This document shows positions 1 through 64,000 of a stretch of DNA of 64,000 nucleotides, one piece after another; the stretch's first letter is position 1, and the number at the start of each line of letters is the position of its first letter. Below the pieces are notes generated by a model. That model was not told where the DNA came from, did not search any database, and saw only the letters and a list, made by a program, of their open reading frames with translations. The DNA is from Cyanobacteria bacterium SW_9_44_58 (lineage in GTDB: Bacteria; Cyanobacteriota; Cyanobacteriia; Cyanobacteriales; Rubidibacteraceae): contig PXPI01000106.1 in the NCBI GenBank assembly GCA_003021905.1, positions 1 to 64,000 on the forward strand, in the 5' to 3' direction. A program made the position numbers and the translations under genes.

Positions 1-379
1 TTGACACTCTCACCGCTAACCTTCGGTATAGCGGGAGATTCTTGCTTCATCGGCGAGCATTCCCTTGCGCCTTTCGGCGGCGCGGGGTCTCGCCTCTTTT
101 CCTCTTAACTAGATCAACCCGTAGGTTGACCAACGGTCAGCCGCAGGCTCCGTCGTCTCACGGCGGAGTACGGCTGACCCCCGTCAGACCGAATCCACAA
201 GCATTTTCGTTTTACTTCTACGGTCTGCCCGACCAAGGATGTCCTAGCGGACGTTTGTTGGTTGGGCGCGATTCATGAGGGCCTGGGGTCGGAGGAAACC
301 TCCGACCTTTAAAAGCCCCGTCTCACCACTAAGCCTTCGGCTATAGTGGAGCGGAGCGCTACGAGCATCCTCTCGCGCC
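1..379 (+). mobile_element. Structured IS200/IS605-like non-autonomous element or remnant inserted in a fructosamine-kinase gene
   Basis: Begins TTGACACTC-hairpin-GATTC like the tnpB left end at 39948-39988. Several hairpins follow (e.g. GGTCGGAGGAAACCTCCGACC near 288-307; CCACTAAGCCTTCGGCTATAGTGG near 326-349). Kinase coding sequence resumes at about 380. Confidence 0.55.
126..178 (-). repeat. 53-nt TTGAC-associated palindromic element, copy 1
   Basis: ttgaccaacggtcagccgcaggctccgtcgtctcacggcggagtacggctgac; exact reverse complement of 15641-15693. Confidence 0.9.
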
Positions 380-902
380 ATTTAAGAAAGATGGGGAACC
401 GGTCATTCTGGATCCGGCAACCTATTACGGCGATCGCGAAGTGGATATTGCCATGAGTGAATTATTTGGCGGTTTCCCGGCAGCATTTTATCAGGGGTAT
501 AATGCCGCTTGGGAACTGGATGCCGATTACAAAAATCGGAAAGAGCTTTATAATCTCTATCACATCGTGAATAGAACTAGCGACTAAACCTTAGGTTGTA
601 GTCGTAGCTTCTGTCTAGTCCCTGAAAGAGACCAGACCCGCTATTCTCGGTTAGATTCAGGAACTTTTGCCTTGAATCCACTGGAGACGATTTCTCTCTC
701 CAGTTAAATGGTCGTACCAGCCAACAAGTGGAGGTCGTACATCATTTATAGTTTAACATCCTACTGGTCTCGCTAAAAGCGCGACTAAGCCTTCGGCTGT
801 AGTCGTAGGATGCGCGAGACCCTTGCTCAACCACTTAAATCTGTTTGGCGGCGGCTATGGTTCCCAAGCCAGTCGCATCATTGACCGTTTAATGAAAACT
901 TA
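380..902 (+). pseudogene. Fructosamine kinase family protein, C-terminal part, interrupted
   Basis: Translation FKKDGEPVILDPATYYGDREVDIAMSELFGGFPAAFYQGYNAAWELDADYKNRKELYNLYHIVN at 380-571, resuming NHLNLFGGGYGSQASRIIDRLMKT* at about 829-902. Typical fructosamine-kinase C-terminus with a roughly 255-nt interruption. Confidence 0.8.
572..828. mobile_element. Small structured non-coding insertion (MITE/REP-like)
   Basis: Interrupts the kinase reading frame. Contains two direct copies of GCGACTAA(A/G)CCTT(A/C)GG(T/C)TGTAGTCGTAG and an outer stem GGTCTCGC/GCGAGACC. Confidence 0.6.
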
Positions 903-1115
903 AATATCGTCGGGAATAACCCATTGGGTTGTTGATTGTTGGGCTTGTTGGGTTTGTTTCTTTCTCACCGCTTCTTCGGCAATGTCTAACATTTGGTCTA
1001 GGGAAGTATTATTAATAAACTTCGAGGCTTCGGCTGCGTATTCTTTATGAGGACATTTATCGCCTAAAACGCAGCCATTGGCACAGGCTTGTTCGCAGTT
1101 GATTTGGGTTTGCAC
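900..1115 (-). CDS. Small conserved Cys-containing hypothetical protein
   Basis: 71-aa ORF, MQTQINCEQACANGCVLGDKCPHKEYAAEASKF. Confidence 0.6.
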   Translation of the reverse strand: MQTQINCEQACANGCVLGDKCPHKEYAAEASKFINNTSLDQMLDIAEEAVRKKQTQQAQQSTTQWVIPDDI

Positions 1116-1182
1116 GGTACTCCTCTCTTGAATTGTCTCGTCGGCAATCGTGTTCTACTCATAGCTTACCTTACCGGCATTA

Positions 1183-1458
1183 GTGGTTGTTATTGGCAGC
1201 AAGAGCGAAAAAAGTGCAGCGGCATTGAAAACAGTAGTTACGATCAATCCAGGCAGTAACACGAGGGGAACCATCGAAGTGTACGCGAAACGTTTGTCTC
1301 GGATAACGATAGGTTTAATTATTCTAACGATCGCGGTTTATATTTTGCGAGGGGTGGGAATTTTAACGTTTATTCCCGGCGGTGTAATTTATTTATTATT
1401 TTTCGGCGCGATCGCGTGCGGCGTACTTTCCAAGTTAGCCCGTCGTTTACGCTGGTAA
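1183..1458 (+). CDS. Small membrane hypothetical protein
   Basis: 91-aa ORF with two hydrophobic segments; start uncertain. Confidence 0.45.
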   Translation: MVVIGSKSEKSAAALKTVVTINPGSNTRGTIEVYAKRLSRITIGLIILTIAVYILRGVGILTFIPGGVIYLLFFGAIACGVLSKLARRLRW

Positions 1459-1462
1459 AATC

Positions 1463-2293
1463 TTAACGTTGGGAAATTGCAACTAACTCATCCAGAGAGG
1501 CTTGCATGTGCTGGCGAACTTGTTCATAACAGGCATCAACGTAGGCGCGATCGCGCGCTGCTTTTCTACCGGAACGCTGAAAATAAATGGGAGAACACAC
1601 ACGAGTATAAATTTTCGTTGGTAGGGGAACATTGGGACCAAATCCGATTCCCAATCCCCAAGGCAAGCCCAGATAAATGGGAAACACGCGGGTTAAGGGA
1701 GTGCTAGCATCGACAACTCCTTGTTCCCGAAGCCATTGCATTAAGTCTTTGCAATCGGTGAGGATGATTAACGTTTCATGAGCGCCCACAGAAACTAAGG
1801 GAATAATCGGGATGTTTTCTCTCAGGGCAAGTTTAATAAATCCTTTGCGTCCAGCGAGTTCAATTTGATAGCGCTTGCTGTAGGGACGAAAAACATCGTC
1901 AATTCCGCCTGGATAAACTAAAACCGGTGCATTGCGAGATAACGCTGCAGTTGCAAACTGAACAGTGGCGGGAATGGCACCAATTCTCGCAGCAGAATTT
2001 AGGGTTCGGGGGGAGCTAAAGGCTTCTCGCTGCATTAAGCCATAAATCGGTCGATGGGCGCCAAAGCGACGCAGCCAATCCACTAAAAACATATACAGAT
2101 CCGGGGCCACTAAGCCGCCATTGTGGGAACCCACCAATAAGAATTTCCCGTTTTCGGGAACATTATGCCAGCCGTCCGTTTCCACCTGGAAGTAGAGATG
2201 ATAGAGCAACTGCAAAAACGGAAACAGAGATTGCAATACTTCTGGATCGCGCTTATCGAGTATTGCCTCTGGTGAATAGGCAGATAAATGCAT
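1463..2293 (-). CDS. Lysophospholipid acyltransferase / PlsC-like family protein
   Basis: GSHNGGL...VYPGGIDDVFRP motifs. Confidence 0.75.
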   Translation of the reverse strand: MHLSAYSPEAILDKRDPEVLQSLFPFLQLLYHLYFQVETDGWHNVPENGKFLLVGSHNGGLVAPDLYMFLVDWLRRFGAHRPIYGLMQREAFSSPRTLNSAARIGAIPATVQFATAALSRNAPVLVYPGGIDDVFRPYSKRYQIELAGRKGFIKLALRENIPIIPLVSVGAHETLIILTDCKDLMQWLREQGVVDASTPLTRVFPIYLGLPWGLGIGFGPNVPLPTKIYTRVCSPIYFQRSGRKAARDRAYVDACYEQVRQHMQASLDELVAISQR

Positions 2294-2430
2294 TCATTCC
2301 TTTAGTTACGCCTATTTCACAGTTTAAACAGTTTTCCGGAACTATTGATACATTGCCTCATCAAAAGAATAACCAAAAATAATTGCTTCCTGTTTCAACC
2401 AACTAAGACAGGCTATAGTTAAGCTTTTAA

Positions 2431-4482
2431 TTGGTCATTCCAACAATAACTTGCCTAACCATGATGGAAAGTCCCTTATTTTCCTTTACGATTTTATTGC
2501 TAGTGGTTCTAACAGTGCCGCCGATTTTTGAGCGGATCAAACTCCCTGGTTTAGTGGGATTGATTGTTGCTGGAATTGTTCTGGGTTCCGATGGATTAGG
2601 ACTGCTAGATGCCAAATCAGAGACCATGAAACTGCTTTCCGATGTGGGAAAAGTCTATCTCATGTTTGTTGCCGGACTGGAAATCGATCTCGATGAATTT
2701 CGGAAAGCAAAAGGAAAAGCCATTGGTTTTGGAATGATGACGTTTTTATTGCCAATTCTAACAGGCATTTTAGTAGGGTCTTTGTTTGGTTATGGACTCA
2801 ATGCGGCCATTCTGATGGGGTCTTTAATTGCCTCTCATACGCTGCTGGGTTATCCCATTGCCACTCGTTTTGGCGTCGAGCGCAATCCGGCAGTCGTCGC
2901 AACCATTGGGGCAACAATTTTTACCGATATTGCCTCCCTTTTGGTATTGGCGATTTGTCTTTCTATCCATCAAGGAGAGTTTACAGCAACCAGTTTAATC
3001 ATCCAATTATTGGGGTTAGGCTTATACGCATTGCTTATTTTATTTGGTTTAGATTGGGCCGGAAAATTCTATTTTCGACGTACAGGGGAAGAAGAAAGCA
3101 ATCAGTTTCTGTTTGTTTTATTAGCAGTCTTTTTATCCTCTGTGGGGGCGCAACTGATTCAGGTGGACAAAATTGTCGGCGCTTTCTTAGCGGGATTGGC
3201 CGTGAATGATGTGGTAGGCAGGAGTCCCGTTGAGGAGAAGGTCACCTTTGTTGGCAGTACGCTGTTTATTCCCTTCTTTTTTGTGGGGATGGGGTTATTG
3301 TTAGATGTCTCCAGTTTGAAAGCGACCTTAACCAATAATTTAGCTCTTACTGCTGCCTTAGTCGGGGGATTATTCTTAAGTAAAGGGCTCGCAGCGACGA
3401 TCGCGCAGTGGGTTTATGGCTTCACTCCTACCGAAGGATTCACCATGTGGTCGCTATCGCTGCCGCAAGTAGCGGCGACGCTGGCAGCGGCGTTAGCCGG
3501 TTTAAATCAAGGGTTGCTGGATCGCGCCGTGTTTAATGCTGTTATTATGTTAATGCTCGTAACCGCTATCGCCGGGCCAATTCTTACGCAACGCTTTGCT
3601 CGCCAGTTACAGTATGCCTACCGGGAAGCGGAAGCAGCTTCCCCCACCATTGCCCATACCTTTGTCGCCTATCCTCCCTCTCGCGTGCTGGTTTCTGTTT
3701 CCAATCCCCACAAGGAAACCCATTTGGTGGAAACCGCCGCCTTACTGGCACGGCAAGGGGAAGGCGCCATCATTTCTTTGAAAGTGGTTTTAGATGGAAT
3801 GGCCGCCAGCGAAGATTTAGAAGAGGCGCAATCCTTGCTGCAAGAGACTCAAACTTGGGGAAGCAATTTTGATGTTCCCACCATTCCCGTTTTGCGTTTA
3901 GATGATAATGTGGCGCAGGGAATTACTCGCACCGCGCGGGAACATAATGCCACTTGGATTATTATGGGCTGGAGTCCCACCACACTCAAGGAACGATTGC
4001 TCGGCAGCACCATTGATGATGTGTTTTGGTCCGCCCATTGTCCGGTAGTGGTAATGACCTTGCTGGAAGCCCCCACTGAGATTAAACGGATTTTAGTGCC
4101 GGTGGAAAATCTTACCCCCCAAAGCTGGCGTACTATTGAATTTGCTCAGTTATTGGCACAAACCAATCAAGCAGAGATCACCTTGTTGCATGTTCTAACT
4201 GAACCCCAATCGCCAGCAGAAATGGAAGCATTTGAAAAGGCGCTCCAGGAATGGTTGCTCTGGCATGAGTTTAATCTTGCCATTAATATTGAAACGATCG
4301 TTGACGATCAGGTTTCTAAGGCCATTGTGCAGTTTTCTCAGGATTATGATTTAACGGTATTACGGGCATTGCGCCGCCAAACGGCAGGGGGATTGGCAGT
4401 AAGCGATATTACCACTAACATTGTTGCTGATTTGCAAGGCTCATTGGTGTTAGTTGCGGAACCCTTGTTTAGAGAGAATTAA
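2431..4482 (+). CDS. CPA2-type cation:proton antiporter with C-terminal USP-like domains
   Basis: Multi-TM Na+/H+ exchanger signature followed by USP-like segments; start may be 2461. Confidence 0.85.
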
Positions 4483-5839
4483 TTTGGCAAATTTGTTGCA
4501 AATTTTCAAAGAAATCGGGATAAGAAATGGCTGCCGCTTGTGCCCCATTAATCGTGGTTTTCCCTTGGGCATTTAGCGCCGCGATCGCGAAACTCATGGC
4601 CACGCGATGATCGTTATAGGCTTCAATTTCGGTGCCGGTTAAATTCCCCCCACCGACAATTTCTAAGCCATCGGAGCGTTCTGTCACCTTTGCCCCCATT
4701 TTAGTTAACTGGGAGGCCATCACTGCAATGCGATCGCTTTCTTTCACCCGTAATTCCGCCGCATCTTTAATTAGCGTTCTCCCTTGAGCAAATACTGCTG
4801 CCACGGCAATAATAGGGATTTCATCAATTAAACGGGGAATTAAGTTGCCGCCAATTTCTGCCCCTTTTAAGGAACAAGAACGAACCCGCAAATTGGCCAC
4901 CGGTTCTCCGGCAATCAAGGTTTGATCTTCAATGGCAATATCGGCTTCCATGCGTTCCAGGGCATCTAAAATACCGGTACGCGTGGGATTAATCCCCACA
5001 TTTTCAATGACTAATTCCGAATCGGGCACAATCATTGCTGCTACTAACCAAAAGGCTGCAGAACTGATGTCGCCGGGAACAACAATGGTTTGACCTTTTA
5101 GGGTGGGTTTCCCTTGAATCGTCACGGATTTGGTTTCAGCGTCGGTGGCAATATCGGCGCCAAAGGCAGCGAGCATGCGTTCACTATGATCTCGGGAAAG
5201 AGAAGGTTCCGTAACTGTCGTTCGTCCTTCTGTCATTAATCCGGCTAACAGAATACAGGATTTTACCTGGGCAGAGGCAATAGGAGAGGTATAATCAATG
5301 GCTTGCAGCGACTGTCCTTGAATGGCAAGGGGGGCGCGGGAGTTGTTTTGTCTGCCCCAAATTTGAGCCCCCATTTGTTTAAGCGGTTCTACGACTCGGG
5401 ACATGGGGCGCGAGCGTAGGGATTCATCCCCGCTAATGACGAAAAAGCGCTGGGGAGAAGAGGCGAGCAACCCCAACATTAAACGGACTGTGGTTCCTGA
5501 GTTGCCGGCATCTAAGACCGCATCGGGTTCTTGCAGATTGCCGTTGCCTACTCCTTCTACTTCCACTTGTTGGGGATTGAGTTCGGAAATACTGGCCCCC
5601 ATGGCTCTTAAACAACGAGCGGTACTCCTAGGATCTTCTCCTAATAATCCCCCTTGGATGCGCGTTTTTCCCTGCGCGATCGCGCCCAACATTAAGGCAC
5701 GGTGGGAAATGGATTTATCCCCAGGCACCCTTAAATTCCCTTGCAAGGTAAGTCCCGCCTTCGGGGGATCAATCACTAATTGTTGCTGCGAATGAGAAGA
5801 ATGGATCGTGATAATCGACTGATTCATTATGGGTTTCAA
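4469..5839 (-). CDS. aroA: 3-phosphoshikimate 1-carboxyvinyltransferase (EPSP synthase)
   Basis: [47 protein letters not shown] motifs. Confidence 0.97.
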
Positions 5840-5964
5840 ATAACAACGAATTAATCAGTTTTTAACAACTATTTTGAGAATAATTGCATTAATTATGTTA
5901 GCTATCGCTGCATCTTATCATTGTTGACGCTGATTAATCCAAGGCAATCATCCCGACACAACAC

Positions 5965-6429
5965 TTAGATATTTTTATTGAGCCGCCGCACTAACCAATA
6001 ACTAATAGAAAGCGCAAAAATAGCAACCGCTAAAGCCATTAAATCGGTATTGGTATATTGTTTCAGATCAAAAATAATGATTTTCCGCGCGATCGCAATT
6101 AGGGAAGTCGCAATGACTAATTCTACTTGAAAAATATGTTTCCTTAGATAAGCAGTAATATTATCTAATAATTCTAAAGCAATTAAAATATTTAAGAAAG
6201 CACCAAATACTTCGAGAAGCGTTTCCGTAAAAAAACCGGAAGGTTGTGAAGCAAATAGAATATTGCTTAAGAAAAAAAATAAATCAACTAACGCTACTAA
6301 AATGACACCCAATAAGGCAATTGTTAACACTTTAGCGACAATTACTTCCACCGATTCAGTAATTTGTAAAAATCGTTTTTCTTCCCATAATCGTCCGATT
6401 TTTTTTAACCACTCCGGCGTTTGTTTCAT
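5965..6429 (-). CDS. PsiE-like phosphate-starvation-inducible family membrane protein
   Basis: Four-TM protein resembling the PsiE family. Confidence 0.6.
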   Translation of the reverse strand: MKQTPEWLKKIGRLWEEKRFLQITESVEVIVAKVLTIALLGVILVALVDLFFFLSNILFASQPSGFFTETLLEVFGAFLNILIALELLDNITAYLRKHIFQVELVIATSLIAIARKIIIFDLKQYTNTDLMALAVAIFALSISYWLVRRLNKNI

Positions 6430-6489
6430 GTTGTTTTTCCCTAACCCAATAAGTTTTATTTTTGGTTGAAATGGAAATCATGAATTCCC

Positions 6490-9400
6490 TTATGTTTCTT
6501 CATCGATAACCGCTTTGCGGTCTAATAACACTAAATTTCGCAATTGTTCGGTATCCAGTTGGGTTAACCAGTTTTCTCCTGCATCAACCGTTTGTTCCGC
6601 CAGTTGTTTTTTGCTTTCAATCATTTCATTGATCCGTTCTTCCAGGGTACCAGTGCAGATGAATTTATGCACCTGAACATTCTGTTTTTGGCCAATGCGA
6701 AAAGTGCGATCGGTAGCTTGATTTTCTACTGCTGGATTCCACCAACGGTCAACATGAAACACATGATTGGCTCGGGTTAGATTTAAGCCAGTGCCTCCGG
6801 CTTTAATGGAGAGAATAAAAATCGGCGGGGCATCGGGATCATTTTGAAAGCGATCCACCATTTCTTCCCGTTGTTTTTTGCGTGTTGCCCCGTAAAGAAA
6901 GGGCACTTCACAATTGAATTGTTTTTCTAAATAGACTTTAAGCAGCTTGCCCCATTGAGCAAATTGGGTAAAAATTAAGGCGCGATCGCGCTCTGCAGTT
7001 AACTCTTCCAACATTTCCACCAACCGCAACAGTTTGCCGGAACGTTCCGGGGAAACCAAGGCATTTTCCTTCTGCAACAAAGCCGGATGATTGCATAACT
7101 GTTTAAGCTTCATTAACAGCGTCAGAATTTTGCCATGGCGTTGAATCCCCTCGGCTTGTTCAATGTCGCTGAGGGCTTGATCGACGATTTCTTGATACAG
7201 TTTTGCCTGTTCGCTAGATAACCCGCAATAAACATTCATTTCCTGTTTTTGGGGTAAATCTTGGATAATTTCTTGATCGGTTTTCACCCGTCGCAAGATA
7301 AAGGGTTGCACCAACGAACGCAGGGTGTGTAAGGAATCGCTATCGCTGTATTTTTCAATGGGCGTGGCGAAGCGGCGTTGGAAAAATTGGCGCGATCCTA
7401 AATAGCCCGGATTTAAAAAGTCAAGAATGGACCATAATTCTGATAGGCGATTTTCTAGGGGCGTTCCTGTTAAGGCAATGCGGAAATTGGCCTCTAAACT
7501 GCGCACCGCTTTCGACTGCTTGGCTTGGGGATTTTTGATATTTTGGGCTTCATCGATAATCACCCCTTCCCACTCAACATTGCGGAGAGTGCTGGCATCT
7601 CGCTGCGCCAAGACATAGCTGGTAATAACTAAATCATATTGTTGCGCTTGTTTGGCAAAGGGTTTGCCTTTCTTGCGCTTTTCCCCATGATGAACCAACG
7701 TGGAACAATTTGCGGCAAAGCGTTGCACTTCCCGTTCCCAATTGCCTAAAACTGAAGTGGGACAAATTAATAAGGTCGGTCCCGATAATTCCTCATTTTC
7801 TTTGAGATGCAACAAGAACGCGATGGTCTCAATGGTTTTCCCTAAGCCCATGTCATCGGCCAAACAACCGCCTAAGCCCCACTGTTGCAAAAAGGCAAGC
7901 CAACCTGCCCCTTTTGCTTGATACGGGCGCAGCTCCCCCTGAAACCCTTGCGGGGTCTCAATGGGGTGCAAAGATTGATTGTCCTTTAAGTTGGTGATTA
8001 ACTGTTGCAGCGCCCCACTGGCTTCAAAATTGACAATGGGCAATTTTCCCATGGTCTGGGTTTCGCCGCTGCTGAGACGGACGGCATCTTCCACAGAAAA
8101 ATTCATTTGCTCATCGCTAGCACTGAGAAGATTTTGTGCCGCTTTGACATCGCTGGGCTGCAGCGCCAACCACTTGCCGTTTACTTCCACCAAAGGAGAC
8201 TGTTGTGCCAATAGCTGTTCAAACTCTTTTCGAGACAGCGTTTCATCATCAACCGCCAATTCCCACTTATAATTAAGCAAACTTTGCAACCCCAATTTTT
8301 GTCCTTGTTTGGGGGCTTGGGCTTTCACTTTCACCCCTAAGCGTCTTTCCCCTTCACCAGGGGCTAAACCAGGGGGTAAGATAATGCCGAATCCATTTTC
8401 CGATAAACGCCAAGCACTGGAGCGAATGAACTCATAACTTTGAATGGGATCTAAGGAACAGCCTGTGGGAGTCGGTTGCTGTAAGCTGTCATGAATCGCA
8501 GGATATAAGCGCAACGCTAATCCCAAGCCGCGTAATAAGGTTTCTTGGGGGTTGTTTACCCGTCGTCCTTGATAGGTTAATTCTTCGGCAGATGCCTTCC
8601 AGATGGTAGCGGCATCAATAAAACAATTTTCTTGCTCTCGGGCTTGCAAGCCATATTCCAGTTGCCAGTTTTCTTGTTGTTGGTGGGAAGGGGGAACAAG
8701 CCGGAAACAAGGGCGAAAGGTATTTTGTCCCAGCGAGTCTAAGACATGCTGTCCGAGATAATTTTGAACCGGTGCTGTCCAAAGTTGAAGGGCTTTTTCC
8801 AAGCGGCGCAAGCTCATGCCTTCTGCGGTGAACGTCGGTTGGTCGCTAGAGAGGGCAGTAAACCAACGCTTAATTACCGGCGTCGTGACAGGGGGAAACT
8901 TTTGGCTGCCATAGCGGCGGATTTGGGCATCAATAACGTGACTGAGAAAGTGAATAATCAGGGTTTGGGGTTCGCTATTCAAGTCATGGGCACGACAGCT
9001 ATGGGGCATTTGCTGCGCAAAGGTTTGTAAACGGCTTTGGTCGGCTGGGGCATCAAACAGCGGTTGCCAAATGGCGGTTGCTTGTCCGGCTTCCTGGGAT
9101 TGGAGTTCCGGTAAAAATTTTGACCGAGCCAGCAACTGGCAACTCCACCGATATAGATGGGACCAAAACCGTAAACTCCCGCTTTCAATGTCACTGAGAG
9201 GCAGGTTTTGCAAGAATTTCCGAGTAAGTTCCGGGTTCAAAGAATATCCCCAAACGTACCAACTCTGAAGAAATACCTTTTCCGGATTTTCCGGGGATTG
9301 CTGGGCAAGGAGCGGTAGAAAGCGATTTTTGCCGGTTTCTTGGGTGGGAAGTGTCAGCAACTGTTTTGTGGCATTGCCAAGTTCATCACGGGAAATTTGC

Positions 9401-9564
9401 TGTTGGGTTAAGGCACTGGCGAGTTCCCCTTCACTGAGAGTTAAGGGATGGTAACCAGGCGTTTTTTCGAGGGTGATTCCTTGACTGGTACGCCAGGTTT
9501 CTCCCCAGATAAAGAATGCTTGCTTTTGTCCCCCGGACAGCCAAATTCCGTGTAACTTTGTCAT
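6490..9564 (-). CDS. SNF2-family DEAD/DEAH-box helicase
   Basis: DDMGLGKTIETIAFL, DEAQNIKN, GGTGLNLTRANHVFHVDRWWNPAVENQATDR. Confidence 0.95.
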   Translation of the reverse strand: MTKLHGIWLSGGQKQAFFIWGETWRTSQGITLEKTPGYHPLTLSEGELASALTQQQISRDELGNATKQLLTLPTQETGKNRFLPLLAQQSPENPEKVFLQSWYVWGYSLNPELTRKFLQNLPLSDIESGSLRFWSHLYRWSCQLLARSKFLPELQSQEAGQATAIWQPLFDAPADQSRLQTFAQQMPHSCRAHDLNSEPQTLIIHFLSHVIDAQIRRYGSQKFPPVTTPVIKRWFTALSSDQPTFTAEGMSLRRLEKALQLWTAPVQNYLGQHVLDSLGQNTFRPCFRLVPPSHQQQENWQLEYGLQAREQENCFIDAATIWKASAEELTYQGRRVNNPQETLLRGLGLALRLYPAIHDSLQQPTPTGCSLDPIQSYEFIRSSAWRLSENGFGIILPPGLAPGEGERRLGVKVKAQAPKQGQKLGLQSLLNYKWELAVDDETLSRKEFEQLLAQQSPLVEVNGKWLALQPSDVKAAQNLLSASDEQMNFSVEDAVRLSSGETQTMGKLPIVNFEASGALQQLITNLKDNQSLHPIETPQGFQGELRPYQAKGAGWLAFLQQWGLGGCLADDMGLGKTIETIAFLLHLKENEELSGPTLLICPTSVLGNWEREVQRFAANCSTLVHHGEKRKKGKPFAKQAQQYDLVITSYVLAQRDASTLRNVEWEGVIIDEAQNIKNPQAKQSKAVRSLEANFRIALTGTPLENRLSELWSILDFLNPGYLGSRQFFQRRFATPIEKYSDSDSLHTLRSLVQPFILRRVKTDQEIIQDLPQKQEMNVYCGLSSEQAKLYQEIVDQALSDIEQAEGIQRHGKILTLLMKLKQLCNHPALLQKENALVSPERSGKLLRLVEMLEELTAERDRALIFTQFAQWGKLLKVYLEKQFNCEVPFLYGATRKKQREEMVDRFQNDPDAPPIFILSIKAGGTGLNLTRANHVFHVDRWWNPAVENQATDRTFRIGQKQNVQVHKFICTGTLEERINEMIESKKQLAEQTVDAGENWLTQLDTEQLRNLVLLDRKAVIDEET

Positions 9565-9765
9565 TATTGATACGTTATTGATGGTTTGTCATTACAAAAG
9601 CAAAAATGCCAAGGGCATAACGACTAGCGACTTTCCCCCGACATTATGAGACTTATATTTTCTACCTTACCGTTTTCTTTCGCCTTCGGTGAAACGGTTC
9701 CCAAAGAAATCAGGAATGGATTATGAATGATGAATTATGAACGATGAATTATTGATTGTTGATTG

Positions 9766-9793
9766 TCAATTGTCAATTGTCAATTCTCAATTC
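9766..9793. repeat. Tandem heptamer repeat (TCAATTG/TCAATTC x4)
   Basis: tcaattg tcaattg tcaattc tcaattc between the divergent SNF2 and pnp genes. Confidence 0.85.
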
Positions 9794-9857
9794 TTTAGTG
9801 CTAGCATTGCCACAGAGAAAGGAAAGAAGAATAGTCAATTAAGGAAAGAAGACAATA

Positions 9858-12014
9858 ATGATGGAATTTGAACAGTCAATATCCTTTGATGGCAGGGATA
9901 TTCGGCTCAAGGTGGGACATTTTGCACCACAAGCAGGCGGTTCCGTCTTGATTGAATGCGGCGAGACATCAGTTCTAGTTACAGCTACTCGCAGTGAAGC
10001 GCGAGAAGGAATTGATTTCTTGCCCTTACTCGTCGATTATGAAGAACGGCTCTATGCTGCGGGCCGCATTCCCGGCGGTTTTTTACGGCGAGAAGGCCGT
10101 CCGCCTGAGAAGGTAACGTTAACCAGCCGTTTGATTGATCGTCCCTTACGTCCGTTAATTCCGCAATGGATCCGCGATGATATCCAGGTTGTTGCCACCA
10201 CCTTATCCATGGACGAATTAGTCCCCCCGGATGTGTTAGCGGTAACGGGCGCTTCCATTGCAGTAACCTGTGCTCAGATTCCCTTTTACGGTCCCATGGC
10301 GGGCGTACGTGTGGGCCTAGTTGGAGATGATTTTATCATCAATCCTACCTATGACGAAATTGAAAACGGGGATTTAGATTTAGTGGTCGCTGGCTCTCCT
10401 AACGGGATTGTTATGGTGGAAGCGGGCGCGAATCAGCTGCCGGAACAGGATGTTATAGAAGCCATTGAATTTGGCTACGAGGCAGTTCGCGATTTAATCG
10501 AGGCCCAAAACCAACTCATGAAAGATCAGGGAATTTCCTTGGCCAGTGAAGAACCGCCAGAAACAGATCCCAAGCTGGAAGAATTTGTCAAATCCAAAGT
10601 CACTGAACCCATTAAACAAGTTCTGCAGCGGTTTGATTTAGATAAACATGGGCGCGATGAGTTACTAGAGGAAATCAAAACCAACGAAGTGGAAAACGCG
10701 ATCGCGGAACTGCCGGAAGATGATCCCCTGCAAGTAACCGTCAATGAAGACCCCAAAGCCATTGGCAATGTCTTTAAGGATGTTACTCGCACTCTTATGC
10801 GCAACCAAATTATTGAAGATGGGGTTCGCGTCGATGGACGGAAACTTGACGAAGTTCGCCCTGTCACTTGCAAGGTGGGAGTGCTTCCCAAACGGGTTCA
10901 CGGCAGTGCCCTCTTTCGTCGCGGCTTGACCCAAATTATGTCTCTTGCCACCTTAGGAACACCGGGAGATGCGCAAGATTTAGCGGATGAACTGCATCCC
11001 AACGAAGAAAAACGCTACTTGCACCACTATAATTTCCCCCCCTACTCTGTGGGAGAAACCAAACCCCTGCGTTCTCCAGGACGACGGGAAATTGGCCACG
11101 GCGCTTTAGCGGAACGGGCAATTACCCCGGTTCTTCCGTCGAAAGAGGATTTCCCCTATGTGTTGCGAGTCGTCTCGGAAGTATTGTCTTCCAACGGTTC
11201 CACGTCCATGGGGTCGGTGTGCGGTTCCACATTATCCTTGATGGATGCCGGCGTTCCTATCAGCAAACCGGTTAGCGGCGCTGCTATGGGCTTAATCAAA
11301 GAAGGGGACGAAGTGCGCGTCTTAACCGACATCCAAGGAATGGAAGACTTCCTGGGAGACATGGACTTTAAGGTTGCCGGAACCGATACCGGGATTACTG
11401 CCCTGCAAATGGACATGAAAATTACTGGGTTAAGCTTGGATGTGGTGCGTCAAGCCATTGAACAGGCCAAACCTGCCCGTTTGCATATCCTGGAAAAAAT
11501 GATGGCGGTTATTGATAAGCCCAAATCTGAGTTATCGCCGTTTGCTCCTCATTTAATCAACTACAAAATTGATCCTGATTTAATTGGGTTAGTGATTGGT
11601 CCCGGGGGTAAGACGGTTAAAAACATTACGGAACAAACTGGGGCAAAAGTTGATATTGATGACAACGGTGCCATGACCATTTCGGCATCTGACCGTGATA
11701 GTGCCATTGAGGCCCTGAATCAAATCAAAAGTCTCACCCGTAAAATCAGCGAAGGGGATGTCTGTGTGGGGCGCGTAACCCGGATTATTCCCATCGGTGC
11801 TTTTGTCGAATTAATGCCCGGCAAAGAAGGGATGATCCACATTTCTCAACTGGCCGAATATCGCGTTGGCAAAGTGGAAGATGAAGTTGCCGTGGGCGAT
11901 GAAGTGGTTGTTAAGGTTCGGGAAATTGATAATAAAGGGCGTTTAAATCTGACTCGCCTCAATATCCATCCTGACGAAGCGGCAGCAGCACGGGCTAGCG
12001 CTGAGCGCGAATAA
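9858..12014 (+). CDS. pnp: Polyribonucleotide nucleotidyltransferase
   Basis: Two RNase PH domains, KH ([11 protein letters not shown]) and S1 domain ([27 protein letters not shown]). Confidence 0.98.
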
Positions 12015-12142
12015 CGAATTGCGTTTTAGAGGTTGTTTGGTGAGCTAATTGTTATTGCTTAGCACCAACCGCCTCTGTTAGCGGTTGGCTTTTGGAGCGA
12101 GAAGACTGGCTGCTTTATCTATGGTTATCGTTGCTTTGAAAG

Positions 12143-12712
12143 ATGTTATTGCTGAGTGCTCGCCAAGTTCAATATTGTCAAGTTGCTCGCCAAGGACAAA
12201 CGGGAAAAGTAGAAGTGATGCCTGGTATTGTTTACCAAGGAAAAATTTTTATTCGGGGAGAAATTTTTCCCATTCGTGAAAAAAAGCGCGCGATCGCGTA
12301 CAGCCGTCAACAATTTAGCTATTACCAAGAACAAGTTTATATTCTTTTAGTAGAAGAAAACGATCGAGTGACGCTTTGGTATGAAAATTCTGAACTCACT
12401 CCCCTATCATCTAATAATAATCAATTCTTTTCGGATTTGATTTCCAGCATTGACCTCAAGCAACTTGTCTTCCAGATGCGCGGGGAACAAGGCATTTCTA
12501 TGAGAACAAAACGCAGAGGCTTGAGAACCTTTCGTCAATGTTTCTCGGCAAAAGAAGCAGTCCACTGGCTACAACACTATCTTCAAATTAGTCATCGCGA
12601 TGCCATTCGGTTAGGGCAACGTTTATTGAAGGAAAACTGGATTTATCCCCTAAATAGCAATACTAACGCTTTTCAAAATGGGGATGTTCTCTACCGTTTT
12701 CGTTTCGATTAA
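12143..12712 (+). CDS. Hypothetical protein with C-terminal DEP-like domain
   Basis: LRTFRQCFSAKEAVHWLQHYLQISHRDAIRLGQRLLKENWIYPL...FQNGDVLYRF resembles DEP. Confidence 0.6.
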   Translation: MLLLSARQVQYCQVARQGQTGKVEVMPGIVYQGKIFIRGEIFPIREKKRAIAYSRQQFSYYQEQVYILLVEENDRVTLWYENSELTPLSSNNNQFFSDLISSIDLKQLVFQMRGEQGISMRTKRRGLRTFRQCFSAKEAVHWLQHYLQISHRDAIRLGQRLLKENWIYPLNSNTNAFQNGDVLYRFRFD

Positions 12713-12733
12713 TTTCAAAGAGCGCGATAATCA

Positions 12734-13085
12734 TCAATCATTTTTAAAGTCAGAAAACCACCAATGGGGTGAGGAACTTATAACTTGAGCCATTCTCGCA
12801 GCCATTTTTTTAGGATGCGATCCATCGTTATACAACACTTCCTGGCGATAAATTGGGTCTGAAACTAGTGAAAAAAATAAATCAATGTAAGGAATTTCCA
12901 GTGCTTGAGTTTGTTGATAAAACTCTTGAGATAGCAGTTTAATTCTTTCATTATGAGAATCATCTGCCACAGGAGGCGGCCCCACCATTAAGACTTGATA
13001 GTTGCGCTTTGCTCGACTCAAAATTTGATTAATATTAGTGCAGGCATCTTTATACGAAACTCGAAGCGATCCATTTTTGTGAGTT
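12734..13085 (-). pseudogene. SGNH/GDSL hydrolase C-terminal remnant
   Basis: Conceptual translation ...SYKDACTNINQILSRAKRNYQVLMVGPPPVADDSHNERI...YNDGSHPKKMAARM, with no N-terminal catalytic block upstream. Confidence 0.55.
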
Positions 13086-13091
13086 GATAAA

Positions 13092-13418
13092 TTAACTGAG
13101 CTTCACTGCAGTTCCTGTTGCTGTAATGACTAACATAGTTCCTTCCTCATCAACCTTAATTGTCCCCGTATCAACTTTAATGCCAATAACAGCGTCTGCC
13201 CCCAATTTTTCAGCCCTTTCCGTCAGTTCTTCCACTGCTTGTTTTTGTCCTTTGGTAAAGAGTTTCTCATAGCTTCCCGTGCGTCCGCCAAAAAAGTCAC
13301 GGAAACCAGCAAAAAAGTCTCTTAAGGCATTGCTGCCATAAACTACTTCTGCAGTGACGATGTCTAAGTATTCTTCGATGGTTTCTCCCTGGAGGGTATC
13401 GGTTGTTGTAGTTAGCAT
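13092..13418 (-). CDS. YbjQ family (heavy-metal-binding domain) protein
   Basis: DIVTAEVVYGSNALRDFFAGFRDFFGGRTGSYE...GADAVIGIKVD. Confidence 0.85.
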   Translation of the reverse strand: MLTTTTDTLQGETIEEYLDIVTAEVVYGSNALRDFFAGFRDFFGGRTGSYEKLFTKGQKQAVEELTERAEKLGADAVIGIKVDTGTIKVDEEGTMLVITATGTAVKLS

Positions 13419-13474
13419 TTTTATTTAGCGCGATCGCGCTTCGTTTATATATTCCTACATTTTAGAATAAAGGA

Positions 13475-13728
13475 CTATACTGCAAGCAAGGGCTGTACAG
13501 CATGGGAAAAACCAGGCAACAACGGCGATGTTATATGATCTGTTTCTCCCAAAGTTGCCGCTAAAACTAATTGTCCTTTTTGTTGCCAATACACCTCAAA
13601 CTGTTTCTGAAACCCGTCAACAATCCAATATTCCTGAACCCCTTGCACCGAATACAGCTTCAATTTCGCTTCTCTGTCGCGACGGATATTGGTTTCCCCC
13701 GGCGACAACACTTCTATTACTATAAGTC
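13475..13728 (-). pseudogene. Uma2-family endonuclease C-terminal fragment
   Basis: LIVIEVLSPGETNIRRDREAKLKLYSVQGVQEYWIVD; N-terminus missing at the junction with the tnpB fragment. Confidence 0.75.
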
Positions 13729-13941
13729 TTCACGGAGAGTAATCTGATTACTTTGAACACAATCTTCTTTAACTTGTGGAAAAAGAATTGTTCGATATCT
13801 CCCTTTTCCTTTGAATCGTGGTTTCCCAGACTTTTTCCCATTTTTATCCCCTCCCAACCAACGTTGAAACGCCAAATCAACTCTTTTAACACAATCTTGA
13901 AGGACTTGTGATTGAACTTCCTTAGCCGGAAATTGTGACAT
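13720..13941 (-). pseudogene. tnpB: IS200/IS605 TnpB N-terminal fragment
   Basis: VDLAFQRWLGGDKNGKKSGKPRFKGKGRYRTILFPQVKEDCVQSNQITL typical of the TnpB N-terminal region. Confidence 0.75.
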
Positions 13942-13960
13942 TAATTTTTTAAAGTACCTC

Positions 13961-14650
13961 CTATGATTGATTGTCAGAGTGTTGGCGATACAGCCATCCC
14001 CTTAGCAAGGCTAAAGCGAACATTCCTAACAACGCCAAACCCAGCAGCCATTTTCCGCCGGTAAAGATTCCTGCCCCTAAAGCCACAACCGGAGGCGTGG
14101 AGACGGCAACGCCAAGACCTAAGGCAGGCAGAAACCTACGCCACTGCATTTGCGTTAGCCCCACCGCATAGCAGACAAAATCGAATAGTCCCGTCATCAA
14201 AAAGCCTGCCACTAAGAAAGGGTTGGTTTCTAGATAGTTGGAGGAAAAAGAATCCACTTTTCCCATAAACCGTTGACCCACTAAGCGTTGTACCAGCCCG
14301 CGACCGTAGCGTTTAGCAAGATAGAAATTCAGAGAACAGGCCGCTAAATCCGCGATCGCGATGACGAGGATCCCTTGCCAAAAGCCAAACAAAGTCCCCG
14401 CTAACACGGAATAAGCGGTACTGGGAATGGCAGGAATTGCGATACTAACTGAACGCAACAACCATAGGGCAAAGGGGGCCAAAACGCCCAACTGCTTGAC
14501 CTGAGCGCGGATTTGTTCAATCCCGATTTCCCGGACTAACGCGATCCCCAATACGAGGATTATTCCCAAACCGAACAATCCTAAAAAATCAAGCCATCTT
14601 CGACGTTGAGGAAAGGATTTGTTCTCTTGCTTAGAAAATTGGTCAGCCAT
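13961..14650 (-). CDS. TVP38/TMEM64 family (DedA-like) membrane protein
   Basis: AIPAIPSTAYSVLAGTLFGFWQG...ADLAACSLNFYLAKRYGR. Confidence 0.85.
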   Translation of the reverse strand: MADQFSKQENKSFPQRRRWLDFLGLFGLGIILVLGIALVREIGIEQIRAQVKQLGVLAPFALWLLRSVSIAIPAIPSTAYSVLAGTLFGFWQGILVIAIADLAACSLNFYLAKRYGRGLVQRLVGQRFMGKVDSFSSNYLETNPFLVAGFLMTGLFDFVCYAVGLTQMQWRRFLPALGLGVAVSTPPVVALGAGIFTGGKWLLGLALLGMFALALLRGWLYRQHSDNQS

Positions 14651-15069
14651 ATTTGCGAATTTAGGTACGAGTTCATTCTACCGTAAACTATCCGAGATTA
14701 GTTTGGAATTGGGGTATGTTTGACCCGTTATTTGCACTCCTTATGAACTAATTGGATATAATTCGGAGTTTTAAACGAAGAAAATGATCGCGAGTATTGG
14801 CGAGAAAAGTGCGATTGGACTTGTCGCGATCGCAATGTTTTTATGGAATTTATTGATTGCTAAGATAGGCATGGCCTGGTCAAAAGAGCGCGATCGCGCT
14901 TGAAACAAACGTTCACAAAAACTAATTATGCTCCTTGAAAAAAAGAAGCCTTTATTTGTGTTGGTTAGACAATAATTGGTCGCGATCGCGTTAGTTCAAA
15001 TCAAGGCATTCGCCTGGCAACTTTCAGGAGAGGTGGAGTCCCATGGCGCGATCGCGGTTCCTGAATACA

Positions 15070-15879
15070 TTATTTGGTCAGACGTTTCCAAGCATTTTCC
15101 AGGGCTTTTTTCATGCGAGTTCCGGCTTGGGTGACACGATGTTGAAGATCTTGCCATTTATCTTGGAGATAATCCGCTGCTTCGTCTAGGGCATTGCTGT
15201 CATGTTTGCCGGAAGAAGCCAATTCACCTTTGACTTGTTTAACTTTGACCCGTACCGTTTCCGGGTCATCATCGGGGTTAATCAGAGATTGTAAGCGATC
15301 GCGCATCTGTTTTACCAAGTTTTTCACTTGTTGAGATTTTTCACTTAAAAAGCCTTTTAACCCTTCCGGTTCACTTTTAACGCGATAGGTGGCATCATCT
15401 TTGATAACAACCGCATCGGTGTCGATGGCTTCCACATCTTCCGGGAACAAGACAGCGCGACTGGCAAACGGACTGGCAATATCGCCGCCTAAAACATAAG
15501 CCACAATGTCGCCGGTTTCCCAATCGAATAAAAAGTCATCAATCCAACCAACCGGTTCATTGCTGTTGCGAGTGCGAACAACCCTGCGAATTAAGGGATT
15601 GATCGGATCACCAGGATCATCGATTCCAATACTGGAATAAGTCAGCCGTACTCCGCCGTGAGACGACGGAGCCTGCGGCTGACCGTTGGTCAACACAGCA
15701 TCGGGTCCCACGGTTGCTACGGCTTCCAGTGGCATATACCCTTGGTCGCTAGTAAAATAGGAAACGCGACCAGCCTCATCCACCCAAACTTCTTCAACGC
15801 GCCCGTAGCCTTTGGCGATGCTGCGATCCATGGCGGTTAACCCAATCATTTGACTACGACGGATGACATTCATTTTCAT
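15070..15879 (-). CDS. PRC-barrel domain protein carrying an in-frame palindromic-element insertion
   Basis: Shine-Dalgarno AGGAGGTGAC just upstream of MKMNVIRRSQMIG. PRC-barrel-like repeats. In-frame segment (C)NGQPQAPSSHGGVRLT encoded by the repeat at 15641-15693. Confidence 0.85.
   Translation of the reverse strand: MKMNVIRRSQMIGLTAMDRSIAKGYGRVEEVWVDEAGRVSYFTSDQGYMPLEAVATVGPDAVLTNGQPQAPSSHGGVRLTYSSIGIDDPGDPINPLIRRVVRTRNSNEPVGWIDDFLFDWETGDIVAYVLGGDIASPFASRAVLFPEDVEAIDTDAVVIKDDATYRVKSEPEGLKGFLSEKSQQVKNLVKQMRDRLQSLINPDDDPETVRVKVKQVKGELASSGKHDSNALDEAADYLQDKWQDLQHRVTQAGTRMKKALENAWKRLTK
15641..15693 (+). repeat. 53-nt TTGAC-associated palindromic element, copy 2 (inside CDS)
   Basis: gtcagccgtactccgccgtgagacgacggagcctgcggctgaccgttggtcaa; exact reverse complement of 126-178. 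Confidence 0.95.
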
Positions 15880-16234
15880 TGTCACCTCCTGTTGACGGTT
15901 TAATGAAGAAACCTGTATAACAACCACTTTGATCGTAGACTTAAGTTTACCGAATCCTCTAGCGGGCAATACCGTCCAAACGAGTCCGCATTACCGAACC
16001 CATGGTTTCTTAAATTAAGTTTTGTAAAAGCTTTTTTCACGAAATTTAGCTCTAGGAGCGAAGATGAGAGCTAGGAAACGATAAAATAATCAAGATTGCT
16101 CTGGTGACTCAATTTGGCATGAGCTGATCGCAATTAACTGAATTTGTCAGATACAGTTAAGTCGCTCTCACTCCATCCTTTGGAGAACTTTATAAAAAAC
16201 AATCAAAATAAATTGCTTTGGGAGGAATATAAAA

Positions 16235-16744
16235 ATGCAAGATGCCGTAACTAGTTTAATTCAAACCTATGATGTCACCGGTCGTTATTTAGACCGGGAT
16301 GCCATGGATCAATTGCAATCCTACTTTGCATCCGGTACCGCTAGAGTTGAAGCGGCAACCATGATTAATGCCAATGCTGCTGCGATTGTGAAAGAAGCAG
16401 GGCGACAATTATTTGATGAACAGCCGGAATTAATCCGTCCCGGCGGCAATGCTTACACCACTCGCCATTATTCGGCTTGTCTGCGGGATATGGATTATTA
16501 TCTGCGGTATGCCACTTATGCCATTGTTGCCGGAGATACCGATGTGTTGGATGAGCGTGTGTTAGAAGGGTTGCGGGAAACCTATAATTCGCTTGGCGTT
16601 CCCATTGCCCCAACAGTTCGCGGCATTGAAATAATGAAAGAGATGATCAAACAAATGATGGAAGAAGCGGATATTAGCGATACCTCTTTCATTGACCAAC
16701 CCTTTGACCACATGAACCGTGAATTAAGCGAAAAAGATATTTAA
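16235..16744 (+). CDS. apcF: Allophycocyanin beta-18 subunit
   Basis: MQDAVTSLIQTYDVTGRYLDRDAMDQL...LSEKDI; Asn-rich phycobilin-site region; C-terminus typical of ApcF rather than ApcB. Confidence 0.92.
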   Translation: MQDAVTSLIQTYDVTGRYLDRDAMDQLQSYFASGTARVEAATMINANAAAIVKEAGRQLFDEQPELIRPGGNAYTTRHYSACLRDMDYYLRYATYAIVAGDTDVLDERVLEGLRETYNSLGVPIAPTVRGIEIMKEMIKQMMEEADISDTSFIDQPFDHMNRELSEKDI

Positions 16745-16745
16745 A

Positions 16746-16795
16746 AGTGTTGCTTGGCAAGAGTGTTGCTTGGCAAGGGCGATCGCGCGATCGCC
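16746..16795. terminator. 16-bp tandem duplication followed by an 18-bp perfect palindrome of two overlapping HIP1 sites
   Basis: (agtgttgcttggcaag)x2 then ggcgatcgcgcgatcgcc, between convergent genes; terminator role inferred. Confidence 0.4.
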
Positions 16796-16822
16796 CCGAT
16801 TCTGATTAGCAGTTGCTTGGGC

Positions 16823-17521
16823 TTACAGTTGTCCGTAAACGGGAATGGTAGCCCCCCGGACATCTTTCGCCGCTTCCGAGGCAAGATAACACACGGCTTC
16901 AGCAATAGATTGGGGTTTTACCCATTCATGGGCTTTGTCGCTGCCCATGGCCTCTCGGTTGGTGGGGGTATCAATGATACTGGGAAGAACGCAATTCGCG
17001 GTAATATTGTCGTAGTCTTTCACTTCTTCGGCAATGGCTTGGGTTAAGGCAACGACGCCCGATTTGGAAGCGCAATAAGACGCAAGGCCACCCATGGGTT
17101 GCACTGCCCCTTTGGAACCAATGGTGACAATGCGGCCGTAACCGTTTTCCATCATGGAACGCAGGCTATGTTTACAAGTGAGGAAGGTGGTTTCCAGGTT
17201 TAACTGGAAGTCTTGTTTCCAGGCATCATAGCTGTAATCGACAATATTTCCCATAGAAAAGCCGCCAACTAAATGAATTAAAACATCAACGCGTCCCATG
17301 TCTTTCACTAGTTGCGCGATCGCGTTTTCGTCGCCGACATCGGCATTAACAAAGCGAATACTCTGAAATTCACTGGGTGATAGCGCTTCTTTGAGACGTT
17401 CCAGGGATCCTTGATTGCGATAGGGAATGGTTACTTTTGCCCCCCGTTTGACCACTGCCGGGGCAACCCCTAATCCTAATCCGCCAGTGCCGCCGGTGAG
17501 GAGAACTTGCTTACCTTCCAT
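16823..17521 (-). CDS. SDR-family oxidoreductase
   Basis: LLTGGTGGLGLGVAPAVVKRG and YCASK motifs. Confidence 0.9.
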   Translation of the reverse strand: MEGKQVLLTGGTGGLGLGVAPAVVKRGAKVTIPYRNQGSLERLKEALSPSEFQSIRFVNADVGDENAIAQLVKDMGRVDVLIHLVGGFSMGNIVDYSYDAWKQDFQLNLETTFLTCKHSLRSMMENGYGRIVTIGSKGAVQPMGGLASYCASKSGVVALTQAIAEEVKDYDNITANCVLPSIIDTPTNREAMGSDKAHEWVKPQSIAEAVCYLASEAAKDVRGATIPVYGQL

Positions 17522-17648
17522 AAATTATTCCTTATGCCTCTTTGATTCAACTTTTTTCAACGTAACAAACCCATTTAACTGCAAACTTAATGCAAAAAGT
17601 CCCTTATCATGAAAAGAGTGTTTGCATTATAGATCGCGCTAACTCGAA

Positions 17649-18773
17649 ATGAAAGAATCTTCCATTCTGGACTTAGAAGGCATTAGCAAAAAATATTCCC
17701 GTCAAGCGAGTCCGGCTGTCAATCAAGTTAGTGTCAGTTTACCCCAAGGCCATTTACTGAGTTTATTAGGCCCCTCCGGGTGTGGAAAAACGACGCTATT
17801 GCGCCTCATTGCCGGGTTTGAACAGCCGTTTCAAGGAAGCATTGCCATTGCTGGGAATATTGTAGCCAATAGCAACTTCCATCTTCCCCCAGAAAAACGA
17901 GATGTGGGCATGGTATTTCAAGATTACGCCTTATTTCCCCACCTAAATGTTACGAAAAATATTGCCTTCGGTTTAAGCCAAAACCGGAAAAAGCATCGCG
18001 GGCAACTCAAACAACAAGTCCAATCGGCAATTGCGCTAGTGGGATTGGAAGGGCTAGAAAATCGCTATCCTCACGAATTATCCGGCGGCCAACAACAACG
18101 GGTCGCCTTAGCTAGGGCATTAGCCCCTCGTCCCAATTTAGTATTATTAGATGAACCGTTAAGCAATTTGGATGTGCAAGTGCGTCTGCGGTTGCGTACC
18201 GAACTGCGGGATATTCTCAAAGCTGCGGGAATTGCCGCTGTTTTTGTCACTCATGATCAAGAAGAAGCGCTTTCCATTGCCGATTCAGTGGCGGTAATGC
18301 AACAAGGGCGGCTAGAACAACATGATGCCCCGGAAACCGTTTATACTTTTCCTGCCTCTCGGTTTGTGGCGGAATTTGTGACCCAAGGAAATTTGATTCC
18401 CGCTTATTGCACCCATCATGGCTGGGAAACCGAAATTGGCACCTTTGCCTTATCCGCCTCCCAAATTTCGGAAGAAGTAACCGGCGACTGCGGGGAGTTA
18501 ATGATTCGTCAAGAAGATATGACCCTGACTCCCGATGGCGATTCTGATATTATTATCCGCGATCGCGAATTTTTGGGACGAGAACATCGCTATCGTTTAC
18601 AATTGCCCTCAGGAAGCGAATTAAAGGTTCGCAACCATCAAAAACAGCCCTTATCGCTACAAACACCAGTGCGAGTCAGTTTAGATGAAGGGATGCTGCA
18701 GTTATTTCCAACCGGCACCAGCGAGCAAGCTACATTAGGACGCAATGAACCGCAATTAACCCCTAACCGATAA
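17649..18773 (+). CDS. ABC transporter ATP-binding protein (iron/polyamine-type, FutC/PotA-like)
   Basis: GPSGCGKTTLLRLIAGFEQP, LSGGQQQRVALARALAPRPNLVLLDEPLSNLD. Confidence 0.9.
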   Translation: MKESSILDLEGISKKYSRQASPAVNQVSVSLPQGHLLSLLGPSGCGKTTLLRLIAGFEQPFQGSIAIAGNIVANSNFHLPPEKRDVGMVFQDYALFPHLNVTKNIAFGLSQNRKKHRGQLKQQVQSAIALVGLEGLENRYPHELSGGQQQRVALARALAPRPNLVLLDEPLSNLDVQVRLRLRTELRDILKAAGIAAVFVTHDQEEALSIADSVAVMQQGRLEQHDAPETVYTFPASRFVAEFVTQGNLIPAYCTHHGWETEIGTFALSASQISEEVTGDCGELMIRQEDMTLTPDGDSDIIIRDREFLGREHRYRLQLPSGSELKVRNHQKQPLSLQTPVRVSLDEGMLQLFPTGTSEQATLGRNEPQLTPNR

Positions 18774-18781
18774 TCCTTTGG

Positions 18782-19261
18782 ATGATGCTTTCGACGGCAA
18801 CAACGACCCAACAAAAACACCCGCAAGACAGTTTTCGGATCGCATTTGCCCCCCTTTGTCTCGATGAAGTGTATCGCTTAGCCGATGATTCCGCCAATGG
18901 CGCGATTGTGGTAATGAGTGGAACAGTACGGGAACAAACGGCGGGAAACCCCGTTGCCTATTTAGAGTACCAAGCCTATGAACCCATGGCAATCGCGCTG
19001 TTTCAGCAAATTGCCAGTCAAGTCCGCGAACAATGGCCGCCGGTGAACCGGGTTATTATCCATCATCGCATTGGACGCTTGCAAATCGGCGAAATTAGTG
19101 TTTTAGTTGCTGTGGGATGTCCCCATCGTAGCGAAGCCTTTGCTGCCTGTCAGTACGCGATCGACACCTTGAAACATAATGCCCCGATCTGGAAAAAAGA
19201 AGCCAATATCAATCCTGATGGCAGTATTGAAGCCAATTGGGTAGATTGCCCTCGATGTTGA
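18782..19261 (+). CDS. moaE: Molybdopterin synthase catalytic subunit
   Basis: GTVREQTAGNPVAYLEYQAYEPMA...HHRIGRLQIGEISVLVAV...CQYAIDTLKHNAPIWKKE. Confidence 0.95.
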   Translation: MMLSTATTTQQKHPQDSFRIAFAPLCLDEVYRLADDSANGAIVVMSGTVREQTAGNPVAYLEYQAYEPMAIALFQQIASQVREQWPPVNRVIIHHRIGRLQIGEISVLVAVGCPHRSEAFAACQYAIDTLKHNAPIWKKEANINPDGSIEANWVDCPRC

Positions 19262-19350
19262 TGGCAAAATATGCCATGAATCTTGGCCATAGTGTTGATC
19301 AATTCCACTAACACGATTATTATTCCATTCATTCTGCATTTGCTTCACAA

Positions 19351-19965
19351 TTGCTCATTATCATGATTATTAAAATCCTGTTCCAATGGTTAATTATTCT
19401 TTCCCTAATTCTGTTTCTGCCTATTGTCCCGCCTGCTAAGGCTGTTGCCCCATTTTCTCCCCTCTCTTCAGCGATTGCCCAAACCGATACGTTTCTTTCG
19501 GAATTATCAGGGAAGAGAGAAGCTTATAAAAAAGTATCCCTACAAGGCGGCTTTGCTGAAGCTAAGGTAAACTTTTTCCGTGAAGGAATCGCGGTATTTG
19601 AAACTCAAGCAAAAAGCAATTCCAACATTGATTCTGTTCAAGCGACAGTTTTTGCTGTCGGTTCGGATGTGAAAGGGCGATCGCTGTTTGTTTCTCCGAA
19701 TTTTGAAATTCCCAGGGCTTGCAGCAAAGTTGATATTTGTTCTTCCAATCGTACCAAAAATTTTGAGTATAAAATTGATAGCAACTTAGCAAAATATATC
19801 GATAAAATTGATGTTTTTGTTAATACTCGTTGGGATGCAAAAAAACTAAGAAAAAGTATGAATCAAAACCTAGCTGATAATTGCGCTAGCTACGATGATC
19901 TTCCTCCGAAAGTTAAAATGGCTATTGCCAAAGAAGCTGGCGTTACAAGTTGTTCCCGGCAATAG
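19351..19965 (+). CDS. Putative secreted hypothetical protein
   Basis: 204-aa ORF with N-terminal signal-like hydrophobic segment. Confidence 0.6.
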   Translation: MLIIMIIKILFQWLIILSLILFLPIVPPAKAVAPFSPLSSAIAQTDTFLSELSGKREAYKKVSLQGGFAEAKVNFFREGIAVFETQAKSNSNIDSVQATVFAVGSDVKGRSLFVSPNFEIPRACSKVDICSSNRTKNFEYKIDSNLAKYIDKIDVFVNTRWDAKKLRKSMNQNLADNCASYDDLPPKVKMAIAKEAGVTSCSRQ

Positions 19966-20053
19966 GCGGTTCCCTCTCCCGCGATCGCGGGTAATGCCGC
20001 AATTAAAAATTTGACAGAGATAAAGCAATGATCGATGATTCCCCAAGGCGCGA

Positions 20054-21838
20054 TTGCCGAAGGCAACTAGCTTCGCTACATTGCGACTTAGTGTCACCAA
20101 GGAATTTCTCTTGAGACAACGTTCTTCCTACTGGCAACTTCTCCCTTATATTCGTCCGCAAGCCGTTACCATTACCAAAGCCCTTATTTGTACGCTGGTT
20201 TTTGTTGGCTTTTGGCCGCTTCTTGCTTCCCTAGCCGGTGTTATTTCCACTGCTGTGGGCAATGGAGACGTTACCCGCAGTGCCCAATTAATTGGCCTTA
20301 CCGCCCTCATTTTCCTGTTGCAAAAACTCGCGCAATACGGGCAAGACTTGCTAATGGCAAAAGTTGCCCTGGATATTGCCTATGAAGTTAGAACGGACCT
20401 TTACGGGCATCTGCAAAGCCTCAGCATTGATTATTTTGAAACCGCCCGCACCGGCGACTTATCTTATCGCCTCACCGAAGACATCGATCGCGTTGGCGAA
20501 GTCGTCAACAAAGTGTTTCACCAGTTTCTCCCCAGTGTTTTACAACTCATTGCCGTCTTTTTTTATGTGGTTTATCTCAACTGGCAACTTACCCTAGCTT
20601 TATTGCTTGTCGCGCCGTTGATTGCCTTTCTGATCAGTTGGTTTGGGGAACAAGTGCAAACGCTTTCCCGACGCAGCCAAAATCGCATTTCTGACCTCTC
20701 CTCTATGTTAACGGAGGTCTTTAGCGGCATTCGGTTAGTCAAAGCCTTTGCCGCCGAAGAATACATGCTGAATAAATTCCGCCGCGAGGCTAAACAAAAC
20801 CGTCAAGCCAGATATGAAGCGGAACGTCTGAAAGCGATTCAGTTTCCCATTGTCGGCTTTTTAGAAGCGCTGGCCGTTTTACTGCTGTTTCTATTAGGCG
20901 GATGGCAAATTGCTCAAGGCAACTTAACCGCTAGCGAGTTTATCAGTTATGGGGCAGGTGTTTTAATGCTTATTGACCCCATTTCTATCACCACCACCAA
21001 CTACAATGAATTTAAGCAAGGGGAAGCCTCAGTAGCGCGCGTTTTTGAATTGATGCTGATTGAGCCGGGAGTGAAAGAACAAGCAGCAGTTGCCATTCTT
21101 CCTTCCGTCAAGGGGCAAATCGAATATCGCAACGTCTTCTTTGCTTACCCCCAAAGCCGCGATTGGGTGCTGAGCGAGTTGAATTTTACCGTAAAACCGG
21201 GAGAAATGGTAGCATTAGTGGGAACGTCCGGGGCGGGAAAAAGCAGTTTAGTGAATCTCCTACCGCGATTCTATGATCCCCAAAAAGGGGAAATTTTAAT
21301 TGACGGGTTTGACATTGGCGAAGTTACCCTCCATAGTTTACGCCGGCAAATCGGGATTGTTCCCCAGGAAACCATTTTATTTTCGGGAACCATTGCGGAA
21401 AATATCGCCTTTGGACAGCCAGAAACCGGTTTAGATGCCATTCAAGAGGCAGCGAAAATTGCAAACGCGCATCAATTTATTTCTCAATTATCGCAAGGCT
21501 ATTATACCTATGTGGGAGAACGAGGGGTTAATCTATCAGGGGGACAACGGCAACGGATCGCGATCGCGCGGGCAGTATTGCTAGATCCGAAAATTCTCAT
21601 TCTCGATGAAGCAACATCTGCCTTAGATTCCGAATCGGAAGCCCTCGTTCAACAAGCCTTAGATCGACTGTTAGCCCAACGAACTGTTTTGATCATTGCC
21701 CATCGTCTTGCCACGGTTCGCGGGGCTGATCGAATTTTTGTCTTAGAACAGGGAGAAATTATTGAAGTGGGAACCCATGCCCAACTGGCAGCCCAAAATT
21801 CTCGTTATGCGCAATTTTATGCCCAACAATTCCAATAA
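20054..21838 (+). CDS. ABC transporter, fused permease/ATPase (MsbA-like)
   Basis: Six-TM domain plus GTSGAGKSSLVNLL, LSGGQRQRIAIARA, ILDEATSALD; true start possibly downstream near 20114. Confidence 0.9.
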   Translation: MPKATSFATLRLSVTKEFLLRQRSSYWQLLPYIRPQAVTITKALICTLVFVGFWPLLASLAGVISTAVGNGDVTRSAQLIGLTALIFLLQKLAQYGQDLLMAKVALDIAYEVRTDLYGHLQSLSIDYFETARTGDLSYRLTEDIDRVGEVVNKVFHQFLPSVLQLIAVFFYVVYLNWQLTLALLLVAPLIAFLISWFGEQVQTLSRRSQNRISDLSSMLTEVFSGIRLVKAFAAEEYMLNKFRREAKQNRQARYEAERLKAIQFPIVGFLEALAVLLLFLLGGWQIAQGNLTASEFISYGAGVLMLIDPISITTTNYNEFKQGEASVARVFELMLIEPGVKEQAAVAILPSVKGQIEYRNVFFAYPQSRDWVLSELNFTVKPGEMVALVGTSGAGKSSLVNLLPRFYDPQKGEILIDGFDIGEVTLHSLRRQIGIVPQETILFSGTIAENIAFGQPETGLDAIQEAAKIANAHQFISQLSQGYYTYVGERGVNLSGGQRQRIAIARAVLLDPKILILDEATSALDSESEALVQQALDRLLAQRTVLIIAHRLATVRGADRIFVLEQGEIIEVGTHAQLAAQNSRYAQFYAQQFQ

Positions 21839-21844
21839 CCTCCA

Positions 21845-22243
21845 TCAAAGGGTTTCCAGATAGCCCAGCAAGTCTGACATATCTTGAGGTTCCGGTTGAA
21901 ACTTGGGCATCGGCGGCGTATTCCCACTAGTCACTTGATTAATTAAATTTAACTCTGATTTGCGTTCGGAAATATTATGCAGGCTCGGGCCGACATTACC
22001 ATCGGCTTTTGTGCCATGGCAACCGGCGCAATTGATTTGAAAAATTGCTTTTCCTCGTTCGGGATCGCTGGGGGCGGATAAAACTTCCTGTACATAGGGA
22101 TCAGAAACTTTATACAGATAGACGCCAAGCACGCCAGCGCTAATAAGGAAGACGATACAGATTGCTACGATTATCAATCGCTTAGCCAGTTCTGATACTG
22201 GTTTCGCTACTTGATCTGCCACGATCTTGTTTGTACTCTCCAC
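21845..22243 (-). CDS. cytM: Cytochrome cM
   Basis: N-terminal TM anchor, SDPYVQEVLSAPSDPERGKAIFQINCAGCHG. Confidence 0.9.
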   Translation of the reverse strand: MESTNKIVADQVAKPVSELAKRLIIVAICIVFLISAGVLGVYLYKVSDPYVQEVLSAPSDPERGKAIFQINCAGCHGTKADGNVGPSLHNISERKSELNLINQVTSGNTPPMPKFQPEPQDMSDLLGYLETL

Positions 22244-22395
22244 GCAAAATTAAGTTTATTAAACACTTCTAACTAAATGTTACCGTTATTTAAGGGGTGA
22301 TGTCTTTGGTCAGTTCCCGATCAAAACCAGGAAACTGTTGGCGGAAATTTGGTAAGATGCACTCTGATGATGAAATTTGTTGGGAGTAACCAGTT

Positions 22396-22497
22396 ATGAT
22401 TGAACCTTTACTGCTGGGCATTGTCCTAGGCTTGACATTTGTTACCTTAGCCGGATTGTTTTTCGCTGCCTATCAGCAGTACAGACGCACCAATTAA
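22396..22497 (+). CDS. petG: Cytochrome b6-f complex subunit V
   Basis: 33-aa [36 protein letters not shown]; not in the supplied ORF track because it is short. Confidence 0.93.
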
Positions 22498-22504
22498 AGG
22501 CTTT

Positions 22505-22608
22505 CAGTGACCAGAATTCAGTAACCAGTCATGTTTGCTTGTACTGAAATCAGACAAGTATTGCTTTTGACAGAAAAGTAAAGATTGATAACTGGTAACT
22601 GGTCACTG
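22505..22608. repeat. Inverted repeat cagtgaccag...cagtaaccagt / actggtaactggtcactg
   Basis: Complementary blocks at 22505-22530 and 22591-22608. Confidence 0.6.
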
Positions 22609-22726
22609 TTCACGGGGAATCATTCGAGGGGATGAGGTAAAACCAGCGCTAGAAAGTGAATAATAGCATCTGAAACAGAAAGTTCTTATTTTTATCACAG
22701 AACTAGTACAATAATTCAATATCTTA

Positions 22727-23848
22727 ATGAGTCATTCCCTAGATACTGGAAAACCCCAATCTGACACTATCCTAGTCGTTGATGATTCTCCAGACAATGT
22801 TTTGTTAGTGCAAAGTATCCTGGAAGAAGAAGGATACCAAATTGATGTCGCCGAAGAAGGCGAAACGGCGATTGAAAAGGTGAATGTCGCGCCGCCGCAA
22901 TTAATTTTGCTCGATGTGATGATGCCGGGGATGGATGGGTTTGAGGTAACCGAACGGATTCGCCAACAAGAAGACTTGCCGTTCATTCCCATCCTGCTAA
23001 TTACCGCCTATGATCAGCCAAGTGTCGCCAAAGGGTTAGATAGCGGGGCAGATGACTTTATCCGCAAGCCGGTGGAATTGGAAGAGTTATTGGCGCGAGT
23101 CCGATCTTTACTGCGCTTGAAACATAGTGTCGATGAACGAGACGAAATTGCCCGTCAACGGGCCGATTTTGTCTCTCGGTTGACCCATGATTTGCGGACG
23201 CCATTGGTGGCAGCGGATCGGATGTTGAACTTGTTTCAGCAGGGGGCGCTAGGGGAAATGTCTCCGCAAATGGAAGAAGCAGTGGCAACCATGACTCGCA
23301 GCAATCGGAATTTGCTGGATATGGTAAATACCTTGCTGGAAGTTTACCGCTTTGAAGCGGGACGCAAGGTTTTAAATTTTGCCACAGTTGATGTCAAAGA
23401 AATTATTAATGAGGTAATTCAAGAACTTACTCCCTTGGCAGAAGAAAAAGGATTAAGTTTGAAAAAGCAGGATAAGATAGATGACGAGCAACTCACGGAA
23501 GTAGAAGGAGATCGCCTAGAATTAAGACGGGTCTTTACTAATTTAGTGGGAAATGCCATAAAATTTACCGATGAAGGGAGTGTGGAAGTTCGCCTTAAGC
23601 AACAGGAACAAGCAACAACGCCGGAATTAGTGATTGAGGTGGAAGATACGGGACCCGGGGTTTCCCCGGAAGAGCAAAAAACCCTATTTGAGCGGTTTCG
23701 GAAAGGAAAACATCAAAATTCCGGTAGTGGGTTGGGGCTGCATTTATCGCAACGCATTTTAGAAAGCCATAATGGCAGTATTACCCTAGATTCAGAAGTA
23801 GGGAAAGGAAGCACCTTTACTGTTAAATTACCCGTTAAGCAGGAATAG
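22727..23848 (+). CDS. Receiver-histidine kinase hybrid
   Basis: N-terminal REC (LLDVMMPGMDGFE), HisKA (FVSRLTHDLRTPLVAADRM), HATPase_c. Confidence 0.92.
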   Translation: MSHSLDTGKPQSDTILVVDDSPDNVLLVQSILEEEGYQIDVAEEGETAIEKVNVAPPQLILLDVMMPGMDGFEVTERIRQQEDLPFIPILLITAYDQPSVAKGLDSGADDFIRKPVELEELLARVRSLLRLKHSVDERDEIARQRADFVSRLTHDLRTPLVAADRMLNLFQQGALGEMSPQMEEAVATMTRSNRNLLDMVNTLLEVYRFEAGRKVLNFATVDVKEIINEVIQELTPLAEEKGLSLKKQDKIDDEQLTEVEGDRLELRRVFTNLVGNAIKFTDEGSVEVRLKQQEQATTPELVIEVEDTGPGVSPEEQKTLFERFRKGKHQNSGSGLGLHLSQRILESHNGSITLDSEVGKGSTFTVKLPVKQE

Positions 23849-23855
23849 TTTGTAA

Positions 23856-25241
23856 TTGGCAATGTTAGCTAGTACAGAAATTAAGGATACAGTTCAAGCA
23901 CAAAAAGATTTTTTTGCCAGCGGAAAAACCAAGGAGATTAATTTTCGCAAGGAACAGTTACAAAAGCTGAAACAAGCAATTAGCGATTATCAAGATAGCA
24001 TCACTGATGCCTTATTTCAGGATTTAGGAAAGCCTAAGTTTGAAGCAATTGTTACTGAAGTTGCTTATTGTGGTGAAGAAATCGATTATATTCTCAAACA
24101 TTTAGACGGTTGGGCAAAAAAGAAACCAGTAAAAACGTCGCTTAACTTCTTTCCTGCTAACTCTTTTATTGTTCTGGAACCGTTGGGACAAGTGCTAATT
24201 ATTGGCCCTTGGAATTACCCCTTTCAGTTAGTTATAATACCCCTTTTGGGCGCGATCGCGGCTGGAAATTGCGCGATTCTCAAACCTTCAGAAATGACCC
24301 CAAATACTTCACAACTTGTTTCCGATTTAATCAGTCAAACATTTGACCCAGATTATATCACTGTTGTGGAAGGGGATAAAACAGTTGCTCAGGAATTATT
24401 GCAACAAAAATTTGATCATATTTTCTATACAGGAAGCCCTGCTGTTGGCAAAATTGTGATGAAAGCGGCTGCGGAAAATCTCACGCCTGTCACCTTAGAA
24501 TTGGGCGGAAAAAGTCCCTGTGTGGTTGAACCGGATGTTCATTTAGAATATAGCGCTAGACGGATTATTTGGGGCAAATTTATCAATGCGGGACAAACTT
24601 GTATTGCCCCTGATTATTTATTGGTTCATCGTGACATTAAAGAACAACTTGTCAGTGCAATGAAAGAGTGTATCAGGGAATTTTATGGAGAAAATCCTGC
24701 CGAAAGCCCTGATTACGCTAAAATTGTCAATTCTAAACATTTTAACCGGCTTAGTGAATTTTTAGGTGACGGCAACATTATTATTGGCGGCGAAACCGAT
24801 GCCGAAAGCCGCTACATTGCCCCCACCCTTTTAGACAGTGTTAGCTGGGATGATGCGGTAATGCAAGAAGAAATTTTTGGTCCCATTCTGCCGATTTTAG
24901 AATATGATGAGTTGGAAAGCGCGATCGCGCAGATTAACGAGCGTCCCAAACCTCTTGCGCTTTACCTGTTTTCTAAGGATAAAAATAAACAAAACCAAAT
25001 TCTTCAAGAAACTTCTGCTGGGGGCGTAACGCTCAATGACACAATTATCCACATTGCTTCTACCGAATTGCCCTTTGGCGGCGTTGGTGAAAGTGGTATG
25101 GGGGCATATCACGGCAAAGCAAGTTTTGATACTTTTACGCATTATAAAAGTGTCACCAATCGTAAATTTTGGTTAGATATTAAACTGCGTTATCCGCCCT
25201 ACGCTGGTAAATTTAAGTTTCTCAAATTCTTGTTTAAATAG
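23856..25241 (+). CDS. Aldehyde dehydrogenase (fatty aldehyde type)
   Basis: GPWNYPFQLVIIPLLGAIAAGN, VTLELGGKSPC, NAGQTCIAPDY. Confidence 0.93.
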   Translation: MAMLASTEIKDTVQAQKDFFASGKTKEINFRKEQLQKLKQAISDYQDSITDALFQDLGKPKFEAIVTEVAYCGEEIDYILKHLDGWAKKKPVKTSLNFFPANSFIVLEPLGQVLIIGPWNYPFQLVIIPLLGAIAAGNCAILKPSEMTPNTSQLVSDLISQTFDPDYITVVEGDKTVAQELLQQKFDHIFYTGSPAVGKIVMKAAAENLTPVTLELGGKSPCVVEPDVHLEYSARRIIWGKFINAGQTCIAPDYLLVHRDIKEQLVSAMKECIREFYGENPAESPDYAKIVNSKHFNRLSEFLGDGNIIIGGETDAESRYIAPTLLDSVSWDDAVMQEEIFGPILPILEYDELESAIAQINERPKPLALYLFSKDKNKQNQILQETSAGGVTLNDTIIHIASTELPFGGVGESGMGAYHGKASFDTFTHYKSVTNRKFWLDIKLRYPPYAGKFKFLKFLFK

Positions 25242-25286
25242 TCAGTTATTGATCCTAAAAAAAGATAGGGTATTCCTTTTCTTATA

Positions 25287-26051
25287 ATGAAGACCATTGT
25301 TTACCAAAGCGTTTCTCCTGATTATGTTCCTACTTGGTTGCAAACCTGCCTCGACAGCGTTCGTGCGTGGTGTTATCAGCAAGGATGGGAATACACTCTC
25401 ATTGGGGATGAAATTTTTTCCTTACTGCCGGATTGGTATTGGGAAAAAACCCGCCATCGAAGGATGATTGCCACTGATTTAGGGCGGCTGTTATTAGCAA
25501 AACAGTTTCTGGAACAAGGATACGATCGCGCTATTTGGCTGGATGCGGATGTTTTAATTTTTGCCCCGGAGTGGTTAGAGATTCCCATTACAGCGGAATA
25601 TGCCTTTGGTTTCGAGGTTTGGGTTCAATTTCATAACAACAAACTGCGGGCTTATCCGAAAGTCCATAATGCCATTTGTGTGTTTTGTGCCGACAATAGC
25701 TTTCTCGACTTTTATATTCACGCTTGCAAACGCATTATCCAAGGGTTTCAAGGGCAACAGATGGTTCCCCAGTTAGTGGGGCCTAAGTTTCTAACCTTGC
25801 TTCATAATACAATGCAATTACCCCTAATTCGGGAAGTGGCAATGTTTAGTCCATTGGTGTTACAGGATATTCTAAACGGTGGCGGCAGTACCTTAAGGCT
25901 TCATCGGCAAATGCAACAAAGTCCCATTTATGCCGCCAATTTAAGTGCCTCGCTAGCAGGAAAAAAAGAGGGCTTAAGGGAACAGGATTATCAGCAGGCC
26001 GCAAAAATTTTGTTAAACCAGAAAAAACAGCTGAAGTATCCGGGACTCTAG
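25287..26051 (+). CDS. Glycosyltransferase-like hypothetical protein
   Basis: AIWLDADVLIF DxD-like motif. Confidence 0.5.
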   Translation: MKTIVYQSVSPDYVPTWLQTCLDSVRAWCYQQGWEYTLIGDEIFSLLPDWYWEKTRHRRMIATDLGRLLLAKQFLEQGYDRAIWLDADVLIFAPEWLEIPITAEYAFGFEVWVQFHNNKLRAYPKVHNAICVFCADNSFLDFYIHACKRIIQGFQGQQMVPQLVGPKFLTLLHNTMQLPLIREVAMFSPLVLQDILNGGGSTLRLHRQMQQSPIYAANLSASLAGKKEGLREQDYQQAAKILLNQKKQLKYPGL

Positions 26052-26094
26052 GAACTCCTCCCCACAATTGCATCAACTGCTTGGATCTAGCGAA

Positions 26095-28348
26095 CTAGGT
26101 TTCAGAAATGTTCTCGCCAAAATCGCGAAACATGGCCACAAAAGAAGAGTTCGGCGCAGCTAAGACAAATGCCGTAGAAGGCAAGCCATCAACTTTTCTT
26201 TGCAGCCGTTCGTAGTGTTGCGGGAAATGCTTATCGGGCGTTGCCATCCCTAAAAAGATAATATCGGCATTACGGGAAGTTTCTTGCAAAACCCGATCAA
26301 AAGAGCGGCCATCTGCAACAATAATTTGGGGAATTGCACTAATTCGCGATTGAGTAAGAAGTTGGTTCAGGTTATCCCGTGTTGGCAGAACCGCATTTTG
26401 GTGATGCACCACTAATTTGATATAAATATTGGCCTCTCGCCAACGGAGGTCGTTGCGCAGCAAATCCGCTAACAGCAACATTAAGTCGCCATTGGCTTGC
26501 ATACTTTCTCCCCACCAAATATCAATGCGGCGACGTTTCCCAAAGCCTCGCTGACGGTTGTCCCGGAAAATAACGACATTCCGCTTAGCTTGATGAATTT
26601 GGGCAATCATCTTGCAGTAACTGCTGCGATGTTTTAGAGACTGACTATATCCCATGAGAATGGTATTGGGAACAATCGATCCTAAACCGTAGATTTTCAC
26701 CAAATCTTGCACGCCGGCAAAAACATCATTCGCCATTACCACACGGACTAACGCTTGTACGCCTTTTTTATCTAAATACTTGCGAATCCGCCATTCTATT
26801 TGTTCTTGTTGAACTAAATCCCGGGAATCGCTTTTGACAACGCTAGAGACGGTAATTAACCCGCGTTCATGAATGAGCGAATTAGCCAATTCAATGAGAG
26901 ACCAACGCTTGGTCGGCGCTCCTGACAGCACCAGAATATGAGGCCGCCAATTTTTGGGATCTTGCTCTCGAAAAGTGGGGTTAAGTTGGTAAACGCCAAT
27001 GCGGAGCAATGCCATCCATAAACCGCGCCGCACATCTCCCCAGCTAACTTCCAGTTCTCGCCGCTGCAGCCAGAAAAAGAGACCTAGGCTGATGATAGCA
27101 GCCATGATGGTGGCAACTGCATTGATTAAAAACATAACTGCTAAACATCCCACCGCTCCCACTAAGGAAAGCGACCAATGCACCTTAAATTTGGGGCGAA
27201 AGGAGGGACTTCGCAAAAATGACTCAATTGCCGCCGAAAGATTTAAGACCATGTAGGTGGTCAGGAAAAACATGGTCAATACTGGGGCAATCCGATTCAA
27301 ATCCCCAATGTACACTGCGGCAACAACGATTGCCAATGTCGTTGCGGTTCCCAGGCGCGGTTCCTCATTGGCGCCGCTGCCTTTCCCTAAAAAGCGCATC
27401 CAACGCGGTAAAACCCGGTCTCTCGCTAGGGCTTGTAGAATTGGCGGCGCTCCGAACATACTGCCTAAGTAAGGCACTGCTGAGGGTTGCTCCCCAAACC
27501 CCTAATAAAATCGCTGGCCCCCATAACGCCGTTTCTTTCATAATTAGAGGCGTTTCTACAAGGGTTTTAGCATCAGCGCGCGTTGCTATGACTAGAGGCA
27601 GGATCATGTAAATCAGATAACCGGTTCCCACAGCAGCGAGGGTTCCCACTGGAATGGATTTGGTGGGATTTTTCAAGTCTCCCGAGGTATTGACCCCTGA
27701 CATGATACCTGTCACTGCTGGGAAAAAGACAGCGAACACTTGCCAAAACGGTTCGGAAACTTGTTCAGATGCCCCCCACATTTCAATTTCCGTTTGCTCT
27801 ACGGGCTTTCCGAAAAAGAAAGAGAGCAAAGAAAGCGCGATCGCGCCCATAACCAAATATTGCACCTTGGTAGCCAGATCGGAGGATGTCAGGGCAACAA
27901 GACCAATTAAAACCGTTACCGTCAAGGCGACATACAATTGATTGAATTGGGGAAACTGATTAACGACACTTTCGGTAAATCCCAAGGTGTAAAGCGCCAC
28001 GGACAAGGTTTGGGCAAAATAAAGCGGAATCCCCACTGCCCCGCCGGTTTCAATGCCCAGGGAACGACTGATCATATAATAAACCCCACCGCCGCGTACC
28101 AGTCGAGCCGTAGCAACTGCCGAAATTGATAAGGTAGTGAGAAACATAATTAAGGTAGAAAGCGTAACAATGCTTAACGTTCCCAAAAGTCCAACATTGC
28201 CAACAATCCAACCCATTCGCAGGTATAGAATAACCCCCAAAATCGCAAGAATCGAAGGGGTGAAAACGCCAGCAAAGGTTCCCTTTTTTTCGCGGTTGAA
28301 AGGAAACGTTGTTAATTGTTTTCGATTGAGAAAACGAAATTTCAACAT
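26095..28348 (-). pseudogene. APC-superfamily / cation-chloride-cotransporter-like permease, frameshifted
   Basis: ORFs 27365-28348 and 26095-27477 join as ...GVWGATLSSAL|GSMFGAPPILQALARD... after removing one copy of a TAAG TAAG duplication at 27466-27473. Confidence 0.8.
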
Positions 28349-28474
28349 GAATATTTGCGTTGGGAACGGATTAAAAATGCCGCCTCAATAGTGACTCGTT
28401 TCTATCAGAGAGATCTTTCTTCTAACCTGAAAGCATCGTACTATATAATATAAAGCGAGTTGTAGCCAGCAAAG

Positions 28475-28798
28475 GTGATAGCCATGACATTTGAAGAGTT
28501 TACCAGCGCGATCGCGCAAGGAAAACCTTGTCCTAACTCGTTGCCCCCTGCACTGCAAGGACTATGGATTGATAAACAAGGCGATTGGGACACAGCTCAT
28601 CAAATTGTTCAAAATGCGAATGACAAGGATAGCGCTTGGGTTCATGCTTATCTCCACCGGGAAGAAGGAGATATTGGCAATGCCCGTTTCTGGTACGGAC
28701 GTGCCGGAAAACCCGCTGGTCAAGGGTCTTTAGCCCAAGAATGGGAACAAATTGCCCAAGAATTGCTGGCTAAAGTGGCGAGTGAAGTTGGCGTTTAG
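28475..28798 (+). CDS. Conserved hypothetical protein
   Basis: 107-aa ORF; probable start at internal ATG. Confidence 0.65.
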   Translation: MIAMTFEEFTSAIAQGKPCPNSLPPALQGLWIDKQGDWDTAHQIVQNANDKDSAWVHAYLHREEGDIGNARFWYGRAGKPAGQGSLAQEWEQIAQELLAKVASEVGV

Positions 28799-29753
28799 CC
28801 TGTTGGATTTTCCAATCCACAAACCTTAACTGCTGATACAGCATTGCAATATGGGGTAAGTGCATCCCCTTCTCTGTTGCGACTTCTAAGGGGTTGCCAA
28901 AAATGGCTTCTACTTCTAAGGGGCGGTTGGCATCGCGATCGAGTTTCATACTGGTATGGTAAGGTTTCATTTTCTCCGTTCGTTCCATTAAATTTTGCAG
29001 GTATTCCGCAGAAAGATGACGATTATTAGCGGTTGCCCCTTGTGCTACTTCCATTGCCAGTGTTTCTGCTAATGATCGCGTTGCCTTATTAGCCATCAAT
29101 TCTGCCGTTGTTGCATTGAGTAAGGCTGATAACCCATTAAACGGGATATTCCAAGCCAGTTTTTCCCACCGGGTTTGCAACAAATCGTCACTGGTTTCGG
29201 TGGTTATCCCTGCCTGTTGAAAGTCATGCGCGATGGCGTGAAGGTTGTCAGTTATGCCAGAAGGTTGTTGCTTGCTGCTGTATTCGGCAAATTTAATACT
29301 GCCATAATCGAGATGAACAATTTTGCCAGGGGCAACTTTATTGACACAAATAAAGCATAACCCACCGACAATAGGCGTATTGACAATTTCAGCAATTTTA
29401 TCTTCTGCCCCTAACCCGTTTTGCAACAGTAAGACAACACCATCTTCTTTCACTACATGCGGGAGAATTTCCGGCAGAATCTGATTTTGCGTTGCCTTTA
29501 ATGCGACAACCACAACATCACAAGGAGGCATCTGGGCAACATCGCGATAAGCATTGACTGTTGGTAACGTAAACTCTCCAAACTGGGCAGAATGAACGAT
29601 CAACCCCTGTTCTTTGACTACTGTATAGTCACTTCTCAGGAGAAAGTGCACTTCCAACCCTGCTTGTTGCAAACATGCCCCATAAAAGCCGCCAATGGCG
29701 CCCGTCCCAATAATAGCATATCGTCGCTTGGACATGAATTCCCTCCCCCCCAT
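28770..29753 (-). CDS. panE: 2-dehydropantoate 2-reductase
   Basis: IIGTGAIGGFYGACL, VVVALKATQNQ, PFNGLSALLNAT. Confidence 0.88.
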   Translation of the reverse strand: MGGREFMSKRRYAIIGTGAIGGFYGACLQQAGLEVHFLLRSDYTVVKEQGLIVHSAQFGEFTLPTVNAYRDVAQMPPCDVVVVALKATQNQILPEILPHVVKEDGVVLLLQNGLGAEDKIAEIVNTPIVGGLCFICVNKVAPGKIVHLDYGSIKFAEYSSKQQPSGITDNLHAIAHDFQQAGITTETSDDLLQTRWEKLAWNIPFNGLSALLNATTAELMANKATRSLAETLAMEVAQGATANNRHLSAEYLQNLMERTEKMKPYHTSMKLDRDANRPLEVEAIFGNPLEVATEKGMHLPHIAMLYQQLRFVDWKIQQAKRQLHSPL

Positions 29754-29783
29754 TGATTTGCTATGGATTGATTAATCTAGAAA

Positions 29784-30356
29784 CTAGAAATTAACGCCCT
29801 CGTAAATTGCGGCTAGTGAGAGTTCCACACCGACTGAGTTGAACTGTGCTACCTCAGTAGAATCGTCTAAGATGGTTAAATGCCAATCCTTACTTGTGTC
29901 TCGCCGATAGTTCATGACTGTGGTTGTCTCTTGATCAACTAAGACATATTCCTGTAACGTTTCTAAACTGCGGTAGAAATTAAATTTACGTCCCTGATCA
30001 TAATCTCGGGTAGAATCAGATAAAACTTCAAAAATCACCACTGGATTCGTCACTGTGGTTTGACTCTCGCCATAATACGCTGGTTCACCCTCCAAAATCA
30101 TCACATCAGGATAAGTAAATACATTGGCAGACGCAATCCATAAGCGTATATTTTCCGAGTAAAGTCGTTTTCCTTGTTTTCTTAAACTCGGTTTTAGTAA
30201 CACACATAAATTCGTTACTAATTCATTATGGTTCGTCGTTCCCCCTGCGATGGGTATAGTTTCTCCATTGATAAATTCATGGCGAATTTCTGCTTGTGCT
30301 TCCCATTCCAAATATTGGCTAGGCGTGTAACTTTGTTGCGTTAACTGCGTGACCAT
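29784..30356 (-). CDS. Uma2-family endonuclease
   Basis: SPSQYLEWE-like start, YPDVMI, VIFEVLSDSTRDYDQGRKFNFYRSLETLQEYVLVDQ. Confidence 0.9.
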   Translation of the reverse strand: MVTQLTQQSYTPSQYLEWEAQAEIRHEFINGETIPIAGGTTNHNELVTNLCVLLKPSLRKQGKRLYSENIRLWIASANVFTYPDVMILEGEPAYYGESQTTVTNPVVIFEVLSDSTRDYDQGRKFNFYRSLETLQEYVLVDQETTTVMNYRRDTSKDWHLTILDDSTEVAQFNSVGVELSLAAIYEGVNF

Positions 30357-30399
30357 AGGAAATCTCCGAACGCTGTTACTAGTTTCATCATAAGCAAAG

Positions 30400-31035
30400 T
30401 TACTGGCTTAACCACGCGATCGCGCTGCGAATCCATTCCTCGGGATTAGGATTTTTAGCTAATAAGGAATCTTGACTAATTACCGATAAAGACTGTTCAA
30501 TTTCCTCATTAGAATAGCCTAACGCTAATAAAGTCATCTCCACATCTTCCCTAATTGCTGGTTTTGGCGCAAGACTTTCATCTCCTTTTTTCACTAACCC
30601 TGATTCGGTGTGCCATTGGGAAAGTTTCGTTTTTAATTCTAAGGCAATGCGTTCGGCGGTTTTCTTTCCCACGCCGGGCGTTTTTGATAATAATTGAATA
30701 TTTTCCGTGACAATTGCCTCCACTAATTCGGGTAAGCCTAATGTATCAATAAGCGCGATCGCCATCTGAGAACCTACCCCATTCACTGCAATTAGTTTCC
30801 GAAATAAATCTCGTTCCGCGCCACTTTCAAACCCATATAAAATCAGATGATCCTCGCGAAGTTGTTGATCGGTAAAAATTTGGACTAACTCTGAATTTTC
30901 CTCCTCTAACTTTCGCCCCAACCGAGAAGGAATGTGCACCTCATATCCCACCTGATTCACTTCTAAAATCAGTTTTACCCGACTTCCCGTATCCCGTACT
31001 ACTTGTATAACAGTTCCTCGTAAATAACTAAGCAT
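30400..31035 (-). CDS. ruvA: Holliday junction branch migration protein RuvA
   Basis: MLSYLRGTVI...LLSKTPGVGKKTAERIALELK. Confidence 0.95.
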   Translation of the reverse strand: MLSYLRGTVIQVVRDTGSRVKLILEVNQVGYEVHIPSRLGRKLEEENSELVQIFTDQQLREDHLILYGFESGAERDLFRKLIAVNGVGSQMAIALIDTLGLPELVEAIVTENIQLLSKTPGVGKKTAERIALELKTKLSQWHTESGLVKKGDESLAPKPAIREDVEMTLLALGYSNEEIEQSLSVISQDSLLAKNPNPEEWIRSAIAWLSQ

Positions 31036-31276
31036 CTTCTTCCGATTTTCCTCTTACCCCTTCGACAATTCGAGATAATTCCGATTTCTCATCAGACGAA
31101 ATCCGACTCGGTGCGCCACTAATAATCCGTTCATAATTACGGAAAGAGGCTTTAATCTCGGGGCCATCTTCATCAATAATATACTCGCGAATCCCCTTAT
31201 CATGGCCGGAACCGCACATTTTAAACACATTAATCGCCCGCGACATTTCCCCTCGAATTTCCACATACTGCAACAT
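31028..31276 (-). pseudogene. kaiC: KaiC C-terminal fragment
   Basis: LQYVEIRGEMSRAINVFKMCGSGHDKGIREYIIDEDGPEIKASFRNYERIISGAPSRISSDEKSELSRIVEGV matches the KaiC CII C-terminus; upstream P-loop portions absent. Confidence 0.85.
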
Positions 31277-32084
31277 AATATAGCAGTTATTGGAATCACG
31301 AGGTACAGTAACAACATTGACTGAGTAAGGTTCATGACAAAATTTAATGACTTAATTGGTTCGGTGTCTAGCGTACCTCATTAGAGTAAGAATTGCTATA
31401 ATAGTATCGGTAATCGTTGAAATATGGGAATCGGTAATGGAATGCGACCCCAGAAACTGATCCGTAAGCTTTAAAACATATGTTTTTTTGGAAGAAGTAT
31501 TCATAAGGAAAACTATTTATTTCAATTAAATAGATACTCATTTTAATAACTATAACGAATATTAGTTATTGATTGAAAAAATTTAGGAATAGAACGACGA
31601 TACATTTCGCATAAATGAGCCACAACATCAATCAGAGTAAGGCGATAATCTAATAAAATTTCATCACTGCGATTTTCTAATTTTAATTACTCGGAAAAAC
31701 GATGTTGCTTAATTGTTAAAAATTCATTAATTTGTTCGATTTCTAATTCCGGTTTTGCTTCTAGCGTCAGTTGCAGTAACCCCTGAATTGCTTGCTCGAT
31801 CGCGCTGGGAATCTCTGATAGAATTTCAAAAGAAAGCTTGATTTGAGCCGGATGATACACTAAACTATTGCAGTCGCTTGCTCTTGATAAGATAAGATAA
31901 ACAATCAGGTAATTGGCAAGAGAATGCACTGCGACCAGAATAATTAACACAAACGTTTTTTATCATCGTGTCAAAGCTGCTCTTTAATAAAAGATTAACA
32001 TTTTAGGGGAAGGAAAGGGAATGCCATTACCTATAACTTGGTAAGGGATAAAGAAATTCGCAAACTGCATATTAATTTGGCGAA

Positions 32085-34874
32085 GTGTCCATGTTCAAGG
32101 ATCCAAGCTTAGAAAAATTTATCAAGTTCGTTCCTTTTTGTAAGTCTCCCCATGATCTAGAAACCATTATTTTATCTTTCCAGCATTACCAAAGCGATTT
32201 TCTGGTTGTGGTTAACGAGAATCATGTTCCTTTAGGCATAATTGCTGCGAGAACCGTTTTGCAATGGCAACGGGAGCAATGTTTTTCATTTGATGATGTC
32301 ATTGCCCTACTATCTCCCATTTTCACGCTATCTGAGGAACAAACGCTGCCGGAATTGCTGCCCTATCTAGAAGCTGTTAACACCGATGAAAAAATTCTTG
32401 TGGTGGATCAAGCGGGGGCATTAAAAGGTCAACTGGACATTGAGAGTATCCTGCAACTATTGCTGCGACAGCAACCCGTTGCTCAATCTTCGCCAGTAAA
32501 AGCAACGCCCTTATTAGACTTTTTGGAAAAACTGCCTTTACCGTTAATGCTACAAACGGAAACTGGGGAACTGCTTCACCAAAATGCCAGCTGGCGAAAC
32601 AAAATTTGTTGCCATCGGGAACACTGTTGTTTATTAACGGTTGATGCTCCAGAAAATGGGGAGAAACAATGGTGCAATGTCATATCTCACGGTTCCGCCG
32701 CTAGCGAACGCCAATCGGTTTTCCCTGATAACCAACAAAAGCATTGTCCCTGGTTTCCCGCTTCCGGAACAGGGAGTGAAGGCAGCAATGGGAATTGCTA
32801 CGGCGTCTGGCAATTTATCACGCTCAGTCTTGCTGACACCGCCTTTGGTTCCTGCTGGTTAGTTCTGGCAACCGATATTACCGAGCAACGACAACTGTGT
32901 AAAGAGTTAGCCGCCAAAAATGCCGATTTAGTGCAGTTGAATCGCCTCAAAGACGAATTTCTAGCTTGTATTACCCATGAATTGAAAAGTCCGCTAACGG
33001 CGATTGTGGGATTATCCAATTTGCTCAATGAAAACAGTATTGGAGAACTCAATCAACGCCAGCAACGGTATGTGAACCAGATTTATCAAAGCGGCCGTCA
33101 GTTGATGAATTTGGTCAATGATTTGTTGGATTTAGCCCGTTTGGAAACTGGGCAATTGCAACTCCATCCGGAAGCGGTTGAGTTAAAACAAGTCTGCGAT
33201 CGCGCTTATGAACAAGCTCAACAGCAAACCCCGGAATCGGAACCGCCCTATACCCTGAATATTGCCGCCGACTTAGACACCATTGTGGCTGATGAAATCC
33301 GTTTACGCCAGATGCTGGCGCATTTGCTCGCCAATGCCCGCAAATTTACCGGACAAGAGGGAGAAATGGGATTGGATGTCACTGAGTGGGAAGGGTGGAT
33401 TGCCTTTACCGTTTGGGACACTGGAATGGGAATCCCCGAAGCCTCGCAACACCTGATTTTCGAGAAGTTTCAACAATTGGAAGACCCCATGACGCGACAA
33501 TTTAGCGGGACGGGATTAGGATTGGTGTTAACCCAACGGTTGGCTCAAGCTCACGGCGGCGATGTGTCGTTTATCTCAGAAGAAGGAAAGGGATCGCAGT
33601 TTACCTTGCTGTTGCCGTCTGCTCCTGCTCCCAAAACATTCCATCCCCAAGCCTGTTCCCCGCAAACCGCTGGCAAATTGGTGTTGGTGGTGGAAGCAGT
33701 GCCCCAATATTTAAAGACGCTCACGGAACAGCTTCAGGAATTAGGGTATCGGGTGGCGATCGCGCGATCGGGCACAGAAGCGCTCTTAAAAGCGCGGACT
33801 TTTCAACCCTGCACTATTCTCCTAAATCCGGTGTTGCCCTTGCTGTCGGGTTGGGATGTTTTGACGCTTCTTAAATCGCATAGCAACAGTTCCAAAATTC
33901 CAGTTGTTGTCACCGGAACTCGCAGGGAAAAGGAAAAAGCGCTGAATAACGGCGCAGATGGTTTTCTCACCCGACCCATTGCCAACAACGATCTTCAAGA
34001 TGCTCTATCGGCTTGTGCCGCTCCCCGTTCCCTGTATCGGAAATCGGTCACGGTCTTGCGCCTGCACTATTCTCCCATGACAGCACCGCCCAAGCGCGAT
34101 CCCGTCGCCGAAATTTTAAGCACACCGCCCCAAAGCGCTTCCCATCGGATTAACTATCGCATTTTAGAAGCCGATGATCCTGAACAAGCGGAATTGCTGC
34201 AACGAATCTGGCATCCTGATGTTTTATTGCTCTCTGGGGAAGAGATTCCTTATACATTCCTGGAACAAGTGAGTCAACAAGAAACCCTTTCCCATTTACC
34301 ATTAGTCTGCTTGGATAGTGAGACAGCGAAACTGGCGCATCAAGCGGGGAATTTATCAGTTTATCCCTGTTTTAACCTCAACAGCACCCATTCTCAAAAT
34401 ACTCTGTGGTCAGTGTTGCAGTTTGCTGCTGGCATTAACACCCCTCCTAGCAATACCGCGCCCTACATTGTGGTTGTCGATGGCCGCTATCTTAGCGGGA
34501 GTTCTCCCCATCATTCCGGTTCCGAGTGGTTAAACGCTTTTATTCAATACTTAACTGCCGCCGGCTATTGCAGTTCCCTTGCTCATTCTTGGACAGAAAT
34601 TTATCAGCAAGTGCAACAGCAAGGGGCGGATCTCCTGGTTCTGGACTTAGAAGGAACAGAAGCTTCGTTTGAACTGATTCAAGGGTTGCAGCAACTTAGT
34701 ACAATAAACAATTTGCCGATTATTGCCCTTGCTTCTCCTACTCAGCTGCGTCAGCAAGAAACATTAAACCAGCTTCTTCAAGACGCGGCGACTCAAATTT
34801 TACCCGGCCATTCCCACGCCATGCAGGAACTTCTTAACCGTTTAGAACAACAACTGGCTTCCCGTAAGAACTAG
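32085..34874 (+). CDS. CBS-containing hybrid sensor histidine kinase with receiver-like domains
   Basis: N-terminal CBS-like pair, HisKA (FLACITHELKSPLTAIVGLSNLL), HATPase, multiple receiver-like domains. Confidence 0.88.
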   Translation: MSMFKDPSLEKFIKFVPFCKSPHDLETIILSFQHYQSDFLVVVNENHVPLGIIAARTVLQWQREQCFSFDDVIALLSPIFTLSEEQTLPELLPYLEAVNTDEKILVVDQAGALKGQLDIESILQLLLRQQPVAQSSPVKATPLLDFLEKLPLPLMLQTETGELLHQNASWRNKICCHREHCCLLTVDAPENGEKQWCNVISHGSAASERQSVFPDNQQKHCPWFPASGTGSEGSNGNCYGVWQFITLSLADTAFGSCWLVLATDITEQRQLCKELAAKNADLVQLNRLKDEFLACITHELKSPLTAIVGLSNLLNENSIGELNQRQQRYVNQIYQSGRQLMNLVNDLLDLARLETGQLQLHPEAVELKQVCDRAYEQAQQQTPESEPPYTLNIAADLDTIVADEIRLRQMLAHLLANARKFTGQEGEMGLDVTEWEGWIAFTVWDTGMGIPEASQHLIFEKFQQLEDPMTRQFSGTGLGLVLTQRLAQAHGGDVSFISEEGKGSQFTLLLPSAPAPKTFHPQACSPQTAGKLVLVVEAVPQYLKTLTEQLQELGYRVAIARSGTEALLKARTFQPCTILLNPVLPLLSGWDVLTLLKSHSNSSKIPVVVTGTRREKEKALNNGADGFLTRPIANNDLQDALSACAAPRSLYRKSVTVLRLHYSPMTAPPKRDPVAEILSTPPQSASHRINYRILEADDPEQAELLQRIWHPDVLLLSGEEIPYTFLEQVSQQETLSHLPLVCLDSETAKLAHQAGNLSVYPCFNLNSTHSQNTLWSVLQFAAGINTPPSNTAPYIVVVDGRYLSGSSPHHSGSEWLNAFIQYLTAAGYCSSLAHSWTEIYQQVQQQGADLLVLDLEGTEASFELIQGLQQLSTINNLPIIALASPTQLRQQETLNQLLQDAATQILPGHSHAMQELLNRLEQQLASRKN

Positions 34875-34953
34875 GGATTGCTTTTGTTCTTGTTAAACTA
34901 AACAGTAACCCATCCCTACTGTTTCTGAGTAGGCATTAACCATTGCTAGCACA

Positions 34954-35754
34954 TTGCAGGCATTTAAAAATGATGATAGTTTAACGATTATGTACGACGA
35001 AGACGACGATCTCACTCTACTGGATACGGACGCTGACTTTTCCGAAGAAAGCCCCTTAGATCAGATGGAGTCCGGGGAACAAGAGGCAGCGCCTCCCCTG
35101 GATCCTGATGAAATGTTGCCGTTGTTGGAAGAGAGCGACCCTTCCCAACGCATGTTAGCCGCTCGGGCATTTTGTGAATTGCAAGATGAGCGGGCTGTAC
35201 CAGCGCTGATTCGTTTATTGGAAGACGTCTGTCCCTTAGTGCGCGTGAGTGCTGCCTATGCTTTGGGACGCAACCCCCATCTCAATGCTGTGGAGCTCTT
35301 GATTCATCAGTTGGCAAGGGATTGGAACGGATATGTGCGAAAAGGCATTGTCTGGGCATTAGGAAATTCGCGCGATCGCCGTTCCATTCCGCCTCTTCTC
35401 AAGGCCCTGGCAACGGATATTTCGGCAGTGCGGTTATGGGCAGCGAGTGCCTTAACCCATGTGGGCAAATTAAACTACGAAGATATTATCCCGGCGATTC
35501 CGCCCATTATTGAAGGGTTGCGGCAAGATTCCCTAGCGGCAGTCCGCAGCAATTGCGCTTGGACGTTAGGACAGCTATGTGCTGAGCTACCCTCAAACGT
35601 GGTTTATGCAACGGCAGTGGATGCGTTGATTGAGTCTTATGCAGAAGATGAAGACTTTGGCGTCAAAGAAGATGCGAAAGCCTCGCTCTTAAAATTGGGC
35701 GATCCCAGAGGATTACAGGTGATTGAAGAGTTAGAAGAAAAAGGGTATGTCTAG
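34954..35754 (+). CDS. HEAT-repeat protein
   Basis: Repeated AVPALIRLLEDVCPLVRVSAAYALG-like helices. Confidence 0.88.
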   Translation: MQAFKNDDSLTIMYDEDDDLTLLDTDADFSEESPLDQMESGEQEAAPPLDPDEMLPLLEESDPSQRMLAARAFCELQDERAVPALIRLLEDVCPLVRVSAAYALGRNPHLNAVELLIHQLARDWNGYVRKGIVWALGNSRDRRSIPPLLKALATDISAVRLWAASALTHVGKLNYEDIIPAIPPIIEGLRQDSLAAVRSNCAWTLGQLCAELPSNVVYATAVDALIESYAEDEDFGVKEDAKASLLKLGDPRGLQVIEELEEKGYV

Positions 35755-35761
35755 TTCGGGT

Positions 35762-37024
35762 TCAATTCACCGCATAAGCATCTTTTTCTCGTCCCGTTGC
35801 AAAGCGTAAGGAATGAGAGAAACTCTTGCTCGATCGCGTGACAAAAATAAGCAGCGCTAAGGCAGCTAAACTGACGCCCATCTGGAACAATCCCCGATAG
35901 CCCAAGACTTCGGCTAAATAACCCAGTCCCGGGCCTGCCAGGGCAATGCCCAAGTCAAAGCCGCCGATAGAGAGGGAGTAAATGCGTCCCCGTTCGCTGC
36001 TTACTGACCGATCCGACATGAGGGCAATCATCATCGGGATTAAGGTACCGCCTCCTGCTCCCTGCGCGATCGCGGCAATTAAAAATTGTTGAGGGGTATG
36101 GGCTGTTGCCAGTAACGACATGGCAATCGTGTAGAGGGTTAAACTCATGGTAATAAAGACCCCTCTGCCATACTGGTCGGAAGCACGCCCGATTGCCAGC
36201 CGCATGATAAAACTGGCGATTGCTGAGGTGGTGTAATATAAGCCAGGATTGAAACTCATCTCTAATTCCCGAATATATAAGGGAAGAAAGGTGGTAAGGG
36301 TGCCAAACACTAACCCCACTACAAATAAGACTGTCGCTGGCGTCCGAATCCGAGGACTCAACAAAATCTGCCAAAATGTTTCTCCGGCGCTGGCTTCGGT
36401 TTGTTCTGCTTCTTCTGCTTGTTCGTCTTTAAGTTCTGTTACTTGTGAGGCAAACAGCAAGCCCAAATATCCTGCCCCTGCTGAAACCGCAAACAAAACT
36501 TCATAGCCCGCACTCGCTTGTAGATATCCCCCTAAAGCAGGTCCTAAGGCAAGTCCCACGGGAACGACCAAGCTCATGTAGCCGATTAACTCGCCTCGCT
36601 TTCCTGGCGGTGAGCAGTCCACAACTAACGTGCTGTAACCGGTGGTAAAGGCGGCAATGCTAATGCCGTGAAATGCCCGAAAAGCGATTAGAAGGGGAAT
36701 GGAATCCACTAACAGATACCCCAAGGGCGCCGTTCCCACCACAAACGTCCCGATCATTACCACGAGTTTGCGGCCGTGCTGGTCAGAGAGTTGTCCCAGT
36801 TGGGCGCGGCATAAGAGCAACCCAATGGCAAAACTCCCCATAACTAAGCCCACTTCATGGTTGCTGCCGCCAATATCGGCAATATAAGCGGGCAAAGTGG
36901 GCAACAGGACAGTTAAGCTCGTCCAGAATAATAACCCCGCGATCGCGATGACGGTTAAATTTTTGCTTTGGACGGGATTCAGGGTTTGAAAAACACCCGG
37001 AATCAAACGGTTGAGAACATTCAC
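35762..37024 (-). CDS. MFS transporter
   Basis: 12-TM MFS with GQLSDQHGRKLVVMIGTF motif A. Confidence 0.9.
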   Translation of the reverse strand: MNVLNRLIPGVFQTLNPVQSKNLTVIAIAGLLFWTSLTVLLPTLPAYIADIGGSNHEVGLVMGSFAIGLLLCRAQLGQLSDQHGRKLVVMIGTFVVGTAPLGYLLVDSIPLLIAFRAFHGISIAAFTTGYSTLVVDCSPPGKRGELIGYMSLVVPVGLALGPALGGYLQASAGYEVLFAVSAGAGYLGLLFASQVTELKDEQAEEAEQTEASAGETFWQILLSPRIRTPATVLFVVGLVFGTLTTFLPLYIRELEMSFNPGLYYTTSAIASFIMRLAIGRASDQYGRGVFITMSLTLYTIAMSLLATAHTPQQFLIAAIAQGAGGGTLIPMMIALMSDRSVSSERGRIYSLSIGGFDLGIALAGPGLGYLAEVLGYRGLFQMGVSLAALALLIFVTRSSKSFSHSLRFATGREKDAYAVN

Positions 37025-37109
37025 GCAAATTTCTCCCTTCAGGAATTGCCTTTCCTAAGTTTATTATTCTTAACATTTTCTGTAATCTACTGTTAGGGAG
37101 AATACAAAA

Positions 37110-38537
37110 TCAATCGCGGAAGTGATTAATAATGGCTTGGGCAAATTCGGAGCATTTTAGCGGCGGATCGACTTTCGGGGTCATCATTCGCGCTAAATCA
37201 TAGGTAACTTCTCGGTTCGCGATCGCGCTGCCAATGCCGTTTTCAACGAAATTCGCCGCTTCTTGCCAACCGAGATACTCTAGCAACATGACCCCAGATA
37301 GAATCAGCGATCCCGGATTGACGCGATCTAACCCGGCATATTTGGGAGCAGTGCCGTGAGTGGCTTCAAATATAGCGCATTCATCGCCAATATTGGCACC
37401 CGGTCCCATGCCCAAGCCGCCAACCAGCGCTGCGGCCGCATCGGATAAATAATCGCCATTGAGGTTCATGGTAGCAAGAATGGAATATTCCTCAGGGCGC
37501 GTTTGAATCTGTTGGAAAATATTATCGGCAATGCGGTCATTGACCATGACTTTATTTTGCCATTTGCCATTGCCATGGGTCTCCCAGAGACGGTCTAGAA
37601 CCCCTTTCACTTCCTGAATAATCTCTTCGCGGCGTTCCGGGGTGAGGCTATCAAATCCCGGTTCTACCTGACGGGCATTGTCCGCTAGACTCAAATCGGG
37701 ATTGTTTTCTTGATTGCTTAAAATCCAAGACTCCCGTTCCGTGACACATTCTTCCCGAAATTCAGTCGTGGCTAATTCATACCCCCAATCGCGAAATGCC
37801 CCTTCCGTATATTTCATAATATTGCCCTTATGGACTAAGGTGACTTTCTGTTTATGGGGAGGAAGTTGCAGGGCATGTTTCATAGCCCGACGCACCAGAC
37901 GTTGCGACCCGGTTTTGCTAATGGGTTTAACTCCGATGCCGGAATCGGCAGGAATTTGTTTATTGCCGTGTTCGGGGGTATTGGGAATTAAGTCTTGATT
38001 GAGATAATTAATTAACTGATGGGCGGTTTCTGTTCCCTGTTGCCACTCAATGCCCAGATAGATATCTTCGGTATTTTCCCGATAAACAATAATATCCATC
38101 CGTTCCGGATATTTGTGAGGAGACGGCGTTCCCGGATAGTAGCGGCAAGGGCGCACACAAGCATACAGATCGTTAATTTGACGCAACGCCACATTGAGAG
38201 AGCGAATACCGCCGCCCACAGGGGTAGTGAGAGGACCTTTAATGGCTACCCCATACTCCCGAATGGCGTTGAGGGTATCTTCGGGTAAATACTGGAAGGT
38301 GCCATAATGTTCACAGGCTTCATCGCCGGCATAGATTTTAAACCAGTTGATTTTCTTTTGATCGCCATAGGCTTCTTTGACTGCCGCCTCCAGCACTTTC
38401 TGGGTAGCGGGCCAAATATCAATCCCGGTTCCATCACCGCGAATGAAGGGAATAATCGGATCATCGGGAACTATCGGTTCCCCATCCTTGAAACTAATTT
38501 TTGTGCCAATGTTAGGTGGGGTAATTTTTTCGTACAT
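37110..38537 (-). CDS. icd: NADP-dependent isocitrate dehydrogenase
   Basis: [41 protein letters not shown]. Confidence 0.97.
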
Positions 38538-38649
38538 TGTTGCTCAAGACTAAGGGATAATGCTCAATCCTGCCACAGTAAAGGGGAATGATCAATTCAA
38601 TCGGTTATGATACGTTGCCATTGCTTCCCATTGGACTAATTGTAAACTA

Positions 38650-39988
38650 CGTCTAGCCGACTTCGTCTGAGCTAGACGCTTTCAGTAGCCCTCCATCTAT
38701 GTCGCAAGACAATAGACAGGAGCCTCCGGGCTGGTTTACACAGCAGCCCCATAATTCTATATTTTTCGCCCCATTTAAGTCAGCATCGCCGATCCAACCG
38801 CAACGCAGATTAGAACACTTAAACCGCTTCTCCGTTCTAACTCCGATCTGTAAGCAACAATGACAAGTTTTGCTAGTAAATGCTGGCGGAATAGCGACGA
38901 CTTTTACTCCTTCTTTAATTCCTTTATAGCAATTCTCAGACCAATAAGGTACACTGAGAAGGAAAGACAGTAGATTAAAATAAGCGTGTCCATGCAACCT
39001 TATTCAATTGATTTTCGGAAAGCTTTGGCATCTTGGATAATAGCATTGCTGACATTATGGTTGACCCATTTTTGGAACCGTTTTTCACGCCCAGATAACC
39101 GTTTTAGTATCTCGCGGCAACGACGGCGACTGCTGCGAGTGCCTTTGGACGCTTTCTTTTGCAAAGAGGTTCTAGTACGGGCGAACTTGTCTCGTTTATC
39201 TTGAAGATTTTTTCCTTCCCAACCTTTCCCAGTTGACGTTTTGGCAATGTCACGCCTTCCGAAGTCAACTCCGATCACTTTATTAGTCTCAGTTGGTTCA
39301 GGAGGGTCTGACTTTAGCGGGACTTTTAAATATTAGTGCACTGAAATAGCCTAAAATCCACTCAAATCAAGGAATTAAGGTCGAAAAGGGAAAATTTCCT
39401 GAGACCCCTCTCTTCATAGGAAAGAGGGTAGATCGATGTAAAAATCCCAATTGATTTGGACTTTAAGGCGATCGCGCTAAGGGATTTGTCTAAGTCCCGT
39501 TAGTTGAACATGAACGTACCAATGCCCATCCTTGTGTTGACAGATTTGTGCAGATGTTGGTTTTTGACCAGCCAACTTGCCCTTATGATAGTTACTGGCT
39601 CTAAGAGGGATTCGTTCCCTTCCCTGTACTGTACTTAAAGAAACTGTCCACTCCTTTTCTCGGAACCGGAAGGTATCTTGATCGCAATCAAATGAGGTAG
39701 GTTTGAACCCCCTGACTTTCCTACCTTTTTGCCGAGCAGTTAACCGATTGCTTCCTACCCTGGCACAAGTTCTGATAACGTGGTTAGATACTAAATCGAA
39801 CTGTTCTCTAACTTGGTTATAGATAACAGCTTGAATCCCGTTTCGGTTGGTTAGGGAAGGTTTCACTTCCCGATTAATCAGTTCACAAGCACTGGCAAAT
39901 TGTTCTGCCGTTTTCGCCAATTTATAGCAAGTCGAATCGTAGAAGAAAGAATCCCTAATCTCAGCGTAAGCGGATTAGGGAGTGTCAA
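38650..39988 (-). mobile_element. Degraded IS200/IS605-type (tnpB-only) element
   Basis: Left-end hairpin TTGACACTCCCTAATCCGCTTACGCTGAGATTAGGGATTC (minus, 39949-39988); right-end hairpin CGTCTAGC/GCTAGACG at 38650-38678. Confidence 0.75.
38653..39920 (-). pseudogene. tnpB: TnpB, interrupted and internally deleted
   Basis: Three ORFs: N-terminal (39477-39920), RuvC-I IGVDFGRRDIAKTS (39000-39278), zinc finger CHCCLQIGVRTEKRFKCSNLRCGWIGDADLNGAKNI (38653-38997). The LEDL-type RuvC-II segment is absent. Confidence 0.9.
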
Positions 39989-40111
39989 CGGCTTGTTCAG
40001 CAGAAGGTTGAAGTTTGACGACCAGCGTGAGAACCTGCTTCATGCTTACGATTTTACACTTAGTGGTTGCACTTGAGAAACCTCATCCCTATCGAAAGGA
40101 ATCGGTTTCTG

Positions 40112-40154
40112 CGCTATCCCCCTACGACCCGCTACGCGCTCGGTCGTAGCCCCT
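40112..40154. repeat. Palindromic hairpin element
   Basis: ctacgacc-cgctacgcgctc-ggtcgtag with flanking tgcgc/gcgca. Confidence 0.6.
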
Positions 40155-40295
40155 CGCGCATTTGGTGGAATATCGCGGCTAGAGCAATGGGAAATCGCGA
40201 TCGCGTCTCCCAGGGGTTCTTTTGAGACCTTGCAAAATTTTGAATTGGCTGATTTACAAGGCCTTTTGTTAAAGCAGAAGTCTTAACTTAACCTT

Positions 40296-40985
40296 TTAAA
40301 CGGGGCGTTGTCCATAAAAAGGTTGCGCTTGTTCGATTTGAGGACGTTCTCCCTGTTGCCATTGTTGATCAGCTAACTTGAGAATACTGGAGACCGTTTC
40401 TCCCAATTCCTGTTGCCTCGCTTCAATCCGTTGATAAGGAAACGATAATTTCTCTAGGGTGGCTTCCCAATCCTGTTCTGTCATTGTCGTGTCAGCTAAA
40501 TAAGGGCTTAATCCGGTAGCGGTTGCTTGGTAGATGGCAACAAAATACTGCCCTCGACGGGCCGGCAGTTGTACGGCAATCAACTGATTTTCGGGAAATT
40601 GAGACGGATTGTTTTCTAATTGATGGGCAACAATCCCTGCTAGAGTCGAAATGGCAAATAGCGGAATCTTTAGCTGCTGTGCCAGCGTCCGCGCTGTTGC
40701 CACCCCAATGCGTGTCCCGGTAAAACTCCCGGGCCCTTTGGCTACGGCAATGAAGGCTAAATCAGACCAATTTTGGGGCGCTAGAAGGGCTTGCAATAGA
40801 ACATGCAGATGCGTTGATAAATCCCGATCTAAGTTCCAAGTGCGCGATCTGATTTTGGAATCGGTAAGCTCTTGGGCTAATTTTTGATTTTGATTTAAAT
40901 CGCTAATCGCAAGTCCCAATTGGGGACTCGTGGTATGTAAGGCTAACCCATATCCCGGTAAGTTGGCTGCGGTGTCCATGTCCAT
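40296..40985 (-). CDS. tsaB: tRNA threonylcarbamoyladenosine biosynthesis protein TsaB
   Basis: IAVAKGPGSFTGTRIGVATARTLAQ. Confidence 0.92.
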   Translation of the reverse strand: MDMDTAANLPGYGLALHTTSPQLGLAISDLNQNQKLAQELTDSKIRSRTWNLDRDLSTHLHVLLQALLAPQNWSDLAFIAVAKGPGSFTGTRIGVATARTLAQQLKIPLFAISTLAGIVAHQLENNPSQFPENQLIAVQLPARRGQYFVAIYQATATGLSPYLADTTMTEQDWEATLEKLSFPYQRIEARQQELGETVSSILKLADQQWQQGERPQIEQAQPFYGQRPV

Positions 40986-41083
40986 AAACTTGAAAAAGCC
41001 AGAGATAGGTGTCTCTGGCTAGGCTCATTGATTCCGCTAAGAGGAGGGAATTCCTCCTCAATACAGTTCCTCGGGCAACTAAC

Positions 41084-42127
41084 TTAAGCCATTGCAGGCT
41101 GTTTTTCCATATCACGGGAATATTTGCCCATGCTAGCTGCACTATTGCACTGGGCACGGTGGTGTATCAGTTCTTGTGCTTTTTTCACGTTGTTGGCTTC
41201 GCCTGCCCATTGTTCCATGCCGGGTCCCTGAATAGCGCGGGCATAGGAGAAGGTAACGCGCCAGGGGCATTGCGAAATGAGACGATCGGCGTTCATGAGG
41301 TTGAGGTGTTCCGCTGCTTGTTCGACCGTTTGTCCGCCGGACAAGAAGGCGATGCCAGGAACAGAAGCAGGAACGTTGTCACGGAGGCACTGAATGGTGC
41401 GCTCAGCAACTTCTTGAGGAGTGGATTGTTGAGGGCACTGCTTACCGGCAATTACCATGCTGGGCTTAAGAATCATTTTATCGAATTCAATGCCTTGAGT
41501 ATAGAGTTGATCGAAGACCGTGTTTAGGGTTTGGTTGCTTACTTCATGACAGCGATCAATCGTGTGGTCGCCATCAATAAGCACTTCCGGCTCAACGATT
41601 GGCACTAAGCCGCCTTTTTGGCAGAGAGCAGCATAACGCGCTAACGCATGAGCATTCGCTTCGAGGCAAGCTGGGGTGGGGATACCATCGCCAATGGTGA
41701 TTACCGCACGCCACTTCGCAAAGCGAGCGCCCATTTGATAATATTCTGCAATGCGATCGCGCAGCCCATCGAGTCCTTCCGTTACTTTTTCACCGGGATG
41801 CCCTGCTAAATCTTTTGCACCAGTGTCAACCTTAATGCCAATGATGACATCTTGCTCTTTCATGACATCAGTAAAGGGCTTACCATCGTCGGTTTTCTGA
41901 CGGATGGTTTCATCATAGAGAATTGCCCCGCTGATATAATTTCCTATATTGGGAGTGGTTAGAAGCAACTGGCGATACTGGCGACGCTTTTCTTCAGTAG
42001 TGTCAATTCCTACTTTTTGGAACCGCTTATTGCAAGTGCGGTTGCTTTCGTCCATTGCCAGGATGCCCTGGTTGGGAGCAACCATTGCTTGTGCTGTATT
42101 GCGGAGTTCTTCTGCGTATTGGTTCAT
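41084..42127 (-). CDS. Fructose-bisphosphate aldolase class I
   Basis: GILAMDESNRTCNKRF, GLVPIVEPEVLIDGDHTI, PSMVIAGK. Confidence 0.95.
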   Translation of the reverse strand: MNQYAEELRNTAQAMVAPNQGILAMDESNRTCNKRFQKVGIDTTEEKRRQYRQLLLTTPNIGNYISGAILYDETIRQKTDDGKPFTDVMKEQDVIIGIKVDTGAKDLAGHPGEKVTEGLDGLRDRIAEYYQMGARFAKWRAVITIGDGIPTPACLEANAHALARYAALCQKGGLVPIVEPEVLIDGDHTIDRCHEVSNQTLNTVFDQLYTQGIEFDKMILKPSMVIAGKQCPQQSTPQEVAERTIQCLRDNVPASVPGIAFLSGGQTVEQAAEHLNLMNADRLISQCPWRVTFSYARAIQGPGMEQWAGEANNVKKAQELIHHRAQCNSAASMGKYSRDMEKQPAMA

Positions 42128-42318
42128 AACTTTTATACTCTCCTTTTATAAAACTTCATCTTACCATTATCTACTGTCTCACTTTCGTTTGGTCTTTGTC
42201 AAAGGGCGTGACATAAGGAAAACAGACCAATAATGTTCAGAAATTATGAAAAGATTATAACAGTTATGCTGGCAAATGGTTACCTTGATTTCTTAACGCC
42301 TTTCTCAAAAACAAATTT

Positions 42319-43164
42319 ATGCTTACTTCCACCAAAGAACTTTTAGAAGCGGCCCAAAAACAGTCCTATGCGGTTGGCGCTTTTAACATGTATAATCTCG
42401 AAGGAGCAAAAGCAGTGGTCAATGCGGCCGAAGCCGAAAACAGTCCGGCTATGTTCCAAATTCTGCCTAATGTTCTAAATTATGGCGGTTCGGCACTAAT
42501 TGCCATGTTTTTAGAAGCGGCAGACTCGGCAAAGGTCCCGATGTCGGTTCACTTAGACCATTGCGACGATCGCGCCATGATTGGAACGGCTTTAGAAGCG
42601 GGGATACAATCCATTTTAGCCGATGGTTCCACGCTCTCGTTTCAAGACAACCTTGCCTTTACTCAGGAAATGACTGATTTCGCCCACGCCAAAGGGTCAA
42701 CAGTGGAAGCGGAAGTCGGTCGCATTAGCGGCACCGAAGACGGCATGACAGTTGCCGAAAAAGAAGCGAAAATGACTGATCCTGAGGAAGCCAAGGAATT
42801 TGTGGCAAAATCGGGCGTCGATTTTCTCGCTGTCACCATCGGCAATGTTCACGGCAAGTATCACGGCGAACCCCAACTAGATTTTGATCGCCTCGCTAAA
42901 ATTCGTGAAAAACTCCAAATTCCGCTAGTGTTGCACGGCGCTTCCGGTTTACCGGCAACAATGATTCAGCAGTCAATTGAATTAGGCGTCTGCAAATTTA
43001 ACGTCAATAGCGAAGTGCGGAAAACCTATCTGGCGTTTTGGCGGGAATACGGACGAACGGAATCGAAAAGCGATCTCTTAGATTGCCAAAAATCAGCGAC
43101 GGCGGCGATGCAAGAGGTAATTGCAGAAAAAATGAGATTGTTTGGGAGTGCTGGCAAGGCGTAG
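42319..43164 (+). CDS. Class II fructose-bisphosphate / ketose-bisphosphate aldolase
   Basis: SVHLDHCDD, EVGRISGTEDG, GNVHGKYHGEPQLDFDRL, LVLHGASGLP, KFNVNSEVR. Confidence 0.92.
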   Translation: MLTSTKELLEAAQKQSYAVGAFNMYNLEGAKAVVNAAEAENSPAMFQILPNVLNYGGSALIAMFLEAADSAKVPMSVHLDHCDDRAMIGTALEAGIQSILADGSTLSFQDNLAFTQEMTDFAHAKGSTVEAEVGRISGTEDGMTVAEKEAKMTDPEEAKEFVAKSGVDFLAVTIGNVHGKYHGEPQLDFDRLAKIREKLQIPLVLHGASGLPATMIQQSIELGVCKFNVNSEVRKTYLAFWREYGRTESKSDLLDCQKSATAAMQEVIAEKMRLFGSAGKA

Positions 43165-43276
43165 GGCGTTCTGCCGAACTAGCAGCGACAGTTCGGCAAC
43201 AGTGATTAGTGCGTATCAAAAGCGTATCAAAATATGATTCCCCCTTCTAAATTGCGTTAGGGGGAATCGTTCGTTA

Positions 43277-43480
43277 TTACTTCAAATTTGCCCGGGCATC
43301 TTTTACCGCTACCCAAAGGGTAGCCCCAGTTAGGGGAATACTGGCACTGAGAATAATGGAGGTAATGAAAACACCATAACGAGGATCGCCGTAGGATAAT
43401 TCAAATACAGAGCCCACCGCAGCGATGGCGGCGACGCAGGAAATTAGCAGAAATAAACCGCTTTTTGGGGTTAGCAGCAC
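43277..43480 (-). CDS. Small membrane hypothetical protein
   Basis: 67-aa ORF with two TM segments. Confidence 0.65.
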   Translation of the reverse strand: MLLTPKSGLFLLISCVAAIAAVGSVFELSYGDPRYGVFITSIILSASIPLTGATLWVAVKDARANLK

Positions 43481-43496
43481 GATTAACTCCTTAATT

Positions 43497-44090
43497 TTAT
43501 TGTTTCGATTTTACTGGTTGAACAGCTTTGGTAGAAAACCCTTGTTGATGGAGCGCTTCTGTTAATACTAAATCGTTGGGAACGCGATCCACAAATAAGA
43601 TCCCGTGGAGATGATCGAATTCGTGTTGAATCACCTTTGCTAAGAGGCCGCTAGCTTCCATTTTTTTAGGGCGACCCGATTCGTCTTTATATTTTACTTC
43701 AATTGCTTCGGGACGAACCACATCTAAGAAGACGCCTGGGATACTGAGGCAACCTTCTTCCCCTTTTGCGAGTTCTTTGCTGTAACTTTGAATTTGGGGA
43801 TTAATGAGAATGAGCGGAGGCGTTGCAGTATTGCCGGGATCGCAATCCACCACTAGCATCTGCTTATTGACACCGACTTGTGGGGCTGCCAAACCAATCC
43901 CTTGTTCGGTGTACATGGTTTGCAGCATATCTTTGGCTAAGTCGCGCACCGATTGATTAATTTTGTTAATGCGTTTGGTGGACTGACGAAGGGTGCGATC
44001 GCCGAGATAATGCAAAGATAACGGCGCTTGTTCCGCTTGTTGTTGTTTATTGAGAATCGAGGTGGTCATAGCATTTCCTGATTTAAACAA
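43497..44090 (-). CDS. def: Peptide deformylase
   Basis: GIGLAAPQVGVNKQ, EEGCLSIPG, QHEFDHLHGILFVDR. Confidence 0.97.
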   Translation of the reverse strand: MFKSGNAMTTSILNKQQQAEQAPLSLHYLGDRTLRQSTKRINKINQSVRDLAKDMLQTMYTEQGIGLAAPQVGVNKQMLVVDCDPGNTATPPLILINPQIQSYSKELAKGEEGCLSIPGVFLDVVRPEAIEVKYKDESGRPKKMEASGLLAKVIQHEFDHLHGILFVDRVPNDLVLTEALHQQGFSTKAVQPVKSKQ

Positions 44091-44119
44091 TACTGAAGTT
44101 TCGTTTTGATCTTAACAAT

Positions 44120-44620
44120 TTAGCCGTTCTCAGAAGCGTCGGAATCGGCAACATTTTTTCCTTGAACCACAAGTACTGAACAAGGAGCATAATGAACCAC
44201 ATGGTTGCTGACACTGCCTAAAAAGATCTCTGCCAATCCGCGGCGCCCGCGGCGACCGAGAATTACCAAATCCGCATCCCAGCTTTTTGCCGTTTCTCGA
44301 ATCCAACTGCTGGGATCGTCGATTTTCCAGTCGTATTCGACAGTTAATCCTTCCTGTTGCGCCCGTTGCGAATAATTTTGCAACCAGGTTTCCACTTCTT
44401 GGGTTTGGGCTTCGATATGTTCTTGTAGTGAGGAAGACAGACTCATTACATTTTGCCCATAAATGCCGCTATAGGCTTCCATACTCCGGCCATCAAAAAT
44501 GAGCGCATGAAAGAACAACAGTTGCGCTTGATAGGGTTTCGCGATCGCGATCGCTTGATTAAAGACAGCTTCTCCTTGGGAGGAACCATCTAAGGCTGCT
44601 AAAATTTTTTGATATGTCAT
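44120..44620 (-). CDS. Universal stress protein family
   Basis: ILAALDGSSQGEAVF...LVILGRRGRRGLAEIFLGSVSNHVVHYAPCSVLVV. Confidence 0.93.
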   Translation of the reverse strand: MTYQKILAALDGSSQGEAVFNQAIAIAKPYQAQLLFFHALIFDGRSMEAYSGIYGQNVMSLSSSLQEHIEAQTQEVETWLQNYSQRAQQEGLTVEYDWKIDDPSSWIRETAKSWDADLVILGRRGRRGLAEIFLGSVSNHVVHYAPCSVLVVQGKNVADSDASENG

Positions 44621-44820
44621 TATTTTAATGTTTCCTCAAACTGTAAACAACAAAAAGCGTAGGATTGCTTGGGTGATCAAATCAGTACTCTTCAAAGCGC
44701 GATCAATGCGATTTGATTGCCAATTGTTGGTATGCTGAAGAAGTACTAGGATGATGACTCACTTTGGGATCTATCCTTTACTTTACTATTTTCCGACAAA
44801 ACGAATGATTTTTCTCCCCA

Positions 44821-45813
44821 ATGGACGTTAAAGCACTCCTTGCTCAATATGCTAACGGTAAAACCGAATTTCATGGAATTGATTTAAACGGGGCAAATCT
44901 TTGGGGAGCAGATTTGATTGGGATTCATCTAGAACAATCGCGTTTACAGGCTGCAATTTTCAATTTTGCTTATTTGAACCAAGCCTATTTTCAAGAATCT
45001 GACTTAGCTGGAATTAAATTCAGCGGGGCAAATCTCAATCAAGCAACTTTCAAACAATCCTCTCTCTATAATGCGGATTTACACGGAACCAGTTTACAAA
45101 AAGCAACGTTGCAAGGGGTAAATCTTAATTATGCGAACCTTGTTGATGCCAACCTCACAGAAGCCAAGCTACAAGAAACAGATTTAAGCTACGCTAACTT
45201 AACCGGTGCTTGTCTGCGTTTTGCCAATCTCAGAGAAGAAAGCCGCAAAATTACTAAGCTTCAAGGAGCAAATCTCCGTCGGATTGATTTACAAGGCGCA
45301 AACTTAAGAAATGCTGATTTGCGACAAGTGCAACTTCAACAAGCAAACTTGAAAAATGCGATTCTGCGGGGCGTTGACTTGCGAGGCGCCGATTTAACAG
45401 AAGCTAATTTACAAGAAGCAATCCTAACAGATGCGCAACTGGATCAAGCATGTTTAGATGGCGCTAACTTAACAAAAGCCACTTTAGAGCGAACGCACTT
45501 AGTGGGAGCTTCTCTCGTTGGCGTCAATTTACAAGATGCAGTGCTACGAGAAGCGAAGTTAATGAAAGGAAACTTAAAACAGGCAAATCTCCGCCTTGCC
45601 CGCCTCAATCGAGCTGACTTGCATCGATGCAATCTTAGTGAGGCAAATTTGAGCCAAGCAATTTTAATCGAAGTTAGTCTAATCCGAGCCAATCTCCTCG
45701 ATGCTGACTTAAGTGAAGCCAATTTACTGCGGGCAGAACTTAGCAGTGTTGATTTAAATCAACTAACTTACAGGGAGCAACCATGCCCGATGGTCGTATT
45801 CATACCTAATTAA
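44821..45813 (+). CDS. Pentapeptide-repeat protein
   Basis: Extended A(D/N)LxxA pentapeptide array. Confidence 0.95.
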   Translation: MDVKALLAQYANGKTEFHGIDLNGANLWGADLIGIHLEQSRLQAAIFNFAYLNQAYFQESDLAGIKFSGANLNQATFKQSSLYNADLHGTSLQKATLQGVNLNYANLVDANLTEAKLQETDLSYANLTGACLRFANLREESRKITKLQGANLRRIDLQGANLRNADLRQVQLQQANLKNAILRGVDLRGADLTEANLQEAILTDAQLDQACLDGANLTKATLERTHLVGASLVGVNLQDAVLREAKLMKGNLKQANLRLARLNRADLHRCNLSEANLSQAILIEVSLIRANLLDADLSEANLLRAELSSVDLNQLTYREQPCPMVVFIPN

Positions 45814-45851
45814 CTGTTACATCAATTTCACGGAGAAATGATAAAAATGGG

Positions 45852-45904
45852 ATCGCAGATTACGCCGGAATTTGATTCCGGCGCCTGCGACGACCGTTGG
45901 TTAA
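45852..45904 (+). repeat. Palindromic element family, copy 3
   Basis: atcgcagattacgccggaatttgattccggcgcctgcgacgaccgttggttaa. Confidence 0.88.
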
Positions 45905-46019
45905 TTTTTGTTGTATCCCTTTTGTTATGATAGGATTAAGGAAAAATACTGATTTAACCGAAAATAAAATAGATGTTTGAATTCAGAAAAAACCACTATA
46001 ATTGGAATCACTCCTAGAG

Positions 46020-46073
46020 GTTAGAGATTACACCTCTGGAAAACGAGAGGCGCCTGCTATGACCGTTGGTTGC
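46020..46073 (+). repeat. Palindromic element family, copy 4 (diverged)
   Basis: gttagagattacacctctggaaaacgagaggcgcctgctatgaccgttggttgc. Confidence 0.75.
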
Positions 46074-46107
46074 AGATTACCTTATACCTAGCTGGGTATT
46101 GACTGCG
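46069..46107 (+). repeat. Palindromic element family, copy 5 (truncated, overlaps copy 4)
   Basis: gttgcagattaccttatacctagctgggtattgactgcg keeps GCAG-ATTAC-stem-loop-CTGC. Confidence 0.55.
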
Positions 46108-46187
46108 TTTTAGATGAATTCAATTTCCCTTGATACAAGCTAATCCTGAGAATTAATTACCTGATCAAACTTAGGAGAAATTATTGT

Positions 46188-47288
46188 ATGGTCTCTACTT
46201 CTCAAGCCTCAACCCAAAATCTCGAAAAACAGCAACAACTGCTGATGATGAAAAAGCTTTTAGTTGCTGTTTGTCGAAATTACTGGGAACGCGATCGCGT
46301 CACTCTATTATCCACAAGTATCAAGGAGTTAATTACAGAATTACAACAATCTTATCCCAGCTTTAATGAAGTTAAACAGAAGCTTTATCAGGTAGTTAAT
46401 CAACTAAATAAACGGGAAAAGTATTTTCCCATTGCCATTCAATTAATCAAAAAATTGAGTCAATTATACGGAGAAGTGACAGAGGAAACTCAAGCTAGTT
46501 TAAATCAATTAGAGGCTCATGATAATTCTGTTGATATTGCGCTCAATCAAAACAGTAAAATAGCAAATATCCTTAAAACGTTTGAACAAGATCAAAACTC
46601 ACAACGGATTCATAAAATGCTGTTTGCCCTCACTCAAAAGTGTTGGGAAAATAATCCGGAAACGTTATCAAACTATCCAATACAGCAGTTAATTCAAAAT
46701 ATTTATCAAATTTATCCTAGCCTAGAACCAATCAGCTTTAACTTATTAAAAATTGTTAAACGTTTAAATAAACAAGGCATTTACTCCCAAATTACCAAAA
46801 CGATTATTGCAGAATTAGCCAAGTTATATCCGGATCAAGAAGTAGAGCAACTAACATCCTTGGTGAATGTTTCGAACGCCAATTTAATTTCGTCAAAAAA
46901 TACTCCTAGTTCCGTTGTTGCTTTCCCTAAAGTTGAAACAGAAACTAGAAAACATAATTTTGCGTATAATCCTTATCAAGTAAGACAGGGGATTATGAAA
47001 TATGCGAATCCCTTACGAACCAAGATATTACTGTTTTGTACGCTTCACTCTAACAAGATAAGTTCTCAGCAAGAGATCGATAGTTTACTGCTCAAAACCT
47101 ATGAACTAGATCAAATGGTAATGCAACTTGTCCAGAAATTTAGGACAATTCAACAATTACAAAATAATTTAGAAACAACCGCTTTTAGTATTGTTACACT
47201 AAATAATCAAATGTTAAATACGGATGAAAATTTAAAAATTGTCAAAGCAATTGTTACGTCAGTGAAGCCGCTTTATGAAACAAATTAA
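46188..47288 (+). CDS. Hypothetical protein with an internally duplicated helical domain
   Basis: Residues about 21-100 align with about 145-225: L.A......WE....LS...I..LI......YPS....L...V..LNK...Y......I..L..LY. Confidence 0.85.
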   Translation: MVSTSQASTQNLEKQQQLLMMKKLLVAVCRNYWERDRVTLLSTSIKELITELQQSYPSFNEVKQKLYQVVNQLNKREKYFPIAIQLIKKLSQLYGEVTEETQASLNQLEAHDNSVDIALNQNSKIANILKTFEQDQNSQRIHKMLFALTQKCWENNPETLSNYPIQQLIQNIYQIYPSLEPISFNLLKIVKRLNKQGIYSQITKTIIAELAKLYPDQEVEQLTSLVNVSNANLISSKNTPSSVVAFPKVETETRKHNFAYNPYQVRQGIMKYANPLRTKILLFCTLHSNKISSQQEIDSLLLKTYELDQMVMQLVQKFRTIQQLQNNLETTAFSIVTLNNQMLNTDENLKIVKAIVTSVKPLYETN

Positions 47289-47297
47289 CCGAAAGTT

Positions 47298-48302
47298 ATG
47301 GATGCTGATGAACTTTTAGAGCATTATCAAAACGGCCGCAAATCTTTTATAGATGAAAATTTAAGCTGTACTAATCTCTCGGATGCTAATTTAATTCGTA
47401 TTAACTTGTCTAGGGCTAATTTAGAGAAAACGACACTCACTTTTGCTTTTCTTAAGGAAGCTAACTTAAATAGCAGCAACTGCGCCAAGGCAACCCTAAG
47501 TGGAATTGATTTGAACCAAAGTACCCTTCGATTTGCGAATCTTCACGATTGCGATTTACACGGTGCCATTCTACAAGGTGCTAATCTTGCAGATACTAAC
47601 CTCACCTTAGCCAATCTCCTAGATAGCAACTTAATGGAAGCTAATTTGGAAGGGGCAGACTTAAGCGGTGCCGATTTAACAGGCGTTTCCTTATTAGGGG
47701 CAATATTGACAAGCTTTGGGAGACAAGGAAAAGACAATCCTCGCAGAACTAAACTCAAAAGAAGCATCTTAAAAAGAGCTGATTTGGAAGGATTAAATCT
47801 GGATAATTTAGATTTTACTCAAGCTATTTTATGGGAAGCCAATTTAGTTCGAGCGAGTTTTGCCAAAGCCAACCTACAGCAAGCCCATCTACAAGAGGCG
47901 AATTTGTTTGCTGCTGATTTAACGGGGGCCAATTTAAGCGATGCTAATCTTAGGGGAGCCAATTTAACCAAGGCGAATTTGGAATGGGCGAATTTAACAG
48001 GGGCTGACTTAACCGGCGCCTATCTGAATGAAACAAAAATGTTTGAGGGAATTTTTAACAATGCTACTTTGGTTAAAGCCAAATTGCAACGTGCAAGAAT
48101 GATTGGGGCTAGTTTGAAGCAAGCGGATTTAACGAATGCGAACTTAATGGAAGCTAATTTGAGGCAAGCAGATTTAACACAAGCCAATTTAACCGGTGCT
48201 AATCTTGATCATGCTGATTTAACCAATACGGAGTTGACTGGTACCAATTGCACCAATGTCAATTTAGAAGGCGTTATTCTCCCTGATGGAATTACCTATT
48301 GA
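47298..48302 (+). CDS. Pentapeptide-repeat protein
   Basis: Extended A(D/N)L array; 9-nt gap from the preceding ORF. Confidence 0.95.
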   Translation: MDADELLEHYQNGRKSFIDENLSCTNLSDANLIRINLSRANLEKTTLTFAFLKEANLNSSNCAKATLSGIDLNQSTLRFANLHDCDLHGAILQGANLADTNLTLANLLDSNLMEANLEGADLSGADLTGVSLLGAILTSFGRQGKDNPRRTKLKRSILKRADLEGLNLDNLDFTQAILWEANLVRASFAKANLQQAHLQEANLFAADLTGANLSDANLRGANLTKANLEWANLTGADLTGAYLNETKMFEGIFNNATLVKAKLQRARMIGASLKQADLTNANLMEANLRQADLTQANLTGANLDHADLTNTELTGTNCTNVNLEGVILPDGITY

Positions 48303-48354
48303 TGCTGGAAGCAGAAAATCAATCTCTTATGCCAAGATAGAGAATTAGACGACT

Positions 48355-48407
48355 GTCGCAGATTACGCCGGAATCAAATTCCAGCGCCTGCTACGATCAT
48401 TGGTCAA
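48355..48407 (+). repeat. Palindromic element family, copy 6
   Basis: gtcgcagattacgccggaatcaaattccagcgcctgctacgatcattggtcaa. Confidence 0.88.
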
Positions 48408-48436
48408 CGCAAACGTTAGGAGCATCGCCTTCATTT

Positions 48437-49753
48437 ATGTCTGAAAAGCCCACCATTGCTATTTCTCATCTTGGCTGCGAAAAAAATCGTATTGATTCGG
48501 AACATATTTTAGGGTTATTGGCAGAAGCAGGTTATCCAGTTGATAGCAACGAACAAGCAGCAGATTATGTCATTGTCAATACCTGTAGTTTTATTGAAGC
48601 AGCCCGAGAAGAGTCAGTACGAACGTTACTAGAACTTGCTGAAGCTGATAAAAAAATTCTCATTACGGGCTGTTTAGCGCAACATTTCCAAGAAGAATTA
48701 TTGGAAGAAATTCCCGAAGCCAAAGCAGTGGTGGGAACGGGAGACTATGGAAAAATTGTCGATGTCATTGAGCGAGTGGAAACGGGAGAGCGCGTTAAGG
48801 AAATTACCGAAAAACCCACTTACATTGCTGATGAAACTGTTCCCCGTTATCGCACCATTACCGAAGCAGTCGCTTATTTGCGGGTAGCAGAAGGTTGCGA
48901 TTATGGTTGTGCCTTCTGTATTATTCCCCATTTACGAGGAAAACAGCGATCGCGCTCCATTGAGTCTATTGTTAATGAAGCTCACACGCTAGCGGAACAG
49001 GGCGTACAAGAAATTGTTCTCATTTCCCAAATTACAACCAACTACGGGCTGGATCTCTACGGGGAACCGAAACTGGCAGAATTGCTGCGAGCTTTAGGAG
49101 AGGTAGATGTGCCTTGGATTCGGATGCACTATGCCTATCCCACCGGACTGACGCCCAAAGTTATCAAAGCGATTCAAGAAATGCCAAACGTCATTCCCTA
49201 TCTCGACTTGCCGCTGCAACACTCCCATCCTGACATTTTACGCGCCATGAACCGTCCTTGGCAGGGCCGCGTCAATGATGGGATTATCAATCGTCTGAAA
49301 GAAAAACTCCCGGAAGCCGTGTTGCGCACTACCTTTATTGTTGGCTTTCCCGGAGAAACGGAAGAACATTTTCAACATCTCTGCGATTTTGTAGAGCGTC
49401 ATGAGTTTGATTTAATGGGGGCATTTACCTTTTCTCCAGAAGAAGAAACCCCTGCCTATCATTTGCCCAATCAAGTATCCCAGGAAGTCATGGAACAACG
49501 GCGCGATCGGTTAATGAGCTTGCAACAGCCCATTGCCGCCCGGAAAAATCAAGCCTGTGTGGGAGAAACCGTTAATGTATTAGTGGAACAAGGAAAACCC
49601 AATACCGGCGAATTTATTGGACGTTCAAAACGATTTGCCCCGGATGTCGATGGCTTAGTCTATCTTCAAGGGAAAGCCAGCTTAGGAAGTATGGTTAAAA
49701 CAAAAATCACCCATGCTGATATCTATGATTTGTATGGAACCATTGTTGATTGA
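48437..49753 (+). CDS. rimO: Ribosomal protein S12 methylthiotransferase RimO
   Basis: [16 protein letters not shown], radical-SAM [21 protein letters not shown]-terminal TRAM-like domain. Confidence 0.97.
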
Positions 49754-49818
49754 TCTAGTTAAGAGGAAAAGAAGCAAGAATCTCCCGCTATACCGAAGGT
49801 TAGCGGTGAGAGTGTCAA
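49750..49818 (-). mobile_element. Solo 69-bp IS200/IS605 left-end-like element
   Basis: Minus strand TTGACACTCTCACCGCTAACC...CTTGCTTC+TTTTCCTCTTAACTAGATCAA, identical to 1-48 plus 97-117. Confidence 0.85.
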
Positions 49819-49921
49819 GAAGAAATAACTGGGATTAAATGTTAGAATAATTTTATATAACTCTATTATCCAGAGCTATTAATTAATTTTCCTAGTATTA
49901 CGCTACTAACAGGTTTTAGCA

Positions 49922-50575
49922 ATGATTTCACCGAAATTTTTATCGTTGGCCCTACTAATTACTCCATTTCTCGGACTAACAAATACCCTATCGGCTAAAG
50001 CCGAACCGCCAACTCCTGGGACAGCTTCTACAAATGCCGGCTTGCTTTCAGAACAGGAGAATGGTTCTGACCAGACAACAAAAGCAACTGCAGAAGAAGA
50101 AAATGTCGCGCAATTGCAGCGCCGCGAGCCTAGGCCTCAAAGCGTCCGCCGCGACCCTTATTATCCGAACTACATTGGAGTTGGCCTAAATCTTGGCATA
50201 GATGGGAACACCGCTATAGGCAATACTGAATTTGCGATCAACAGCCGCATTCAACTTACTCCCGATCTTTCTTTTCGTCCTGGTGCGATTATTGGGGATA
50301 ACGCAGCGATTCTGATTCCCGTCACCTATGACTTTATCACCAGAAATGTAAACATTAGAGAGAGAGAATTATCTATAAATCCCTATGTTGGCGGCGGCGT
50401 CTTTTTTACCACTGATGACGAGTCTGATGATGACGTAGGCGGCTTGTTAACCGGTGGCGTTGACGTTCCCATTTCCCGCCAATTAACGGCTAATGCTGCT
50501 TTAAATGTTGGCTTTAATGATGAGACGAACTGGGGCATCTTAGTTGGAGTTGGTTATAACCTGCCTCAAAATTAA
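49922..50575 (+). CDS. Secreted/outer-membrane beta-barrel-like hypothetical protein
   Basis: Signal peptide then alternating-hydrophobic strands. Confidence 0.6.
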   Translation: MISPKFLSLALLITPFLGLTNTLSAKAEPPTPGTASTNAGLLSEQENGSDQTTKATAEEENVAQLQRREPRPQSVRRDPYYPNYIGVGLNLGIDGNTAIGNTEFAINSRIQLTPDLSFRPGAIIGDNAAILIPVTYDFITRNVNIRERELSINPYVGGGVFFTTDDESDDDVGGLLTGGVDVPISRQLTANAALNVGFNDETNWGILVGVGYNLPQN

Positions 50576-50669
50576 CGCCATTATGAACTCCAGATAAAAG
50601 TTGTCCCCTTCTATAGAGAGACGTTGCAACACAAGAACGTCTCTCCTTTTTTAAAGTAAATAATGCTAA

Positions 50670-51983
50670 TTATTCACCGGTTTCTGGTTTTACCTGATCC
50701 ACTACTTCCAGGGAACCTTTCGGCTTAACTGTCCAAACATCATAACTGCCAACCGTATCGCCGTATTCATCAAATTGGATGTTGCCACTGGCACCTTGAT
50801 AGTTAATTTCTTCTCCATTGCGAAGGAGTTTCATCGCTTCACAAGGATCGGAAACTTCTGTGCCAGGGGAATTAGCAACGTTGCGCAAGTTATTTTTGAT
50901 GGCAGTTCCAGTATTTTCATCCCCTAATTCGGCAGCAAGCATCATTAATACGGTGGCATCCCAAGTATGAGGAACAAAGGCGGTAACTTCGCCGCCGATT
51001 TCTTGTTGCCATTTTTGAGTTAATGTGTCTAACGCTTTGCCGGTGGCTCCGGGAACCGTACCCAACGATCCCTGAATAATCGATTCTTCGTTTGGCCCTG
51101 TCCCAACATCCTCGACAAATTCCGGGGAATAAACAGCATCAGTTAGGAGCGCAGGAACACCCTCACTTAACCCTTGCTGGTATGCCGAGCGAAGCAATAA
51201 GCTGCCGGTTTCGGCATAGATTGCTCCCATGACGGCATCGGGATTATTGCTATAGGCAGCCGCTGCTTCACTATCTAGAGTGCTGGCTTTGGGATCATAC
51301 CGGACAGGGTTATCCTCATTGACAATGGTGCCGCCCATTTCTTTAAAGGCTTGGACAAACTCTTTTTCAAAACCAACGCCGTAGTCGTTATTAATTACCA
51401 CGGTAGAGACGCGATCAAATCCTTTGTCCCTAGCTAGTTTGGCTAAAGCTTGGGCTTGATAAGTATCTGGGGGAGCGGTTCGCGCCCAGTAACTGTTAAA
51501 ATCCCCTTTTTTAGCGCGTTCGGTAAAAACCGGGCTGGTACTGCCTGGGGAAATTTGCATAACTTCGTTTCTAACGGCAATATCAACGGCGGCGCTAGAA
51601 ACACTGCTCGCAAAAGCTCCGACTACCCCAGCAACTTGATCTGCTTCTGCAAGTTTCGACATAGCAGACGCGCCAGCATTGGGATCGGTTTGACTATCTT
51701 CTTGCACGACTGTCACAGGCTGTTCGTTTACGCCGCCACAGGCATTAACGGTATCTACCGCTAAGGTCGTTGCTTTGGGCATATTTTGACCGATGGAAGA
51801 TAAGTCGCCGGTGGTGGGCAGTAACGTGCCAATTTTGAGCCCTTCGGAAGAACCTTCTGTGGTTTCGGTTTGGTTCGCCGTGTTAGTGCCGGTATTGTTT
51901 TCACAAGCTGTTGCCATTAATCCGGTCGTTAGGGTTAAAACCGTTAGAGATAGCGTTAGTCGCTTTTTTGAAGTTAGTGTCAT
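50670..51983 (-). CDS. Branched-chain amino-acid type ABC transporter substrate-binding lipoprotein
   Basis: Lipobox-like LMATACEN; LKIGTLLPTTGDLSSIGQNMPKAT periplasmic-binding signature. Confidence 0.9.
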   Translation of the reverse strand: MTLTSKKRLTLSLTVLTLTTGLMATACENNTGTNTANQTETTEGSSEGLKIGTLLPTTGDLSSIGQNMPKATTLAVDTVNACGGVNEQPVTVVQEDSQTDPNAGASAMSKLAEADQVAGVVGAFASSVSSAAVDIAVRNEVMQISPGSTSPVFTERAKKGDFNSYWARTAPPDTYQAQALAKLARDKGFDRVSTVVINNDYGVGFEKEFVQAFKEMGGTIVNEDNPVRYDPKASTLDSEAAAAYSNNPDAVMGAIYAETGSLLLRSAYQQGLSEGVPALLTDAVYSPEFVEDVGTGPNEESIIQGSLGTVPGATGKALDTLTQKWQQEIGGEVTAFVPHTWDATVLMMLAAELGDENTGTAIKNNLRNVANSPGTEVSDPCEAMKLLRNGEEINYQGASGNIQFDEYGDTVGSYDVWTVKPKGSLEVVDQVKPETGE

Positions 51984-52144
51984 GGTTGAATTAATTTAAC
52001 TTAATCTTAACTGAACCAGATTCTAGCAACTCTCCCTAAAAAATAAAAACTTCTTTAAAAATCGATTAACGTTGCATTTTGTATTTTTCTTTTCTGATTC
52101 ATAGGTTAGGATAATGTCAGCAAGGATTTCTAACGGAGGCTGTC

Positions 52145-52357
52145 ATGACTGCGGTAAGTCTTTCCCAAAAAGAAATTAAACAATTAACAGCAGAAGAGGT
52201 GCGTCAATTGGCAGAACGTTTGGAAAAGGATGACTACAACAATCCTTTTGAGGCGTTGCAAGATTGGCATTTGTTGCGCGCGATCGCGTTCCATAATTGG
52301 GAGTTGGTTGAACCGTATCGCTATCTGTTGGATATTGAAATGTTTGATGAAGCCTAG
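52145..52357 (+). CDS. DUF2555-like cyanobacterial protein
   Basis: LTAEEVRQLAERLEKDDYNNPFEALQDWHLLRAIAF. Confidence 0.8.
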   Translation: MTAVSLSQKEIKQLTAEEVRQLAERLEKDDYNNPFEALQDWHLLRAIAFHNWELVEPYRYLLDIEMFDEA

Positions 52358-52363
52358 TTTGAT

Positions 52364-53572
52364 ATGAAGCAGGGACAAAATGTCCTCATCGGTATTGGCG
52401 GTGGAATTGCTGCTTATAAAATTTGTCAATTAATTTCCCATCTTTATCAAGCAGAAATTTCAGTGCAAGCAGTTTTAACGGAGGCGGCTCAACAATTTAT
52501 TACTCCTTTAACGGTTAGTACTCTCAGTCGTCATCATGCATATACGGATACCGATTTTTGGCAAAATTCTGCCCGTCCGCTGCATATTGCATTAGGGGAA
52601 TGGGCAGATTTGTTTGTTATTGCCCCTTTAACGGCAAATACCCTAGGAAAACTCGCTTGCGGACTTGCGGACAATTTAATGACCAATACGGTTCTTGCCT
52701 CCCATTGTCCCATTCTGCTGGCACCAGCGATGAATACCGACATGTGGGAACAACAGTCGGTACAGCGCAATTGGCGACTGCTTCAACACGATCCGCGCTA
52801 TCATGTCATTGAACCGACGGGGGGACTGCTGGCCTGCGATCGCGCTGGAAAAGGACGAATGGCAGAACCGGAGCAGCTGCAGCGCACCGTGCAATCCCTG
52901 CTCTATACCCAAGGCAAACGGGACTTTCTCGGGAAAAATATACTCATTAACAGCGGCGGAACCCAAGAATATCTGGATCCCGTGCGGTTTATCGGCAATC
53001 CGGCAACAGGGAAAATGGGAAGCGCGATCGCGCAAGCGGCCATAGACCGAGGGGCAACCGTGACACTAATTCATGGGGGGAGTTCTGAAATTGCAGTAAC
53101 CCCTTCTCCGCAACTGCATCTAAAGCGCGTTGTCAGCGCCCAACAAATGTATGAAGCAATGACGGATCACTTTGCCCAGGCTGACTATGCTATTCTCTCG
53201 GCAGCGGTAGCAGATGTCAAACCTGCTGACTATTATGGGAATAAACTGGCCAAGCAAGACCTTCCCGACTGTCTGCCCCTTGTCAGTGTTCCCGATATTG
53301 CTGTCGCCTTAGGGCAACAAAAAAAGCCTGAACAAGTTTTAGTGGGATTTGCCGCTCAAACCGGCGATTTTGTCAAACCTGCCAAGGAAAAACTGCAACG
53401 GAAAACCCTAGATTACATTGTTGCCAATCCCATTGATCGCGAGGAAGGGGGATTTGGCAGCGATTGCAATCAGTGTGTTGTTTTAAGCAAAAAGGGATGG
53501 GAACAAGAAATTCCCTTGTGCAGCAAATTGCAACTTGCGCATTATCTTTTGGATATCGTGCGTCAAACTTAA
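52364..53572 (+). CDS. coaBC: Bifunctional phosphopantothenoylcysteine decarboxylase/phosphopantothenate-cysteine ligase
   Basis: [43 protein letters not shown]. Confidence 0.95.
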
Positions 53573-53828
53573 AAGAATACTCTTTACCCGTATTGGAAAA
53601 AAGTTGCTTTCTCAGGGAATACTAAGGTGTTTCATACTTGGTATTTAATTGGAAGCGCAAAAATTAGAAATTAATCCAACCAAGGCTTAACCCTTATCTA
53701 TGCCAAGTGTTGCCATTGAAAGCCGTCTCCTGCAATACTATTTATGCCCAATTTGATTTCTTTGCAGAAGTCGGCTAGCTAGAGCGTTCAATGGTTGATC
53801 GCAACAGGTCATCCCTTAGCAGAAGTTT

Positions 53829-54779
53829 ATGAAGCATTTACCGAATTTTTTTATTGTTGGCGCCCCAAGATGCGGTACGACTGCTTTAAGCCGTTATATT
53901 TCCCAGCATAAAAATATTTGTTTGTCGCGGCCCAAGGAAACGCATTTTCTTTTTAACTCCCCTGCCAATTATCCCGCTTTCCAGGCTTATCTGAATCAAT
54001 ACACTCAGCAATTTTTCTGTCATTGCCGCCCCCATCATCTGGCGATTGGGGAGGGGTCCGTAACTTATATTTATTCTGATGAGGTGCTTGGTCGCATTCT
54101 CGATATTAATCCCGACGCCAAATTTATTGCGATGGTGCGCAATCCCATTGATCTCCTGCGTTCCTACCATTTTCGGCTGTTGTACCTCATGGATGAGGAT
54201 TGTTGGGATTTCCAACAAGCTTGGGAACGTCAAGAATCGAGAGCGCGCGGTGAAAACTTGCCGCCTTTGTGTCGCGATCCCCGTTTATTACAGTATAAGG
54301 AAGCGGGAAAACTCGGTAAATGGATTGAGCGATTATTTGCCATTGCTGGGCGCGATCGCTGTCTGATTTTGGTATTTGATGACTTGAAACAAGATCCCCG
54401 CAGAACTTACCAACAGGTTTGTCAGTTTCTAGAGGTAGAAGATGATGGCCGAACCGCCTTCCCTCGACGGCAACAAAGCCAATTTTATCGATTTGCCTGG
54501 TTGCAGCGCTTATTATTCCATCCGCCCCAAACTGTTATGAATTGGGCAACAAATTCCTCGTCTAGAGGAGTGATGCGGCAATGGCAACAACTGGCCCTGC
54601 TTCGGTTACACCGAGGCTTGCGTACCCTAAATGCCGTCAAGCAAGATCCCCCTAATCTCGGTCCGGAAATGAAAGAGCGCCTGCAAAATACCTTTGCCGA
54701 AGATGTGGAACATCTATCGGCGTTGCTAGGGCGAGATCTAACGCCTTGGGTCAATCAATCGCCAACGTCGAAATTTTAA
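53829..54779 (+). CDS. Sulfotransferase family protein
   Basis: NFFIVGAPRCGTTALSRYISQH 5'-PAPS-binding motif; AMVRNPIDLLRSYHF. Confidence 0.93.
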   Translation: MKHLPNFFIVGAPRCGTTALSRYISQHKNICLSRPKETHFLFNSPANYPAFQAYLNQYTQQFFCHCRPHHLAIGEGSVTYIYSDEVLGRILDINPDAKFIAMVRNPIDLLRSYHFRLLYLMDEDCWDFQQAWERQESRARGENLPPLCRDPRLLQYKEAGKLGKWIERLFAIAGRDRCLILVFDDLKQDPRRTYQQVCQFLEVEDDGRTAFPRRQQSQFYRFAWLQRLLFHPPQTVMNWATNSSSRGVMRQWQQLALLRLHRGLRTLNAVKQDPPNLGPEMKERLQNTFAEDVEHLSALLGRDLTPWVNQSPTSKF

Positions 54780-54784
54780 TTGCG

Positions 54785-55993
54785 ATGGCACTCCCGAAAC
54801 GAGTTCGTTTCCAGCTCAACAGCGACATTCACCGAGAACAAGTTCCCATGCTGAGTGTCCTTTTGGCGGCAGGTTGCCTCACCAGTATTACTGGGGGCGC
54901 GATCGCGCCGGTGTTTCCCGATATTGTTGCGGAATTAAATCTCAATCCCCGCTGGGCGGGAATCCTGGTTAGTATCCCCCGACTCACCGTTGCCATAGCC
55001 AATCCGTTATTGGGATTTATTGCCGATCGCGTGGGAAAATTGACGGTGTTGCTCCCTTCTCTCATTGCATTTGCTCTCTTTGGCATCATGGGGGCGTTTT
55101 CTCAGAATTTATTCTCTCTGTTGATTTTGCGAGCATTGGTGGGAGTTGCCAATGGCGGCATCTCCGCAGCCAGTCTGGGCTTTGTGGCTCACTTATTTGA
55201 AGGGGAGACGCGATCGCGCTTAATGGGCTATACTGCCAGCGTCATTACTATCGCCAGTATTATTGTTCCCCTGTTAGCGGGTTGGTTCGGTTCATTCCAT
55301 TGGCGGTTTGCCTTCTGTCTGTATGGCTTGGCGTTGCCAGTGGCGATCGCGGCGCGGTTGTTGATTAAAGTTCCCAGCGATCCCAAAACCGACTCAGAAC
55401 AAAAAGTCGCCTTACAGCATCTTTCTCAGGCGTTCAGCAATGTTCGTTTGGGAATCGTTCTCCTCACCCTCTATGGGACAGCCACGATATTTTATACAGT
55501 TCTGGTGTATGCTCCCCTCTACTTTCAAACCGCAATTGGGGCGGATTCGGTTCTCAATGGAATGATTTTAGCGGCTCGCGCGATCGGGGCTGCCATTATT
55601 GCTGCGGTGGGGGCTGCTTCTGTGGCAAAGCGGTTAGGGAAAACCCAAGCAACGAGTTTCGGTTTAGTCATTATGGCTGTGACAGTGGCGGCGATTCCTT
55701 TTCTCAATACTCCTCAAAGCGCATTAATCACGGCTTTTGGCTTTGGTCTGGGCTTCGGGTTAGCGATGCCCAATGCTTATGATACCCTTGCTGATTTAGC
55801 CCCCGCTGCGGGACGATCCACCCTCCTTGCCCTGGGCGCTGGAACTGCTTCTCTCGGACAATTTTTATCCCCCATTCTTCTGGGGGCAGTTTGGGAAAGC
55901 GGCGAGTCAAATGTCTTCTTTGTGGCAGGCGCGATCGCGATCGCCCTCGCTTTATTGCAATTGTTGCGTCCCTCCCAGATGTCTAATGTCTAA
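54785..55993 (+). CDS. MFS transporter
   Basis: 12-TM MFS; GFIADRVGKLTVLLPSLIAF motif A; start moved to 54785. Confidence 0.9.
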   Translation: MALPKRVRFQLNSDIHREQVPMLSVLLAAGCLTSITGGAIAPVFPDIVAELNLNPRWAGILVSIPRLTVAIANPLLGFIADRVGKLTVLLPSLIAFALFGIMGAFSQNLFSLLILRALVGVANGGISAASLGFVAHLFEGETRSRLMGYTASVITIASIIVPLLAGWFGSFHWRFAFCLYGLALPVAIAARLLIKVPSDPKTDSEQKVALQHLSQAFSNVRLGIVLLTLYGTATIFYTVLVYAPLYFQTAIGADSVLNGMILAARAIGAAIIAAVGAASVAKRLGKTQATSFGLVIMAVTVAAIPFLNTPQSALITAFGFGLGFGLAMPNAYDTLADLAPAAGRSTLLALGAGTASLGQFLSPILLGAVWESGESNVFFVAGAIAIALALLQLLRPSQMSNV

Positions 55994-56018
55994 TTTCTCA
56001 GCAAGCCCTTAAACTGTT

Positions 56019-57746
56019 ATGAACTCGATTCTGCAAATTCCAATTAAACGTTTTGCCCGATTTATCACCCGTCAATTCACGCGAAAAACGCAACGGACAG
56101 CAACCGTTCAAAAACAGTTTCTTCTATCTCTTTTAAAGGAGCATCAAGATACAGCCTTTGGTCGTGAATACGGCTTTCGTGATATTGGCACCGTTGAGGA
56201 ATTTCGAAAACGGATTCCGGTGCTGAACTATCGCGATTATAAGCCCTACGTGGAACAAATTGCGCAAGGGGCTTCCAACGTCCTCACTGCTGATTCTGTG
56301 AAATATATGAACATGACCAGCGGTTCCACAGGCAAACAGAAACTCATTCCGGTCACGAAACAATCGCAGCGATTCAATCGTCAAGCAAACTTAACCAGTA
56401 TTTGCTTTGGGATAAAATCGGCGGCAGAACAGGGATTGGCCTTCGGGCAAATTCTAGTTACCAGTTCAGTCCAATTGTTGGGAGAAACCTCAGCAGGGAT
56501 TCCCTATGGCCCAGTGAGTGTTAGCCATCTGCGATCAACAAATATTTTTGCCCGACAACTGTTTGCTCATCCTTATCAAGCCTTAGAACCCAGTGATAGC
56601 CTAGCGCGCCATTACGTTTGCTTGTTGTTTGCACTGAAAAATCCCCATACCCGAGTTATTGCCGCTAATTTTCCCGTGTTAGCCCTGCGATTGTGCCACT
56701 ATTTGGAAAATTATGCCGAATTTCTTATTGAGGATTTAGAACGCGGCGCGATCGCGCCTTGGTTGAATCTAGAACCTGAATTGCGAGCTAACCTAGAGAA
56801 AAAACTCTTCCCTGCCCCCAAACGCGCTCAGCAACTGCGCCAAATTCTTCAGCAACATCAGCGGTTAACCCCGATTCTCGCTTGGCCGGATCTTTCCTGT
56901 GTTGTCACTGCTCGCGGCGGAACTTCAGATTTCTACCTACAACAATTTCCCGAATACTTTGGTAGTACCCCTGTCTTTGGCGGAATTTACTCCTCGGCGG
57001 AAAGCATTTTTGGCATTACACCCCAACTCAACCAAGACAGCAACATCCTCGCCATTGAAACGGGCTTTTTTGAATTCATTCCCCCCCAACAGTGGGAGAA
57101 ATCCCAACCCCATACCCTACTGGCAGAAGAAGTGAAAGTTGGGGAACTGTATCGGATTGTGGTTAGCAATTACAATGGCTTTTATCGCTATGACATTGGT
57201 GATGTGGTCGAAGTAGCGGGATTTTGCGGCACTGCCCCGCTAATCGTCTTTCGTTACCGACGCGGCGGCCTTTTGTCTTCGACAACCGAAAAAACAACGG
57301 AATTTCACGCCCTACAGGTAATGCAGCAACTCCAACAGGAATTCAACATTTCCTTGGAAAGTTTCTGTATTACCCTCTCGAATGATCATCAAACCCCGCC
57401 TGCCTATCTGGTTAACATCGAACTATCTCCCGGTTCGACATTGCCTAATCCCCAACAATTTCTAGAACAATTTGATCGGCGCTTAAAAACGATTCATGCC
57501 TCTTATGAAGTGAAACGGCGCGATCAGGTGCCTCCGCCGCGCTTGCGAATATTAGCCCCAGGCAGTTTTGGCAAGCTTTACCAACGTCTGATGCAACAAG
57601 GGATTCCGGAACATCATCTCAAATTTCCCCATATTAGCGAAGATCGCGCTTTTTTAGCGGATCTGCCGGTGGAAAAAGAAGTGTTATTCCCCAGCGATTC
57701 TCAAATGCCAACCCTGGGACGAGATTTAATCATTGATGAAAATTAA
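56019..57746 (+). CDS. GH3 (auxin-responsive promoter) family acyl-adenylate/amido synthetase
   Basis: MTSGSTGKQKLIPVT; YSSAESIFGI; VVSNYNGFYRYDIGDVVEV. Confidence 0.92.
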   Translation: MNSILQIPIKRFARFITRQFTRKTQRTATVQKQFLLSLLKEHQDTAFGREYGFRDIGTVEEFRKRIPVLNYRDYKPYVEQIAQGASNVLTADSVKYMNMTSGSTGKQKLIPVTKQSQRFNRQANLTSICFGIKSAAEQGLAFGQILVTSSVQLLGETSAGIPYGPVSVSHLRSTNIFARQLFAHPYQALEPSDSLARHYVCLLFALKNPHTRVIAANFPVLALRLCHYLENYAEFLIEDLERGAIAPWLNLEPELRANLEKKLFPAPKRAQQLRQILQQHQRLTPILAWPDLSCVVTARGGTSDFYLQQFPEYFGSTPVFGGIYSSAESIFGITPQLNQDSNILAIETGFFEFIPPQQWEKSQPHTLLAEEVKVGELYRIVVSNYNGFYRYDIGDVVEVAGFCGTAPLIVFRYRRGGLLSSTTEKTTEFHALQVMQQLQQEFNISLESFCITLSNDHQTPPAYLVNIELSPGSTLPNPQQFLEQFDRRLKTIHASYEVKRRDQVPPPRLRILAPGSFGKLYQRLMQQGIPEHHLKFPHISEDRAFLADLPVEKEVLFPSDSQMPTLGRDLIIDEN

Positions 57747-57764
57747 TGCAATCTAGGAGTAGCC

Positions 57765-58511
57765 ATGCCAAAAAAAGATTGGGTCAAAACCCTTGTCAAC
57801 ACCCCTGCCATTAAAAAGCTCGAAGCCCAAGTTCCCAAATACTCTAAGGTTGGAGATTCAGTTTTCTTTACAACCGAACAATTCCCGTGGGCAAAAAAGT
57901 TGGAAGCCAATTGGCACCTTATTCGCCAAGAATTGGATGATGTGCTGGAGCGTGTGGGAGAATTGCCGAACTTCCAAGACATTATGCATAGGCAACAACG
58001 CATTAGCCAAGATGATGGCTGGAAAACATATTATTTCTGTGCCTTTAACTTTGTTGCCCAGAAAAACTGCGATCGCTGTCCGCAAACTTGGAACTTGATT
58101 AAAGATATTCCTGGTTTAAAGGTTGCCTTCTTCTCTATCTTAAGTCCTGGAAAACAGATTCCGGAACATCGCGGCAAACACAAAGGCTTAATCCGCTATC
58201 ATTTGGGATTAAGAGTGCCGGAACCCAAAGACGCCTGCGGCATTCGGGTTGGCAATGAGATTGCCCATTGGGAAGAAGGGCAAAGTTTAATTTTTGATGA
58301 TACCTTTCCCCACCAAGCATGGAATAACAGCCATGGCTATCGCGTTGTCTTGTTTCTGGATATTGCCCGACCCTTGCACTTTCCTCTCTCGGTTGTCAAT
58401 TGGGCTGTTTTCCAAATTCTCTCCTTTTCTCCCTTAGCCCAACAAGCGAAAGCCAATTATAAAAGTTGGGAAAAACGCTTTGAAGCACAAAATTCAGATT
58501 CGCCGCATTAG
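57765..58511 (+). CDS. Aspartyl/asparaginyl beta-hydroxylase domain protein
   Basis: SILSPGKQIPEHRGKHKGLIRYHLGL...WEEGQSLIFDDTFPHQAWNNSHGYRVVLFLDIARP. Confidence 0.93.
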   Translation: MPKKDWVKTLVNTPAIKKLEAQVPKYSKVGDSVFFTTEQFPWAKKLEANWHLIRQELDDVLERVGELPNFQDIMHRQQRISQDDGWKTYYFCAFNFVAQKNCDRCPQTWNLIKDIPGLKVAFFSILSPGKQIPEHRGKHKGLIRYHLGLRVPEPKDACGIRVGNEIAHWEEGQSLIFDDTFPHQAWNNSHGYRVVLFLDIARPLHFPLSVVNWAVFQILSFSPLAQQAKANYKSWEKRFEAQNSDSPH

Positions 58512-59374
58512 CGACTGCCAGGTTTTAGGATTGCTCATTCCTTCCCATAAAATTTTGGGAAGCGCAAGGGCAGATCCCAAATGTACCCGCCACTTATTCC
58601 ACGACCAAGCAGCACTTGTTAAGGGGTGAGGATGCCAAAAGCGATTAATCGAGCAAACCACCTCATCCCCAAGAGTTGTCACTTCGTGCCACCAACCTGC
58701 GGGAATATACAATACTTCTCCGGCTTGTAGGGTGAGATCATAGCGTTGCTGCAAAGCTTGTTTGAGTTTGGGAAACTCCGAAAAGTCGGGACGATCGGGA
58801 TAAACTTGACTATAAGAGGCGCGCAGTTTTAAACCATGTTTAAGGTGAACCGATACCGGAAACGGATACAGATTGTTCAATTCCTGCGGTGAAAACAGCA
58901 CGACTTTTTTAGACCCTTGCAGTTGAATCAATAAACTATCCACCGGATCGTAATGCAGGCAAGTCGTATGACCGCCAGGCCCAATCCCAGTTTATTAATA
59001 ATGTCGTTTAAAACCGGATGCTCGGCAAGGGGAGTTCCTTTCAAAGGAAATTTCGCTAAATAAATATCGCGATCGCGCGCTTCTTGACGTTGAATCAACT
59101 GGGCAAATTCTGAAAAAGAAAGGGTTTTAGGTTCCATCCCCCGACCAATTTCTTGCCATTGGCGTTTATCCTGTTGATAACGTTGTCGTCCATAAGCCCG
59201 CACCGGTGTAGGATAATCTGCTAAATAATGACATAGAAAATCTAAATCCCAACTTGTCTGTTGGGGCAGTAAGTCTAAAATAATTGCAGGTTGATTGGCA
59301 CTGCGATGCTGCTCAAAAAAATCCTGTGTTTTTAAGCTTTCAATGGGAATCCGAGGAATAGTCAGAGTTGACAT
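58494..59374 (-). pseudogene. Cupin-8/JmjC-like 2-oxoglutarate oxygenase, single frameshift
   Basis: ORFs 58928-59374 and 58494-58943. The other frame across the break reads GPGGHTTCLHYDPVDSLLIQLQGSKKVVLFSP. Confidence 0.8.
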
Positions 59375-59419
59375 AGCGCGATCGCGTTGCTCACTGCGTT
59401 CTTGATTTTACCAATGCGA

Positions 59420-60067
59420 CTATCGTTCCAGATCCGCCTGAGTTCCTACTAAACAAGTATTTTCCAAATTAGCCCCTTTCAAGTTCGTGTTTTCCAACTC
59501 AGCACACAAAAGGTTTGCCCCTTCTAAATTCGCACCGCCAAGATTGGCGCCTCGCAAATCGGCTTCCTCTAAGTTGGCTTCGCTTAAATCAGCCCCGTTT
59601 AAGTTGGCATCGGATAAGTTAGCCCCCTTAAGATTAGCCCCCTGGAAATTAGCGCCTTGTAAATCCGCAGCGCGCAAATCGCCCCCTTGCAGATTGGCTT
59701 CACTGAAATTAGATCCATTCACAAATGCCCCAGCTAAGCTAACTCGCGATAAGGCGGCCCCCATTAAATTAGCGCCGCGAAGAATGCTGCCGCGCAAATC
59801 GGCGCTTTTTAAATTCGCCCGCACCAGATTAGCGCCAAGCAAGCTGGCACGAAGATCCGTTGCAATCAGTGTTGCTCCTAATAGATTGGCCCCATCCAGG
59901 TGAGCGGATTGCATATTGGCGCCGGATAAATCGATTCCTCCTAAATTGGCGCCGCTGAGGTTCACTTGCGCTAAATAGGCTTGCGTTAGGGCTTCGTCTT
60001 CGAGATCTGCCCCAGGAAGCTCTTGAATTTTGCCATGACGAATTGCTTCGAGATCCATTTCCTTCAT
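59420..60067 (-). CDS. Pentapeptide-repeat protein
   Basis: A(D/N)LxGA array throughout. Confidence 0.95.
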   Translation of the reverse strand: MKEMDLEAIRHGKIQELPGADLEDEALTQAYLAQVNLSGANLGGIDLSGANMQSAHLDGANLLGATLIATDLRASLLGANLVRANLKSADLRGSILRGANLMGAALSRVSLAGAFVNGSNFSEANLQGGDLRAADLQGANFQGANLKGANLSDANLNGADLSEANLEEADLRGANLGGANLEGANLLCAELENTNLKGANLENTCLVGTQADLER

Positions 60068-60070
60068 CCT

Positions 60071-61462
60071 TTAATTTGATGTCATATTTTTTTCCGGCTC
60101 AGTGTCGAGAAGCCATATTCCAGCTGCAATTTTGGGTTGAGACGTTTCCAGACTCATTCCCTGCTGCATTCCTGCAACCAATAAACTAAGGGCTTCTACC
60201 AGTTTCGGGTCAAACCTGATATTGGCTTGCTCCTGGCATTCCGAATAGGCTTGATCCAGAGTGGCTTCCCGAGAGTCAGTTTCTTGGTTCATGCGCAACT
60301 CATTGACCCGATTTTGGAAGTAGCTCGCAAGTGCTAAAATCCTCGATTCTAGGGGAATGTTATCATAAGCCAGTTGTCCCGGTTTGCCGCTGCCGTCCCA
60401 GTTTTCCGTTTGATGGGTAATAATCCGCGCGATCGCGCTCATTTGAGGCATTGCTCGCAACGCTTCCACACTGGGAATCAAGTCACAGGAAGGGGCTTTT
60501 TCGGGGTCATCTTCGGAAGTCGGTGTGGCCCCTAAGGAGGGGACTAAGCGGTGCAGCAAACTGGCTAAGCGCAACCGTTTTTGTTGCCAACCCGGAATAT
60601 CTAAAACTTCCCCCATGGCCTCTGCTAGGGCAGTTACTTCCGCTGCTGCCATGGGGTTTTGCAAATCAGCTTGGTCGATGAGTTGCGCCATCCGCAAAAA
60701 GGCTTGCATCTCATTGGAGAGCAAATTATCATCAAGTTCTTGGGATTGCGGCAAATAGGATTGCTGACTATCCGCAACGGCTTGCTGCTCGTTAATAAGT
60801 TCCGCTTGGGAATTTTGCAGATAGTCCACCACTTGTGACACCACCACACCGGTATCTTCTTTTTCCACCGTTCCCAACTGTTCTCCAACGGTAGCGGCAT
60901 GTTTTTCCAATTCGGCTTGGAGGGTCGCATCATAGTTGCCAATGTGCGCGATCGCGAGATCTGCCGCTTCCTTGACCAACTCGGGTTCAAACGTCCAAAA
61001 CCCGTAAAATTTCCGTTCTAAATCATGTTCGGGGACCCCGGTTTTGCCATAATCTTCTTCTGACAGTTCCTGGCACAGGACCATTGCCGTATAGCTGGGA
61101 GAGCAAATAATCAAATGCCATTCTTGTGCGACGGGGTCAGTAGTGGGATCTAAATCAACTAAACGAACATTATCCCGTTGACTGGTGGGATGCTCTGCAA
61201 AGCCAGTATTGGGCGCCGCCATAATCGCAATTTTACGCGCCTTATCGGCAAGGTCGCCATAGCGATCCGCTTCTTGGAGATACCATTTCCCTTGTTGAAA
61301 CGCTGCAATGACCAACGGCGAACTTTTGGTATTGAGAATAAAATCTTCAAGGGCATGGCATAAAGCGACTAAGGTATTTTTATAATAAACGCCAAAATTG
61401 AGAGGACGATCGGTATCTTGATGCCTTGTATAGAGTTTTTGTAAAATTGATCCTTCTAACAT
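60071..61462 (-). CDS. DICT-like sensory domain plus degenerate HD-GYP-like domain protein
   Basis: LNFGVYYKNTLVALCHALEDFIL; HQTENWDGSGKPGQLAYDNIPLESRILALASYF. Confidence 0.75.
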   Translation of the reverse strand: MLEGSILQKLYTRHQDTDRPLNFGVYYKNTLVALCHALEDFILNTKSSPLVIAAFQQGKWYLQEADRYGDLADKARKIAIMAAPNTGFAEHPTSQRDNVRLVDLDPTTDPVAQEWHLIICSPSYTAMVLCQELSEEDYGKTGVPEHDLERKFYGFWTFEPELVKEAADLAIAHIGNYDATLQAELEKHAATVGEQLGTVEKEDTGVVVSQVVDYLQNSQAELINEQQAVADSQQSYLPQSQELDDNLLSNEMQAFLRMAQLIDQADLQNPMAAAEVTALAEAMGEVLDIPGWQQKRLRLASLLHRLVPSLGATPTSEDDPEKAPSCDLIPSVEALRAMPQMSAIARIITHQTENWDGSGKPGQLAYDNIPLESRILALASYFQNRVNELRMNQETDSREATLDQAYSECQEQANIRFDPKLVEALSLLVAGMQQGMSLETSQPKIAAGIWLLDTEPEKNMTSN

Positions 61463-61978
61463 AGCAATAATTGGTAATTTGTTATCGGCGATTGGTTATT
61501 CGTTTCCTCCATATAACCTGCTGCCTTTAAGTGGCGTGGAAGCATTAGGTGAAGCTGACGACGACTAATTGGAGGTCTTTTCACCACGGAAAAGGGAGCA
61601 TTTGCTAATTCCACAGAGCATTCCAACCATAGGGTTAAAGGGAGTCGTTGAATCCCGTTTTTACCATGAGATCGCATAATTCCGGTGTTAAATTATCGGC
61701 TCGAATGTAAGCAGCTCTCATTATTGTCATATATCTTAACGTAGCGTTAATCGAATTGGTGCTGGGCGTTTAACTCACTAGGAGGAAATCAAAACACCCA
61801 TTAATTAAATAAAACTGTTTTTGAAATTAAGAAAACTGTCTCAGCCCGTCAAATTTATTTTTATCTTGAAACCGTCAGCAACTTTCAGGGGCAGTTTGTA
61901 TTAGGATTAACAGCTACTGGGGATCAGCTAGTGCTAGGTTAGAAATGTAATGTTTAGTAAATGCACTAGCTTATTGTC

Positions 61979-62314
61979 ATGGCTCAAATCCTTGATCCCA
62001 TCCCTAACACCTCTTCCAATCCCATCTTGTGCTGTTATGTCAATGCTACAAGTTCCATTCAGGTAGCGCGAATTACAAATATCGAGAATTGGTACTTTGA
62101 ACGAGTTGTTTTTCCTGGACAACGGTTGGTGTTTGAAGCATTCCCAGAAGCAATTTTAGAAATTCATACCGGCATGATAGCCAGCGCCATTTTATCGGAT
62201 CAAATTCCTTGTTCTCGATTAACGGTCCAAGAAACCGAAACCGATAGTTCTTCTCTCGGAGACAGTGAAGCTAGTACAGATGAGAGCAACAGCGCGATCG
62301 CGGCGCAAGTTTAA
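61979..62314 (+). CDS. DUF1830-like protein
   Basis: ILCCYVNATSSIQVARITNIENWYFERVVFPGQRLVFEA. Confidence 0.8.
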   Translation: MAQILDPIPNTSSNPILCCYVNATSSIQVARITNIENWYFERVVFPGQRLVFEAFPEAILEIHTGMIASAILSDQIPCSRLTVQETETDSSSLGDSEASTDESNSAIAAQV

Positions 62315-62444
62315 GTTTAATCGAAGATGAGTATAAAAAACAACTTTTAAGAATGGCAAAGAATTCTGGTTTCGGCCTTTGTAAGGTCAGCTAGATAAAA
62401 ATAGTAAACAAAGCCCTCCTTTTTGCAAGGAGGGATAAATTTTC

Positions 62445-63575
62445 TTAATGAGGAAATTGGGCCATAAATTTGCGATCAATGTGGTCTTTCCAACGCCACA
62501 GTAACGGTGAATGAAAGCCCAATGGCCCCCAAGACGCGATCGCGCTTTGGTCGCCAGTGCCAATTAAACTAAGGTAGAATCGTTGCGGTCGGTAGGGCTT
62601 TAAGGGCTTGCCCAACACAGTGCGCTGCAGATTTCGAAAGAGAGGTTTCCCTTGCCGCACGGCAAAAACCCCTGCTTTGGGGCGAGGATGACCTTGGATG
62701 GCGGCGATATCCCCCGCAGCAAACACAAAGGGATGAGACACTGACTGTAAATACTGATTGACTAAAATAAATCCTCGCTCATCAGTCGCTAACCCGCTCT
62801 TTTCAATCCAGTCGGGGGCGCTGGCTTGTGTAACCCAAAAGACAATATCGGTTTCTAGGGATAACCCCGATTCACATATTACTTTATCAGGCAGCACTTC
62901 CCTGACAGCTTCTCCTAAATGGAGCGTTACCCCGCGTTGCCTTAATAAATTATGTAAATGGCGGCGAATCCATTTGCCATGCCGCGGCAATAATTCCGGT
63001 TCCCGTTGAAATAAATGAATCGCAACTTGATCGCTGTTTTGCTGCAGTCTTTGTTGCATATTTAAAGCCAGTTCCACCCCGCCTGCGCCACCGCCGACAA
63101 TGGCAAGGGTTCTAGGTTGGTTGGGGGTAGTCTCCACCTGTTGCAAAAATTCATACCAATGGCGGAGAAACACCGGCACCGGTTTCGCAGGAACAGCATA
63201 GTCTTTTGCCCCTGATACCGTGAAAGTCGCCGGCGTAGAGCCAATATCAATGGAAACCGTATCAAAGGGAAGAGGCGGCCGATTTAAACATAAAATTTGT
63301 TTTCGCTCTAAATCAAGACCAATGGCTTTATCCTCATAAAATTTCGCTTGGGCGAGTTGGGCTAAATGAGGCAAGTCAATGTGGGTTTGCTCGTAACTGT
63401 ATAAGCCTGCCACATGAGCCGGCAACATGCCCGAATAAGGGGCTTTTTTAGTATCGCTCAACAGCGTTAGGCGGGTATTGGCAAGCGAGTGCATCTGCCA
63501 TTGCCGTAGTACAATAGCATGACTATGACCCCCACCCAGGAAAACAATATTTTGAGATTCAGAGCGCGATCGCAT
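62445..63575 (-). CDS. FAD-dependent oxidoreductase resembling the N-terminal domain of cyanobacterial SelD fusions
   Basis: NIVFLGGGHSHAIVLRQW...SGMLPAHVAGLYSYEQTHIDL; FAAGDIAAIQGHPRPKAGVFAVRQGKPLFRNL. Confidence 0.82.
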   Translation of the reverse strand: MRSRSESQNIVFLGGGHSHAIVLRQWQMHSLANTRLTLLSDTKKAPYSGMLPAHVAGLYSYEQTHIDLPHLAQLAQAKFYEDKAIGLDLERKQILCLNRPPLPFDTVSIDIGSTPATFTVSGAKDYAVPAKPVPVFLRHWYEFLQQVETTPNQPRTLAIVGGGAGGVELALNMQQRLQQNSDQVAIHLFQREPELLPRHGKWIRRHLHNLLRQRGVTLHLGEAVREVLPDKVICESGLSLETDIVFWVTQASAPDWIEKSGLATDERGFILVNQYLQSVSHPFVFAAGDIAAIQGHPRPKAGVFAVRQGKPLFRNLQRTVLGKPLKPYRPQRFYLSLIGTGDQSAIASWGPLGFHSPLLWRWKDHIDRKFMAQFPH

Positions 63576-63643
63576 GATTCATTAAATTGATGCAGTCGTT
63601 TCTATTGTTCCATTGATATCTGAATCAATTCTGAAAAGGAACC

Positions 63644-64000
63644 ATGAGTAATCAGCAAACTGTCAGTTGTGCCATTGCATTGGGCAGCAATTTAGGAGAA
63701 TCGCAACAGAACCTAGAACAAGCGATTTCCCAGTTGAATCAATTGCCAGAAATTACCGTTAATGAGGTTTCCAGCTGGTACGAAACCGTGCCGGTTGGCC
63801 CTGCCCAACCCAATTATCTCAATGGCTGCGCTCTTGTTGCTACTAGTTTAGCGCCTCACCCTCTGCTAGATACATTATTGAGGATTGAAACCCAGTTTGG
63901 GCGTGTCCGTCAAAAGCGTTGGGGGGCGCGTACCCTTGATTTGGATTTGCTTTTATATGAAGATGTCGTGTTGGATACCCCACGCTTAAAACTGCCTCAT
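63644..64000 (+). CDS. folK: 2-amino-4-hydroxy-6-hydroxymethyldihydropteridine diphosphokinase, truncated by window end
   Basis: CAIALGSNLGESQQNLEQAI...RVRQKRWGARTLDLDLLLYEDVVLDTPRLKLPH. Confidence 0.93.
   Translation, partial: MSNQQTVSCAIALGSNLGESQQNLEQAISQLNQLPEITVNEVSSWYETVPVGPAQPNYLNGCALVATSLAPHPLLDTLLRIETQFGRVRQKRWGARTLDLDLLLYEDVVLDTPRLKLPH

Follow-up and report, generated by a model that had tools for sequence, protein, structure and literature searches.

What is made by a short run of cyanobacterial genes in which a GH3-family enzyme stands beside a sulfotransferase, a transporter and a hydroxylase? The question is raised by a stretch of 64,000 nucleotides – hereafter the window – from contig PXPI01000106.1 of Cyanobacteria bacterium SW_9_44_58. 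A preliminary description had recognised there four tightly spaced same-strand genes meeting a convergent oxygenase, and had read them as a tailoring and export set for a small acyl-amino acid. The features are as follows.

53829..54779, + strand: PAPS-type sulfotransferase, 316 aa (PF13469 4.2e-16, PF00685 1.8e-13, above cut-offs)
54785..55993, + strand: MFS transporter, 402 aa from ATG (PF07690 1.7e-51)
56019..57746, + strand: GH3-family acyl-adenylating amide synthetase, 575 aa (PF03321 3.6e-84, GH3_M 1.2e-24, GH3_C 3.4e-20)
56313..56342, + strand: GH3 nucleotide-binding motif I, MTSGSTGKQK, residues 99-108 (S101, G102, T104 and K108 invariant in 54/54 GH3s)
56982..57005, + strand: GH3 nucleotide-binding motif II, GIYSSAES, residues 322-329 (E328 invariant in 54/54)
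57177..57203, + strand: GH3 nucleotide-binding motif III, GFYRYDIGD, residues 387-395 (G387, R390, Y391 and D395 invariant in 54/54)
57765..58511, + strand: Fe(II)/2OG Asp/Asn-hydroxylase-fold putative lipid hydroxylase (AspH), OlsC/LpxO-like, 248 aa (PF05118 1.1e-50, 172 bits)
58494..59374, - strand: cupin_8/JmjC-type Fe/2OG oxygenase, broken frame (C-terminal ORF 58494-58943, N-terminal ORF 58928-59374)

The genes are real and operon-like. All four members of the forward-strand series (53829-58511) have Pfam matches and lie 5, 25 and 18 nt apart, in keeping with the preliminary description; the 18-nt overlap that it reported is likewise present, the JmjC gene ending at 58494 and the hydroxylase at 58511. 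Comparison with the sister species gave dN/dS values of 0.15 for the sulfotransferase, 0.17 for the N-terminal part of the MFS gene, 0.11 for GH3, 0.04 for AspH, and 0.17 and 0.08 for the two halves of the JmjC gene. These low ratios, together with a gene order that recurs in other genera, indicate that the locus is more than the product of chance. Promoter and terminator scans of the operon region returned signals at or near chance.

The convergent oxygenase had been described as one gene; it comprises two ORFs in different frames. Relative to the intact 304-aa orthologue of the nearest relative (L034), 34 nt are missing at approximately 58988, shortly before the HxD iron motif; the complete domain with HxD...H lies in one frame in that relative, and does not in the window, where the C-terminal half nonetheless matches PF13621 (3.7e-26). 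The 34 missing nt rule out a simple homopolymer error, while misassembly may conceivably account for the lesion. A JmjC paralogue elsewhere in this Halothece-like genome has a similarly broken frame. Of the two Fe/2OG oxygenases originally proposed, the Asp/Asn hydroxylase matches PF05118 in one frame, and its JmjC partner has a disrupted frame here.

The sulfotransferase carries a 5'-PSB loop (GAPRCGTT, residues 11-18) and a 3'-phosphate motif with R104 and S112, and aligns with a sulfotransferase of solved structure (PDB 3rnl, E 5e-29) over residues 5-309. It is the least conserved member of the operon: it is kept only in the sister species (72-73%, adjoining MFS), in genome G013, again paired with MFS, and in G035, where it is unlinked. 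The MFS gene is better read from the ATG at 54785 than from the TTG at 54746, a start that would overlap the sulfotransferase; transporters of this type lie within 6 kb of 21 of the 54 GH3 genes, and several of these also adjoin SPT. The sister species' two contigs do not join exactly: their ends overlap at ~94%, not 100%, and resemble two strains' versions of a single MFS gene more than parts of one contig.

A central issue is the nature of the GH3 enzyme. Amide-forming enzymes of this family are known mainly from plant hormone chemistry, and the protein of the window matches plant JAR1 (4epl) over its full length (E 1e-38). Its N-terminal, central and C-terminal domains all exceed the curated cut-off of 23.6 bits (PF03321 283 bits, PF23571 86.6, PF23572 73.3), and the key residues of the three ATP-binding motifs, aligned to JAR1, are invariant or nearly so across 54 cyanobacterial GH3s. 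In the GH3 tree it falls in an AspH-linked clade, 12 of whose 18 members neighbour AspH. A scan of IMG/VR returned no viral GH3, so a viral origin was set aside; plasmid GH3 neighbourhoods (Streptomyces PKS, Citrobacter radical-SAM, Bacteroides) were too distant, at 24-28%, to serve as a functional guide.

The neighbouring hydroxylase appears, by sequence, to be closest to the lipid acyl hydroxylases OlsC and LpxO. Its best NCBIfam model is OlsC (NF052565, 9.4e-80), although at 267.5 bits it lies below the cut-off of 450; the match to LpxO (9e-38) is also below cut-off. H135, H183 and R193 fall at the positions of the conserved H, H and R in human AspH (5apa), residues with established ligand roles. 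In cyanobacteria that lack GH3, AspH also has FAAL genes and a different ACP-oxoamine synthase as neighbours; in one such case a sulfotransferase lies upstream.

Taken at face value these assignments suggest a stand-alone pathway to an N-acyl amino acid of the lyso-ornithine-lipid kind, with GH3 acting as OlsH, AspH as its OlsC-like partner, and any link to SPT reflecting shared membrane-lipid machinery. OlsH is indeed the best NCBIfam model for GH3 (NF052613), OlsH has been shown biochemically to make N-acyl ornithine, and the authors of that work suggest that further bacterial GH3s use different amino acids (PMC12493201). Yet GH3 scores 100.4 bits against an OlsH cut-off of 620, the OlsC score falls short as noted, and neither the five operon genes nor CoaBC gave a family match to an OlsI-type alpha/beta-hydrolase. 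Nor does such a pathway predict that GH3 should almost always be accompanied by an SPT-like gene, which is what we find, and we regard it as unlikely.

Evidence for that association came from related genomes. Among 60 relatives, all 25 with GH3 possess an SPT-like oxoamine synthase, against 3 of the 35 that lack GH3 (Fisher 6e-14, a value that ignores phylogeny). Across the class (n=156) the gene is present in 39/40 GH3-positive and 17/116 GH3-negative genomes (Fisher 4e-22, again ignoring phylogeny), and all seven genomes behind named GH3 contigs carry it, including Baaleninema simplex PCC 7105 and Leptolyngbya FACHB-8. Of 60 genomes, 21, spread over 11 families, have the two genes less than 5 kb apart (chance ~3e-39 if genomes are independent), and such close pairs adjoin homologues of YghO/bCerS (bacterial ceramide synthase) and of ceramide reductase; in two cases (L175 and L036) GH3 and AspH together adjoin SPT. 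That 17 of the 56 SPT-positive genomes class-wide lack GH3 places GH3 outside the core.

The neighbourhood is conserved in relatives, and the gene set survives the comparison with them, which the preliminary description had named as a possible refuter. Recurrent partners around GH3 and SPT are a bCerS/YghO-type acyltransferase, a CerR-type reductase, a fatty-acid hydroxylase, an Mpo1-like protein, Rieske and AspH. The sister species has the order Rieske, sulfotransferase, MFS, GH3, AspH and convergent JmjC; Rieske was rejected as an obligatory partner, the genome of the window holding only a 38% relative. What stood of the original interpretation is a coherent, conserved set around an amide-forming GH3; its context points to a membrane-lipid pathway rather than to a free small acyl-amino acid. 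A secreted, sulfated acyl-amino acid exported by the MFS protein accords with the operon structure, the sulfotransferase and the exporter, and with a sulfotransferase–MFS pair in G013 (58% and 56%) that has no GH3 nearby. Against it stand the mostly lipid-type partners of the conserved neighbourhood and the position of AspH on the lipid-hydroxylase side of its family, which together render it highly improbable.

The genome of the window has its own cassette, on another contig (G000:C78, L080) that the operon does not adjoin. It consists of contiguous genes for an oxoamine synthase, a YghO-family acyltransferase and an epimerase/reductase, which by blastp match Spt (5e-35), YghO (6e-54) and the epimerase epi (2e-12) of E. 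coli BL21; dihydroceramide synthesis needs both epi and the acyltransferase gene aca, that is yghO (PMC9386255). The PLP lysine and active-site His/Asp of the oxoamine synthase are conserved, and among solved structures an SPT (3a2b) is the nearest to it; NCBIfam scores rank BioF above SPT, all below cut-offs. The cyanobacterial enzymes form a deep clade of their own, apart from both cyanobacterial BioF and proteobacterial Spt, and for this reason a serine substrate and a true ceramide product remain predictions.

Proteobacterial Spt requires AasR and AcpR (PMC9386255), and this pair is absent from the recurrent neighbours of GH3-type cassettes. It is conceivable that GH3 substitutes for it, activating acyl chains for the oxoamine synthase or ceramide synthase: GH3 and AasR are both adenylate-forming acyl-activating enzymes, and GH3-negative oxoamine-synthase clusters with FAAL look complementary. 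But the SPT-positive genomes without GH3, the presence of two GH3s in several genomes, and the fact that characterised GH3s pass acyl-AMP to amines and not to thiols make such a feeder role quite improbable.

The GH3–SPT association and the cassette in the same genome lead us to favour, as probable though well short of assured, a reading in which the operon serves a sphingolipid-like amino-lipid pathway of cyanobacteria as its arm for N-acylation, hydroxylation, sulfation and export. Gene content, order and conservation, GH3's genetic linkage to the SPT-like cassette and the co-occurrence of the two are matters of observation; from them we infer the chemistry of every step, substrate, step order, sulfation and export included. 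The oxoamine synthase would join a fatty acyl thioester to an amino acid by condensation, and the YghO/bCerS-type acyltransferase and CerR-type reductase would complete a ceramide-like core. GH3 may convert a carboxylic (fatty) acid via acyl-AMP to an amide with an amine, as do plant GH3 and planctomycete OlsH; the OlsC/LpxO-like enzyme could hydroxylate the acyl chain, the sulfotransferase transfer sulfate to a hydroxyl group of the lipid, and the MFS protein move the product. A narrower version, in which the operon contributes to making a sphingolipid-like membrane lipid that is sulfated and hydroxylated on its chain, and GH3 is an ATP-dependent, free-acid N-acyl (ceramide-type) synthase, is offered tentatively and is, in this specific form, doubtful; if correct, it would represent a route to the amide bond unknown from the characterised bCerS (bacterial) or CerS (eukaryotic) enzymes.

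Only two cyanobacterial ceramides are on record, from Scytonema julianum and Moorea producens, with no genetic basis reported, and no cyanobacterial sphingolipid enzyme had been characterised as of 2022 (PMC8895605). Sphingolipidomics of Nostoc punctiforme, which has only a BioF-type enzyme, detected no sphingolipids (PMC8895605). Our search of the literature points to there being no description of cyanobacterial genes for such a membrane-lipid pathway. The linkage between GH3 and SPT names a candidate gene set for cyanobacterial sphingolipids, the oxoamine synthase being widespread (56/156 Cyanobacteriia genomes), and provides the bacterial GH3 enzymes, a large and for the most part uncharacterised family, with a second setting in lipid chemistry, beyond ornithine lipids. 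If our reading is right, the question of cyanobacterial sphingolipids becomes directly testable.

There exist parallels with several known systems. The OlsH/OlsI ornithine lipid pathway of Singulisphaera acidiphila (PMC12493201) likewise places a bacterial GH3, with three ATP-binding motifs and an expected role in amide formation, in a lipid context; the GH3 of the window, however, is far below the OlsH cut-off, and its partners are a sulfotransferase, an MFS protein and an OlsC-like hydroxylase, with a link to an SPT-like cassette. With OlsC and LpxO the window's AspH shares the Asp_Arg_Hydrox fold, the conserved H, H and R and a lipid setting, but it lies below both equivalog cut-offs and its neighbours favour a sphingoid-type substrate over lipid A and ornithine lipid. 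Bacterial ceramides bearing sulfate are known from the Black Sea (sulfated and sulfono 1-deoxyceramides), which sets a precedent for ceramide pathways that involve a sulfotransferase; in the portion of that report available to us, they are assigned to anaerobic bacteria, with neither a cyanobacterial producer nor a sulfotransferase identified (PMC11334938). A further correspondence is to the Spt–bCerS(YghO/Aca)–CerR(epi) pathway of Caulobacter, Sphingomonas and E. coli B (PMC9386255, PMC11087976), with which the cassette in the window's genome is homologous gene by gene; the cyanobacterial version differs in the separate clade of its oxoamine synthase, in having no adjacent AcpR or AasR, and in its partners – GH3, Rieske, fatty-acid hydroxylase, Mpo1-like protein and AspH.

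The preliminary description had placed four genes on one strand, and a fifth that converges on them, between positions 53829 and 59374 of the window, and these positions are borne out by open reading frames and Pfam matches.

Same-strand genes of the operon (Pfam assignments)
53829-54779, same strand as the next three: PAPS sulfotransferase
54785-55993, same strand as the other three: MFS transporter
56019-57746, same strand as the other three: GH3 enzyme, complete
57765-58511, same strand as the other three: Asp/Asn-hydroxylase-fold Fe/2OG enzyme (AspH)

The four genes are spaced by 5, 25 and 18 nt, and the hydroxylase and the convergent cupin-8/JmjC gene share an 18-nt overlap. Two pentapeptide-repeat-like proteins (47298-48302 and 59420-60067) border the wider region, outside the operon. 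The window belongs to a 2.94-Mb assembly, that of a cyanobacterium resembling Halothece; among named genomes the closest GH3 comes from a Halothece MAG.

The convergent gene comprises two ORFs in different frames (58494-59374), 34 nt being absent at ~58988, immediately ahead of the HxD motif, by comparison with the intact 304-aa orthologue of the nearest relative (L034). The genome's second cupin-8/JmjC gene (L033:7794-8656) also carries a frame lesion at the HxD iron motif, here an insertion, whereas the genes of close relatives are intact. The two lesions may reflect loss of the function in this lineage or, alternatively, misassembly at both sites. Codon comparison with the sister species indicates purifying selection on all operon genes, both JmjC halves included.

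The neighbourhood is conserved in relatives, as judged from the sister species and 54 cyanobacterial GH3 genes. One contig of the sister species reads Rieske-sulfotransferase-MFS and another MFS-GH3-AspH followed by convergent JmjC; since their ends overlap inside the MFS gene at ~94% identity, the continuous order is very likely real. Within 6 kb of the 54 GH3 genes we found MFS (21), FA-hydroxylase (20), Mpo1-like (16), amidohydrolase (16), serine-palmitoyltransferase-like (SPT-like) oxoamine synthase (16), AspH (14), Rieske (13) and JmjC (12) genes. The sulfotransferase is the weakest member of the set: clear orthologues occur only in the sister species, G035 and G013, with the sulfotransferase-MFS pair retained in the first and last. 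The GH3 tree resolves two groups, one AspH-linked (AspH in 12 of 18 rows; support 100/99) and holding the window GH3, the other SPT/FA-hydroxylase-linked and holding the genome's other GH3 (L033).

What, then, might the enzymes do? Of the NCBIfam models, OlsH (lyso-ornithine lipid synthetase of planctomycetes) fits the window GH3 best, yet the score falls under the cut-off; for the hydroxylase OlsC is best and LpxO second, both likewise under cut-off. OlsH, which makes N-acyl ornithine (PMC12493201), is the sole biochemically studied bacterial GH3 met in the literature searched. The three GH3 nucleotide-binding motifs are kept in all 54 cyanobacterial GH3s compared, and the hydroxylase and human AspH share H, H and R at aligned positions. 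These nearest models and conserved positions shifted our reading from plant-hormone chemistry to lipids.

Tracing GH3 across genomes led to a cassette of SPT-like oxoamine synthase, GNAT-fold acyltransferase and NAD-dependent epimerase/reductase, whose E. coli BL21 counterparts spt, yghO and epi are sphingolipid genes (PMC9386255). The window genome's cassette (G000:C78), on a separate contig from the operon, matches them at 5e-35 (Spt), 6e-54 (YghO) and 2e-12 (epimerase); the same set recurs in a sphingolipid cluster on a Sphingomonas plasmid and in an operon of three genes from Streptomyces. An SPT-like gene is present in 25/25 GH3-positive relatives versus 3/35 GH3-negative ones, in 39/40 versus 17/116 class-wide and in all seven genomes behind named GH3 contigs; these are raw genome counts that ignore shared ancestry, but the two genes lie <5 kb apart in 21 of 60 genomes, spanning 11 families. 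Because 17 genomes have SPT without GH3 and just one (G131, at the threshold used) the reverse, GH3 looks like a dependent step, not part of the core. The most complete co-clustering observed, at L180 (G172:C138:18000-37000) and L040, unites amidohydrolase, Mpo1-like, FA-hydroxylase, B12 radical SAM, GH3, MFS, Rieske, SPT-like, YghO-like and epimerase genes in one stretch. The oxoamine synthases keep the catalytic lysine, histidine and aspartate and make up a separate deep clade, one that does not join cyanobacterial BioF and shows no clear grouping with known Spt; we therefore call the putative pathway 'sphingolipid-like', and no further.

Presence, conservation and linkage of these genes are observed; core and operon together probably work as follows. 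By homology, the core would yield a ceramide-like lipid through oxoamine synthase, acyltransferase and reductase. The GH3 would convert a free acid via acyl-AMP to an amide with an amine partner, the OlsC-like enzyme may hydroxylate the acyl chain at some position, the sulfotransferase would place sulfate on a hydroxyl, and the MFS protein may export or flip the product. Sulfated 1-deoxyceramides from the Black Sea (PMC11334938) provide precedent for sulfation of ceramide-type lipids.

Other GH3 settings exist. Distant cyanobacterial GH3s (23-29% identity; L144:1631-10713, also L142 and L143) lie in a different cluster, where Rieske oxygenases, a ferredoxin and an FA-hydroxylase are accompanied by weak matches of AurF-like and ferritin-like type; this would be a further, uncharacterised GH3 pathway. 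On a Citrobacter plasmid (L149:8025-17512) a GH3 gene precedes multiple radical SAM genes together with genes for an N-acetyltransferase and a PAP2 phosphatase, all with generic annotation only.

Six GH3-negative relatives carry a more distant AspH (~50%), adjoining an oxoamine synthase in three (L127-L129); the AspH family thus occurs together with lipid genes of the oxoamine-synthase type in two distinct contexts. At L127 (3387-17352) and L128 (4038-11750) the synthase carries a fused acyl carrier domain, with fatty acyl-AMP ligases flanking it, a layout that resembles proteobacterial sphingolipid loci and suggests a second type of oxoamine-synthase lipid system among cyanobacteria lacking GH3; L128 has a sulfotransferase immediately upstream. 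The sole enzyme of this kind in Nostoc punctiforme, which tested negative for sphingolipids, is of the BioF type (PMC8895605); that result therefore has no bearing on cassette strains. The open-licence literature searched describes neither the tight linkage of GH3 to the bacterial ceramide pathway (Spt-bCerS-CerR), nor its cyanobacterial spread, nor the GH3-AspH-MFS-sulfotransferase arm; already known, each separately, are that pathway and the part played by GH3 in lipid synthesis, as in OlsH.
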